A stretch of DNA of 36,190 nucleotides from the IMG/VR virus record IMGVR_UViG_3300025132_000125, positions 1 to 36,190 of that record, one strand, 5' to 3'. The translations under genes and the position numbers were made by a program. Each line of letters opens with the position of its first letter. The first letter of the stretch is position 1. The stretch comes from a virus. The notes beneath the pieces are model-generated. The model was given only the letters and a program-made list of their open reading frames with translations. It was not told the DNA's origin and made no database searches. Positions 1-36,190 of this stretch are shown here, in pieces.

Positions 1-63
1 AGCGCCGCATTGCCCCGACCACCAGCGCGGGGCTTTGCTGGTAGGAAACTTTAGGAGAGAGAG
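1..63 (+). promoter_or_regulatory. Leader with two alternative hairpins before the integrase operon
   Basis: Non-coding lead-in to the first gene. Two mutually exclusive stems are visible: GCCCCG (12-17) with CGGGGC (28-33), and ACCAGC (21-26) with GCTGGT (37-42). They overlap, so only one can form at a time. A purine-rich ribosome binding site (AGGAGAGAG, about 53-61) precedes the ATG at 64. I see no convincing sigma-70 promoter. If the molecule is circular, this leader continues from the end of the gene ending at 36171. Confidence 0.35.
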
Positions 64-267
64 ATGCAAGAGATCAAGAGATTAAAGACGCCCGAAGATT
101 GGGCAGTGGCCGTCAGGGCGGGCGACCATTTCACAATTACAAGTTCAAAGGGGCAGCTTGGCCCAGAGTTTTCCTCACGGCTTGAGGCGCTCCGATACGC
201 CGCACGTCGGGTATTCAATATGCCCGTTGGCAGTGAGGATAGTTTCATTGAGTACAGGGGGGAGTGA
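64..267 (+). CDS. Small hypothetical protein upstream of integrase
   Basis: 67-aa soluble protein with no family I recognise. The start is supported by a purine-rich Shine-Dalgarno sequence just upstream, and its stop overlaps the integrase ATG (TGATG), so the two are probably co-translated. It is mixed in charge, with no membrane segment or cysteine motif. Small genes next to int are often excisionases or directionality factors, but there is no visible helix-turn-helix to support that here. Its location between attP and int on the circular map is the only hint of function. Confidence 0.6.
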   Translation: MQEIKRLKTPEDWAVAVRAGDHFTITSSKGQLGPEFSSRLEALRYAARRVFNMPVGSEDSFIEYRGE

Positions 268-1352
268 TGCCAGTACGACGCTCAAGCAAAGACCCGTCAA
301 AGTGGATCGGCTGCACCCGCGCAATCGGCGGGCAGACAAAAACATTCGCGACCGAGAAACAAGCCAAGGCTTACGTCAAACAAGTTGAGGCCGAGACGGC
401 GCGGCGGGGTATCTACATCAATCCCGCCGCGACGCCACTGTTCGCCGACGCCGTCGCCAAATACTTACAGGGCGAGGCGGCGCGGGCGAAACGCGGCGAC
501 GTTGGCGCGGCCCAGGTGGAGAACAAGCGCGTCGCGCTGGAGCAAGTCTCCGAAATCCTGGGCGCCGTCCGCGTCGGTGATTTGCGCCCCGTGCATATTC
601 TCGACGACGTGATCGACGTTCTGTTCGCGGGCGCCCCGAAGACGGGACGCAACAAGGCGGGCGTCCTCAAGGGCTTTGGCCGTTGGTGCGTCGAGCGGGA
701 ATACGCCATGTTGAATTTCGGCGACGTGACGCTGCCGACGGTCAAGAAGAAGGCCACGGTCAAGCGGATCGACATGGACACAATGGCGAAGATTCTTGAC
801 CACGCGCCCAAGCGTTACGGCCTTGCTATGCGCTTCGCCGCGTGGACCGGATTGCGGGCGGGAGAACAAATTGCCTTGACTTGGGACCACGTCGATTTTG
901 AGAATGGTCTCATCCATGTGGAGAAGGCGCGGAAAAAAGACAAATCCATCGACGACCCTAAGACACGACACGGCTTCCGCACCGTCCAGATGATGCCCGA
1001 GTTGGAGCAGATGATGAAGGAATGGAAACTGCAACAACCATTAGAGCAGCGTCGGAAGAATCTAGTCTTCCCGTCGAAAGCCGGGAATTACGCCGACGTA
1101 GATAACTGGCGTAAGCGGGGTTTGCACAAGGCGTGTGACGCCGCTGGCGCCGACCGCATCCGCTGGCATGATCTTAGACACTTCTTTGCAAGCCTACTTT
1201 TGTTCGAGGTCAAAGAACCCGCCGAGACGGTCGCCAAGGTTCTTGGCCACTATTCGGTCGCACTGACTTACGAGCTTTACGGCCACTGGATCAGTCCACC
1301 GAAGCGGAATCGGACGCTTGCCGATAAAATAAGTGAGGCAATAAGAAAATAA
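267..1352 (+). CDS. int: Tyrosine recombinase (phage integrase)
   Basis: 361-aa tyrosine-family site-specific recombinase that would integrate the phage at attB. The N-terminus (about 1-60) looks like an arm-binding domain, about 60-160 is a SAM-like core-binding domain, and the catalytic domain follows. Visible catalytic residues are Arg in TGLRAGE (about residue 197), HDLRH (about 301-305), LGH, and the Tyr in LTYELYGH (about 337), the nucleophile pattern of this family. The ATG at 267 is preferred to the GTG at 264 because a GGGGGGAG ribosome site lies at the right distance. It overlaps the stop of the preceding gene. The likely substrate is the initiator-tRNA-derived attP core at 35615-35666. 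Length is normal for temperate phage integrases. Confidence 0.95.
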   Translation: MPVRRSSKDPSKWIGCTRAIGGQTKTFATEKQAKAYVKQVEAETARRGIYINPAATPLFADAVAKYLQGEAARAKRGDVGAAQVENKRVALEQVSEILGAVRVGDLRPVHILDDVIDVLFAGAPKTGRNKAGVLKGFGRWCVEREYAMLNFGDVTLPTVKKKATVKRIDMDTMAKILDHAPKRYGLAMRFAAWTGLRAGEQIALTWDHVDFENGLIHVEKARKKDKSIDDPKTRHGFRTVQMMPELEQMMKEWKLQQPLEQRRKNLVFPSKAGNYADVDNWRKRGLHKACDAAGADRIRWHDLRHFFASLLLFEVKEPAETVAKVLGHYSVALTYELYGHWISPPKRNRTLADKISEAIRK

Positions 1353-1421
1353 TTCACAACCGAATAGGGGTTTGTGCAAATTATTCATGTGGGTATTTAC
1401 CGAGTTTTAAAGAGAGGACAA

Positions 1422-1898
1422 ATGTTTGAATTTCCGATGATCCCCCGATCAGACAAGCCACGCGCCCGCGAGTTTAGCGACGCGATGCGCCAAGGCGCCG
1501 TGTTGCAATTTACAATGTTCATTGACGCCTTTCATCGTCGAATTGCCGCCGCAGAAGAATATCCGACTCTTTCGTTCTTTCGGACGAGTCTGGCGCGGCG
1601 CAACCTCCTCTATTCAATTATGGTTGCTTACTGGACGGGTAAAAAACTCAATATTTCTGCCGAATGCTGCGCTAAAGGAATGGACTACTCAAATGCACTC
1701 CGCACAATGAAGGCTGCACAAAAGAAAAAATATGTTGATCAAGATATGAAGCCCAGCGCGACCTTAGTGGCCGAGTTTCGGCGTGGCGTCTTCGATGCAC
1801 TAAAAGAACCAACTCTGCATCATCTCTGCCGGTCATTGATCGGCAGCAATATGATGGGAAGGTTGGCCGACGAGATCGAAGAACGAGACAAGGATTGA
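1422..1898 (+). CDS. Putative winged-helix (MarR-like) regulatory protein
   Basis: 158-aa protein from the ATG at 1422, which has a GAGAGGA site in front. An upstream in-frame start at 1374 lacks one. Residues about 60-125 (helical stretch with SLARRNLLYSIMVAYWTG, then AECCAKGMDYSNALRTMKAA) resemble a winged helix-turn-helix of the MarR type, where the second helix would read DNA. This is judged by pattern only. It lies between integrase and repressor, directly upstream of the operator-like inverted repeat at 1906, so it could regulate the repressor promoter. No catalytic motif is seen. Confidence 0.6.
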   Translation: MFEFPMIPRSDKPRAREFSDAMRQGAVLQFTMFIDAFHRRIAAAEEYPTLSFFRTSLARRNLLYSIMVAYWTGKKLNISAECCAKGMDYSNALRTMKAAQKKKYVDQDMKPSATLVAEFRRGVFDALKEPTLHHLCRSLIGSNMMGRLADEIEERDKD

Positions 1899-1905
1899 GC
1901 CGTAA

Positions 1906-1938
1906 AATATGGTTTGAAACCATATTAGAATATGGTTT
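1906..1938 (+). promoter_or_regulatory. Operator: perfect dyad plus a third half-site
   Basis: AATATGGTTT (1906-1915) and AAACCATATT (1917-1926) form a perfect 21-bp dyad around a single G at 1916. A third copy, AATATGGTTT, follows in direct orientation at 1929-1938, immediately before the -35-like TTGACA at 1947. Three copies of a 10-bp word in 33 bp, upstream of a repressor gene, is typical operator architecture. The binder could be the S24 repressor at 1999 (autoregulation) or the winged-helix protein at 1422. The sequence does not decide. Confidence 0.75.
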
Positions 1939-1946
1939 ATTACATT

Positions 1947-1975
1947 TTGACATAAAAATTGACGTTTCGTTAATC
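1947..1975 (+). promoter_or_regulatory. Putative promoter of the repressor gene
   Basis: TTGACA at 1947-1952 matches the -35 consensus exactly. With a 17-bp spacer, TTAATC (1970-1975) is a poor but possible -10. It lies just downstream of the triple operator half-sites and 23 bases before the repressor ATG. GGGAGAATCGAA supplies the ribosome binding site. Confidence 0.5.
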
Positions 1976-1998
1976 TCTCCGCCAGTGGGAGAATCGAA

Positions 1999-2661
1999 AT
2001 GCAAAATCCAGAGAGAGAGTTGCCGGTAATCACCGGCATAGAGTTTGATTTGAGAAAAAACCGCATCAAGGTTTTGATGGCAGACGCCGCCGTTTCTGCG
2101 AAGGAACTGGCAAGCCTCATTGACATGCAGCCGCACACGTTGCGGCGGTATGTAAGGCATGAGGCCGAGCCGCGCCTGGAAATCGCGCAGTCAATAGCCG
2201 ACGCACTTAGCGTCACTGTCGATCAGGTGCTTGGCGTGGACAGTGAGGGCAGCGTCGTCTCCAAGTCCACGCTCCAGCAACGGATACCTATTTATGGCGC
2301 CGCCGAGGGCGGCGTCGGCGTGGACATCTCCGACGTGAATGAGCCGATTGACTCCATCACCGCGCCCGACTTCCTCTCGGGCAGCCCGACGGCATACGCC
2401 GTCTATGTCGTGGGCGACAGCATGGCGCCGCGAATCCAAGCCGGTGAAATTGCATTTGTGCATCCAGGGCTGCCGTACAAGGCGGGTGATTTGGTCGTCG
2501 TACAGTTTGAAAATGACGGCAATAAGACGGCCATCGTCAAAGAATTTGTCGCCCTGTCCGACGAGGCCGTAAGCCTTGTCCAGCATAGCCCCGAGCAAAA
2601 TCTGAACTTCCCCCGCGAGGGCTTACTTTCCATCCACAAAATTGTCGGCGTGAAATTCTGA
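1999..2661 (+). CDS. CI/LexA-type repressor with S24 peptidase domain
   Basis: 220-aa phage repressor. The N-terminal about 20-75 is a Cro/CI-type helix-turn-helix (AKELASLIDMQPHTLRRYVR). The C-terminal about 100-220 is a LexA/UmuD-like S24 autoprotease with catalytic Ser141 in GDSM and the general-base Lys at about 181 in AIVKEF. Members of this family undergo RecA-stimulated self-cleavage, so lysogeny here is probably SOS-inducible. The hinge segment GAAEGG (about residues 98-103) is where a cleavage site would be expected, although a classical Ala-Gly is not obvious. Unusually for a lysogeny switch, it is transcribed in the same direction as both integrase and the early genes. Confidence 0.93.
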   Translation: MQNPERELPVITGIEFDLRKNRIKVLMADAAVSAKELASLIDMQPHTLRRYVRHEAEPRLEIAQSIADALSVTVDQVLGVDSEGSVVSKSTLQQRIPIYGAAEGGVGVDISDVNEPIDSITAPDFLSGSPTAYAVYVVGDSMAPRIQAGEIAFVHPGLPYKAGDLVVVQFENDGNKTAIVKEFVALSDEAVSLVQHSPEQNLNFPREGLLSIHKIVGVKF

Positions 2662-2672
2662 CGTAATATTTA

Positions 2673-2724
2673 TTGACATATTGGCTTACGTTTTCCTAAA
2701 AGTGCAGAGACGCACTTTGGAGGG
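2673..2724 (+). promoter_or_regulatory. Putative early promoter and 5'-leader hairpin
   Basis: TTGACA (2673-2678) and, 18 bases on, TAAAAG (2697-2702) make a plausible promoter. An inverted repeat follows at once: AAAGTGC (2699-2705) and GCACTTT (2712-2718), 7 bp with a 6-nt loop. It could be an operator across the start site or a hairpin in the leader. GGAGGG at 2719-2724 is the ribosome site for the 40-aa peptide. This would be the point where the early operon begins. Confidence 0.5.
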
Positions 2725-2729
2725 AAATG

Positions 2730-2852
2730 ATGGCCTATCTCAAATTTATTGGTGAATTTATTCTGACGCTGGCGTTTTTCGGGACGCTGTTCGTCGGGCT
2801 GGAGCTTATCTGCATCGCCAACGATGCTTGTTACGCATCCCTGACACGATGA
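2730..2852 (+). CDS. Small single-pass membrane peptide (40 aa)
   Basis: 40-residue ORF starting MAYLKFIGEF. Residues about 5-30 (FIGEFILTLAFFGTLFVG and following) form one hydrophobic membrane helix, followed by a short Cys-containing tail. The ATG at 2730 is the right distance from GGAGGG; the ATG at 2727 is too close. Its TGA overlaps the next gene's ATG (ATGA), the coupling used throughout this genome, which is the main reason to believe it is real. As the first early gene it could act on the host membrane or on superinfection, but nothing in the sequence shows this. Confidence 0.6.
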   Translation: MAYLKFIGEFILTLAFFGTLFVGLELICIANDACYASLTR

Positions 2853-3043
2853 CCGCCCCCGCATTGCTGACCGTCGATCAGGCGGTCGCGGAGATTTTTG
2901 GTGAGTCTAACCAAAGTCACCGCAAGACGCTTTATAAGCTCATCAAGGCGGGGCAGATCGAAGCCATCCGCGCCAACGAAAACAACAGCAAATATTGGAT
3001 ACCGCTCCGCGCCATTAAGGCACTGCGAGGCGAAGATGACTGA
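2849..3043 (+). CDS. AlpA/excisionase-like helix-turn-helix protein
   Basis: 64-aa protein with the pattern of the MerR/AlpA-like HTH family: LLTVDQAVAEIFG...HRKTLYKLIKAGQIEAIR......YWIPLRAI. The first helix pair reads the major groove and the following strands form a small wing. Such proteins are excisionases or phage regulators. The ATG at 2849 overlaps the stop of the upstream membrane peptide, and the end overlaps the following gene. Either a recombination directionality role (it is 2.6 kb from attP on a circular map) or early transcription control is possible. Confidence 0.75.
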   Translation: MTAPALLTVDQAVAEIFGESNQSHRKTLYKLIKAGQIEAIRANENNSKYWIPLRAIKALRGEDD

Positions 3044-3416
3044 GTGTGATCTTTGCCACGGTAACCATTTTATCCGCAACGACGACATGACGACGCGGCG
3101 CTGCCCGAAGTGCCTCGGCGACGAGGAGCCGCTGCGCTCCAAGATTTTGCGACAAGCCGACGCACTTATAAATGGCGACCGCCAAGACCAATACGGCCCG
3201 CCAGCTAAAAACTTCCAGTGCATCGCCGACATCTGGAACGCCGGGTCAGACCACAAACTTGAGGCGTGGGAAGTCGCCTTGCGGATGTCGGAAATGAAAC
3301 TCGGTCGTCTAAAAGGGCCAAAACCGTCGTGGGATTCTTTTCGCGACCGCATCGGTTACGTCGCACTCGCGGCAGAATTGTGGGTCACGATGGGCGGGGG
3401 CGACGATGGCGACTAA
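3036..3416 (+). CDS. Zinc-ribbon plus DUF6378-like protein
   Basis: 126 aa. The N-terminus carries two CxxC pairs (CDLC at 4-7 and CPKC at about 23-26), a DnaJ-like zinc ribbon. The rest fits the phage DUF6378 family: SKILRQADALINGDRQDQYG, then an NFQCIADIW stretch and MSEMKLGRLKG...DSFRDRIGYVALAAE. By fold and conserved residues this family resembles all-alpha MazG-like nucleotide pyrophosphohydrolases, suggesting nucleotide-pool work, though activity is unproven. The start at 3036 overlaps the previous stop; a longer frame reaching back to 2898 would run over that gene. The fused zinc ribbon is not part of the usual domain as I know it. Confidence 0.8.
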   Translation: MTECDLCHGNHFIRNDDMTTRRCPKCLGDEEPLRSKILRQADALINGDRQDQYGPPAKNFQCIADIWNAGSDHKLEAWEVALRMSEMKLGRLKGPKPSWDSFRDRIGYVALAAELWVTMGGGDDGD

Positions 3417-3582
3417 CGAAAAAATTCTCGGCGAAATCGTCTACCACTTGCAACTTGCTTACAACGGCACCTTGTTGGCCTTCGACCACGACATCGACGT
3501 GGCGCGTCTGGAAGACATGCTGGACGACGCCCGCGACGCCTTAACCGCTGAACGGGAGAGGCTTGATGTCTGGTCGGCGTAA
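3406..3582 (+). CDS. Small hypothetical protein (58 aa)
   Basis: 58-aa acidic, helical protein (begins MATNEKILGEIVYHLQLAYN) with an Asp/Arg-rich centre and no recognisable domain. It overlaps the stop of the upstream gene by 11 bases and the start of the nuclease gene downstream by 17 bases, filling a gap in an otherwise continuous operon. Codon use (GAC, GTC, GCC preference) matches its neighbours, which supports real coding. Function unknown. Confidence 0.65.
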   Translation: MATNEKILGEIVYHLQLAYNGTLLAFDHDIDVARLEDMLDDARDALTAERERLDVWSA

Positions 3583-3907
3583 CAAGGTCAGAGGGTACGA
3601 GCATGAGGCCCAGGTCGTTAAGCACTGGCAAAATTTGGGCGTGGATTGCAAACGGGTCTTTGCCAGTGGAGCTTATAAGGAACAGCTAGGCGATGAGCAT
3701 AAAGGCGACCTAATGCTCTCGGGTTTTGTTGTGGAATGTAAGCGCCGTAAAAACGGCGGCGGTTTTAAATTCCTCCTCGACAGTCTCGACCAAGACAACG
3801 CCGACATTTTGATATGCCGCCAGGACGGGCGACCGATACGCCGCCTATACGTCATGGAGGAAGAAACCGTCGAGGCGCTGTTCCGGCAAAGCGGCGTGAT
3901 CAAATGA
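3566..3907 (+). CDS. Holliday-junction-resolvase-like PD-(D/E)XK nuclease
   Basis: 113 aa. The arrangement is Glu in YEHEAQVV (about 11-13), R-x-x-x-SGA (about 32-37), then GDL and VVECKRR (about 47-60), followed by GFKFLLDSL. This is the PD-(D/E)XK pattern of archaeal Hjc-like and RecU-like resolvases. It would cut branched DNA during recombination or before packaging. The ATG at 3566 is preferred to an in-frame TTG at 3563 because GGGAGAGG lies at the correct distance. The end couples by ATGA to the methyltransferase gene. Confidence 0.75.
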   Translation: MSGRRNKVRGYEHEAQVVKHWQNLGVDCKRVFASGAYKEQLGDEHKGDLMLSGFVVECKRRKNGGGFKFLLDSLDQDNADILICRQDGRPIRRLYVMEEETVEALFRQSGVIK

Positions 3908-4449
3908 CAAAACGCGCCTACCAAAAGTTTGAGCGGAACAAGCGCGATTTTTACCGCACTCCTTACGCCGCCGTCGTGCCATTACTGCCGCACCTACCAA
4001 AACAAACACGGTTCCACGAGCCGTGCGCGGGCGACGGTGCGCTCATCCGGCACTTAGAGAAGTTTGGACATATATGCACCAAGGCGGGCGACCTCGTCCC
4101 GGCGGACGACCCCAACGAACCCGACATCGGCATCCAGATTCAAAACGCCCTTACGTTGGACAACTGCGGCGGCGAGATGTTCATCACAAATCCGCCGTGG
4201 CACCGCGACGCGCTGCACCCAATGATCGACAAGTTCTGCGAACTGGCGCCGAAGACGTGGCTTCTGTTTGACGCCGATTGGATGCACACCAAGCAAGCCA
4301 TCCACTACCTCGAAACCAAGTGCCGCCGCGTAATCTCCGTGGGCCGCGTCAGTTGGTTTGGCGGGTCGGTCGGCTTCGATAATTGTTGCTGGTACGAGTT
4401 CGGACACAAAATCGACCAGCCCATTGAGTTTTTTGCGAGGGCGGCATGA
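3904..4449 (+). CDS. SAM-dependent DNA (adenine-N6-type) methyltransferase
   Basis: 181 aa. FHEPCAGDGALIRHL (about residues 40-54) is motif I (SAM binding) and ITNPPWH (about 95-101) is motif IV, NPPW being typical of N6-adenine methyltransferases. The N-terminal DFYRTPYAAVVPLLPHL is typical of small phage methylases of this kind. No restriction endonuclease partner with matching features is adjacent, so it is probably an orphan methylase for DNA protection or regulation. It has ATGA coupling at both ends. Target sequence cannot be inferred. Confidence 0.8.
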   Translation: MTKRAYQKFERNKRDFYRTPYAAVVPLLPHLPKQTRFHEPCAGDGALIRHLEKFGHICTKAGDLVPADDPNEPDIGIQIQNALTLDNCGGEMFITNPPWHRDALHPMIDKFCELAPKTWLLFDADWMHTKQAIHYLETKCRRVISVGRVSWFGGSVGFDNCCWYEFGHKIDQPIEFFARAA

Positions 4450-4610
4450 CCGCCGAAATCACATGGTGCCAGTGGCTTCCAAAAGACAACGACGAGGCCA
4501 TTGAGAAGTACATAAACGACGGCTGGGACATCCGCATCGTCGACAGTCACCACGGAAATTATTCCGTTTTAGCAGTCAAGGAAGAAAAGCCCCATGAGCG
4601 CACCCTTTAA
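4446..4610 (+). CDS. Small hypothetical protein (54 aa)
   Basis: 54-aa protein (begins MTAEITWCQWLPKDNDEAIE) containing an amphipathic helix and beta-like segments (GWDIRIVDSHHGNYSVLAVK). It starts by ATGA overlap with the methyltransferase gene and overlaps the start of the next nuclease gene by 17 bases. No family is recognised. The pattern 'dGWdi...ghys.Lav' is seen in small phage proteins that I cannot name with confidence. Confidence 0.6.
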   Translation: MTAEITWCQWLPKDNDEAIEKYINDGWDIRIVDSHHGNYSVLAVKEEKPHERTL

Positions 4611-5367
4611 TTCAAAAAACGGTTTCGAGACACACGGCATCAAACACCTGTCGGCCTCGTCAATCTCACTCTGGGAAACAAACCCGGCGCAGTGGGTTGG
4701 CTCGTATCTTCTCAAAATGAAGCGCGGCACGAGCGCCGCAATGTGGCGGGGTATCGTCGTCGAAGACGCGGTCGTCGCCGTCTTGGCGGGGAAGGGCTTG
4801 GCCGACGCCGTGGCGGCGGCGCTTAAACGCTTCGACAAGGAAATAACCCTGGCCGACGAGAAGACTGAAAAGGAACGCGCCGGGATAGAGCCGATGGTCG
4901 AACTGGCCGTCGCAGAACTGGAGCAGTACGGCAAGCCCGAGTTTTCGGTTGACGGCGGCCAACAAAAGATTTCGATCAACTGCGCGGGCGACGGTTGGAA
5001 GATGCCGATCATTGGCTACCTCGACCTAGTTTACCCCGAGCATGGCCTCGTCGTTGATCTCAAGACGACCATGCGGCTGCCGTCGTCAATGATGGCGTCG
5101 CACCGGCGCCAGCGGTGCATCTACCAGCGTTGCGTCGGCAACCAGCAAGTCAAATTTCTATACGTCACGCCGAAAAAATCCGGCTGGCTCGAAGACGGCG
5201 ACGTGGACGAAGAACTGGCGAACATCAAGGCGCACTGTAATCGCCTGGAGCGGTTTCTCAGGGTCAGCGACGACGCCAAATATCTCGCGTCGATCATTCC
5301 CGTGGACCCGACGCATTTCTATTGGAGCGACTGCGTCGAGCAGCGCAAAGAGCTTTTCGGCATCTGA
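4594..5367 (+). CDS. RecB/Cas4-like PD-(D/E)XK exonuclease
   Basis: 257 aa. The N-terminal LSASSISLWETNPAQWV (about 14-30) is the Ser-x-x-x-Trp/Tyr segment that opens PDDEXK_1 (RecB C-terminal) domains. The core IIGYLDLVY...VVDLKTT (about 140-165) gives the Asp and D-x-K metal site, and the following R-Q-x-x-x-Y (RQRCIYQ) is the QxxxY motif of RecB/Cas4 nucleases. With the ssDNA-binding-like protein next door it probably forms a phage recombination pair. It lacks the four cysteines of true Cas4. Confidence 0.75.
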   Translation: MSAPFNSKNGFETHGIKHLSASSISLWETNPAQWVGSYLLKMKRGTSAAMWRGIVVEDAVVAVLAGKGLADAVAAALKRFDKEITLADEKTEKERAGIEPMVELAVAELEQYGKPEFSVDGGQQKISINCAGDGWKMPIIGYLDLVYPEHGLVVDLKTTMRLPSSMMASHRRQRCIYQRCVGNQQVKFLYVTPKKSGWLEDGDVDEELANIKAHCNRLERFLRVSDDAKYLASIIPVDPTHFYWSDCVEQRKELFGI

Positions 5368-5379
5368 GCCGACACCGTC

Positions 5380-5398
5380 GTCGCGGCGGCTCCGCGAC
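5380..5398 (+). other. Intergenic hairpin
   Basis: GTCGCGG (5380-5386) pairs perfectly with CCGCGAC (5392-5398) around a 5-nt loop, in the 57-base gap between the RecB-like nuclease gene and the ssDNA-binding-like gene. There is no T-run, so it is not a classical terminator. It may stabilise or process the downstream message. An AAGGAGAGATAAAT ribosome site follows. Confidence 0.45.
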
Positions 5399-5424
5399 AC
5401 AATCTCAAATAAGGAGAGATAAAT

Positions 5425-6000
5425 ATGTTTGAAATTGACGAGGGAAGTGAGGGCGGCGGTGGCGGCCCATTCATCAACTGGCACGTCCAAGAGAGTGACG
5501 ACGGGTCGGCGTCGGCGCGGTCGTTCTCATTAAAGGACGGCGACGAGCGTACCGACATTACCGACCGTTTCAAGAAGGGCGTGATTCTCGACATCGAAAA
5601 CCTACAAACCGGGTGGGGCCAGTTCGGGATGCCGTGGAAGTGGAATGAGTCCCCGAGCCGGATGATGAAACGCCCCGAGGGCGACGGGTGGAAAAAAGGC
5701 TTCTCGGTCCGCGTTGCCTTGGGCGGCGGGGACGCGGGACTGTGGCAGCAAAACGGGACGGGCGTGTTTATGACGCTGACGAACTTGGCGCCGCAACTGC
5801 AAGACGCCGAAAAAGGTAAGTTGCCAATGGTCAAAATGGACGGCGTCGAGAAAAAATCATTTGGCGAGGGCAAAGGCTCCACGGCGTTTGCCAAGCTCAA
5901 ACTCGTCAAGTGGGTGGACCGCCCCGAGTGTCTACAAGAGAACGGCGACACGTCGATTGATGTCGGCGACGACGACGCTGGCGACGACGAAGAATTTTAA
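5425..6000 (+). CDS. Putative single-stranded-DNA-binding protein
   Basis: 191 aa, beginning MFEIDEGSEGGGGG and ending in a strongly acidic tail (DVGDDDAGDDEEF). The middle (about 45-165) is rich in aromatic residues and alternating beta-strand patterns (WGQFGMPWKW, GVFMTLTN, AKLKLVKWV), consistent with an OB fold. Phage ssDNA-binding proteins commonly end in acidic tails that recruit partners. Its position between a RecB-like nuclease and the primase-helicase supports this role. I cannot identify a named family with certainty. Confidence 0.6.
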   Translation: MFEIDEGSEGGGGGPFINWHVQESDDGSASARSFSLKDGDERTDITDRFKKGVILDIENLQTGWGQFGMPWKWNESPSRMMKRPEGDGWKKGFSVRVALGGGDAGLWQQNGTGVFMTLTNLAPQLQDAEKGKLPMVKMDGVEKKSFGEGKGSTAFAKLKLVKWVDRPECLQENGDTSIDVGDDDAGDDEEF

Positions 6001-6011
6001 GATGACCAATA

Positions 6012-6031
6012 GGGGGGCCGTCGCGCCCCCC
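6012..6031 (+). terminator. GC-rich hairpin, possible weak terminator or attenuator
   Basis: GGGGGGC (6012-6018) pairs with GCCCCCC (6025-6031) around a 6-nt loop, 12 bases after the ssDNA-binding-like gene. The tail ATTTCTTTG is only partly T-rich, so termination would be incomplete. It would lower expression of the primase-helicase relative to the more abundant binding protein. Confidence 0.45.
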
Positions 6032-6050
6032 ATTTCTTTGAGGGGCAGCA

Positions 6051-6251
6051 ATGAACATTACTGACGAGGGGCGGCGCAAGGGCGCGGAGACGCAACGGTG
6101 GATGAGGGACTTGACGCCCGACGTTGGGTTTCTCAGTCCTGCCAGGGCCGACGCCGAATTTGTGCGGCGACTGAATGGCCGTTGTTTTTGTCCGCCAGGG
6201 CGGCACAACCCGAATTGCGTCGTGGGAAAAAAGAAATGTGGAAGCGAATAA
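6051..6251 (+). CDS. Small Cys-containing hypothetical protein (66 aa)
   Basis: 66 aa with an AGGGGCAG ribosome site before the ATG. The C-terminus contains C-F-C...H-N-P-N-C...C, four cysteines and a histidine within about 20 residues, a possible zinc site. The N-terminal half is basic and helical (MNITDEGRRKGAETQRWMRD). No family is recognised. It overlaps the following 30-aa ORF. Confidence 0.55.
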   Translation: MNITDEGRRKGAETQRWMRDLTPDVGFLSPARADAEFVRRLNGRCFCPPGRHNPNCVVGKKKCGSE

Positions 6252-6328
6252 TGTTTTGGCTCAAAGGGTATCGGCGCATCGACCCGCCGAAGCCGATGAC
6301 CAAGCAAGACGCCGCGAGGCTGCAATGA
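6236..6328 (+). CDS. Very small ORF (30 aa) coupled to primase-helicase
   Basis: A 30-codon ORF (MWKRIMFWLKGYRRIDPPKP...) whose TGA overlaps the ATG of the primase-helicase (ATGA at 6325) and whose start overlaps the preceding gene. GAAAAAAGAAATG upstream is a weak ribosome site. The aromatic/basic N-terminal half could be an amphipathic helix. It may be a real peptide or a translational coupler that sets primase-helicase expression. Confidence 0.4.
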   Translation: MWKRIMFWLKGYRRIDPPKPMTKQDAARLQ

Positions 6329-8319
6329 CCGTCGCCGTAAAGACTGCGCGATACCCGAAATATGCGCCGAGGCTGGTCGGCGCCGGGTTCGATACGACGC
6401 CGCTCGACGGTAAGAAACCGATCTTACAGGGCTGGCAGGGCAGACCCGACACGGCGCTCGATTTTGACAGTTTTAACGGCGCGAATATCGGCGTCTTATG
6501 TGGGGGTAGGTCAAACGTCGTGGCGCTGGATATAGACGTATACGACGAGGCCATCGCCAAACAGATTTGCAATCTAGTCGAGGAAGACCTGGGCTTCGCG
6601 CCGCAAAGGATTGGACAGGCGCCGAAGACGCTATTCGTCTTCCGCTGCACCGAGCCAATGCGGAAGATCAAGACGGCGATATTTGACATCAACGGCACCG
6701 ACAACGCCGTCGAACTACTCGCCGAGGGGCAGCAATTTGTCGCCAGTGGCATCCACCCCGACACAAAAAAGAAATACCGCTGGAGCGACGACAGTCTAAT
6801 GGACGTGACGGTGGAGCAACTGACCGAGGTGACGCCGCAACAACTGCACGACTTTATCGCCGTCGCCAATACGACGTTGAGCCAGTACGGCGAGAAGAAG
6901 GGCCGAGAGAGTAATGGCGCCGCGCAACTTGATTGGTTTGCGACGAATGAGTTGCAGGGTGAGGTCAGGGAGGTCGATGTCGCACTCGCCCACATTGATA
7001 ACGACGATTGGCACTACGACGATTGGGTCCGCATGGCGATGTCGATTAAGGGCGCCGTCGGCGACGAGGGATATGAACTGTGGCACCGCTGGTCTAAGCG
7101 GTCGGCCAAGTATGACGGCCAAGAAACCGACCGCGTCTGGCACTCTATTAAAGACGTGAGGCGCACCGGCGCGGGTTCGATTTTCTTCATGGCGAAAGAA
7201 AATGGTTTTGATATCGGTGAGTTCCGGCGGGAGGAGAAAAAAGACCCCGTCGTCGTCGATCAGAAAACCGGACTGCCCGCCGGAATGTATCGCGCCTCGG
7301 AAGTCACCGGCCCCGTGCCGGAACGCGAGTGGTTGCTCAACCAGTGGTTTCCTAAGAAGGCGGTCGGACTTCTATTCGGCCAGGGCGGCGTCGGCAAGAC
7401 GCTTCTTGTGCAGCAACTCGCCAACTGCATCGCCGACGGGGAGCCGTTTATGGGCATCCAGACGCGCAAGATGCCGGTCTTGTGTGTCTTATGTGAGGAC
7501 GACAGAGACGAGATCGACCGGCGCCAAATCAGCATTAACGAGTGGCGTGGCATTGAAGACGGTTTCGGCAGTGCGCCAGACGATCTTTATCTTTGGCCGA
7601 GGGTCGGCGAGGACAATATCGTCGTCACGTTCCCCAACGCCGGGGAAGATCAGGCGACGCAATTCTACGAGGATTTGACTAAGGCCGTCGAGACGGCCAG
7701 GGGCGAGGCCGACGAGATTTGTGTGATTTTGGACAATGCCACAGACTTTTTTGGCGGCAATGAGAACGTCCGCCGGGAGGTCAACACGTTCATCAAATCG
7801 TATTGCGGCAACCTTTGCACGACGTACAACGCGACGGTCATTCTGTTGGCTCACCCGTCCCTCTCGGGGCTTGCCAGCGGGTCGGGGATGTCGGGGTCAA
7901 CCGCCTGGGAGAACAGCGTCAGGAGCCGCTCCTACCTCTCCAGAGACGTGGATATGGACGACGTGAGAACACTGTCGCGGAAAAAGTCAAACTACTCATC
8001 AATCAACGACGAGACTGACATCAAATTGATTTGGGAGGCGGGCGTCCTACAGGTGCCGCAATCAGAGGACGCCATCGCCAGGATTGAGGGCCGGAACGTC
8101 AAGCGGGCGATTCTACAGGCTATTGACGAGGCACAGAATACGGGGTCGCCGTTCAAGTCGAGGACGGGCCGGACAGTCAAAAATGCGCTGCCGAAAGTTG
8201 TCAATAACTGGAAACGCGGCGTCGTAATGAAAGCGTTTTACGACCTCGAAAGTGATGGTTTTGTCGTGCATGAAACGCGGAAAGGCTACCGCGTCAATAA
8301 TTGGCCGAAATGGGGTTAA
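6325..8319 (+). CDS. Primase-polymerase / helicase fusion (Prim-Pol, PriCT-2, RecA-like ATPase)
   Basis: 664-aa replication protein. Residues about 10-190 form an archaeo-eukaryotic-type primase-polymerase domain, with the metal motif ALDID (Asp69, Asp71) and the later ASGIHPDTKKKYRW segment carrying the conserved His. About 215-285 is a PriCT-2 domain (DDWHYDDWVRMAMSIKG...). About 325-560 is a RepA/AAA_25-type ATPase, with Walker A GQGGVGKT at 352-359 and Walker B ICVILDNATD near 465-472. It would synthesise primers and unwind DNA at the phage origin; no family A or B DNA polymerase is present. The ATG at 6325 is chosen for its ATGA overlap; a longer frame from 6175 would overlap two genes. 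Confidence 0.92.
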   Translation: MTVAVKTARYPKYAPRLVGAGFDTTPLDGKKPILQGWQGRPDTALDFDSFNGANIGVLCGGRSNVVALDIDVYDEAIAKQICNLVEEDLGFAPQRIGQAPKTLFVFRCTEPMRKIKTAIFDINGTDNAVELLAEGQQFVASGIHPDTKKKYRWSDDSLMDVTVEQLTEVTPQQLHDFIAVANTTLSQYGEKKGRESNGAAQLDWFATNELQGEVREVDVALAHIDNDDWHYDDWVRMAMSIKGAVGDEGYELWHRWSKRSAKYDGQETDRVWHSIKDVRRTGAGSIFFMAKENGFDIGEFRREEKKDPVVVDQKTGLPAGMYRASEVTGPVPEREWLLNQWFPKKAVGLLFGQGGVGKTLLVQQLANCIADGEPFMGIQTRKMPVLCVLCEDDRDEIDRRQISINEWRGIEDGFGSAPDDLYLWPRVGEDNIVVTFPNAGEDQATQFYEDLTKAVETARGEADEICVILDNATDFFGGNENVRREVNTFIKSYCGNLCTTYNATVILLAHPSLSGLASGSGMSGSTAWENSVRSRSYLSRDVDMDDVRTLSRKKSNYSSINDETDIKLIWEAGVLQVPQSEDAIARIEGRNVKRAILQAIDEAQNTGSPFKSRTGRTVKNALPKVVNNWKRGVVMKAFYDLESDGFVVHETRKGYRVNNWPKWG

Positions 8320-8481
8320 GTATATGAAAAACAATAAAAAAACCACTGTGTGCTTTCGGAAAACACACAATGGCGAAAGTTGTAGCAATATCAGAGACTT
8401 AACGATGACACACATATCCCCCCTATATATACCCCCTATGTGTGCGCGCCTTCAGCGCGGCGCACACATTTTGAGGCTCGG
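8320..8481 (+). other. Non-coding region with nested TGTGTG/CACACA inverted repeats (possible origin or RNA switch)
   Basis: A 162-base gap, AT-rich at first, then holding three stem candidates built from one motif. Stem 1: TGTGTG (8347-8352) with CACACA (8364-8369), extended by TTT/AAA inside. Stem 2: CACACATA (8409-8416) with TATGTGTG (8437-8444), its loop being C-runs around CTATATATA. Stem 3: TGTGTGCGC (8439-8447) with GCGCACACA (8460-8468), followed by TTTT. Stems 2 and 3 share the central strand and cannot coexist, as in an attenuator. A replication origin next to the primase-helicase is the alternative. A 53-codon frame (8324-8485) runs through it with a poor ribosome site. Confidence 0.5.
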
Positions 8482-9045
8482 ATGATGCGGCGACACAAAG
8501 TGAAAAAAACCGACCCGCTATTAAATGCGGCGAAGGTCGGCAACGTCACCCACGAGCAGATTTATCACGCGCTGCGTCCACTTGATGAGATGGTGCATCG
8601 GATGGAGTTGCGGTGGGGGGCGGACAGGCTGCCGGGTCTGGTGGATGTTGACACGGCGGCGCGGTTTGGGTCGGCCAAGGCGAAACTCGACGCGGCGATT
8701 GCCGACAATGATGTCGAGGCCGTCAAGAAAAGGGTCAAGGTCATGCTCCGCGCCTGGAAGAAACTGGACGGTCAGGCCGCCGAGGCAGGGCATCGGCCTA
8801 TCGACCCCGAAGTATGGACGGTGAAAGTCGATGGCGGGACGGCGTATGCGTTTGTGCAGTCAAACGCCGAGGCGTGGAAGACGACCAAGGAACTGAGAGA
8901 CTGCCGCGTGTTCTCTATTGAGGAAGTGGCGCGGTTGCTCGACGCGCAGTGCAATTTGATTGGAGCGGTGAAGGATGAATTTCCCGATGCAAAAGTTGTC
9001 AGCGCCAGAAAGCGCGAACCCCTCGACGACGAAATCCCGTTCTGA
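8482..9045 (+). CDS. Hypothetical replication-region protein with SSB-like C-terminal tip
   Basis: 187 aa from the first of two adjacent ATGs (8482, 8485). It is mostly helical, with a charged middle and no OB fold or catalytic motif that I recognise. It ends REPLDDEIPF, which matches the acidic-hydrophobic tip of bacterial SSB proteins (DDDIPF in E. coli), the peptide bound by host PriA, RecQ, RecO, exonuclease I and others. Its place directly after the primase-helicase supports a role in replication or recombination, perhaps recruiting host SSB partners. The start follows the hairpin-rich gap and so may be under its control. Confidence 0.75.
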   Translation: MMRRHKVKKTDPLLNAAKVGNVTHEQIYHALRPLDEMVHRMELRWGADRLPGLVDVDTAARFGSAKAKLDAAIADNDVEAVKKRVKVMLRAWKKLDGQAAEAGHRPIDPEVWTVKVDGGTAYAFVQSNAEAWKTTKELRDCRVFSIEEVARLLDAQCNLIGAVKDEFPDAKVVSARKREPLDDEIPF

Positions 9046-9466
9046 TCTGGCGCGTCGTGCCGTCGAGGAAGTGGGCGACGTCGCGGGGTTGCTGGGTTTG
9101 TTTTATACGGCGGCGGAGGTGGAGCGGAGGTTGCCGAGGGCGTATGATTTACGCGCCAAGGGATGTTGGCCGAAGTACGCCGACGATCCTGACCTCGCGT
9201 TTGGTTACAATGATGCGGTCGTGACGCCGGGACCGGCGACAAGTCGGGAAGTGACGAATTATGATTTGGCGTTGCAAATTTCACAGTGGCTTGACGAGGA
9301 TGACCGTAAGTTAGTATGGGCCGCAAGTCACAGTGCCGCCAGGAGCGCCAGGGGGCCGCGCTGGAGGGCCATCTCTAAAATTCTGAGGTGTCACCCCGCG
9401 ACGGCGAAGCGTCGCACTGAGAGGGCTATTTTGGGCCTCTGGCACAAGATGTTGTGTCTGTGTTGA
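8975..9466 (+). CDS. DUF6362-like phage protein with HTH C-terminus
   Basis: 163 aa. The segment LARRAVEEVGDVAG...AEVERRLPRAYDL...GCWPKYADD is the pattern of DUF6362, common in alphaproteobacterial prophages. The C-terminal PRWRAISKILRCHPATAKRRTERAILGLW resembles a sigma-70 region-4-like helix-turn-helix. It overlaps the preceding gene by 71 bases in another frame, with a GGAG...GGATG start context at 8975. Standing last in the early block, just before a strong terminator, it could be a late-gene activator, but that is inference from position and the HTH. Confidence 0.7.
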   Translation: MNFPMQKLSAPESANPSTTKSRSDLARRAVEEVGDVAGLLGLFYTAAEVERRLPRAYDLRAKGCWPKYADDPDLAFGYNDAVVTPGPATSREVTNYDLALQISQWLDEDDRKLVWAASHSAARSARGPRWRAISKILRCHPATAKRRTERAILGLWHKMLCLC

Positions 9467-9551
9467 CGTTGCACACTAAATCTAGTATGTTTTTACTACG
9501 TTGGGATTCGTCCCGATACTCCCTTACTCCTCCCTGGAATTAAACTTTAAG

Positions 9552-9581
9552 GGCGCCTTCCCAGAGGCGCCTTTTCTTTTT
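9552..9581 (+). terminator. Rho-independent terminator closing the early region
   Basis: GGCGCCT (9552-9558) pairs with AGGCGCC (9565-9571) around a 6-nt loop and is followed by TTTTCTTTTT. This is a classical intrinsic terminator. It lies in the 125-base gap (9467-9591) between the DUF6362-like gene and the packaging genes. I see no clear promoter for the late genes in this gap, so read-through or antitermination may feed them. Confidence 0.85.
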
Positions 9582-9591
9582 GGAGACCGTG

Positions 9592-9849
9592 ATGGCGGCG
9601 CGACCGGCGAAGGGGAAAGCCAAGGTCAAGGTGACCAAAAGCGGCAAACGGGTCAGCTACGGTCAGGCTGGAAAAGCAAAGGGCGGTGGTCCGAGAGTGC
9701 GGGCCGGGACAAAAAAAGGCGACGCATATTGCGCCCGGTCGGCGGGACAGATGAAGAAACACCCAGCGGCGGCGCGTAATCCAAACTCACCACTGCGACT
9801 GTCGCGGAAGCGGTGGAAGTGTGCGGGAGCTAAATCAAGGAAATCGTGA
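9592..9849 (+). CDS. Small basic phage protein (DUF6321-like)
   Basis: 85 aa, very rich in Lys, Arg, Gly and Ala. The segment KGDAYCARSAGQMKKH with the ending SPLRLSRKRWKC.G.KS recalls small basic proteins of marine phages (DUF6321-type, as I remember that family). Likely nucleic-acid binding, by charge only. The ATG at 9592 has GGAG 6 bases upstream, whereas the in-frame TTG at 9580 lies inside the terminator. It is the first gene after the terminator and couples to the next basic gene. Confidence 0.6.
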   Translation: MAARPAKGKAKVKVTKSGKRVSYGQAGKAKGGGPRVRAGTKKGDAYCARSAGQMKKHPAAARNPNSPLRLSRKRWKCAGAKSRKS

Positions 9850-10016
9850 TGGCGAAGGTAGGTCTATATAAGCGCATCCAAAACAAACGTGAGCGGATCA
9901 AGCGCCAGAAAGCCGCCGGTAGAAAAGTGGAGCGTATGCGTAAGCCTGGGTCAAAAGGTGCGCCGACCGCCAAAGCGTTTCGTCAGTCAGCAAAGACGGC
10001 AAAGAAAAAACGATGA
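9849..10016 (+). CDS. Very basic small phage protein (55 aa)
   Basis: 55 aa beginning MAKVGLYKRIQNKRERIKR and containing RKPGSKGAPTAKAFRQSAKT, a pattern I know from many marine phages, where a gene like this precedes the terminase. It is strongly positive (Lys/Arg about 40%), so DNA- or RNA-binding or virion-packaged. It starts inside the stop context of the previous basic gene (ATGGCG at 9849) and overlaps the small terminase start (ATGA). Confidence 0.8.
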   Translation: MAKVGLYKRIQNKRERIKRQKAAGRKVERMRKPGSKGAPTAKAFRQSAKTAKKKR

Positions 10017-10510
10017 ACGATCTTCCCAAGATAACCATCAAGCAAGAGAAGTTTGCTCGGCAATATGTGGGGCCGTGCGACGGTAATGCTTCCGAGGCGT
10101 ATCGCAAGGTCTATAGTGTCGAGAAGATGAGCGATAAAGCCGTGCAAGTCGAGGCTAGTCGTTTGTTGTCTCACCCTGGTGTTTCCCTATGGGTAGATAA
10201 CCTTAAAGCCGCATATCACGATCAGGAAGCCATCACAGTCGAGGAAATCTGCGAGAAGCTGCGCCACATACACGCGGGTGCGACGGCGGCGGGCCAGTGG
10301 TCGGCGGCGTCTCAAGCCGCGATGGGCCTCGCCAAGCTCGGCGGATTGCTGGTCGAGAAGCGTCAGGTCAGCATTGACGACGAGGGCGCCCACCTTGAGG
10401 CCGTCGAGGCGCTGGCGGATGCGCCGCGCAAGGATGACGACGAGCCGAAAATCGAGCCGCATATTGTGGATGAAGCGGCAGATGAGCAGCAAGAACGCGT
10501 AACGCATTGA
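10013..10510 (+). CDS. terS: Terminase small subunit
   Basis: 165 aa. The N-terminus (ITIKQEKFARQYVGPCDGNASEAYRKVY...) is the terminase_2-type DNA-binding domain: a helix-turn-helix that binds the pac site and then oligomerises. The C-terminal third is acidic (DDDEPKIEPHIVDEAADEQQE), as usual for the tail that contacts the large subunit. ATGA overlap with the preceding basic gene. A 227-base non-coding gap with structured RNA separates it from the large subunit. Confidence 0.88.
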   Translation: MNDLPKITIKQEKFARQYVGPCDGNASEAYRKVYSVEKMSDKAVQVEASRLLSHPGVSLWVDNLKAAYHDQEAITVEEICEKLRHIHAGATAAGQWSAASQAAMGLAKLGGLLVEKRQVSIDDEGAHLEAVEALADAPRKDDDEPKIEPHIVDEAADEQQERVTH

Positions 10511-10526
10511 TATTAAACGTATGACC

Positions 10527-10545
10527 GTCAGGTAGATGACCTGAC
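10527..10545 (+). other. Perfect hairpin, shares an 11-mer with the attP arms
   Basis: GTCAGGT (10527-10533) and ACCTGAC (10539-10545) are a perfect 7-bp inverted repeat with a 5-nt loop, just after terS. The word ACCGTCAGGTA (10524-10534) also occurs at 35464-35474 and, inverted, within 35785-35805 in the attP arms. There is no T-run, so it is not a terminator. Confidence 0.6.
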
Positions 10546-10557
10546 GCCAACGATTAT

Positions 10558-10654
10558 GGGGCCGCGCAGGACGGGCGGCTGGCCGGTGTCTCCCTCCCCT
10601 CTCTCCTCGCCGCCAGCGCCGAACGGCGGGTGCAACTCCCGCCCGGCTCCACCA
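10558..10654 (+). ncRNA. tRNA-like / tmRNA-like structured RNA between the terminase genes
   Basis: 97 nt that fold as a tRNA-like domain. The acceptor stem is GGGGCCG (10558-10564) with CGGCTCC (10644-10650), 7 bp with one G-U, followed by discriminator A and an encoded CCA. The T-arm is a 6-bp stem (GGCGGG/CCCGCC, 10625-10643) with 7-nt loop TGCAACT, differing from the T-loop consensus at one position. There is no D-stem, only a 13-nt GGACGGG-containing segment. One long hairpin (10578-10588 with 10608-10617, one bulge, 19-nt pyrimidine loop) replaces the anticodon arm. The 3' part closely resembles the end of bacterial tmRNA as I remember it. The structure is seen; expression and function are unknown. 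Confidence 0.6.
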
Positions 10655-10737
10655 TTTGACCGTCGATGCCCCCCCCTTCGCAGGGGCGGCGGGGCGGGAA
10701 TTATTTGTACCCCCCACGCATCTATTTGGAAGCACAT

Positions 10738-12144
10738 ATGGCGACCGACAAAAAAATCGCGTGGAAAAAATTTGTAGAACGCTACCGCGACGACCCGGCG
10801 GGCTTCGCCCAAAACGTCATCGCCATGCCGCCACTTGATTGGCAGCGCGAAGTGATGATGGCCGTCGCACAAGGCGAACGCCGTCTGTCTATCAGAAGCG
10901 GCCACGGCATCGGCAAATCGTCGTGCGCCGCCGCACTCATACTCTGGTTTTTGGTCACGCGCTACCCGTGCAAGATCGTCGTCACCGCCCCGACCGCCAG
11001 CCAGCTATACGACGCGCTTTTCGCAGAGGCCAAGGCCAGACTGAAAGAAATGCCCGCCCCGGTTAGGAAGCTACTCGAAGCAACCAGCGACCGCATCTAT
11101 CTGAAAGCCAGCCCGACCGAGGCGTTTTGCAGTGCCAGGACGAGCAGCAAGGAACGGCCAGAAAGTCTCGCGGGCGTCCACAGTGAAAACGTCCTTTTGA
11201 TTGCCGACGAGGCCAGCGGCATCCCCGAGGAGGTGTTCGAGAGCGCCGCCGGATCAATGAGCGGACACAATGCTACTACTTTGCTACTGGGCAACCCCGT
11301 CCGAGCGACTGGGTTTTTTTACCGGACACACACGGAGCTATCGCATGATTGGTGGATTAGAAAAGTGTCGTGTGCTGACAGTCCTCTCGTCGCGCCTGAC
11401 TTCTTGCGCGACATGGCTTCGCGATACGGCGACCAAAGTAACGCATACCGTGTCCGCGTTTTGGGCGAATTTCCTCAAGCAGATGAGGACACGTATATAC
11501 CGCTTTTTTTGATCGAAGACGCCGTCGGCAGGGACATCGAGGTCAGTCCCGTCGCCCCGGTCGTCTGGGGCTTGGACTGCGCCCGCTACGGCAGCGACCG
11601 GAGCGCACTGTGCAAGCGCAAGGGCAGTCACATTCAAGAGATCAAGACGTGGCGCGACAAGTCAACGATGGAACTGGCGGGCATCGTCTTGGATGAATAC
11701 GAGAACACGCCAATCATCGACCGGCCACAAGAAATCTGCATCGACAGTATTGGCATCGGGTCCGGTGTCTACGACCGGCTGGTCGAGTTGGACTTACCGG
11801 CCAGGAGCGTCAACGTCAGTGAATCGGCCTCGATGCAGCAAAAGTACATGCGTCTACGCGACGAACTGTGGGGCAAGACGAGAGAGTGGTTTGAGGCGAG
11901 GGAGTGCGTCATACCCGACGACCAACAACTTATTCACGAACTGGCGGCCCCACGTTTCGCATTCACGTCATCAGGCAAAATCAAAATTGAGGGCAAGGAC
12001 GAGATGCGAAAGCGCGGGATTAAGTCGCCAGACCTTGCAGACAGTGTGTGCTTAACATTTGCCAGTAACGCCGTCGTCGGCGTCCACGGCAACAAGTACG
12101 GCTGGAAGACATCAATCGAACCCGACACGAGTTATGTAGTTTAA
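10738..12144 (+). CDS. terL: Terminase large subunit
   Basis: 468-aa DNA-packaging motor. ATPase domain: Walker A RSGHGIGKS (53-61) and Walker B VLLIADEAS (about 152-160, with Asp157-Glu158). RNase-H-like nuclease domain: Asp280 in GLDCARYGSD, Asp336 in ICIDSIGIG and Asp432 in SPDLADSV, the three acidic metal ligands of terminase nucleases. It drives DNA into the prohead through the portal at 15863 and cuts concatemers; no cos-like end can be seen, so headful (pac) packaging is likely. The ATG at 10738 with GGAAG upstream is chosen; upstream in-frame codons would translate the GC-rich leader. Confidence 0.95.
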   Translation: MATDKKIAWKKFVERYRDDPAGFAQNVIAMPPLDWQREVMMAVAQGERRLSIRSGHGIGKSSCAAALILWFLVTRYPCKIVVTAPTASQLYDALFAEAKARLKEMPAPVRKLLEATSDRIYLKASPTEAFCSARTSSKERPESLAGVHSENVLLIADEASGIPEEVFESAAGSMSGHNATTLLLGNPVRATGFFYRTHTELSHDWWIRKVSCADSPLVAPDFLRDMASRYGDQSNAYRVRVLGEFPQADEDTYIPLFLIEDAVGRDIEVSPVAPVVWGLDCARYGSDRSALCKRKGSHIQEIKTWRDKSTMELAGIVLDEYENTPIIDRPQEICIDSIGIGSGVYDRLVELDLPARSVNVSESASMQQKYMRLRDELWGKTREWFEARECVIPDDQQLIHELAAPRFAFTSSGKIKIEGKDEMRKRGIKSPDLADSVCLTFASNAVVGVHGNKYGWKTSIEPDTSYVV

Positions 12145-12145
12145 A

Positions 12146-12976
12146 ATGGCTTATTACACCAACCTACTCGGCATCGGACCCGAGGTGCCGGTCATGGCGA
12201 TCCAGCGCCCCACGGTCAGTCCCTACGCGGCGGCGTACACACCGACGGGCATTTTACCGCTACCCCCGGCGCCGGTCGCGGCCCCCGTCGTGGCCCCCGC
12301 CGCGCCGGTCGCCCCGGTCGCACCCCCGCCAAAAATGGCACTGCCGCCAATTCTCCCGCTGCCGCACGACGGCGACAGTCAGGTGGAGCCAATGGGTCCG
12401 CTCGACCGAAGCGCGGCAAACAACTGGGGCTACGCCAGCGATCTTGAGCGGGGTCTTTTGGGCTTGGCGCTTCCGCTTGGCTCGGGGTGGGGTATTGGCG
12501 CGGCCAACAACTGGCAAGCCATGCAGATGGACCGCACCGGCTGGTCGAAACAGTTTTCGCCGAGCTTCTTTGACGTTTTGACAGGCGGGATATTTGCCGG
12601 ACCGGGCTACAAGCAATCCGTCCTAAACATGGAAAACCGCAATATCGCGGGGCGCCCCGGCTTCTTAGGCAAGTCGCCGTTCATGGATTATACGCACCAG
12701 TACGGCCCCAACTTCATGGACGACGTTGACCCATACTCGCCAGACATTTCCACCCCGACGGGGAGAGCTATGGCGGACATTGCGGCAGCGCAAGCGGCGG
12801 CGGCTCTTCAATCAAACCTCGCGCCGACTATTCCAGACACTTTATTCGACAGTGGCGATGAGGACTTTGGCGGCTACGGAGGCGAACACGACGAGACCAC
12901 TGCCGGTGAGATGGATAGCGGCGTCGGACCGGGCGGAGGTTACGACGACGGTATGGATCACGGGATGGATTATTAA
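12146..12976 (+). CDS. Hypothetical Pro/Ala-rich protein, probably virion-associated
   Basis: 276 aa. Residues about 38-72 are a low-complexity Pro/Ala/Val stretch (LPLPPAPVAAPVVAPAAPV...), the centre (about 85-200) is Gly/Asn-rich with aromatic residues, and the C-terminus is an acidic Gly/Asp/Met tail ending DDGMDHGMDY. No family recognised. It lies between the large terminase and portal genes, one base after the terL stop, where marine podoviruses often place accessory head proteins. No signal peptide or membrane helix is evident. Confidence 0.6.
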   Translation: MAYYTNLLGIGPEVPVMAIQRPTVSPYAAAYTPTGILPLPPAPVAAPVVAPAAPVAPVAPPPKMALPPILPLPHDGDSQVEPMGPLDRSAANNWGYASDLERGLLGLALPLGSGWGIGAANNWQAMQMDRTGWSKQFSPSFFDVLTGGIFAGPGYKQSVLNMENRNIAGRPGFLGKSPFMDYTHQYGPNFMDDVDPYSPDISTPTGRAMADIAAAQAAAALQSNLAPTIPDTLFDSGDEDFGGYGGEHDETTAGEMDSGVGPGGGYDDGMDHGMDY

Positions 12977-12987
12977 GGAGAAAAACG

Positions 12988-13098
12988 ATGCCAATGGTCA
13001 ACAAAAAGAAATACCCCTACACCAAGGCCGGGATGAAAAAAGCCAAGGCGGCGGCGAAGCGGGCCGGTAAGAAAATGAGTTACAAGCGTAAAAAGTAA
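12988..13098 (+). CDS. Small basic protein (36 aa)
   Basis: 36 aa beginning MPMVNKKKYPYTKAGMKKAK, almost half Lys/Arg, preceded by AAGGAG. Short basic proteins of this type (…YPYT.AGMKKAK…) are recurrent in marine phage head regions. Probably binds nucleic acid or is packaged. The stop overlaps the next gene's start (TAATG). Confidence 0.7.
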   Translation: MPMVNKKKYPYTKAGMKKAKAAAKRAGKKMSYKRKK

Positions 13099-15863
13099 TG
13101 GCCGAGCCTGTAGCCTACGGCCTGATAGGCGACCCGTCGCTCACCCGTGCGGCAATGATACCCGTCGGGCGCCGCACATATACCGACCCCGGCGACGACA
13201 TCACCGAGGAGCTTGGCGGCTTGGAGTTTGCCACGCCCGGATTACTTCACGACCCACTGATGGGGATGGCGTCAACCGGCGCGATGTTGATGGGTGATAT
13301 GCCGGTCAATCCTAACGTTATGACGCAAACGATGCTCGACGCTCCGCTTGTCGGCGGCTTGTTAGGAGCGGCGACGGGCGCGGCTCCGAAAGGTACGCTA
13401 TTGGGTGCCAACGTATTCCACGGCGGGCCGCATCGTTTTGCGCCAGAGCCTGACTTTCCGCATGGCAGACCAAGGCTGGATAAGATCGGCACCGGCGAAG
13501 GCAATCAGGCGTATGGTTATGGTTTTTATAGTGCGGATGCGCCGGGGGTTGCCAAGTCGTACGCTGACGCACTTGGCGGCAAAGTATTAGAGGCTTCAGA
13601 CGGGTCAATCCTACATTCGAGCGATATTCCTTTGGACATGATGTACGCATCGATGGAAATGGGGGCAGCAAAGACTATAGACGAGGCAATATCAAACTTG
13701 TCTAAAAGCGGCAAATTTGGTGATGAAGTCAAATATCTCAGCGAATTGAGAGACAAGGGTTATCAGATGAAACCCGGCACCCTCTACAAGCTCGACATCC
13801 CCGACGCTGACGTTGCCAAGTATCTCGACTATGACAAGCCGCTGAGTGAGCAACCGAAAAGCGTTCGCGAAGCGTTGGCGAATATGGTTTCGGTATCTGC
13901 CGCTGATAGAAAACAGATTACTAAAGAAATTAAAGCGTTACAGGCCAGACTTAATGATCCGTGGGTTCGCCGTTCTGGCGGGGCCGAAATGAGCAACAAA
14001 CTGAGGGACGAAATACAAGAACTAAAGGCAGTTCTTTTAGATGATTCTTTAACAGGGGGAGAATTTTATAAGGGAGTTGTAACAGGCCTTGGCGGTCGTA
14101 AAGACGCATCCGAAGCCCTTCGCGATATTGGCATCCCCGGCCTCAAGTATTTCGATCAGGGTAGTCGCGCAGGGGGCGAAGGCACCCGCAACTACGTCAC
14201 CTGGGATCAAGACGTTCTCGACCGCTCCAAGATGCTGGAACGCGACGGCGTCACATTGGGCGCAAACAAAGCCCCAACCGCCGCACTGCCTGGGTTGTTG
14301 GGCAAGGTTTTAGATAAACGCGCAGAACAAATGCTTTTACCCCCGGCGGAGAGGCTGCAACCATCGGGCCGGGGCGTCATGGATTTATCGCCCGAGGCGT
14401 ATGTCCGCGACGCCCGGCAATTTAGCGACGACCTTATGTCCGACATTCCGCGCCAAGTCGCGGGCAAGGCACTCCCCAAGGCGGGCCGGTCGCAAGTAAT
14501 TGTCGATAACATGGACGACATTGCGACTGTTTTGGCCGACCGGGCGCGTTCTCAAATGGGGACGGAGACCCAATATTTCTACCACACGGGTCCGATTTAC
14601 GAGGCCGCCCGCAAGGCGGGCCTGAGTAAAAAAGAGGCCGGTAATTTCATGCGCGACTTCGCCGACGCCTACGCGGCCACGTCGCCCCGCACACCGACCG
14701 AGCCAAACTTGCGGAGCGCCTCGCTGGTTATGGCGAAAGACGCGGCGGGCATACCGTTCGACACAGTGGTCGGTCCGAATGCCGGTCGCGGTCTAAACGA
14801 AACTGGTTACCCGATGATGATCCAAGAGAAGGGCGACATTTCGTCAAAGGGCAAGCCCGCCACGCAGACGGGCATCCACAAATTACTTCTGCAAGAATTG
14901 CAGCGCAGCGGCAAGATTAACAAAGACACAAACCCGAAGCCCGCGACGTTTGCGCGGAATGTAGAGGGCAATCTCAGCGCCCCGACTATAGACACTCACG
15001 CCATACGCGGCGCACTCGACGCCCTCAATGAATTGCAGCCGGGGGCGATACCGAAAGATTTTATCAAGCCAAAATTCCGCAAGCAATACGCCGAAGACCC
15101 GTCGAGTTTCAATGCCGCGACAATGGTGGCCGACACGCTGGAAAGCGCACAAGTCGGCGGCACGAAGAAGCAAGTCGAATACGCGCCCTTTGCCGATTTA
15201 TATAAACTAATGGCCGACAAGTTGGGCGTCTCGCCCGCCGAGGCCCAATCGATGGGCTGGTTTGGGTCGGGCGCGAAAACTGGTTTGGCGTCCGAGGCGA
15301 AGTCAGTGGCCCGGCTTATTGACGAGCGCATCGACGTAACCGCCCAGGCCCTGGGCGTGACGCCAAAAGAGGCAGCGCGGATGTTCTTCCGCCGCGAGAT
15401 ACCGCTGATGGCAAACCCCGCGACCGCCGCACTGCCAGGACTACTTCAAGACCGCAATCAACCCAAGCAGGCCGGTGAGCCTACAGAATTTGTAACAGAT
15501 AAAGGCCGACCCGTGTACCGCACCCCCGAGGGTGAGTTGGTTTCGGAGCAATCAATTACGTTAAAAATTGGCGACGCATATTTAAATTTCCCGTCGATTC
15601 AAGACGGTGTGCGTTACGGCAAGGCCGACTTGAGAAAGATGTTTTTAAGTGGGCAGATTAAGCCGACAAGTACGCACAAGACTGTTGACGGGGCGAATAA
15701 AGCCGCCCGCAAAAGATCAATGGGAATGAAGCTAATCCGCCGCGGCAACATTGACCAGCGCGGTGTTATGAGCCGCACCCCGCGCAAGCCCGACGAATTT
15801 CCGATTTTTGGATTACTCGGCCAACGCCTCTACACGGCCACGGCGCCAGATGGATCAATTTAA
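13098..15863 (+). CDS. Large polyvalent protein with ADP-ribosyltransferase-like domain
   Basis: 921 aa. Residues about 100-375 match the ART-PolyVal type seen in phage polyvalent proteins: VFHGGPHRF (106-114), KIGTGEGNQAYGYGFY (129-144), a YADALG segment, and the closing GTRNYVTWDQDVLD. About 460-760 is a second, helical domain (FYHTGPIYEAARKAGLSKKEA...) of unknown activity, which I have also seen in phage head proteins. About 800-890 is a small C-terminal domain common in phage virion and ejected proteins. A protein like this could be packaged and injected to modify host targets by ADP-ribosylation. The catalytic triad is not certain by eye. TAATG overlaps at both ends tie it to the portal operon. 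Confidence 0.7.
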   Translation: MAEPVAYGLIGDPSLTRAAMIPVGRRTYTDPGDDITEELGGLEFATPGLLHDPLMGMASTGAMLMGDMPVNPNVMTQTMLDAPLVGGLLGAATGAAPKGTLLGANVFHGGPHRFAPEPDFPHGRPRLDKIGTGEGNQAYGYGFYSADAPGVAKSYADALGGKVLEASDGSILHSSDIPLDMMYASMEMGAAKTIDEAISNLSKSGKFGDEVKYLSELRDKGYQMKPGTLYKLDIPDADVAKYLDYDKPLSEQPKSVREALANMVSVSAADRKQITKEIKALQARLNDPWVRRSGGAEMSNKLRDEIQELKAVLLDDSLTGGEFYKGVVTGLGGRKDASEALRDIGIPGLKYFDQGSRAGGEGTRNYVTWDQDVLDRSKMLERDGVTLGANKAPTAALPGLLGKVLDKRAEQMLLPPAERLQPSGRGVMDLSPEAYVRDARQFSDDLMSDIPRQVAGKALPKAGRSQVIVDNMDDIATVLADRARSQMGTETQYFYHTGPIYEAARKAGLSKKEAGNFMRDFADAYAATSPRTPTEPNLRSASLVMAKDAAGIPFDTVVGPNAGRGLNETGYPMMIQEKGDISSKGKPATQTGIHKLLLQELQRSGKINKDTNPKPATFARNVEGNLSAPTIDTHAIRGALDALNELQPGAIPKDFIKPKFRKQYAEDPSSFNAATMVADTLESAQVGGTKKQVEYAPFADLYKLMADKLGVSPAEAQSMGWFGSGAKTGLASEAKSVARLIDERIDVTAQALGVTPKEAARMFFRREIPLMANPATAALPGLLQDRNQPKQAGEPTEFVTDKGRPVYRTPEGELVSEQSITLKIGDAYLNFPSIQDGVRYGKADLRKMFLSGQIKPTSTHKTVDGANKAARKRSMGMKLIRRGNIDQRGVMSRTPRKPDEFPIFGLLGQRLYTATAPDGSI

Positions 15864-17908
15864 TGGATGACCAAGAATTTCACAGTCTCGTCCAGAACGA
15901 GATTGAACAGGCGGTAAACTACCACGACTCCGAATACGCCGCCGACCGCATCACGGCGCTCGACTATTACCTGGGCAACCCACTCGGCAACGAAGTCGAT
16001 GGCCGGTCACAAGTCGTGCAGACTGAGGTCGCCGACGTTGTCGAAATGATGATGCCGTCGCTGATGAAAATCTTTGCGTCGAGCGACGACTTTGTCCGTT
16101 TTGAGCCACGCGGCCCCGAAGACGTTGAGGCCGCCGCCCAGGCCAGTGACTACGTCAATTTCATTCTCAATGCCGACAACGAAGGTTTCCAAGTTCTCCA
16201 CAACTGGATTAAGGACGCCTTGCTGTTTCGCATGGGCGTCGTCAAACATTTCTACGACGAGAGCGAGTCCGTCCACGAGGATATGTATGAGGGCTTGACT
16301 GACGACGAACTGACGGCCTTGTTGGTGGACGACGACATCGAAGTTGTCGAGCAAGAGGCGCGGGAATACGGCGAAGCAATGGCGGGGCCGGACGGCGAGA
16401 TGATGCCGCCGCCGCTCGTCTTCGATGTCCGCGTCCGCAAGACGCACCGCGACGGTCGCATTAAAATCGAAAACGTCCCGCCCGAGGAATTTCTATTCTC
16501 GCAACGCGCCAAGTCGATTGAGGACGCACGGTTCGTCGCACATAGAACCGAGATGACCGTCTCCGACTTGGTGGAAATGGGATACGACCGCGACGTGGTC
16601 GAGGCCAACGCCGGTTATACCGAAGTCGATACGATGAACGAGAAGCAGTCTCGTTTTGAGAATATTGAAAGTCAGGCCGAGAACACGACGAGCGACATAT
16701 CGCAGCGCGACGTTCTGGTGACTGAGGTCTACATCAAGGCCGATTATGACGACGACGGTAAGAGTGAGACGCGCCGCGTTGTTTGTCTCGGCAGCGGTTA
16801 CGAGGTCGTCGAAAACGAGCCATATCACATGATGCCGTTCTCGGTCATCTCGCCAATCCTGATGCCGCACCGCATGGTGGGCCGGTCGGTCGCCGAATTG
16901 TTGCTCGATTTGCAGCAAGCCAAGACGGCCATCTTACGTCAGCTACTCGACAACATCTACCTAATGAACAATGCCCGCGTCGGCGCAGTCGAGGGACAAG
17001 TCAATCTCGACGATTTGATCTCCAATCGCCCCGGCGGCATCGTCCGTATGCGGGCGCCTGGGATGGTGCAACCCATCACACCGCCCAGCGTCGCCGACGC
17101 GGCATTTCCACTTTTGTCCTACATGGACAACGTGCGGGAAATGCGGACGGGCTTGTCGAAGGCGTCGATGGGCCTGGACGCCGACGCCCTGCAATCATCG
17201 ACGGCGGCAGCAGTCAGCGCGACAATCTCGGCGGCGCAAAGCAAGGTCGAAATGATTGCGCGGGTATTCGCCGAGACGGGCGTCAAGCGCCTGATGAAGT
17301 GCATTTTACAACTGGTGCAGAAACACCAACAACAACCCCGCATTATTCGGCTTCGGAATAACTTTGTCACAATGGACCCGGCGGCATGGGAAAACGAGTT
17401 CGACATCTCAGTCAACGTCGGTCTGGGCAACGGCGACGAGCAGCAACGTGGCGCCATGTTAGCCCAGGTCGCGGCGAAGCAAGAAGAAATCTTAACGAAG
17501 ATGGGCATCGACAACCCACTGACGACCCTCGGCCAGTATCGGCAGACGTTGGCGAAAATGTTGGAACACGCCGGGTTTAAGAACAGCGCCGATTTCTTCC
17601 TCGACCCGAATAATCTGCCGCCCGACGTGAAGCAGAAATTTGAGGCCAAGATGCAAATGGCGCAAGAGGGCGGCAACGATCAAGCCATTCAGCAAGCCTT
17701 GCAGTTGGAGAAGGCGAAGGCCGAGGCCGAGATTCAGATTGAACGCGAGAAGGCCAAGGCCGAGCTTGAGTTGAAACGCGAAACTGAAATGGCCGAGTTG
17801 CAAATGAAGTTCGAGCTTCGGCAGCAAGAAATGCAATATGAGGCGCAGTTGCGCGGCCTTGAGGCCGCCAGCGGCGTCGACATTTCAACCAACATTCCGA
17901 GGCAGTAG
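15863..17908 (+). CDS. Portal protein (P22-like)
   Basis: 681 aa, the size of P22-type portals. The N-terminus (FHSLVQNEIEQAVNYHDSEYA...RITALDYYLGN) and the VDGRSQVVQTEVADVVEMMMPSLMKIF segment are typical of this family in SU10/P22-like podoviruses. The Glu/Lys/Gln-rich C-terminus (about 600-665) predicts a long coiled coil like the P22 portal barrel. It forms the dodecameric ring through which DNA enters and leaves, contacting terminase and, after packaging, the adaptor at 20830. Start overlaps the upstream stop. Confidence 0.93.
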   Translation: MDDQEFHSLVQNEIEQAVNYHDSEYAADRITALDYYLGNPLGNEVDGRSQVVQTEVADVVEMMMPSLMKIFASSDDFVRFEPRGPEDVEAAAQASDYVNFILNADNEGFQVLHNWIKDALLFRMGVVKHFYDESESVHEDMYEGLTDDELTALLVDDDIEVVEQEAREYGEAMAGPDGEMMPPPLVFDVRVRKTHRDGRIKIENVPPEEFLFSQRAKSIEDARFVAHRTEMTVSDLVEMGYDRDVVEANAGYTEVDTMNEKQSRFENIESQAENTTSDISQRDVLVTEVYIKADYDDDGKSETRRVVCLGSGYEVVENEPYHMMPFSVISPILMPHRMVGRSVAELLLDLQQAKTAILRQLLDNIYLMNNARVGAVEGQVNLDDLISNRPGGIVRMRAPGMVQPITPPSVADAAFPLLSYMDNVREMRTGLSKASMGLDADALQSSTAAAVSATISAAQSKVEMIARVFAETGVKRLMKCILQLVQKHQQQPRIIRLRNNFVTMDPAAWENEFDISVNVGLGNGDEQQRGAMLAQVAAKQEEILTKMGIDNPLTTLGQYRQTLAKMLEHAGFKNSADFFLDPNNLPPDVKQKFEAKMQMAQEGGNDQAIQQALQLEKAKAEAEIQIEREKAKAELELKRETEMAELQMKFELRQQEMQYEAQLRGLEAASGVDISTNIPRQ

Positions 17909-18166
17909 ATGTCGCGCATTGAGGACGAAATCGTAAGGGGCAACAAGGCCGCCGAGGTCTTGCGTAATCCCGTCTTTGACGAGGCGTTTCAATTTCTGCA
18001 CGACCACTATTACAATGCTTGGAAGCATACAGCGACGGACGACGTTGACACCCGCGAAAGATTATTTGTCGCGATCAACGTCCTCGACGACATCCGCACC
18101 AATATCGAGTCCGTGATGAACACGGGCAAACTCGCTGGTGAGGAAGGCGGCGGCGCCGTCCACTAA
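17909..18166 (+). CDS. Hypothetical head-region protein (85 aa)
   Basis: 85-aa helical protein (FDEAFQFLHDHYYNAWKHTATDD...RERLFVAINVLDDIRTNIESV). Small proteins of this type lie between portal and scaffold in related podoviruses; function unknown to me. The ATG directly follows the portal stop, so expression is coupled. Confidence 0.7.
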   Translation: MSRIEDEIVRGNKAAEVLRNPVFDEAFQFLHDHYYNAWKHTATDDVDTRERLFVAINVLDDIRTNIESVMNTGKLAGEEGGGAVH

Positions 18167-18183
18167 TTCCGCATTTCGCGGAA
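18167..18183 (+). other. Short hairpin upstream of the scaffold gene
   Basis: TTCCGC (18167-18172) pairs with GCGGAA (18178-18183) around a 5-nt loop in the 67-base gap before the scaffold gene. No T-run follows. It may protect or process the message for the highly expressed scaffold and capsid genes. TTTTGGAGATTTAAC gives a good ribosome site before 18234. Confidence 0.4.
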
Positions 18184-18233
18184 TGACCAAGCCCGTATAG
18201 GGCAGTCGAACCTTAAAATTTTGGAGATTTAAC

Positions 18234-19259
18234 ATGGCCGAAGTAGCCCGTGACGGGACTTCTGCGATCTCGGCGGCGGATGCCGTCAATTTACTTCTAA
18301 CTGAACCAACGCCGGAAACGGATAACGCTGAGACAGTTGAGGAGCAACCGGCAGAGGAAATAGTTTCCGAGCCGGAAATCACCGAAGCCGACGAGGTGGA
18401 GGTCGAAACCGAAGCAGTCGAAGACGATGCCGAGGAAGTCGATACCGACGAAACTGAGGCAGATGATGAGACAGATTCGGAAGACGTAGTCGAAAACGTC
18501 GAACAAACTTTCCGCGTCCGAGTGGGCGATGAGGAAATCGACGTGCCGCAAGACGAGCTTATCAACTCTTACATGCGGCAGTCAGACTACACCCGCAAGA
18601 CCCAGCAAGTCGCCGAGCAACGCAAGGTTGCCGAGGCGGAACTGGATGCGGTCAAGGCAGACCGGCAACGGTACGCCGACCAGCTTCAAGTTTTGGAGCA
18701 GGCTTTAGGTCAACAAGAGCCGCCTCAAGAATATTGGGACAATCTTTATAGTGAAGACCCCTTTGAGTACACGCGGCAAAAAGACTTAGCGAGAGACCGC
18801 AAAGACGCCCTCGCACAAGTCGAAGTCGAAAAGCAGCGCGTTCAGCAAGAGCATCAAGTGCAGATGCAGCGTGAGGCTCAAGAGCATCTCATTCGAGAAA
18901 ATGAACGCATGAACGAACTGATTCCCGAGTGGCTGGATCAGGAACGTGCGGCAAAGGAAAAGACTGCCGTCGTCACCTACGCCCAGCGACAGGGATATAG
19001 CTCCGACGAACTGCAACGCCTCTCGGACGCCCGCGCCGTCAACGTACTTCGGAAAGCAATGCTCTACGACGAGTTGATGGAGAAAAAACCCGTGGCAACC
19101 AAGAAGGCAAAATCGGCCCCAAAGATGACAAAGTCTGGTCAACCAAAATCAACGAAGCAATCCAACCAGCGGCGACGGCGTGACGCCCTCGCTAGCATCA
19201 GCAAAAAGAAGGGACGCGGCGCAATGGATGCCGCCGTTAATTACCTTCTCCAAAAATAG
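18234..19259 (+). CDS. Scaffolding (capsid assembly) protein
   Basis: 341 aa. The first 90 residues are extremely acidic. Next comes a VGDEEIDVPQDELINSYMRQSDYTRK segment typical of these phage scaffolds, then a long Gln/Glu/Arg coiled coil (about 115-240). The C-terminus is Lys/Arg-rich (about 280-335) and would bind the acidic capsid interior, as in P22 scaffold. It sits immediately before the major capsid gene, the standard order. Confidence 0.85.
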   Translation: MAEVARDGTSAISAADAVNLLLTEPTPETDNAETVEEQPAEEIVSEPEITEADEVEVETEAVEDDAEEVDTDETEADDETDSEDVVENVEQTFRVRVGDEEIDVPQDELINSYMRQSDYTRKTQQVAEQRKVAEAELDAVKADRQRYADQLQVLEQALGQQEPPQEYWDNLYSEDPFEYTRQKDLARDRKDALAQVEVEKQRVQQEHQVQMQREAQEHLIRENERMNELIPEWLDQERAAKEKTAVVTYAQRQGYSSDELQRLSDARAVNVLRKAMLYDELMEKKPVATKKAKSAPKMTKSGQPKSTKQSNQRRRRDALASISKKKGRGAMDAAVNYLLQK

Positions 19260-19268
19260 GAGGCCACA

Positions 19269-20460
19269 TTGGCTACTTATACATCAAGCACAGCCATCGG
19301 TGAGCGTGAAGACCTCTCCGATGTCATTAGTCGGATCGACCCCGACGAAACGCCTCTTTTCAGCAACGCTGCAAAAGAGACGACGAAGGGAATATTTCAC
19401 GAGTTCCAAGTTCAGGAATTGACGGCGGCTGCAGACGATAACTACGTCAATGAGGGCGCCGACTATTCCTACGTCAATCCGACGGTAACGACCAGACTCG
19501 GCAACTACCACCAAATCTCGGTGCAAGCCGCGTCCGTATCGAACACCTTGGACGTGGTTGACAAGGCCGGTCGTGACAAGGAAACGGCTTACGTCAAAGT
19601 CCTCAAGGGCATTGAGCAACGCCGCGACATTGAAAAGTCCCTGTTCAAGAACGAAGCCCGCTCGGCTTCTGATCCGCGTAAGGCCGCAAAGTTCCTTTCA
19701 TGGATCACCAACGTCGTGGTCGAGTCCGGTTCTTCCGCCGCCACTGGCGACGGTTCCGACGCGGCAACGATGTCCGGCACAAACGACGCCCTGGCGTTGG
19801 CCGACATCGACGACGCAATGAAGGCGGCTTATACTGACGGCGGCCAGCCGGATATGCTTGTCGTCTCGCCAGCCAACAAGGTTGCGTTCTCTGATCTGTC
19901 CTCGGGCAGCGCAGTGACGAACCAGTTGCACATGACGGCAAACGCGCCAACCGATGCAATCATCATCGGGAGCGTGTCGATGTACCTTACGGATCAAATT
20001 CACTAAGCCGAGGTCCGTATAAAACTGCGTGAATTGCTGGAAGCCTAAACCGAAAGGCAAGGTAATCAGCATCCAAGCCAGCCAGGAATGGTTGGAAGGT
20101 TCAGAGACTAGGTCACACAGTCCCGACCGGACGATGAAGGCCCACGAGCGCGCAGCACCCTCAAGGGTGATGATATAGTCCGCCACCCGGTTAAAGCCGG
20201 GAGCGAGGATAAAGAGCCTCGCAAAGAACTGAAAGTTCGGCACCCTCAACGTCGTCATTGATCGTCAGGCCACGAATACGGAAATCCTGTTGATCGACTC
20301 CGACTACTACAGCATCGGCCATCTTCCCGGTCGTATGTTCTCGGTCAGCGACGTGGCCGCCACTGGTGATGCGACTAAGTTCGCAATCGTCAGTGAGTGG
20401 ACTCTGATCGTCAAAGCACCAAAGGCTCACGCCGCAGTGTTCGATCTCTCCACGTCATAA
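19269..20460 (+). CDS. Major capsid protein (SU10-like), gene split by a group I intron
   Basis: 316-aa capsid protein when exon 1 (19269-19994, 242 codons) is joined to exon 2 (20236-20460, 74 codons plus stop). The start is a TTG with GGAGG upstream. The product resembles the SU10/DUF5309 major capsid family: RIDPDETPLFSNA, QVQELTAAADDNY, a DIDDAMKAAYTDGG-type segment and LVVSPANKVAFSDL. Splicing creates YLTD-FGTLNVV, the D-F-G-T-L motif this family has at this point. Without splicing, the frame adds only Gln-Ile-His and stops at 20004-20006, giving a 245-aa fragment, and exon 2 has no start or ribosome site of its own. Codon use is the same in both exons. Confidence 0.93.
19995..20235 (+). 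ncRNA. Group I self-splicing intron in the capsid gene
   Basis: 241-nt intron. P1: exon end TACGGAT (19988-19994) pairs with internal guide GTCCGTA (20013-20019), the required U-G at the 5' splice site included. P10: exon 2 start TTCGGC (20236-20241) pairs with GCCGAG (20007-20012) directly before the guide. Core: P element AATTGCTGG (20032-20040), Q AATCAGC (20064-20070), R GTTCAGAGACTA (20099-20110), S GATATAGTCC (20172-20181). P4 is GCTG/CAGC, P5 is GCCT/AGGC, P3 is 20025-20031 with 20114-20120 (one mismatch), P7 is GACTA/TAGTC. Two 3' hairpins (20186-20201, 20203-20222) are P9-type. The last base is G, as required. No homing-endonuclease gene is inside. All classical hallmarks are visible. 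Confidence 0.95.
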
Positions 20461-20474
20461 TATCGGAAAAGCGA

Positions 20475-20505
20475 GGGGAGGGCTTCGGCTCTCCCCAAAC
20501 TTTTA
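20475..20505 (+). terminator. Terminator-like hairpin with TTCG loop after the capsid gene
   Basis: GGGGAGGGC (20475-20483) pairs with GCTCTCCCC (20488-20496), 9 bp with one G-T, closed by a TTCG tetraloop. CTTTT follows after AAA. The short T-run suggests partial termination, lowering tail-gene expression relative to capsid, or a 3' stabilising structure. It lies in the 55-base gap between capsid and next gene. Confidence 0.65.
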
Positions 20506-20515
20506 AGAGGTGTCA

Positions 20516-20830
20516 ATGAAACTCAAACTTTCCGAAGCCCCCGGCAAGCAGACTTATATGCACTTCAATGGCGACGAGAAGACCGTCGTCACTGAGCAGA
20601 CGGTCGATCCGATTATTGAGGCAAACAAGCGCCTCGCAAATGATTGGCGTTACGGGAACTTGATTGGAAACACCCAACGGCACCAGCAAAAGGTCGCCGA
20701 GATTCCAAGTGTTCTGTATTACGAGCTTGTCAAAAAATTGGGCGACCCCAAGCATAATTTGAAGGCATGGAAACGGTGGTTGAACGACCCCGAAAATAGT
20801 GCGTTCAAGACCATTGGCGGCACAGTCTGA
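20516..20830 (+). CDS. Hypothetical structural-region protein (104 aa)
   Basis: 104 aa (begins MKLKLSEAPGKQTYMHFNG). The ATG at 20516 has AAGAGG at the correct spacing; an in-frame GTG at 20510 is less likely. The C-terminus (VLYYELVKKLGDPKHNLKAWKRWLNDPENSAFKTIGG) is a pattern found in several marine podovirus proteins next to the capsid gene. Function is not known to me, perhaps capsid-associated. Overlaps the adaptor start (TGATG). Confidence 0.75.
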   Translation: MKLKLSEAPGKQTYMHFNGDEKTVVTEQTVDPIIEANKRLANDWRYGNLIGNTQRHQQKVAEIPSVLYYELVKKLGDPKHNLKAWKRWLNDPENSAFKTIGGTV

Positions 20831-21459
20831 TGGCGATCTCGACGTATACGGAATTGCAGACGGCGGTCGACAATTGGCTGGCGCGAACTGATCTCGCCGG
20901 TCGGTCGCCCGAGTTCATTACGATGGCCGAGGCACGGATGAACCGCGAGTTGGAGACGCGCAGTCAAGAAAAGCGCGTCACGGCGACGCTGGCGGCAGAC
21001 GACGCCTATGTGTCACTGCCAACCGATATGCGGCGCATCCGGCAAGTGCGGCTGAATACGTCACCGACGACAACTCTGATCTACTACACGCCCAACGCCA
21101 TTGACCAAAAGTATCCCAGTGCCGGAACCGGCAAGCCGGTCGCCTATTCTATTCTTGGCACTGAGATTTATTTACGTCCCACGCCGGACACGACCTACAC
21201 GGCAGAGATCGCTTACGTTGCCGACATTGATGCCCTGGACGGCGACACGGCGACGAACACGATTCTACAGCGTCACCCCGACGCATATCTGCATGGCGCC
21301 CTGGCGGAAGCCTTCGGCTACCTGATGGATGAGACGCGCCAAGCGAAGCACGACACTTTATTTACTCGCGCAATTTCTGAAATAAAGGCCGACGAAGAAC
21401 GCGCAATCTACGGCGGCGGTACATTAACAGTATCCAGCGACTACGGAGAAGTCACATGA
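20830..21459 (+). CDS. Head-tail adaptor (SU10/P22 gp4-like)
   Basis: 209 aa. The N-terminus STYTELQTAVDNWLARTDL...FITMAEARMNRELE and the following YVSLPTDMRRIRQVRLN are the pattern of phage adaptor proteins that bind below the portal ring. Later IYLRPTPDTTYTAEIAYVADIDAL is also typical. It would close the portal after packaging and dock the tail hub (22524). Its position after capsid fits. Coupled at both ends. Confidence 0.85.
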   Translation: MAISTYTELQTAVDNWLARTDLAGRSPEFITMAEARMNRELETRSQEKRVTATLAADDAYVSLPTDMRRIRQVRLNTSPTTTLIYYTPNAIDQKYPSAGTGKPVAYSILGTEIYLRPTPDTTYTAEIAYVADIDALDGDTATNTILQRHPDAYLHGALAEAFGYLMDETRQAKHDTLFTRAISEIKADEERAIYGGGTLTVSSDYGEVT

Positions 21460-21842
21460 GCGCCATGAGCGATTATTTGGAGAATGAAGTTCTCGACCAC
21501 ATTCTCGGCACGGGCGCCTATACCATGCCGTCGAATGTCTACATCGGATTGTCCACGGGCAGTTTCAGCGACGACAACTCCGGCACCGAATTGAGCGGCA
21601 GCGGATACGCACGTCAGGCAATAACATTCGCGGCGGCGTCAAGCGCAAGTGCGGCGACCAACGCGACTGTCACATTCCCGACGGCGACCGGGTCGTGGGG
21701 CGCCGTGTCGCATTGGGGTTTGTTCGACGCAAGCTCTAGCGGCAACCTTCTGATCCACGGCGCGTTTGCGTCGTCGAAGACGATTGCCAGCGGCGACGTT
21801 CTCCGCGTTAACAGCGGCGACCTGACGGTGACGGCGGCCTAA
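21456..21842 (+). CDS. Virion protein with tail-fibre/decoration beta-sandwich (Gp80-like)
   Basis: 128 aa. The pattern YLENEVLDHILG...VYIGLSTGSF...GTELSGSGYARQAITF...TFPTATGSWGAVSHWGLFDA...LLIHGAFASSKTIASGDVLRVNSGDLTV matches a widespread single-domain phage structural protein (Gp80-like) that I know from many Caudovirales virions. Probably a capsid or tail decoration, or the base of a fibre. ATGA overlap with the adaptor gene. Confidence 0.75.
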   Translation: MSAMSDYLENEVLDHILGTGAYTMPSNVYIGLSTGSFSDDNSGTELSGSGYARQAITFAAASSASAATNATVTFPTATGSWGAVSHWGLFDASSSGNLLIHGAFASSKTIASGDVLRVNSGDLTVTAA

Positions 21843-21843
21843 C

Positions 21844-22527
21844 ATGGTCGAAGTCGTCGGCCCAAATCTCGACCAATTAGACAGTTGGTCGTCGAGCATC
21901 GACGCACTTCCTTATTCGCTCGACAATTCGATCTGGGACACGGCGGCAATTCGGGAAGTTGCAAACTACCGCAACAATCCGACGCTTGAACAACTTGACG
22001 CGCTTTCGAGCAGCATCGACGCGCTTAGTACGTCACTCGACAGTCTGACGAGTTTCGGCACTCCCGCCGCCATCACCGTGACGGCGACGGCGACGCCGGG
22101 CGTCACACTTTCGGCCAGCGGTACGGCGGCGGTCGCGGTGACGGTAAGCGCCTCGGCGTCGCGGGTCCAATCGGCAAGTGCCACGGCGGCGGTCGCGGTC
22201 ACGGCGTCGGCGAGTTTCGATCTGATTGAAAGCGTCAGCGGCAGCGCAGCGATTGCGGTGACGGTCAACTCACCGTCGGCGCTGATGGTTTACGACGGCG
22301 CGGCGAGTGCGTCGTTTGCGATTACAGCAAGCGCCACGGCGGCACTTGTTGCCGGTGCCAGCGGCACGGCGGCAATGGCCCTCACAGTCGCGGCAGACAA
22401 TGAGAAACTTGGCGAGGCGTGGTCGGAGGTATCGGCCGGCGGGGCGACGTGGTCGGAGGTATCGGCCGGCGGGGAGACTTGGACGCAAGTATCCAGCGGC
22501 AATGAAACTTGGAGCTTGGCGGCATGA
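21844..22527 (+). CDS. Repetitive Ala/Thr/Val-rich virion protein
   Basis: 227 aa in three parts. The N-terminus (about 1-75) carries two copies of an L-D-Q-L-D-x-x-S-S-S-I-D-A-L motif. About 76-195 is a series of beta-type repeats of about 30-35 residues with the core SG(T/S)AA(V/I)AVTV. The C-terminus has short Trp repeats (WSEVSAGG.TW). It resembles repetitive tail-associated proteins of podoviruses and is probably surface-exposed or links tail parts. The ATGA overlap with the tail-hub gene suggests they act together. No named family. Confidence 0.65.
   Translation: MVEVVGPNLDQLDSWSSSIDALPYSLDNSIWDTAAIREVANYRNNPTLEQLDALSSSIDALSTSLDSLTSFGTPAAITVTATATPGVTLSASGTAAVAVTVSASASRVQSASATAAVAVTASASFDLIESVSGSAAIAVTVNSPSALMVYDGAASASFAITASATAALVAGASGTAAMALTVAADNEKLGEAWSEVSAGGATWSEVSAGGETWTQVSSGNETWSLAA
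22418..22474 (+). repeat. Tandem 30-bp repeat in the coding sequence
   Basis: A 27-base unit at 22418-22444 recurs unchanged at 22448-22474 (period 30 bp, 10 codons), with a third, diverged copy at about 22478-22504. It encodes the Trp-Ser-Glu-Val-Ser-Ala-Gly-Gly repeats at the C-terminus of the 21844 gene. Two identical copies point to a recent duplication and possible length variation. Confidence 0.9.
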
Positions 22528-23996
22528 TAACATTTGGCGAATGGCTGCCGGATCAACCCGCGTTGAATAACGCCGGGGCGACTGAGGCTAAAAACGTGGT
22601 CGCGGCGATGCAGGGGTATCGCTGTTTCCGCCAACTCTCGGCACTGTCGGGCGCGGCAACAAATAAGATTCGCGGCATGTTCGCCGGTAAAGACGACGAC
22701 GGCAATGCGGCGCTTTATGTCGGCGACAGTGCGAAACTCTACAAAATGAACGCCTCGACGAGTGCGCTGACCGATTTGAGCAAGGGCGGCGGCTACTCGT
22801 CGGCGGCGGGTAAGGCGTGGCGCTTCGCTCAATTTGGCGAGGCGATTATTGCGACGAATTTCAGCGACGCCATGCAGACCAATACGGTCGCTAGTGGCAG
22901 CGCATTTGCCGATCTCAGTGGGACGCCGCCACGGGCGCATTTTATTACAGTCGTCCGCGATCAAGTGATGGTCGCTAATACGCACGACTCTACCGACGGC
23001 AATAAGCCCTATCGCATCTGGTGGAGCGGGATTAATAGTCACACAAGCTGGACGCCAGGAACGGCGCTTTCGGACTATCAAGACGTGGCCGACGCGGGCA
23101 ACTGCACGGGCCTAGTTGGCGGCGAATACGGCATCGCTTTATTTGAGAAATCAATTGTGCGCTTGTCCTTTGTCGGCGCTCCGCTGATCTATCAGGTTGA
23201 CAAGTTGACAAATGAGCGCGGTTGCGCGGTTCCCGGTTCTGTCGCCAGCGTCGGTCCGTCGATGGTGTTCTTCTTAAGCGACGACGGGTTCTATTTGTTG
23301 CGCGGGAATGAAGTCGTCCCAATCGGCGCACAAAAAATTAATCGCTGGTTCCTCGACCGTTTCCAATCGGCAAACCGGGATAACGTCGTTAGCGGGGTCG
23401 ATCCAATCAACCAAAATGTGATTTGGGCTTACCCGAGCCTCAATAGCGGTGACGGCGAGAACGACGAGATACTTATATATAATTACCATCTCAATCGTTG
23501 GAGTTACGCCGAGCAAGCGACGACGGCCATCGCGCAATTATTCACGGCGGGTTATTCGCTAGAGCAACTCGACAACATCACGACCAATATCGACACGCTG
23601 CCCGCCTCGCTCGACGACACTATTTACCAAGGCGGCACGTTCTTCTTTGCGGGCGCCAAAGACAAAAAGGTTCAAGGGTTTACGGGGGATTGTCTCAACG
23701 CCACAGTCGAGACGGGCGAGTTTTCTCCCGCCCCAGGCCGACGCGCACTGGTCAATAACGTGCTTCCCTATACGTCAAGCAAGTCGGGACAATCGCCGAC
23801 AATCACGGCAGCCATTGGCTCCCGGTCGCGGCAGATTGACCAACCGACATTTGGATCGGCGTCGTCGATTAACGCGGACGGTTACTGCCCCGTCAGGTCG
23901 TCGGGCGCGTTTCATCGGGTCAGAATATCAACGAGCGGCGACTATGATTTGTTGCAGGGCGTCGATGTTGACCTACAGCAATCGGGACTACGTTAA
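22524..23996 (+). CDS. Tail hub / packaged-DNA stabilisation protein (P22 gp10-like)
   Basis: 490 aa. FGEWLPDQPALNNAGATEAKNV near the N-terminus followed by beta-rich segments (AALYVGDSAKLYKMN, VMVANTHD, IWWSGINSHTSW, GGEYGIALFEKSIVRLSF, VFFLSDDGFYLLRGNEV) is the beta-propeller pattern of gp10-like nozzle proteins. These bind the adaptor ring and carry the tail spikes. The ATG at 22524 overlaps the previous stop. Residues about 350-377 hold a copy of the L-E-Q-L-D...I-D-T-L-P-A-S-L-D motif found in the preceding gene. Confidence 0.8.
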   Translation: MITFGEWLPDQPALNNAGATEAKNVVAAMQGYRCFRQLSALSGAATNKIRGMFAGKDDDGNAALYVGDSAKLYKMNASTSALTDLSKGGGYSSAAGKAWRFAQFGEAIIATNFSDAMQTNTVASGSAFADLSGTPPRAHFITVVRDQVMVANTHDSTDGNKPYRIWWSGINSHTSWTPGTALSDYQDVADAGNCTGLVGGEYGIALFEKSIVRLSFVGAPLIYQVDKLTNERGCAVPGSVASVGPSMVFFLSDDGFYLLRGNEVVPIGAQKINRWFLDRFQSANRDNVVSGVDPINQNVIWAYPSLNSGDGENDEILIYNYHLNRWSYAEQATTAIAQLFTAGYSLEQLDNITTNIDTLPASLDDTIYQGGTFFFAGAKDKKVQGFTGDCLNATVETGEFSPAPGRRALVNNVLPYTSSKSGQSPTITAAIGSRSRQIDQPTFGSASSINADGYCPVRSSGAFHRVRISTSGDYDLLQGVDVDLQQSGLR

Positions 23997-24313
23997 TGCC
24001 GACAACGAGTTTTCGCGCCCTGTCGCCCTTTGCGGACTCACGCGAGACGAGTGAGGTCGTCAATAACATTCTCGCGGGAAAGATGAACGCGACCGCAAGT
24101 GTCACACTGACTAATAGTGCGACATCAACTGCCGTCACCGACTACCGCGTCGGCCCCGAGAGTGTCGTCTTATTTATGCCAACGACGGCAGACGGTGCGA
24201 CGGAGTTGGCGGCGGGCGGCATGTATGTCAGCGCCCGAGCGAAAAATACATTCACGATCACGCACTCAAGCGCGACGACGACGCGGTCATTTGACTATGT
24301 CGTCATTGGATAA
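23996..24313 (+). CDS. Small virion protein (105 aa)
   Basis: 105-aa beta-rich protein. RVGPESVVLFMPTTADGATELAAGG...YVSAR...TFTITHSSATTTRSFDYVVIG is a pattern I know from phages of many types, usually between tail hub and tail genes; the exact role is unclear (probably a small tail or decoration component). It starts within the stop of the tail-hub gene (TAATG). Confidence 0.75.
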   Translation: MPTTSFRALSPFADSRETSEVVNNILAGKMNATASVTLTNSATSTAVTDYRVGPESVVLFMPTTADGATELAAGGMYVSARAKNTFTITHSSATTTRSFDYVVIG

Positions 24314-24656
24314 TTGGGATAAGGCCGAGCCGCATATCCTGGCCGCGCTTGTAAATTGCGGGAACACACACGCGCCGAGCGACGTGCGGCGCATGATTAA
24401 GGAAGGCACTGCCGCGCTGTTCGTCGGCGAAGACAGTGCAATCGTCACGCAAGAAATTGACACGCCGACCGGGCGGCTTCTGCACTTCTGGCTGGCGGGT
24501 GGTGAATTGGAAGAACTGGCCGAGATGTCGGCGTCGATAGAGACGGCGGCCAAGGCCAAAGGGATTAGCCGCGTTTCCATTGTGGGGCGACGCGGCTGGC
24601 AAAAGGCGCTGCCGGGGTATCGCGAGGCGGGCGTCATTTTAATGAAGGAAATTTAA
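24297..24656 (+). CDS. GNAT-fold-like phage protein
   Basis: 119 aa. A conserved phage pattern: WDKAEPHILAAL, SDVRRMIKEGTAALFVGEDSAIVTQ, LLHFWLAGGELEELAEMSASIETAAKAKGISRVSIVGRRGWQKALPGY. The order of strands and the final G-R-x-G-W-x-x-x-L resemble GNAT acetyltransferase-like proteins encoded near podovirus tail genes. Whether it has acetyltransferase activity or is structural is unknown. It overlaps the previous gene by 17 bases. Confidence 0.75.
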   Translation: MSSLDNWDKAEPHILAALVNCGNTHAPSDVRRMIKEGTAALFVGEDSAIVTQEIDTPTGRLLHFWLAGGELEELAEMSASIETAAKAKGISRVSIVGRRGWQKALPGYREAGVILMKEI

Positions 24657-24657
24657 T

Positions 24658-25548
24658 ATGAGTTTTTTGGGTGATCTGTTCGGCAGCAAGCCTAGCCCCG
24701 TGTCGGTTGCGACAACCAGCAACGCGCCGCCATCCTACATTGAGGGGCCGTTAAAAGACGCGATCAATACGGCGGTCGATATTGGCGGAAAGCCACTTCA
24801 ATATTATCCTAACCAAACGTATGTCGATTTTAGTCCGACGACGATGGGCGCCATTGAGATGGGCGAGGCGCGGGCGACCGGCGGCAGCCCCCTCGTATCG
24901 TCGGCACAAGATTTTACGAACACGGCTATCGGCGGCGGCTTCACAAACCCGGCGGCAAATATGCTGATGTCCACGGCGCAGGGCGATTTCCTGTCTGGCA
25001 ACAATCCGTATCTCAGCGCGGCGATGCAGCCCGCCATTGACCAAGTCCAAGGCCAGTTTTCTCAATTCGGGCGGCTCGGCTCTGGCGCCAACATGGGCGC
25101 AATGACGAGCGCCCTGGCGCCGGTCTACGCGCAAAACTACGCGACCGAGCGACAAAACCAACTCGCGGCGCAGAACGCCATCGGCGGTTTGGCACAACAA
25201 GACTTTGCAAACCGGATCGGCGCGGCGGCAATGGCGCCGACACTGGCCGCGCAAGACTACACCGACATCGGCCAACTATTGAACTTCGGCGCTATGCGTG
25301 AGGCGAAGACCGGCGAGGCGCTGGCTAGTGATATCGACAAATACAATTTTGAGCAGCAAGAGCCACAGACGCGCCTTGCCAATCTTCTCGCGGCACTGAG
25401 AGGCGGCACGATGGGATCAACATCGTCTCAGCCGATTTACGCCGACCCGACATCGGCCGCCATCGGCAACATTGCGACGCTGGCGGGGGGCGCCAAATTG
25501 GCGGGCGACGCGGGTCTATTTAACTTCCTTGGAGGGCTTTTCCCATGA
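24658..25548 (+). CDS. Probable internal virion (ejection) protein A
   Basis: 296 aa. Starts MSFLGDLFG, followed by a Gly/Ala/Gln-rich protein with SGNNPYLSAAMQPAIDQVQGQFSQFGRLGSGANMGAMTSALAP, a segment typical of short-tailed-phage internal proteins that leave the capsid with the DNA. The C-terminus is small and hydrophobic (AIGNIATLAGGAKLAGDAGLFNFLGGLF), suited to membrane insertion. First of three consecutive genes of this kind, all coupled. Confidence 0.75.
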   Translation: MSFLGDLFGSKPSPVSVATTSNAPPSYIEGPLKDAINTAVDIGGKPLQYYPNQTYVDFSPTTMGAIEMGEARATGGSPLVSSAQDFTNTAIGGGFTNPAANMLMSTAQGDFLSGNNPYLSAAMQPAIDQVQGQFSQFGRLGSGANMGAMTSALAPVYAQNYATERQNQLAAQNAIGGLAQQDFANRIGAAAMAPTLAAQDYTDIGQLLNFGAMREAKTGEALASDIDKYNFEQQEPQTRLANLLAALRGGTMGSTSSQPIYADPTSAAIGNIATLAGGAKLAGDAGLFNFLGGLFP

Positions 25549-26672
25549 GCCTACTTGACGCCCTGATTTCCCCCGCCGACAAACAAGACGCGGCCCTGAT
25601 GGGCTTACTGCAACTCGGGTCGCAGTTTGCCAACCGTGGCGCCCCACGGTTGACGCCGACGCCGCCGCCGATTGATTTGGCGGGGCCGTTGAACACCTAC
25701 CGCCAAGGTCTGAACACGGCGTTGCAGCGCGGCATGATGGCGAAAGAATTGCAAAAGCAAAAAGACCTCAAGGCTTTGTTCGCTGATCCAAAAATGATGT
25801 CAGGCATCCCGACAGCGATCCAACCGTTTATCCGCAATGTAGGCGCGGCAGACCCGTCGGCTGGTTTGTCAATGGCGGGAAATGTAATTGCGAACCAGTA
25901 CAAGTATCGAAAGCCCACTTATCGGAATGTCGAGGTAAGGCAACAAGACGGTACATTTGTGCCGCAAGTTCTGTCGGGGACACAGATTGCCGGACTGCAA
26001 CAGCAAGGCGTCGCAGTGCGCCCTTACAACGCCCCACCGCACACTGTTTTTAACATGAGCGGCAAGCTTGGGACGACACTTGGCGAAAAACAAATCGATG
26101 CTTGGTCGGAAGCGCAAGAGACTCTCTCGACGGCAGTGGGATTAAAAAATGACGCCCAACAACTTTTGGGCCTCTTAAAAGAAGGGGGAGTCGAAACCGG
26201 GTTCGGGCAAAATATGATTCTTGAGGGTCAGAAATTTGCCAAACGTCTTGGCTTGAATGAGGCCGCAGATTTGAGCGGAGCAGAATTGTTCCAGGCGATT
26301 GCCACCCGTATGACCTTGCCGTTAGTCAAGACGCTTGGCGTCAACCCCACCGATAAAGATTTGGATTTTGTTATCCAAGGGCAAGCGGAGTTGTCAAAGA
26401 CTAAGGCGGGGAACATCAGATTGCTAAACGCTTTAGTCGAGAAGCAACGCCGTGTAGAGGCGAGGGCAAGGCTCAGAATGAAGTTTTTTGAAGACAACGC
26501 CGACTTATTAGAAACTAACCCGTTTGAGTACACTAAAAAGTTTAGTCGTAAGTTGAGGGCGTTAGAAAGTAGCTTCGCACAACCACGCCCCACGTCGAGT
26601 GCCGGGCCGACTAGAAGGCAAAGAATCGGCGCGTTTTTCTCTGGCAATAAAAACAGCGGAGCGTCGCAATGA
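25545..26672 (+). CDS. Probable internal virion (ejection) protein B
   Basis: 375 aa, helical and Gln/Leu-rich. N-terminal MSLLDALISPADKQDAALMGLLQLG, a conserved-looking centre (GFGQNMILEGQKFAKRLGL, LFQAIATRMTLPLVKTLGVNPTDKDLDFVI), and a basic C-terminus (RRQRIGAFFSGNK). The pattern is common in phage ejection proteins that form part of the DNA-delivery channel. ATGA overlap at both ends places it in one translational unit with its neighbours. Confidence 0.7.
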   Translation: MSLLDALISPADKQDAALMGLLQLGSQFANRGAPRLTPTPPPIDLAGPLNTYRQGLNTALQRGMMAKELQKQKDLKALFADPKMMSGIPTAIQPFIRNVGAADPSAGLSMAGNVIANQYKYRKPTYRNVEVRQQDGTFVPQVLSGTQIAGLQQQGVAVRPYNAPPHTVFNMSGKLGTTLGEKQIDAWSEAQETLSTAVGLKNDAQQLLGLLKEGGVETGFGQNMILEGQKFAKRLGLNEAADLSGAELFQAIATRMTLPLVKTLGVNPTDKDLDFVIQGQAELSKTKAGNIRLLNALVEKQRRVEARARLRMKFFEDNADLLETNPFEYTKKFSRKLRALESSFAQPRPTSSAGPTRRQRIGAFFSGNKNSGASQ

Positions 26673-28693
26673 GCGCTCAAAAATCCCTCGATGAGCTAGA
26701 ATCTGGTTTATTAGAACAATCAAAATCCCCCGACGGTTTAGGCAAAGACGGTGCGAGACTTTTAGAATTACTGCAAAGTGGTCCCGTTCTTGAGGGCGGC
26801 CCGTCGGCGTTTGCGGCGGGTTTAACTTTTAATTTTTCTGACGAAGTCATTGGTTTTGTCCAAGATGTACTTGGCAGTAATGATGAACTGACGGGCTTAA
26901 TAAATAAATTTAGAGCGTCGGAAGACCAGCCGCCATTATCTGCCGGAGATGTTAGCACCGAGTTAGAGCGTCGATCATTGCGGCAATACCGCAAGACCGA
27001 CCCGGTCAAGGCATTTGGTTATGAAATGGGCGGGGCGATGCTGCCCGCCGCCCTAATTCCCGGCGGCGGCCAAGCCAATCTGGGGCGGGTTGCTCTAACT
27101 GGTCTGGCGTCGGGCGCACTCAGCGGCACGGGTGCGGCGGACGACGGTAATCGTCTCCAAGGCGCAGTGGTCGGCGGCGGAACTGGATTTGTTGCCAGCC
27201 CCCTTACAACTCTTGCTGGGAGAGGTGCCGGAAAAGCATACCGTGGCATCTTTAAACCCGGTGCAGCGCAACAAGGCGTCAATCAGGCCGACCAAATGGC
27301 GCGGTCAGCAATCGAGGCCGACGCCGGATCACTGCGACAGGCCGGAAGGGCGTTGCAAGCATCGCGGGCGGCGGGCAAGCCCATGTCGCTTGTCGATATG
27401 GGACCAAACTCTCGCGGCCTCACCGACGCGGCCCGCATTGTTGGCAATGTCGGCAGTAACGCCCGCAAGACGGTTGGAGATTTTTTGCAGCGACGTGACC
27501 TTGATGCTGTGAAGCGGATTTCGGGAGACTTGCAGAAAGCATTTGGGAAACGCGCCCGGTTTTTCCCAGAGTTTAAGTCGATGACTGAGCGCCGGTCGCG
27601 CCTGGGCGGCAAGTTATATCAGCGGGCAAACAAAAAGATGTTGCCCGTTAATAGTGAAGTCATCTCTTTATTTCAAAGGGGCAGTGTTCGTAGCGCCCTT
27701 AGAAAAGGGTACGAAATAGCACGAGAGGAAGGCATCAACTTACCGCCGATTCGCGTAATTGAACGAGACGGAGTTTTCCGTCTGGTTACTCAAAAAGGTA
27801 AGCCGGTCAAAGAAATCCAAACTCAACTCATGCACTACATAAAAATGGGGCTGGACGACAAAGTCTTCACAGGCCGGTCGCCGACGAGCGGCATCGGATC
27901 AACCGAGCTAGGCGCAATCAAGGCGACGCGGGCTAAGTTACTCGATTTTATGGACGCCCGTAATCCAGGCTACAAGATGGCGCGAAATTATTGGGCTGGG
28001 GCCACGTCGGCGCTTGATGCGATGAAGAACGGGCGTAATTTCTTGCGGGCCGACCCAGATGAGTTGGCCGACGACATTGGTCGTATGAGCAAAAGCGAAA
28101 AAGAAGCGTTTCGCGTCGGTGCCATGCAAAATCTTATGGACCGGGTTGAGGGCGATATTGAGACGGCCAACATTGCGCGGAACTTAATTAAAAGGCAGCG
28201 CAACAAAGATTTGATCCGGCTTACTTTTGAGCCGGGCAATAGAGGAGCCGCCCAATTCAATAAATTTATGCGGAATCTCACGCGAGAGATTGATATGAAA
28301 ACTTCATCGTCCACGGTGATGGGCAATTCTCAAACGGCGGCTAGAACTGAGGCCATTGCCGCATTAAGAGAAGGCGCCGCCCGGCAAATCCCCACGGCGC
28401 GGGGCATCCCCGACATAGTCATTGGGTTGCTGCGCCGGAACGCCCAAGACCTTACTGACGAACAACTGAGAAACGCTGCAAACAGGTTGGCGCAAGTCTT
28501 CACGACTACTGACCCGGCGGGCGTGTCTCGCATTTTGCGGCAATTAGAAACCCCCACTGGCGTCAAGCAAGTTCTACAAACAATCGGGGCCGATGTGCCG
28601 ACAGGAATTGCTAGTCGTGCAATCAATCCGATGGGCGTCGGGAATTTACTTGGCAGCCGCGCCCAGGGGCTTCTCAGTAACATCATGCAATAG
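26669..28693 (+). CDS. Probable internal virion (ejection) protein C
   Basis: 674 aa. An N-terminal helical part (TFNFSDEVIGFVQDVLG), then a Gly/Ala-rich hydrophobic segment (about 110-190: GYEMGGAMLPAALIPGGG...GLASGALSGTGA...GGGTGFVASPLTTLAG) that looks like a pair of membrane-inserting glycine-zipper helices, followed by long helices rich in Arg/Lys to the end. This is the layout of large podovirus ejection proteins. No lysozyme or protease motif is seen. Last gene before the fibre block. Confidence 0.75.
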   Translation: MSAQKSLDELESGLLEQSKSPDGLGKDGARLLELLQSGPVLEGGPSAFAAGLTFNFSDEVIGFVQDVLGSNDELTGLINKFRASEDQPPLSAGDVSTELERRSLRQYRKTDPVKAFGYEMGGAMLPAALIPGGGQANLGRVALTGLASGALSGTGAADDGNRLQGAVVGGGTGFVASPLTTLAGRGAGKAYRGIFKPGAAQQGVNQADQMARSAIEADAGSLRQAGRALQASRAAGKPMSLVDMGPNSRGLTDAARIVGNVGSNARKTVGDFLQRRDLDAVKRISGDLQKAFGKRARFFPEFKSMTERRSRLGGKLYQRANKKMLPVNSEVISLFQRGSVRSALRKGYEIAREEGINLPPIRVIERDGVFRLVTQKGKPVKEIQTQLMHYIKMGLDDKVFTGRSPTSGIGSTELGAIKATRAKLLDFMDARNPGYKMARNYWAGATSALDAMKNGRNFLRADPDELADDIGRMSKSEKEAFRVGAMQNLMDRVEGDIETANIARNLIKRQRNKDLIRLTFEPGNRGAAQFNKFMRNLTREIDMKTSSSTVMGNSQTAARTEAIAALREGAARQIPTARGIPDIVIGLLRRNAQDLTDEQLRNAANRLAQVFTTTDPAGVSRILRQLETPTGVKQVLQTIGADVPTGIASRAINPMGVGNLLGSRAQGLLSNIMQ

Positions 28694-28701
28694 AGGAAAT
28701 C

Positions 28702-29367
28702 ATGGCTAAAACATCTTGGAACGACTACAGCGCTACAAGCGCCAGCAATACCGACATAGATTCTATTAATATAGATGAGGGTTGCCCACCCAGTGGCATA
28801 AATAACGCGATCCGCGAACTTATGGCCCATACTGCCGACGTGGTCTCCGGTACGACGGCCCTGGCGTCAATTAACATTGACGGCGGCAGCATCACGGGCA
28901 TCACCGACCTCGCCGTCGCCGACGGCGGTACGGGCGCCAGTGACGCCTCGACGGCCAGGACAAACCTCGGGCTTGTAATCGGCACCGATGTCCAAGCCTA
29001 TGACGCGCAGAACGCATTGACCGACACGGCGCAAACCTTTACGGCGGCGCAACGTGCGACGATTACGACGTTGACCGACGGCGCGACAATCACGCCCGAC
29101 TTTGCGGCGTCGAATAACTACGTTGTGACGTTGGGGGGCAATCGCACTCTCGCAAACCCAACAAACTTAACGGCGGGTCAATCTGGTTCGATCTTTGTCG
29201 TCCAAGACGGCACTGGCAGCCGGACGCTTTCATTCGGTTCGTATTGGGATTTTGCCGCCGGTACGGCGCCGACCCTGACGACCACGGCGGCGAGTGTTGA
29301 CCGCATTGATTACGTTGTCCGGTCCACGACTTCGATTCACGCCGTTTTCACTGCGAATTACTCATAA
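28702..29367 (+). CDS. Tail fibre protein
   Basis: 221 aa. SWNDYSATSASNTDIDSINIDEGCPPSGINNAIRELM is the typical start of phage fibre stalk proteins. DLAVADGGTGASDASTARTNLGL is the widespread GGTGAS linker repeat before a receptor part. The C-terminal about 110-221 is a beta-rich domain (TLTDGATITPDFAASNNYVVTLGGNRTL...GSYWDF) known from many marine phage fibres. Own ribosome site GAGGAAATC. Confidence 0.85.
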   Translation: MAKTSWNDYSATSASNTDIDSINIDEGCPPSGINNAIRELMAHTADVVSGTTALASINIDGGSITGITDLAVADGGTGASDASTARTNLGLVIGTDVQAYDAQNALTDTAQTFTAAQRATITTLTDGATITPDFAASNNYVVTLGGNRTLANPTNLTAGQSGSIFVVQDGTGSRTLSFGSYWDFAAGTAPTLTTTAASVDRIDYVVRSTTSIHAVFTANYS

Positions 29368-29379
29368 GGATTTACGGTC

Positions 29380-31839
29380 ATGCCCGTCCATCAAAATGTT
29401 CTTATCGGCGCGTCCGGCCAGGGCGGCGGCGGTTACGTTATCGAAGGCTCTGGTTCGTTTAATGGCACCGACGGCAAATTAACAAGAACCATTAGTTCAG
29501 CAGGGAACAGAAAAACTTTTATTCTTGAAGTTGCTTTTAAAAGAGGTGGTTCAGCGTCAAGTTTTCTAACGGCGTTTTCATCGGGCACAGACACGTTCTA
29601 TTTTTATCTGAGTTCTGATCAGGTTTATATTCAAGATTATCTACATCCCAACAATCGAATCGAACTAAAAAGTGACGCTAAGTTGCGAGACTTTTCCGCA
29701 TGGTATCATTTAATTGTTGCAATTGATACGACACAAGGAACTGACACAAATCGTGTAAAGGCATGGTTGAACGGCGTTGAATTAACTTGGGCAGTCACTA
29801 CCTACCCTACTCAAAACTTAGACACTAAGTGGAACACAGGTTCTCAAGAACATCAAATAGGCCATTCCTCTACCACTTATAGCTCTGATTATTTTGCCCG
29901 CGCCGCTTCTTACGACGGCCTGACAATGACTGATCCCGTTACGGATGAATTTGGTAAATACGACGAAAATGGAAATTGGACCGTTCTTGATGTCTCTGGA
30001 AAAAGTTTTGGAACTACAGGCTTTCTAATTGAAGGTGGAACAGCGTTTACCAATGGCACAGACAGCAGCGGTAACTCTCAGAACTTTACTAAGGGCGGTA
30101 CTATTACCAATGTTAACGACACTCTAACGGATTCAGATAACTTTGGAAACTACGCAACGCTAAACCCTCTTACTAAGAGTTCCGGTGGTGCGACTACCGC
30201 AACCATCAGCGAAGGCAATACAAGATGGGCAAGGGCTAATGATGGCAGCAATAATCAACAGTGTTACGGAACATTTGGTGCAGATGCAGGAAAGTTCTAT
30301 TTTGAGTTTAAATTAATAACAGCAAACAATGGTTTTGATGTTGGCCTGTTTGCGGAAGGCGAGACAAATGGAAACGAAGGTGGGGGCAATGCTGGATATG
30401 AAGTTGAAGGGTATTATCTAGAGAACTATGGTACAGGTTCTCATGCTTGGAAAGTAACGAAAACAGGTCAAGCGTCTGGTGGCGCTGCACGTCAGGACAC
30501 AAACGATACAGCGGCAGCTAATGATATTTGCAAAATCGCTGTAGACTTTGACGCTGGCAAAATTTGGCTAGGTAGTGTCACACATGACACATATTACAGC
30601 GGTTCTGATGGCTCCGATATTTCTTTTAGCACAGGTTCTCCGACATTTACATTCACGGCTGGAACAAGATTGTTTCCTTACATTTTTGCTCATGCCCAAG
30701 CTAACGATTGTAAATTCTTTTTTAATCCAGGGGAATGGACAGGAAGCGCACCATCAGGATTCCTGCCGTGGACTACAGCCAATCTTCCAGCGCCGACTGT
30801 GACCAAGCCAAGTGATTTCTTTAAGACAGTCCTCTTTTCTGGCACAGGCAGCGCACAGAATATCGACACAGTTGGATTTTCACCTGACCTTTTAATTATT
30901 AAATCACGAACATCAACCGCAAACTTTAACTGGATTGATAGGGTTAGAGGTGAGGCAAATATTCTTTGGTCAAATGCGGCTGTAGCCCAATCTGCTGAAT
31001 CAACAAGCGTCACAGGATTTCGGGATGAAGGATTTTCAGTAGGGTCAGACAGCGGTAGTTATGTGAACATTTCTGGTCAGACAATGGTAGCTTTTTGCAT
31101 GAAGGCTGGTGGCTCTGGTTCTAGTAATTCGGATGGTGACATTGCATCAACTGTATCTGTAGCTAGTCATGGCGGGTTTTCAATTGTCAAGTACGACCCC
31201 GGAAGCGGTGGTTCGCCCGGTGATACTGTAGGTCATGGCCTTTCACGCACACCAAACTTTATTATTCTTAAAGCATTAGAAAATGTAGGAGATACAAATT
31301 GGAGAGTTGGTAGTGACGATATTGGTTGGACAAATAATTTATTTTTAAATCTCACTCTCGCAGCAAGTGCTGGATCAGGTGCTTGGAATAATACTGTACC
31401 AGGGTCATCTGTATTTACTATTGGTTCTGATACAGACAATGATGCCGCATATATTGCGTATTGTTTTGCAAAAACTCCGGGACTAATTGCTTGCGGAAGC
31501 TATACAGGAAATAATGATGCTGACGGAACCTATGTAGTTGTCGATGATGGCGCATCTGGATTTAGACCAGCATGGTTACTTATGAAAAACATAAATGACT
31601 CTGAAAATTGGGTTTTGATGGATTCTGTACGAAGCCCATTTAACCCTGTAGATGGGTATCTTTCTACCAATACCGCTACTAGTGATACAGGCGCAACTGG
31701 ATTGCCGCTAGATTTTACCGCAAATGGATTTAAGCAGCGTAACAACTCTAACATGACTAATGAAGATACAATCATTTATCTAGCATTCGCAGAGCATCCA
31801 TTCGGCGGTGACGGTGTAGCGCAAGCCCGCGCACGATAA
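29380..31839 (+). CDS. Receptor-binding tail spike/fibre (LamG-like, SPRY-like and DUF7483-like domains)
   Basis: 819 aa. Residues about 25-190 are a concanavalin/LamG-like jelly roll (SFNGTDGKLTRTIS...ILEVAFKRGG...WYHLIVAIDTTQ...KAWLNGVEL). About 280-460 resembles a SPRY-like beta-sandwich (KFYFEFKLIT...DICKIAVDFDAGKIWLG). About 480-810 is DUF7483-like (GFSPDLLIIKSRTST...TMVAFCMKAGG...AAYIAYCFA...EDTIIYLAFAEHPFGG). It probably recognises host surface sugars. From about codon 28 to near the end, codon use is much more AT-rich (AAT, GGT, TAT, ACA) than the GC-rich first 25 codons and the neighbours, a sign of module exchange. Confidence 0.85.
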   Translation: MPVHQNVLIGASGQGGGGYVIEGSGSFNGTDGKLTRTISSAGNRKTFILEVAFKRGGSASSFLTAFSSGTDTFYFYLSSDQVYIQDYLHPNNRIELKSDAKLRDFSAWYHLIVAIDTTQGTDTNRVKAWLNGVELTWAVTTYPTQNLDTKWNTGSQEHQIGHSSTTYSSDYFARAASYDGLTMTDPVTDEFGKYDENGNWTVLDVSGKSFGTTGFLIEGGTAFTNGTDSSGNSQNFTKGGTITNVNDTLTDSDNFGNYATLNPLTKSSGGATTATISEGNTRWARANDGSNNQQCYGTFGADAGKFYFEFKLITANNGFDVGLFAEGETNGNEGGGNAGYEVEGYYLENYGTGSHAWKVTKTGQASGGAARQDTNDTAAANDICKIAVDFDAGKIWLGSVTHDTYYSGSDGSDISFSTGSPTFTFTAGTRLFPYIFAHAQANDCKFFFNPGEWTGSAPSGFLPWTTANLPAPTVTKPSDFFKTVLFSGTGSAQNIDTVGFSPDLLIIKSRTSTANFNWIDRVRGEANILWSNAAVAQSAESTSVTGFRDEGFSVGSDSGSYVNISGQTMVAFCMKAGGSGSSNSDGDIASTVSVASHGGFSIVKYDPGSGGSPGDTVGHGLSRTPNFIILKALENVGDTNWRVGSDDIGWTNNLFLNLTLAASAGSGAWNNTVPGSSVFTIGSDTDNDAAYIAYCFAKTPGLIACGSYTGNNDADGTYVVVDDGASGFRPAWLLMKNINDSENWVLMDSVRSPFNPVDGYLSTNTATSDTGATGLPLDFTANGFKQRNNSNMTNEDTIIYLAFAEHPFGGDGVAQARAR

Positions 31840-31864
31840 TTCTACTTAACAACGGAGAAAAGAC

Positions 31865-32437
31865 ATGACTTCGATCTTCAAGGTCGGTGATAAAACGATT
31901 CGTCCCGGTCGCGGGTGGACTGACGCCGACGGCATCCAACACCCCGGCAACTGGAATCTGTGGTCGGCAGACGAGAAAAGCGCCAAGGGCATTACCGAGG
32001 TTGTGATGCAGCCGCTCCCCCGTGGCGACCTCTACAACGCCAGCAACAACGCCGACGGCAGCGTCAACGCCACGGCCAAGCCGCTCGACGACATTAATGT
32101 CACCGACAAGGACGGCAACGCGGTAATGGACCCCCGCACCGGAAAGCAGGTGGTGCAACCCGGCGTCAAATCGCAACTCAAGAGTAAAGTCAAAGAGCAA
32201 CAAGCGTCGCACCTCGCCCAGACTGATTGGGCCATCGTCCGCGAGGCCGATGTCTCGACGGCAGTCCCGGCCAACATCAAGACGTGGCGCGACGCAATCC
32301 GCGCAAAAGCCACGGCGATGGAGGAAGCGATTGACGGCGCCGCCGACATGGCCGCCATTGAGGCTCTTTTTGTAACCTCTGACGCCGACGGCAATAAGTC
32401 GGGCATCCTGTACGATTGGCCGGAACTACAAGACTGA
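31865..32437 (+). CDS. Tail fibre assembly/chaperone-like protein
   Basis: 190 aa. The C-terminal half, SHLAQTDWAIVREADVSTAVPANIKTWRDAIRAKATAMEEAI, is the pattern found at the end of phage tail-fibre assembly and DUF4376-type proteins. The N-terminal half (FKVGDKTIRPGRGWTDADGIQHPGNW) is the small beta domain that precedes it. Its place right after the receptor-binding gene supports a chaperone or fibre-cap role. Good ribosome site GGAGAAAAGAC. Confidence 0.75.
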   Translation: MTSIFKVGDKTIRPGRGWTDADGIQHPGNWNLWSADEKSAKGITEVVMQPLPRGDLYNASNNADGSVNATAKPLDDINVTDKDGNAVMDPRTGKQVVQPGVKSQLKSKVKEQQASHLAQTDWAIVREADVSTAVPANIKTWRDAIRAKATAMEEAIDGAADMAAIEALFVTSDADGNKSGILYDWPELQD

Positions 32438-32542
32438 TCCGAGTCGGCAGCGTCTACTATCCCCTATCGTTAAAGCAACAAGCAACCGAGGCGGCGTACT
32501 GGCGCCGCCGTGCGCGGCAGACAGAAAGAAGAAAGGTGCGAA

Positions 32543-33064
32543 ATGGACCCAGCATCTCTCGCTCTCGCCATCGGAGCCGCCAAGAAAATTATCGACACTG
32601 CCGGTGATCTGAAAGCCGCGTATAAGGGAATCGATTCCCTGATGGCGCACGAGGAAGCGGCAGAAACCCACGCCGCCAAAAAGCCCAAAACACGCCAACA
32701 ACAAATTCTCCAGCAACGCGCCCACGACCAGGGCGAGACTGACTCATTTAGTGAAATCGCCGATGAGGTGATTACGTCTCGCAACAACGCCATCGCCCTC
32801 GAAAATTTATACCGCGAGATCGACCGCAAGTATGGCAAAGGCACGGTCGATGAAATTAAAAAAATCAGGACCGAGCGCAAGGCGAAGCGCGAAAAGCAAG
32901 CCAAAGAAATAGCGGCGGCGAAGAAAAAAGAACATGAAGCGCGGATGGCGTTTCTGAAGAAATGGTCAATCATCCTGGCGCAACTTGTCGGCATCGCCGC
33001 CGTCGCGGTAACGATCGGTTATTACGTTTGGGCGAATCGGTGCGTAGAGGCGGTATGTAGATGA
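32543..33064 (+). CDS. Coiled-coil protein with C-terminal transmembrane helix
   Basis: 173 aa. Ala-rich N-terminus (MDPASLALAIGAAKKIIDTAG), Gln/Lys/Glu-rich coiled coil (about 45-135), then one membrane helix (about 143-165: IILAQLVGIAAVAVTIGYYVW). This layout recurs in marine podoviruses near the lysis genes; the role is unclear, perhaps membrane-anchored virion or lysis factor. The ATG at 32543 has AAGAAAGG upstream. The 105-base gap before it holds a GGCGGCG/CGCCGCC hairpin (about 32501-32520) without a T-run. Confidence 0.7.
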   Translation: MDPASLALAIGAAKKIIDTAGDLKAAYKGIDSLMAHEEAAETHAAKKPKTRQQQILQQRAHDQGETDSFSEIADEVITSRNNAIALENLYREIDRKYGKGTVDEIKKIRTERKAKREKQAKEIAAAKKKEHEARMAFLKKWSIILAQLVGIAAVAVTIGYYVWANRCVEAVCR

Positions 33065-33378
33065 TGGACGGCGCAGTTGACATAAAACTTCTGGTCACGC
33101 TCGGCGGCATCGTCGTGTCGATGGCGGGGGCGGCAGCCGTGGCAAAATCGCAAATCCAACGCCTGACCGAGATGCTTAAAGACATCGAGACGCGGATGCG
33201 GGCTTACGACACTCGCGTCGACGGTATTGAAAACACGATTGGGAAGAACGAACACCGGATTAACATTCTGGCGGGGATGCTCAGTCCCGACACGATGGAG
33301 CGTCGTAACCGCGAGATTGGCGCGACCATGCAGCGGCTCAGTCACATTGAAAAGACGATAGCGAGGCTGGAGAAATGA
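33061..33378 (+). CDS. Membrane-anchored coiled-coil protein (i-spanin-like candidate)
   Basis: 105 aa: one N-terminal membrane helix (about 8-28: IKLLVTLGGIVVSMAGAAAVA) followed by a long heptad-type periplasmic coiled coil (IQRLTEMLKDIETRMRAYDTRVDGIENTI...). This is the topology of inner-membrane spanins, and a lipoprotein gene lies two genes downstream, but class assignment is inference. ATGA overlap with the previous gene (ATG 33061, another at 33064). Confidence 0.65.
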   Translation: MMDGAVDIKLLVTLGGIVVSMAGAAAVAKSQIQRLTEMLKDIETRMRAYDTRVDGIENTIGKNEHRINILAGMLSPDTMERRNREIGATMQRLSHIEKTIARLEK

Positions 33379-33542
33379 AGGAACGCATTGCCATCGACGC
33401 CGCCGTCGCGGCGCCCGCGCTCAGTCTCCCGCTTTGGCTGCACACGGTCCAAGAGACAATGCAATTCGGCATCGTGTGCGTTACTCTTATTATAGTGGTG
33501 ATCCGCGCCCGCATCGCTTGGCGAGAGTGGCGCAACAAATGA
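33375..33542 (+). CDS. Small membrane protein, holin-like (55 aa)
   Basis: 55 aa with two hydrophobic segments (about 8-22 and 28-44, FGIVCVTLIIVVIRA) and a basic C-terminal tail (RARIAWREWRNK), the layout of small class II holins. It starts and ends with ATGA overlaps within the lysis block. It could be a second holin, antiholin or pinholin beside the 3TM holin at 34918. Confidence 0.65.
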   Translation: MKERIAIDAAVAAPALSLPLWLHTVQETMQFGIVCVTLIIVVIRARIAWREWRNK

Positions 33543-33949
33543 CCCCCCTCCAAGCCGCCGCCATCGCCGCCGTCGTGGCGGCGTTTTTGTTGTCTGGATG
33601 CCAAGCGGCGCCGCCCGCCCAGGCCGCCGAAGCGACGCCGAAGCCGGAACGGGAGTGCGCGTTGACGATTGGTAAAGTCCAAGACACGCTTAAGTCTCGG
33701 TTTAAAGATTTAAAAGAAATAATCCTGTCGGGCGCAGACAAAGACAATTTCCTCAAGGCATTCAATTCGGCAGACCCGCCGACAAACTTCACCGCACACC
33801 GTGTCCATATGTTCCACAGCCGCCGCGCAAACATAAATAGAAATCCCGATACAACGGTTTTGACGATGGTCGATGCCGACGAGTGCGTTAAGCGCAACGG
33901 CGAGGTCCGCACTAAGGACGTGGTGAATTGGCTCCCGACGAAAGTATAA
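33539..33949 (+). CDS. Lipoprotein (o-spanin candidate or outer-membrane factor)
   Basis: 136 aa. Signal peptide AAAIAAVVAAFLLSGC with lipobox L-L-S-G-C; Cys21 would be lipidated. The mature N-terminus is Pro/Ala-rich (QAAPPAQAAEATPKPE), then a domain of about 100 residues (CALTIGKVQDTLKSRF...). Proline-rich lipoproteins next to an inner-membrane coiled-coil protein are typical of outer-membrane spanins, but this one is longer than most. An alternative is a superinfection-exclusion lipoprotein. Confidence 0.75.
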   Translation: MTPLQAAAIAAVVAAFLLSGCQAAPPAQAAEATPKPERECALTIGKVQDTLKSRFKDLKEIILSGADKDNFLKAFNSADPPTNFTAHRVHMFHSRRANINRNPDTTVLTMVDADECVKRNGEVRTKDVVNWLPTKV

Positions 33950-34347
33950 CTAAGGGCCAGACTAATGTTCAGATCGGACAGTCTGGCGATTTCCTGACGG
34001 CGGCAGTGCTTGCGGGGTTTGGCGTCGATTGCAACGTCGTCAACAAAGTCGGCTTCGACATTCTTGCCCGCCACGACAATAAGTGGATTAGGGTCGAAGT
34101 TAAATCGACGCGGGCGCGTCAGCGCGACCGGCGCTGCTACACTTGGAAGACGTGCCAAGGGAACACCAAGAAGCGCGTCATGCGGGCCGATAGATGCGAC
34201 ATCGTCGCCCTGGCGGCATTGGATGTCCGCAAAGTCGTCTTCCGCCCCATAAGCGAAATCACCTGCATGACTACACACATTTTTGAACACGCCTTGATGG
34301 AGTCTGACGAGCGACAGACGTGGGAGGAATCATGCCGGAAAATATGA
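33928..34347 (+). CDS. PD-(D/E)XK nuclease (PDDEXK_5 / intron-endonuclease type)
   Basis: 139 aa from a TTG at 33928 (AAGGA upstream); the nearby ATG at 33964 is out of frame. The order Q-x-G-x-x-x-x-A (QIGQSGDFLTAAVLAGFG), N-x-x-G-x-D (VNKVGFDIL) and RVEVKST is the PD-(D/E)XK core with D and E-x-K metal ligands, in the style of the family named for group I intron endonucleases such as I-Ssp6803I. It overlaps the lipoprotein gene by 22 bases in another frame. It is free-standing, not inside an intron. It may be a trans-acting partner for the capsid intron or an unrelated late nuclease. Confidence 0.7.
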   Translation: MAPDESITKGQTNVQIGQSGDFLTAAVLAGFGVDCNVVNKVGFDILARHDNKWIRVEVKSTRARQRDRRCYTWKTCQGNTKKRVMRADRCDIVALAALDVRKVVFRPISEITCMTTHIFEHALMESDERQTWEESCRKI

Positions 34348-34505
34348 AGGCGCATCGTTATGTCGATAAGCCGACCGTCGCGTTTAGTAAAGACAGTCAC
34401 CTGGCGAAGCCGTTCATCATTTCCATGACGACAGAGTCATCGTCCGAAACCGTGCGGCTCACGATTGACGAGGTGCAGTATTTAATCAAGAAAGGATGGA
34501 GTTAA
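34332..34505 (+). CDS. Small hypothetical protein (57 aa)
   Basis: 57 aa with a strong GGAGGAATC ribosome site before the ATG at 34332. Beta-type middle (KPFIISMTTESSSETVRLTIDEVQYLIKKGW). No family recognised. The end overlaps the endolysin start (TAATG), so it is co-translated with the lysis genes. Confidence 0.6.
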   Translation: MPENMKAHRYVDKPTVAFSKDSHLAKPFIISMTTESSSETVRLTIDEVQYLIKKGWS

Positions 34506-34918
34506 TGGCGACCGACAATGTAACCAGCGACGACCTGGATATTGCTGCCCGCACCGTTTGGGCCGAGGCGCGTGGAGAAGGCGAACACGGCATGAGGGCC
34601 GTCGCCCACGTCATTATCAACCGTGCGGCGAAAGGCGGCTGGTGGGGCGATACGCTTGAAACGGTCTGTCAAAAGCCCTGGCAGTTTTCATGCTGGAATG
34701 AGAATGACCCCAACCGCGAAAAACTAATTGGGCTGGACAAAACGCATCCCGAATATGTCGCCGCACTCAAGGCCGTCTCCGAGGCACTTGTCGCCGAAGA
34801 CGACCCGACGATGGGGTCATGTCATTATCATACCAAGGCCGTGCAGCCAGATTGGTCTGAGGGCAAAGAGCCGGTCGCCATGATCGGCAACCACAAATTT
34901 TTCTCGGACATCGACTAA
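34505..34918 (+). CDS. Endolysin: SleB-type cell-wall hydrolase
   Basis: 137 aa, the Hydrolase_2 (SleB) family. LDIAARTVWAEARGEGEHGMRAVAHVIINRA carries the catalytic Glu, followed by TVCQKPWQFSCWNENDP and the C-terminal SCHYHTKAV...MIGNHKFFSDI. These enzymes cut peptidoglycan (lytic transglycosylase-like). No signal peptide, so it depends on a holin; the 3TM holin follows immediately. GGATGGAG ribosome site and TAATG overlap. Confidence 0.92.
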   Translation: MATDNVTSDDLDIAARTVWAEARGEGEHGMRAVAHVIINRAAKGGWWGDTLETVCQKPWQFSCWNENDPNREKLIGLDKTHPEYVAALKAVSEALVAEDDPTMGSCHYHTKAVQPDWSEGKEPVAMIGNHKFFSDID

Positions 34919-35334
34919 TGATCGGCGCCCTGCTTCCAGTCCTCGGGCCTATCGTCAAAGATGTCGTCGGTCGGGTATTGCCCGCCGACAAAAATAAAGC
35001 GCAAGAAATTGAGCGCGAATTGAACATGGCAATGATGGCGAACACGGCGGAAATCGAAAAGGCCGCCGCCAGCGTCGTCATCGCCGAGGCAAAATCCGAG
35101 CATAAGATCACGGCGACGTGGCGGCCAATTTTAATGCTGACAATCACCGCCATCGTGGCCTGGAATTTCCTACTGGCACCGCTAACCGAATTGGCGGTGA
35201 CACTGTGGACGGGGAATCAAATTCCGTTGTCGATACCCTTGCCCGACGAACTTTGGACCCTGCTATCAATCGGCGTCGGCGGCTATGTGGTCGGACGGTC
35301 GGGTGAGAAGATTGCAGGGAAGCTCAAGAAGTGA
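34918..35334 (+). CDS. Holin of the 3TM (gene-transfer-agent) type
   Basis: 138 aa. N-terminal amphipathic segment (MIGALLPVLGPIVKDVVGRVLP), a charged helix, then hydrophobic stretches (WRPILMLTITAIVAWNFLLAPL, LWTLLSIGVGGYVVGRSGEKI). The T-A-T-W-R-P-I-L-M-L motif is the signature of GTA_holin_3TM, common in alphaproteobacteria. It forms the pore that releases the endolysin. The start overlaps the endolysin stop. Confidence 0.9.
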   Translation: MIGALLPVLGPIVKDVVGRVLPADKNKAQEIERELNMAMMANTAEIEKAAASVVIAEAKSEHKITATWRPILMLTITAIVAWNFLLAPLTELAVTLWTGNQIPLSIPLPDELWTLLSIGVGGYVVGRSGEKIAGKLKK

Positions 35335-35522
35335 GCCAGTGCGTCAAGTGCGGCAGCCGTAGGCCGATGGTGTTCGTCCACGGCCATTATCAGTGTGCCG
35401 ACTGCAAGTCCATCACCGACGGCGATTGCTGCCAGGGTGTTGCTTTTTGTGACGACAAAAACGACCGTCAGGTAATTCAAGAAAAGTCGCTGAAAAGTCG
35501 CTCCCATTTTAAACCTTGCTAG
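35331..35522 (+). CDS. Zinc-ribbon protein overlapping the left attP arm
   Basis: 63 aa from a GTG at 35331 that overlaps the holin stop. Cys pairs CVKC (4-7) and CADC (22-25), with later CC and C, suggest a zinc ribbon similar to those in small phage DNA-binding proteins. The last third of the gene (35457-35504) is also the left inverted and direct repeat of the attP region, so its C-terminal sequence would be shaped by recombination-site function. Role unknown. Confidence 0.6.
   Translation: MSQCVKCGSRRPMVFVHGHYQCADCKSITDGDCCQGVAFCDDKNDRQVIQEKSLKSRSHFKPC
35483..35504 (+). repeat. Left arm-type direct repeats
   Basis: AAAGTCGCTGAAA (35483-35495) and, shifted 11 bp, AAAGTCGCTCC (35494-35504). 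The same tandem arrangement recurs on the other side of the core at 35736-35756, in the same orientation. Likely integrase arm-binding sites. Confidence 0.7.
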
Positions 35523-35562
35523 GTTCATCCTAACCCATTAAGGTCTGTCTATACCTGCCAGG

Positions 35563-35578
35563 GCTTTGATATCAAAGC
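35563..35578. promoter_or_regulatory. 16-bp perfect palindrome beside the att core
   Basis: GCTTTGATATCAAAGC is a perfect 16-bp palindrome 36 bases before the core. A likely binding site for a dimeric accessory factor, such as an excisionase, rather than the tandem-binding integrase. No T-run follows. Confidence 0.55.
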
Positions 35579-35614
35579 TAAGTGGCTGTAATAGTTAGAC
35601 TTTATTTGGCATGT

Positions 35615-35666
35615 TGTCAGGCTCATAACCTGAAGGTCGTAGGTTCAAATCCTACCCCCGCAACCA
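35615..35666 (+). tRNA. 3' half of initiator tRNA-Met (attachment core, not a full gene)
   Basis: From 35617: anticodon stem TCAGG/CCTGA with loop CTCATAA (anticodon CAT), variable loop, T-arm GTAGG-TTCAAAT-CCTAC and CCCCGCAACCA. This is the 3' half of a bacterial initiator tRNA. The 5' acceptor strand and D-arm are missing; the bases before 35615 do not fit. Integration at the host gene would swap this half for the host's own, keeping the tRNA intact. Host attB is therefore the initiator tRNA-Met gene. Confidence 0.88.
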
Positions 35667-35695
35667 CTAAATAATTTAATTATTACAGTTAGTTA

Positions 35696-35724
35696 GCCGC
35701 CCCGGCAGGGGCGGCTTTTTTTTT
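35696..35724 (+). terminator. Strong rho-independent terminator beside the att core
   Basis: GCCGCCCC (35696-35703) pairs with GGGGCGGC (35708-35715), loop GGCA, followed by nine T. After integration this terminator would lie directly behind the rebuilt tRNA gene, so the phage supplies both the 3' half and a terminator, shielding prophage and host transcription from each other. Confidence 0.92.
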
Positions 35725-35735
35725 GTTTTTAGCTC

Positions 35736-35756
35736 AAAGTCGCTGAAATGCCGCTC
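35736..35756 (+). repeat. Right arm-type direct repeats
   Basis: AAAGTCGCTGAAA (35736-35748) with an imperfect second copy AAATGCCGCTC (35746-35756), mirroring 35483-35504 in sequence and orientation. Their presence on both sides of the core argues that both flanks are phage DNA. Confidence 0.7.
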
Positions 35757-35880
35757 TGACATCGCGACAAGGGCCAATCCGCGCAATTACCTGACGGTCG
35801 TTTTTTTGTTGTTTTATCAAATAATATGTTGCATGATGTCATCGTGGTTGAGGGACCACTTAGCAACAAGGAGAGAGAAA

Positions 35881-36171
35881 ATGTTTTTAATTGCGGACTT
35901 AGGTAAGAGTGTCGGCCCCGTTGGCAAGCTGACCGATAACGGTGGATGCGGCTGGAGCTTCATTAGCTACATACAGCGCGGCAATGGTAGGAAGCTCCAT
36001 GACTGCGCGGAGAACGCCGTACCCAAATGGTTCACTGGTTACATCGTGGATCAGCCTGACATGAAAAGCGCCCTTTCTCTGACCGACGCCTACCGGAAGG
36101 GCTACGCTCTAGCTTTGCAGCCCGCGCTTGACGGCTGCATCCGCGTGGTTCGTCAGGGGGATGTCGGATAA
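35881..36171 (+). CDS. Hypothetical protein between attP and integrase
   Basis: 96 aa from the ATG at 35881, preceded by AAGGAGAGAGAAA. A longer in-frame start at 35806 would translate the att arm. Contains a Gly-rich N-terminal half (GKSVGPVGKLTDNGGCGWSF) and a mixed C-terminus; no family recognised. The 156-base gap before it (35725-35880) holds the right att arm, AT-rich DNA (TATCAAATAATATG) and a GTGGT/ACCAC hairpin. If the map is circular, its position upstream of int suggests a lysogeny or excision role. Confidence 0.65.
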   Translation: MFLIADLGKSVGPVGKLTDNGGCGWSFISYIQRGNGRKLHDCAENAVPKWFTGYIVDQPDMKSALSLTDAYRKGYALALQPALDGCIRVVRQGDVG

Positions 36172-36190
36172 CAATCCACCCCATCGCGCA

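Follow-up and report, generated by a model that had tools for sequence, protein, structure and literature searches.

A group I intron without an encoded endonuclease in the SU10-type capsid gene of a phage, probably one of a set that repeatedly invaded this gene

How might an intact capsid protein be made from a gene whose reading frame is broken by a stop codon and resumes well downstream? In the window analysed here, by which we mean the whole 36,190 nucleotides of IMG/VR record IMGVR_UViG_3300025132_000125, the SU10-type major capsid gene occupies 19269-20460 on the plus strand; its frame runs from a TTG start codon at 19269 to a TAA at 20004-20006, and resumes at 20236 to terminate at 20458-20460. 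Exon 1 (19269-19994, residues 1-242) and exon 2 (20236-20460, residues 243-316 and the stop codon) match positions 3-219 and 223-291 of the Pfam profile SU10_MCP (PF17236, length 292), with scores of 161 and 59.2 bits against a threshold of 24.1, and positions 9-235 and 238-308 of phrog_1328 (PHROG 1328, major head protein), both profiles resuming in exon 2 at the adjoining position. The continuity of the PF17236 match across the junction places the gene in the SU10 type, exon 1 aligns with its relatives, and a solved capsid chain, 9ny2, aligns to residues 6-311 of the capsid family profile. Joining 19994 to 20236 yields a 316-residue protein that reads YLTDFGTLNVV at the junction, the same as in intronless relatives, and D242, F243 and G244 are invariant in a 16-row capsid alignment. 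The predicted spliced junction is ..CTTACGGAT joined to TTCGGCACC..

The 241 nucleotides that separate the exons (19995-20235, plus strand) have the anatomy of a group I intron. With the Rfam model RF00028, whose gathering score is 50, the only group I match in the window spans 19963-20202 and scores 70.5 bits (E 4e-16). P1 pairs UACGGAU at the end of exon 1 (19988-19994), with U at the 5′ splice site, to the internal guide sequence GUCCGUA (20013-20019), forming 7 bp that include the U.G pair; the same exon bases occur in L289, a diverged phage discussed below. Directly 5′ of the guide lies GCCGAG (20007-20012), the intron side of a 6-bp P10 with the first bases of exon 2, UUCGGC (20236-20241), and the last base of the intron is G20235. 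P1 with its U.G pair, P10 and the terminal G all predict the same junctions, and these restore the conserved protein. The in-frame UAA at 20004-20006, which is 12 nt inside the intron, falls in the loop of P1. The P1/P2 placement offered by the Rfam alignment from 19963 is not the true P1, which was located through its exon pairing, and in the minimum-energy fold a GAAC/GUUC hairpin spans the 3′ splice site and might compete with P10.

The core of the ribozyme is supported by covariation among 22 related introns. P3 (CUGCGUG, 20025-20031, with CGCGCAG, 20149-20155) and P4 (UGCUGG, 20035-20040, with UCAGCA, 20066-20071) are paired in every sequence (100%), with both partners changed in five of seven and three of six pairs, respectively, as they are in four of the five pairs of the P8 hairpin CACCC-UCAA-GGGUG (20156-20169). 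P7, formed by GACUA in the R element (20106-20110) and UAGUC in the S element (20176-20180), covaries in 5 of the 22 introns through the combinations GACUA/UAGUC, GAUCA/UGAUC and GACCA/UGGUC. Across the 30 core pairs, which comprise P3 to P8 with the P3/P7 pseudoknot, 98.8% of alignment cells are paired and 134 are double-changed; slid partners pair in only 30-42% and shuffles average 39 double-changed cells, so that covariation in the core exceeds every shuffle and every slide. The RNAalifold consensus placed one P7 strand in a local hairpin, and was replaced by the P3/P7 pseudoknot that all 22 sequences support. The element combines a covariance score above the curated cut-off, a P3-P8 core with P, Q, R and S elements, the U.G pair of P1, a terminal G and P10. 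The longest stop-free stretches in the intron are 51 codons on the plus strand and 80 on the minus strand, and neither strand holds an endonuclease reading frame.

A natural empty allele marks the boundaries independently. A close relative of the phage, L002, is 94% identical in DNA over window positions 16810-22366 and is without exactly these 241 nucleotides; chance is ruled out by this allele together with the covariation of the core. Within the 36 nt upstream of the site the two phages differ at four positions only, -9, -7, -4 and -1, all synonymous, and within the 36 nt downstream at the last base alone. L289 shares the window's bases at all four of the upstream positions and carries the same 241-nt intron, 90.9% identical to that of the window, in a gene whose exon DNA is 72.9% identical. 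A likely reading, we infer, is that the window's intron was donated by a phage resembling L289 and brought along some 9-10 nt of the exon upstream of it. The initial annotation had proposed, from the nucleotides alone, an intron without an endonuclease at 19995-20235, bounded by a 7-bp P1 with U-G at the splice site and a 6-bp P10, in an SU10-like capsid gene whose joined exons restore DFGTL. Each of these particulars stands: the covariance model that it suggested as a check recognizes the element, the homologues that it suggested aligning read as expected across the junction, and the coordinates agree with RF00028, the P1 and P10 pairings, the restored frame and the empty allele.

The window's intron is not an isolated case but one of many in this capsid family. 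Relatives of the capsid were fetched by protein and then checked for inserts, and 33 records, two of them the window's own phage, carry inserts in an SU10-type capsid gene. One of these is the named phage C72C1; except for C72C1 and one bacterial metagenome-assembled genome (MAG), all are viral metagenome contigs. A scan of 32 of the 33 records with RF00028 gave 36 matches, of which 35 exceed the curated score and one reaches 49.5 bits. Junctions were placed by requiring an exon that ends in U, a U.G pair in P1, a final G and restoration of frame and protein, and this rule restores the family protein at each of 13 distinct sites (capsid nucleotides 68, 143, 162, 175, 228, 230, 238, 303, 322, 344, 354, 707 and 726, the last being that of the window). 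The junctions of L389 and L391 were placed by hand against the empty allele L378, the position in L393 is approximate, and a reading of L068 that lacked the terminal G was rejected in favor of one that ends the intron in G. The introns are 210-285 nt long, and every intron of the family has an in-frame stop 3-44 nt past its 5′ splice site. Four genes carry two introns each: L315 (68 and 228), L277 (143 and 238), L364 (228 and 354) and L367 (303 and 344). With both removed, L315 encodes a protein that matches those of the intronless L305, L087 and L306 residue for residue, and the joined exons of L389 agree with L378 throughout the 36 nt that flank the junction on each side. The sites fall in stretches more conserved than random positions (mean 0.852 vs 0.772, p ~0.0003). 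Among individual loci, L367:380-937 has its two introns split by a 41-nt exon, the second being the 49.5-bit match just below the Rfam cut-off; in L392:1369-1469 the site-707 intron follows an exon 1 about 17 codons shorter than in relatives; and the MAG contig, L082 (PBOZ01000018.1), comes from the Red Sea and is binned as Rickettsiales, a possible hint at the host of this lineage.

Within the records scanned the introns are confined to the capsid gene. All 36 RF00028 matches in the 32 intron-bearing records lie within it; 50 large relatives whose capsid genes are intact show no group I match at all, nor do 19 more relatives or L002; and the capsid gene makes up less than 3% of such a genome. 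Because the capsid gene served as the bait for fetching loci, and because many loci are fragments, the counts are biased and give no estimate of the share of capsid genes that bear introns; this bias does not explain why the other genes of the scanned records are free of introns.

Taken together, the observations make it highly probable that the window holds a canonical group I intron without an endonuclease in the SU10-type capsid gene of a temperate phage, that this intron is predicted to splice and was probably acquired laterally, and that it is a member of a set of small introns for which this one gene of related phages has been a repeated target of invasion. Most likely the intron would fold in the late transcript, use free guanosine for a cut after U19994 and, aided by P10, join 19994 to 20236 to give the 316-residue protein. 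The stop codon in the P1 loop would halt ribosomes ahead of the ribozyme core, as is generally understood for phage introns, and the intron would have arrived, with its few nucleotides of exon, probably from a phage like L289. That the phage is probably temperate, with a tRNA attachment site, is suggested by an integrase gene (264-1352) at one end of the record and a tRNA-like stretch (35596-35655) at the other, which scores 31.2 bits with the Rfam tRNA model (model positions 8-63) and is not reported by ARAGORN. Elsewhere in the record, three tandem 30-nt repeats, 70-90% alike, lie at 22411-22500 near the end of an ORF at 21844-22527.

The same integrase and tRNA-like end could belong to a dead prophage in which a degenerate intron no longer splices and a truncated capsid is the only product. 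We consider this very improbable: the core pairs, P1, P10 and the terminal G are all intact, exon 2 is open and conserved, the surrounding structural genes are open, and an identical contig (L025) exists. An assembly artefact or chimera, conceivable for a metagenomic contig, can be dismissed almost entirely, given that inserts of the same kind occur both in C72C1, whose deposited genome is complete, and in independent contigs, and that these inserts are ribozymes with exact empty alleles.

If the window's intron is a functional member of such a set, how do its members spread? Introns at the same site are far more alike than the genes that hold them (99.5% vs 79.6% for L068 and L315, 97.3% vs 78.0% for L315 and L364, and 82.7% vs 63.4% for L389 and L075), and comparison of the aligned sequences therefore demonstrates movement between phages. 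The transfers carried flanking exon with them in short tracts of about 6-45 nt (-9 to -1 at site 726, -3/-1/+3 at site 228, and about 45 nt at site 68), and no intron was found to supply an endonuclease of its own. Close relatives also occur at different sites: the introns of L247 (site 175) and L277 (site 238), both preceded by GAACU, are 86% identical in exons that are 69% identical, and those of L272 (site 230) and L285 (site 162) are 83% identical in exons that are 68% identical. From such pairs we infer that introns have also jumped to new sites.

Homing by a trans-acting endonuclease encoded elsewhere, in another phage or in the host, stands about an even chance of being the route. It fits the exon bases carried over at sites 726, 228 and 68, and free-standing endonucleases are an established means of collaborative homing among T4-like phages (PMC3984707). 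On the other hand, a scan confined to the domains HNH, HNH_3, GIY-YIG and LAGLIDADG_1 found none of them in the window record or in the other phage records scanned, many of which are fragments and may hold nucleases of other types (PD-(D/E)XK, EDxHD or Endo VII-like), and such an enzyme alone leaves the close relatives at different sites unexplained. Among ten ORFs of the window scanned against Pfam, the only nuclease-like candidate is a 114-aa ORF at 3563-3907 with a sub-threshold match (23.9 vs 27 bits) to PF24608, a phage PD-(D/E)XK endonuclease family.

Reverse splicing into the abundant capsid mRNA, followed by reverse transcription and recombination, could account both for spread and for jumps, and would draw on the kinship of the L247 and L277 introns with their common GAACU target, on the confinement of group I matches to the gene of one abundant transcript, and on the lack of exon change at site 68 of L389 relative to the empty L378. 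We nevertheless judge it rather unlikely, and mark it down as the sole route since L002 and L305, which hold the nearest empty alleles at sites 726 and 228, respectively, do not have the U required at -1; the relatives at different sites could also stem from older ectopic DNA events, and reverse-splicing mobility has circumstantial support only, from rDNA introns (reviewed in PMC3984707). A broader reading, which we hold only tentatively, is that the capsid gene is a niche in which small introns without endonucleases are actively spreading and hopping, leaving a footprint of few bases, by reverse splicing or with a trans-acting factor of relaxed specificity, a route that goes beyond what has been demonstrated for phages. 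With alleles that have and lack introns, recent transfers, two-intron genes and relatives at different sites all in the capsid gene of one lineage, the movement of introns without endonucleases becomes directly testable, and these phages offer a natural test case for how small introns move.

The set also bears on annotation and on phage biology. Gene callers report intron-split capsids as broken pieces, and a hallmark phage gene is therefore mis-annotated or missed. In the deposited genome of C72C1 the split capsid gene (L158:4001-5202) is annotated as two 'major head protein' CDS, and the record has three minus-strand hypothetical ORFs in or beside the intron. In the window a 186-aa minus-strand ORF at 19698-20258 overlaps the intron and both capsid exons; it is probably spurious and a potential trap for gene callers. 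If the predicted anatomy operates as drawn, the most abundant late protein of these phages would depend on splicing by a ribozyme.

The initial annotation had regarded an intron without an endonuclease in an SU10-like capsid gene as not commonly described. For mycobacteriophage LittleE of Cluster J, a major capsid gene with an intron, probably of group I, has already been published, its splicing established by RT-PCR and N-terminal sequencing, and the same paper points to one in the capsid gene of lactococcal phage Tuc2009 (PMC3706429). In the open-access literature we found no capsid intron in SU10-like or marine phages, and no description of a many-site invasion, confined to the capsid gene, by introns without endonucleases. 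As in the window, exon 1 of LittleE ends in U and its intron in G; however, that intron is 819 bp long with an endonuclease ORF, interrupts an unrelated HK97-like capsid gene and is a single case, whereas here a 241-nt element without an ORF has counterparts at many sites. The intron in the minor tail gene of BAKA and Optimus is likewise a small (265 bp), spliced group I intron in a virion gene, but that gene is a tail gene and recurrence at many sites was not shown (PMC3706429). Jug phages carry introns of about 206 nt in essential genes, with splicing backed by metatranscriptomes; but a genome holds about 18 of them, distributed among numerous genes, along with many free-standing endonucleases (PMC12363816), whereas here the capsid gene alone is hit. 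The introns themselves have kin in other phage genes: over 91 nt, the core of the window's intron shares 74% identity with introns in DNA polymerase genes of phages; the L315 intron at site 228 shares 72% with an intron at the thymidylate synthase gene of a Vibrio phage; and introns of Bacillus and Staphylococcus phages are related to further members of the set. The polymerase and synthase introns differ in that their host genes serve DNA metabolism and some hold HNH ORFs. C72C1 (OQ984150.1) also has an SU10-type capsid gene, interrupted by a group I intron of 251 nt (81.8 bits) at site 322 rather than the window's 726. A single group I intron in a phage capsid gene is thus already known from LittleE, and the larger finding is the many-site pattern.
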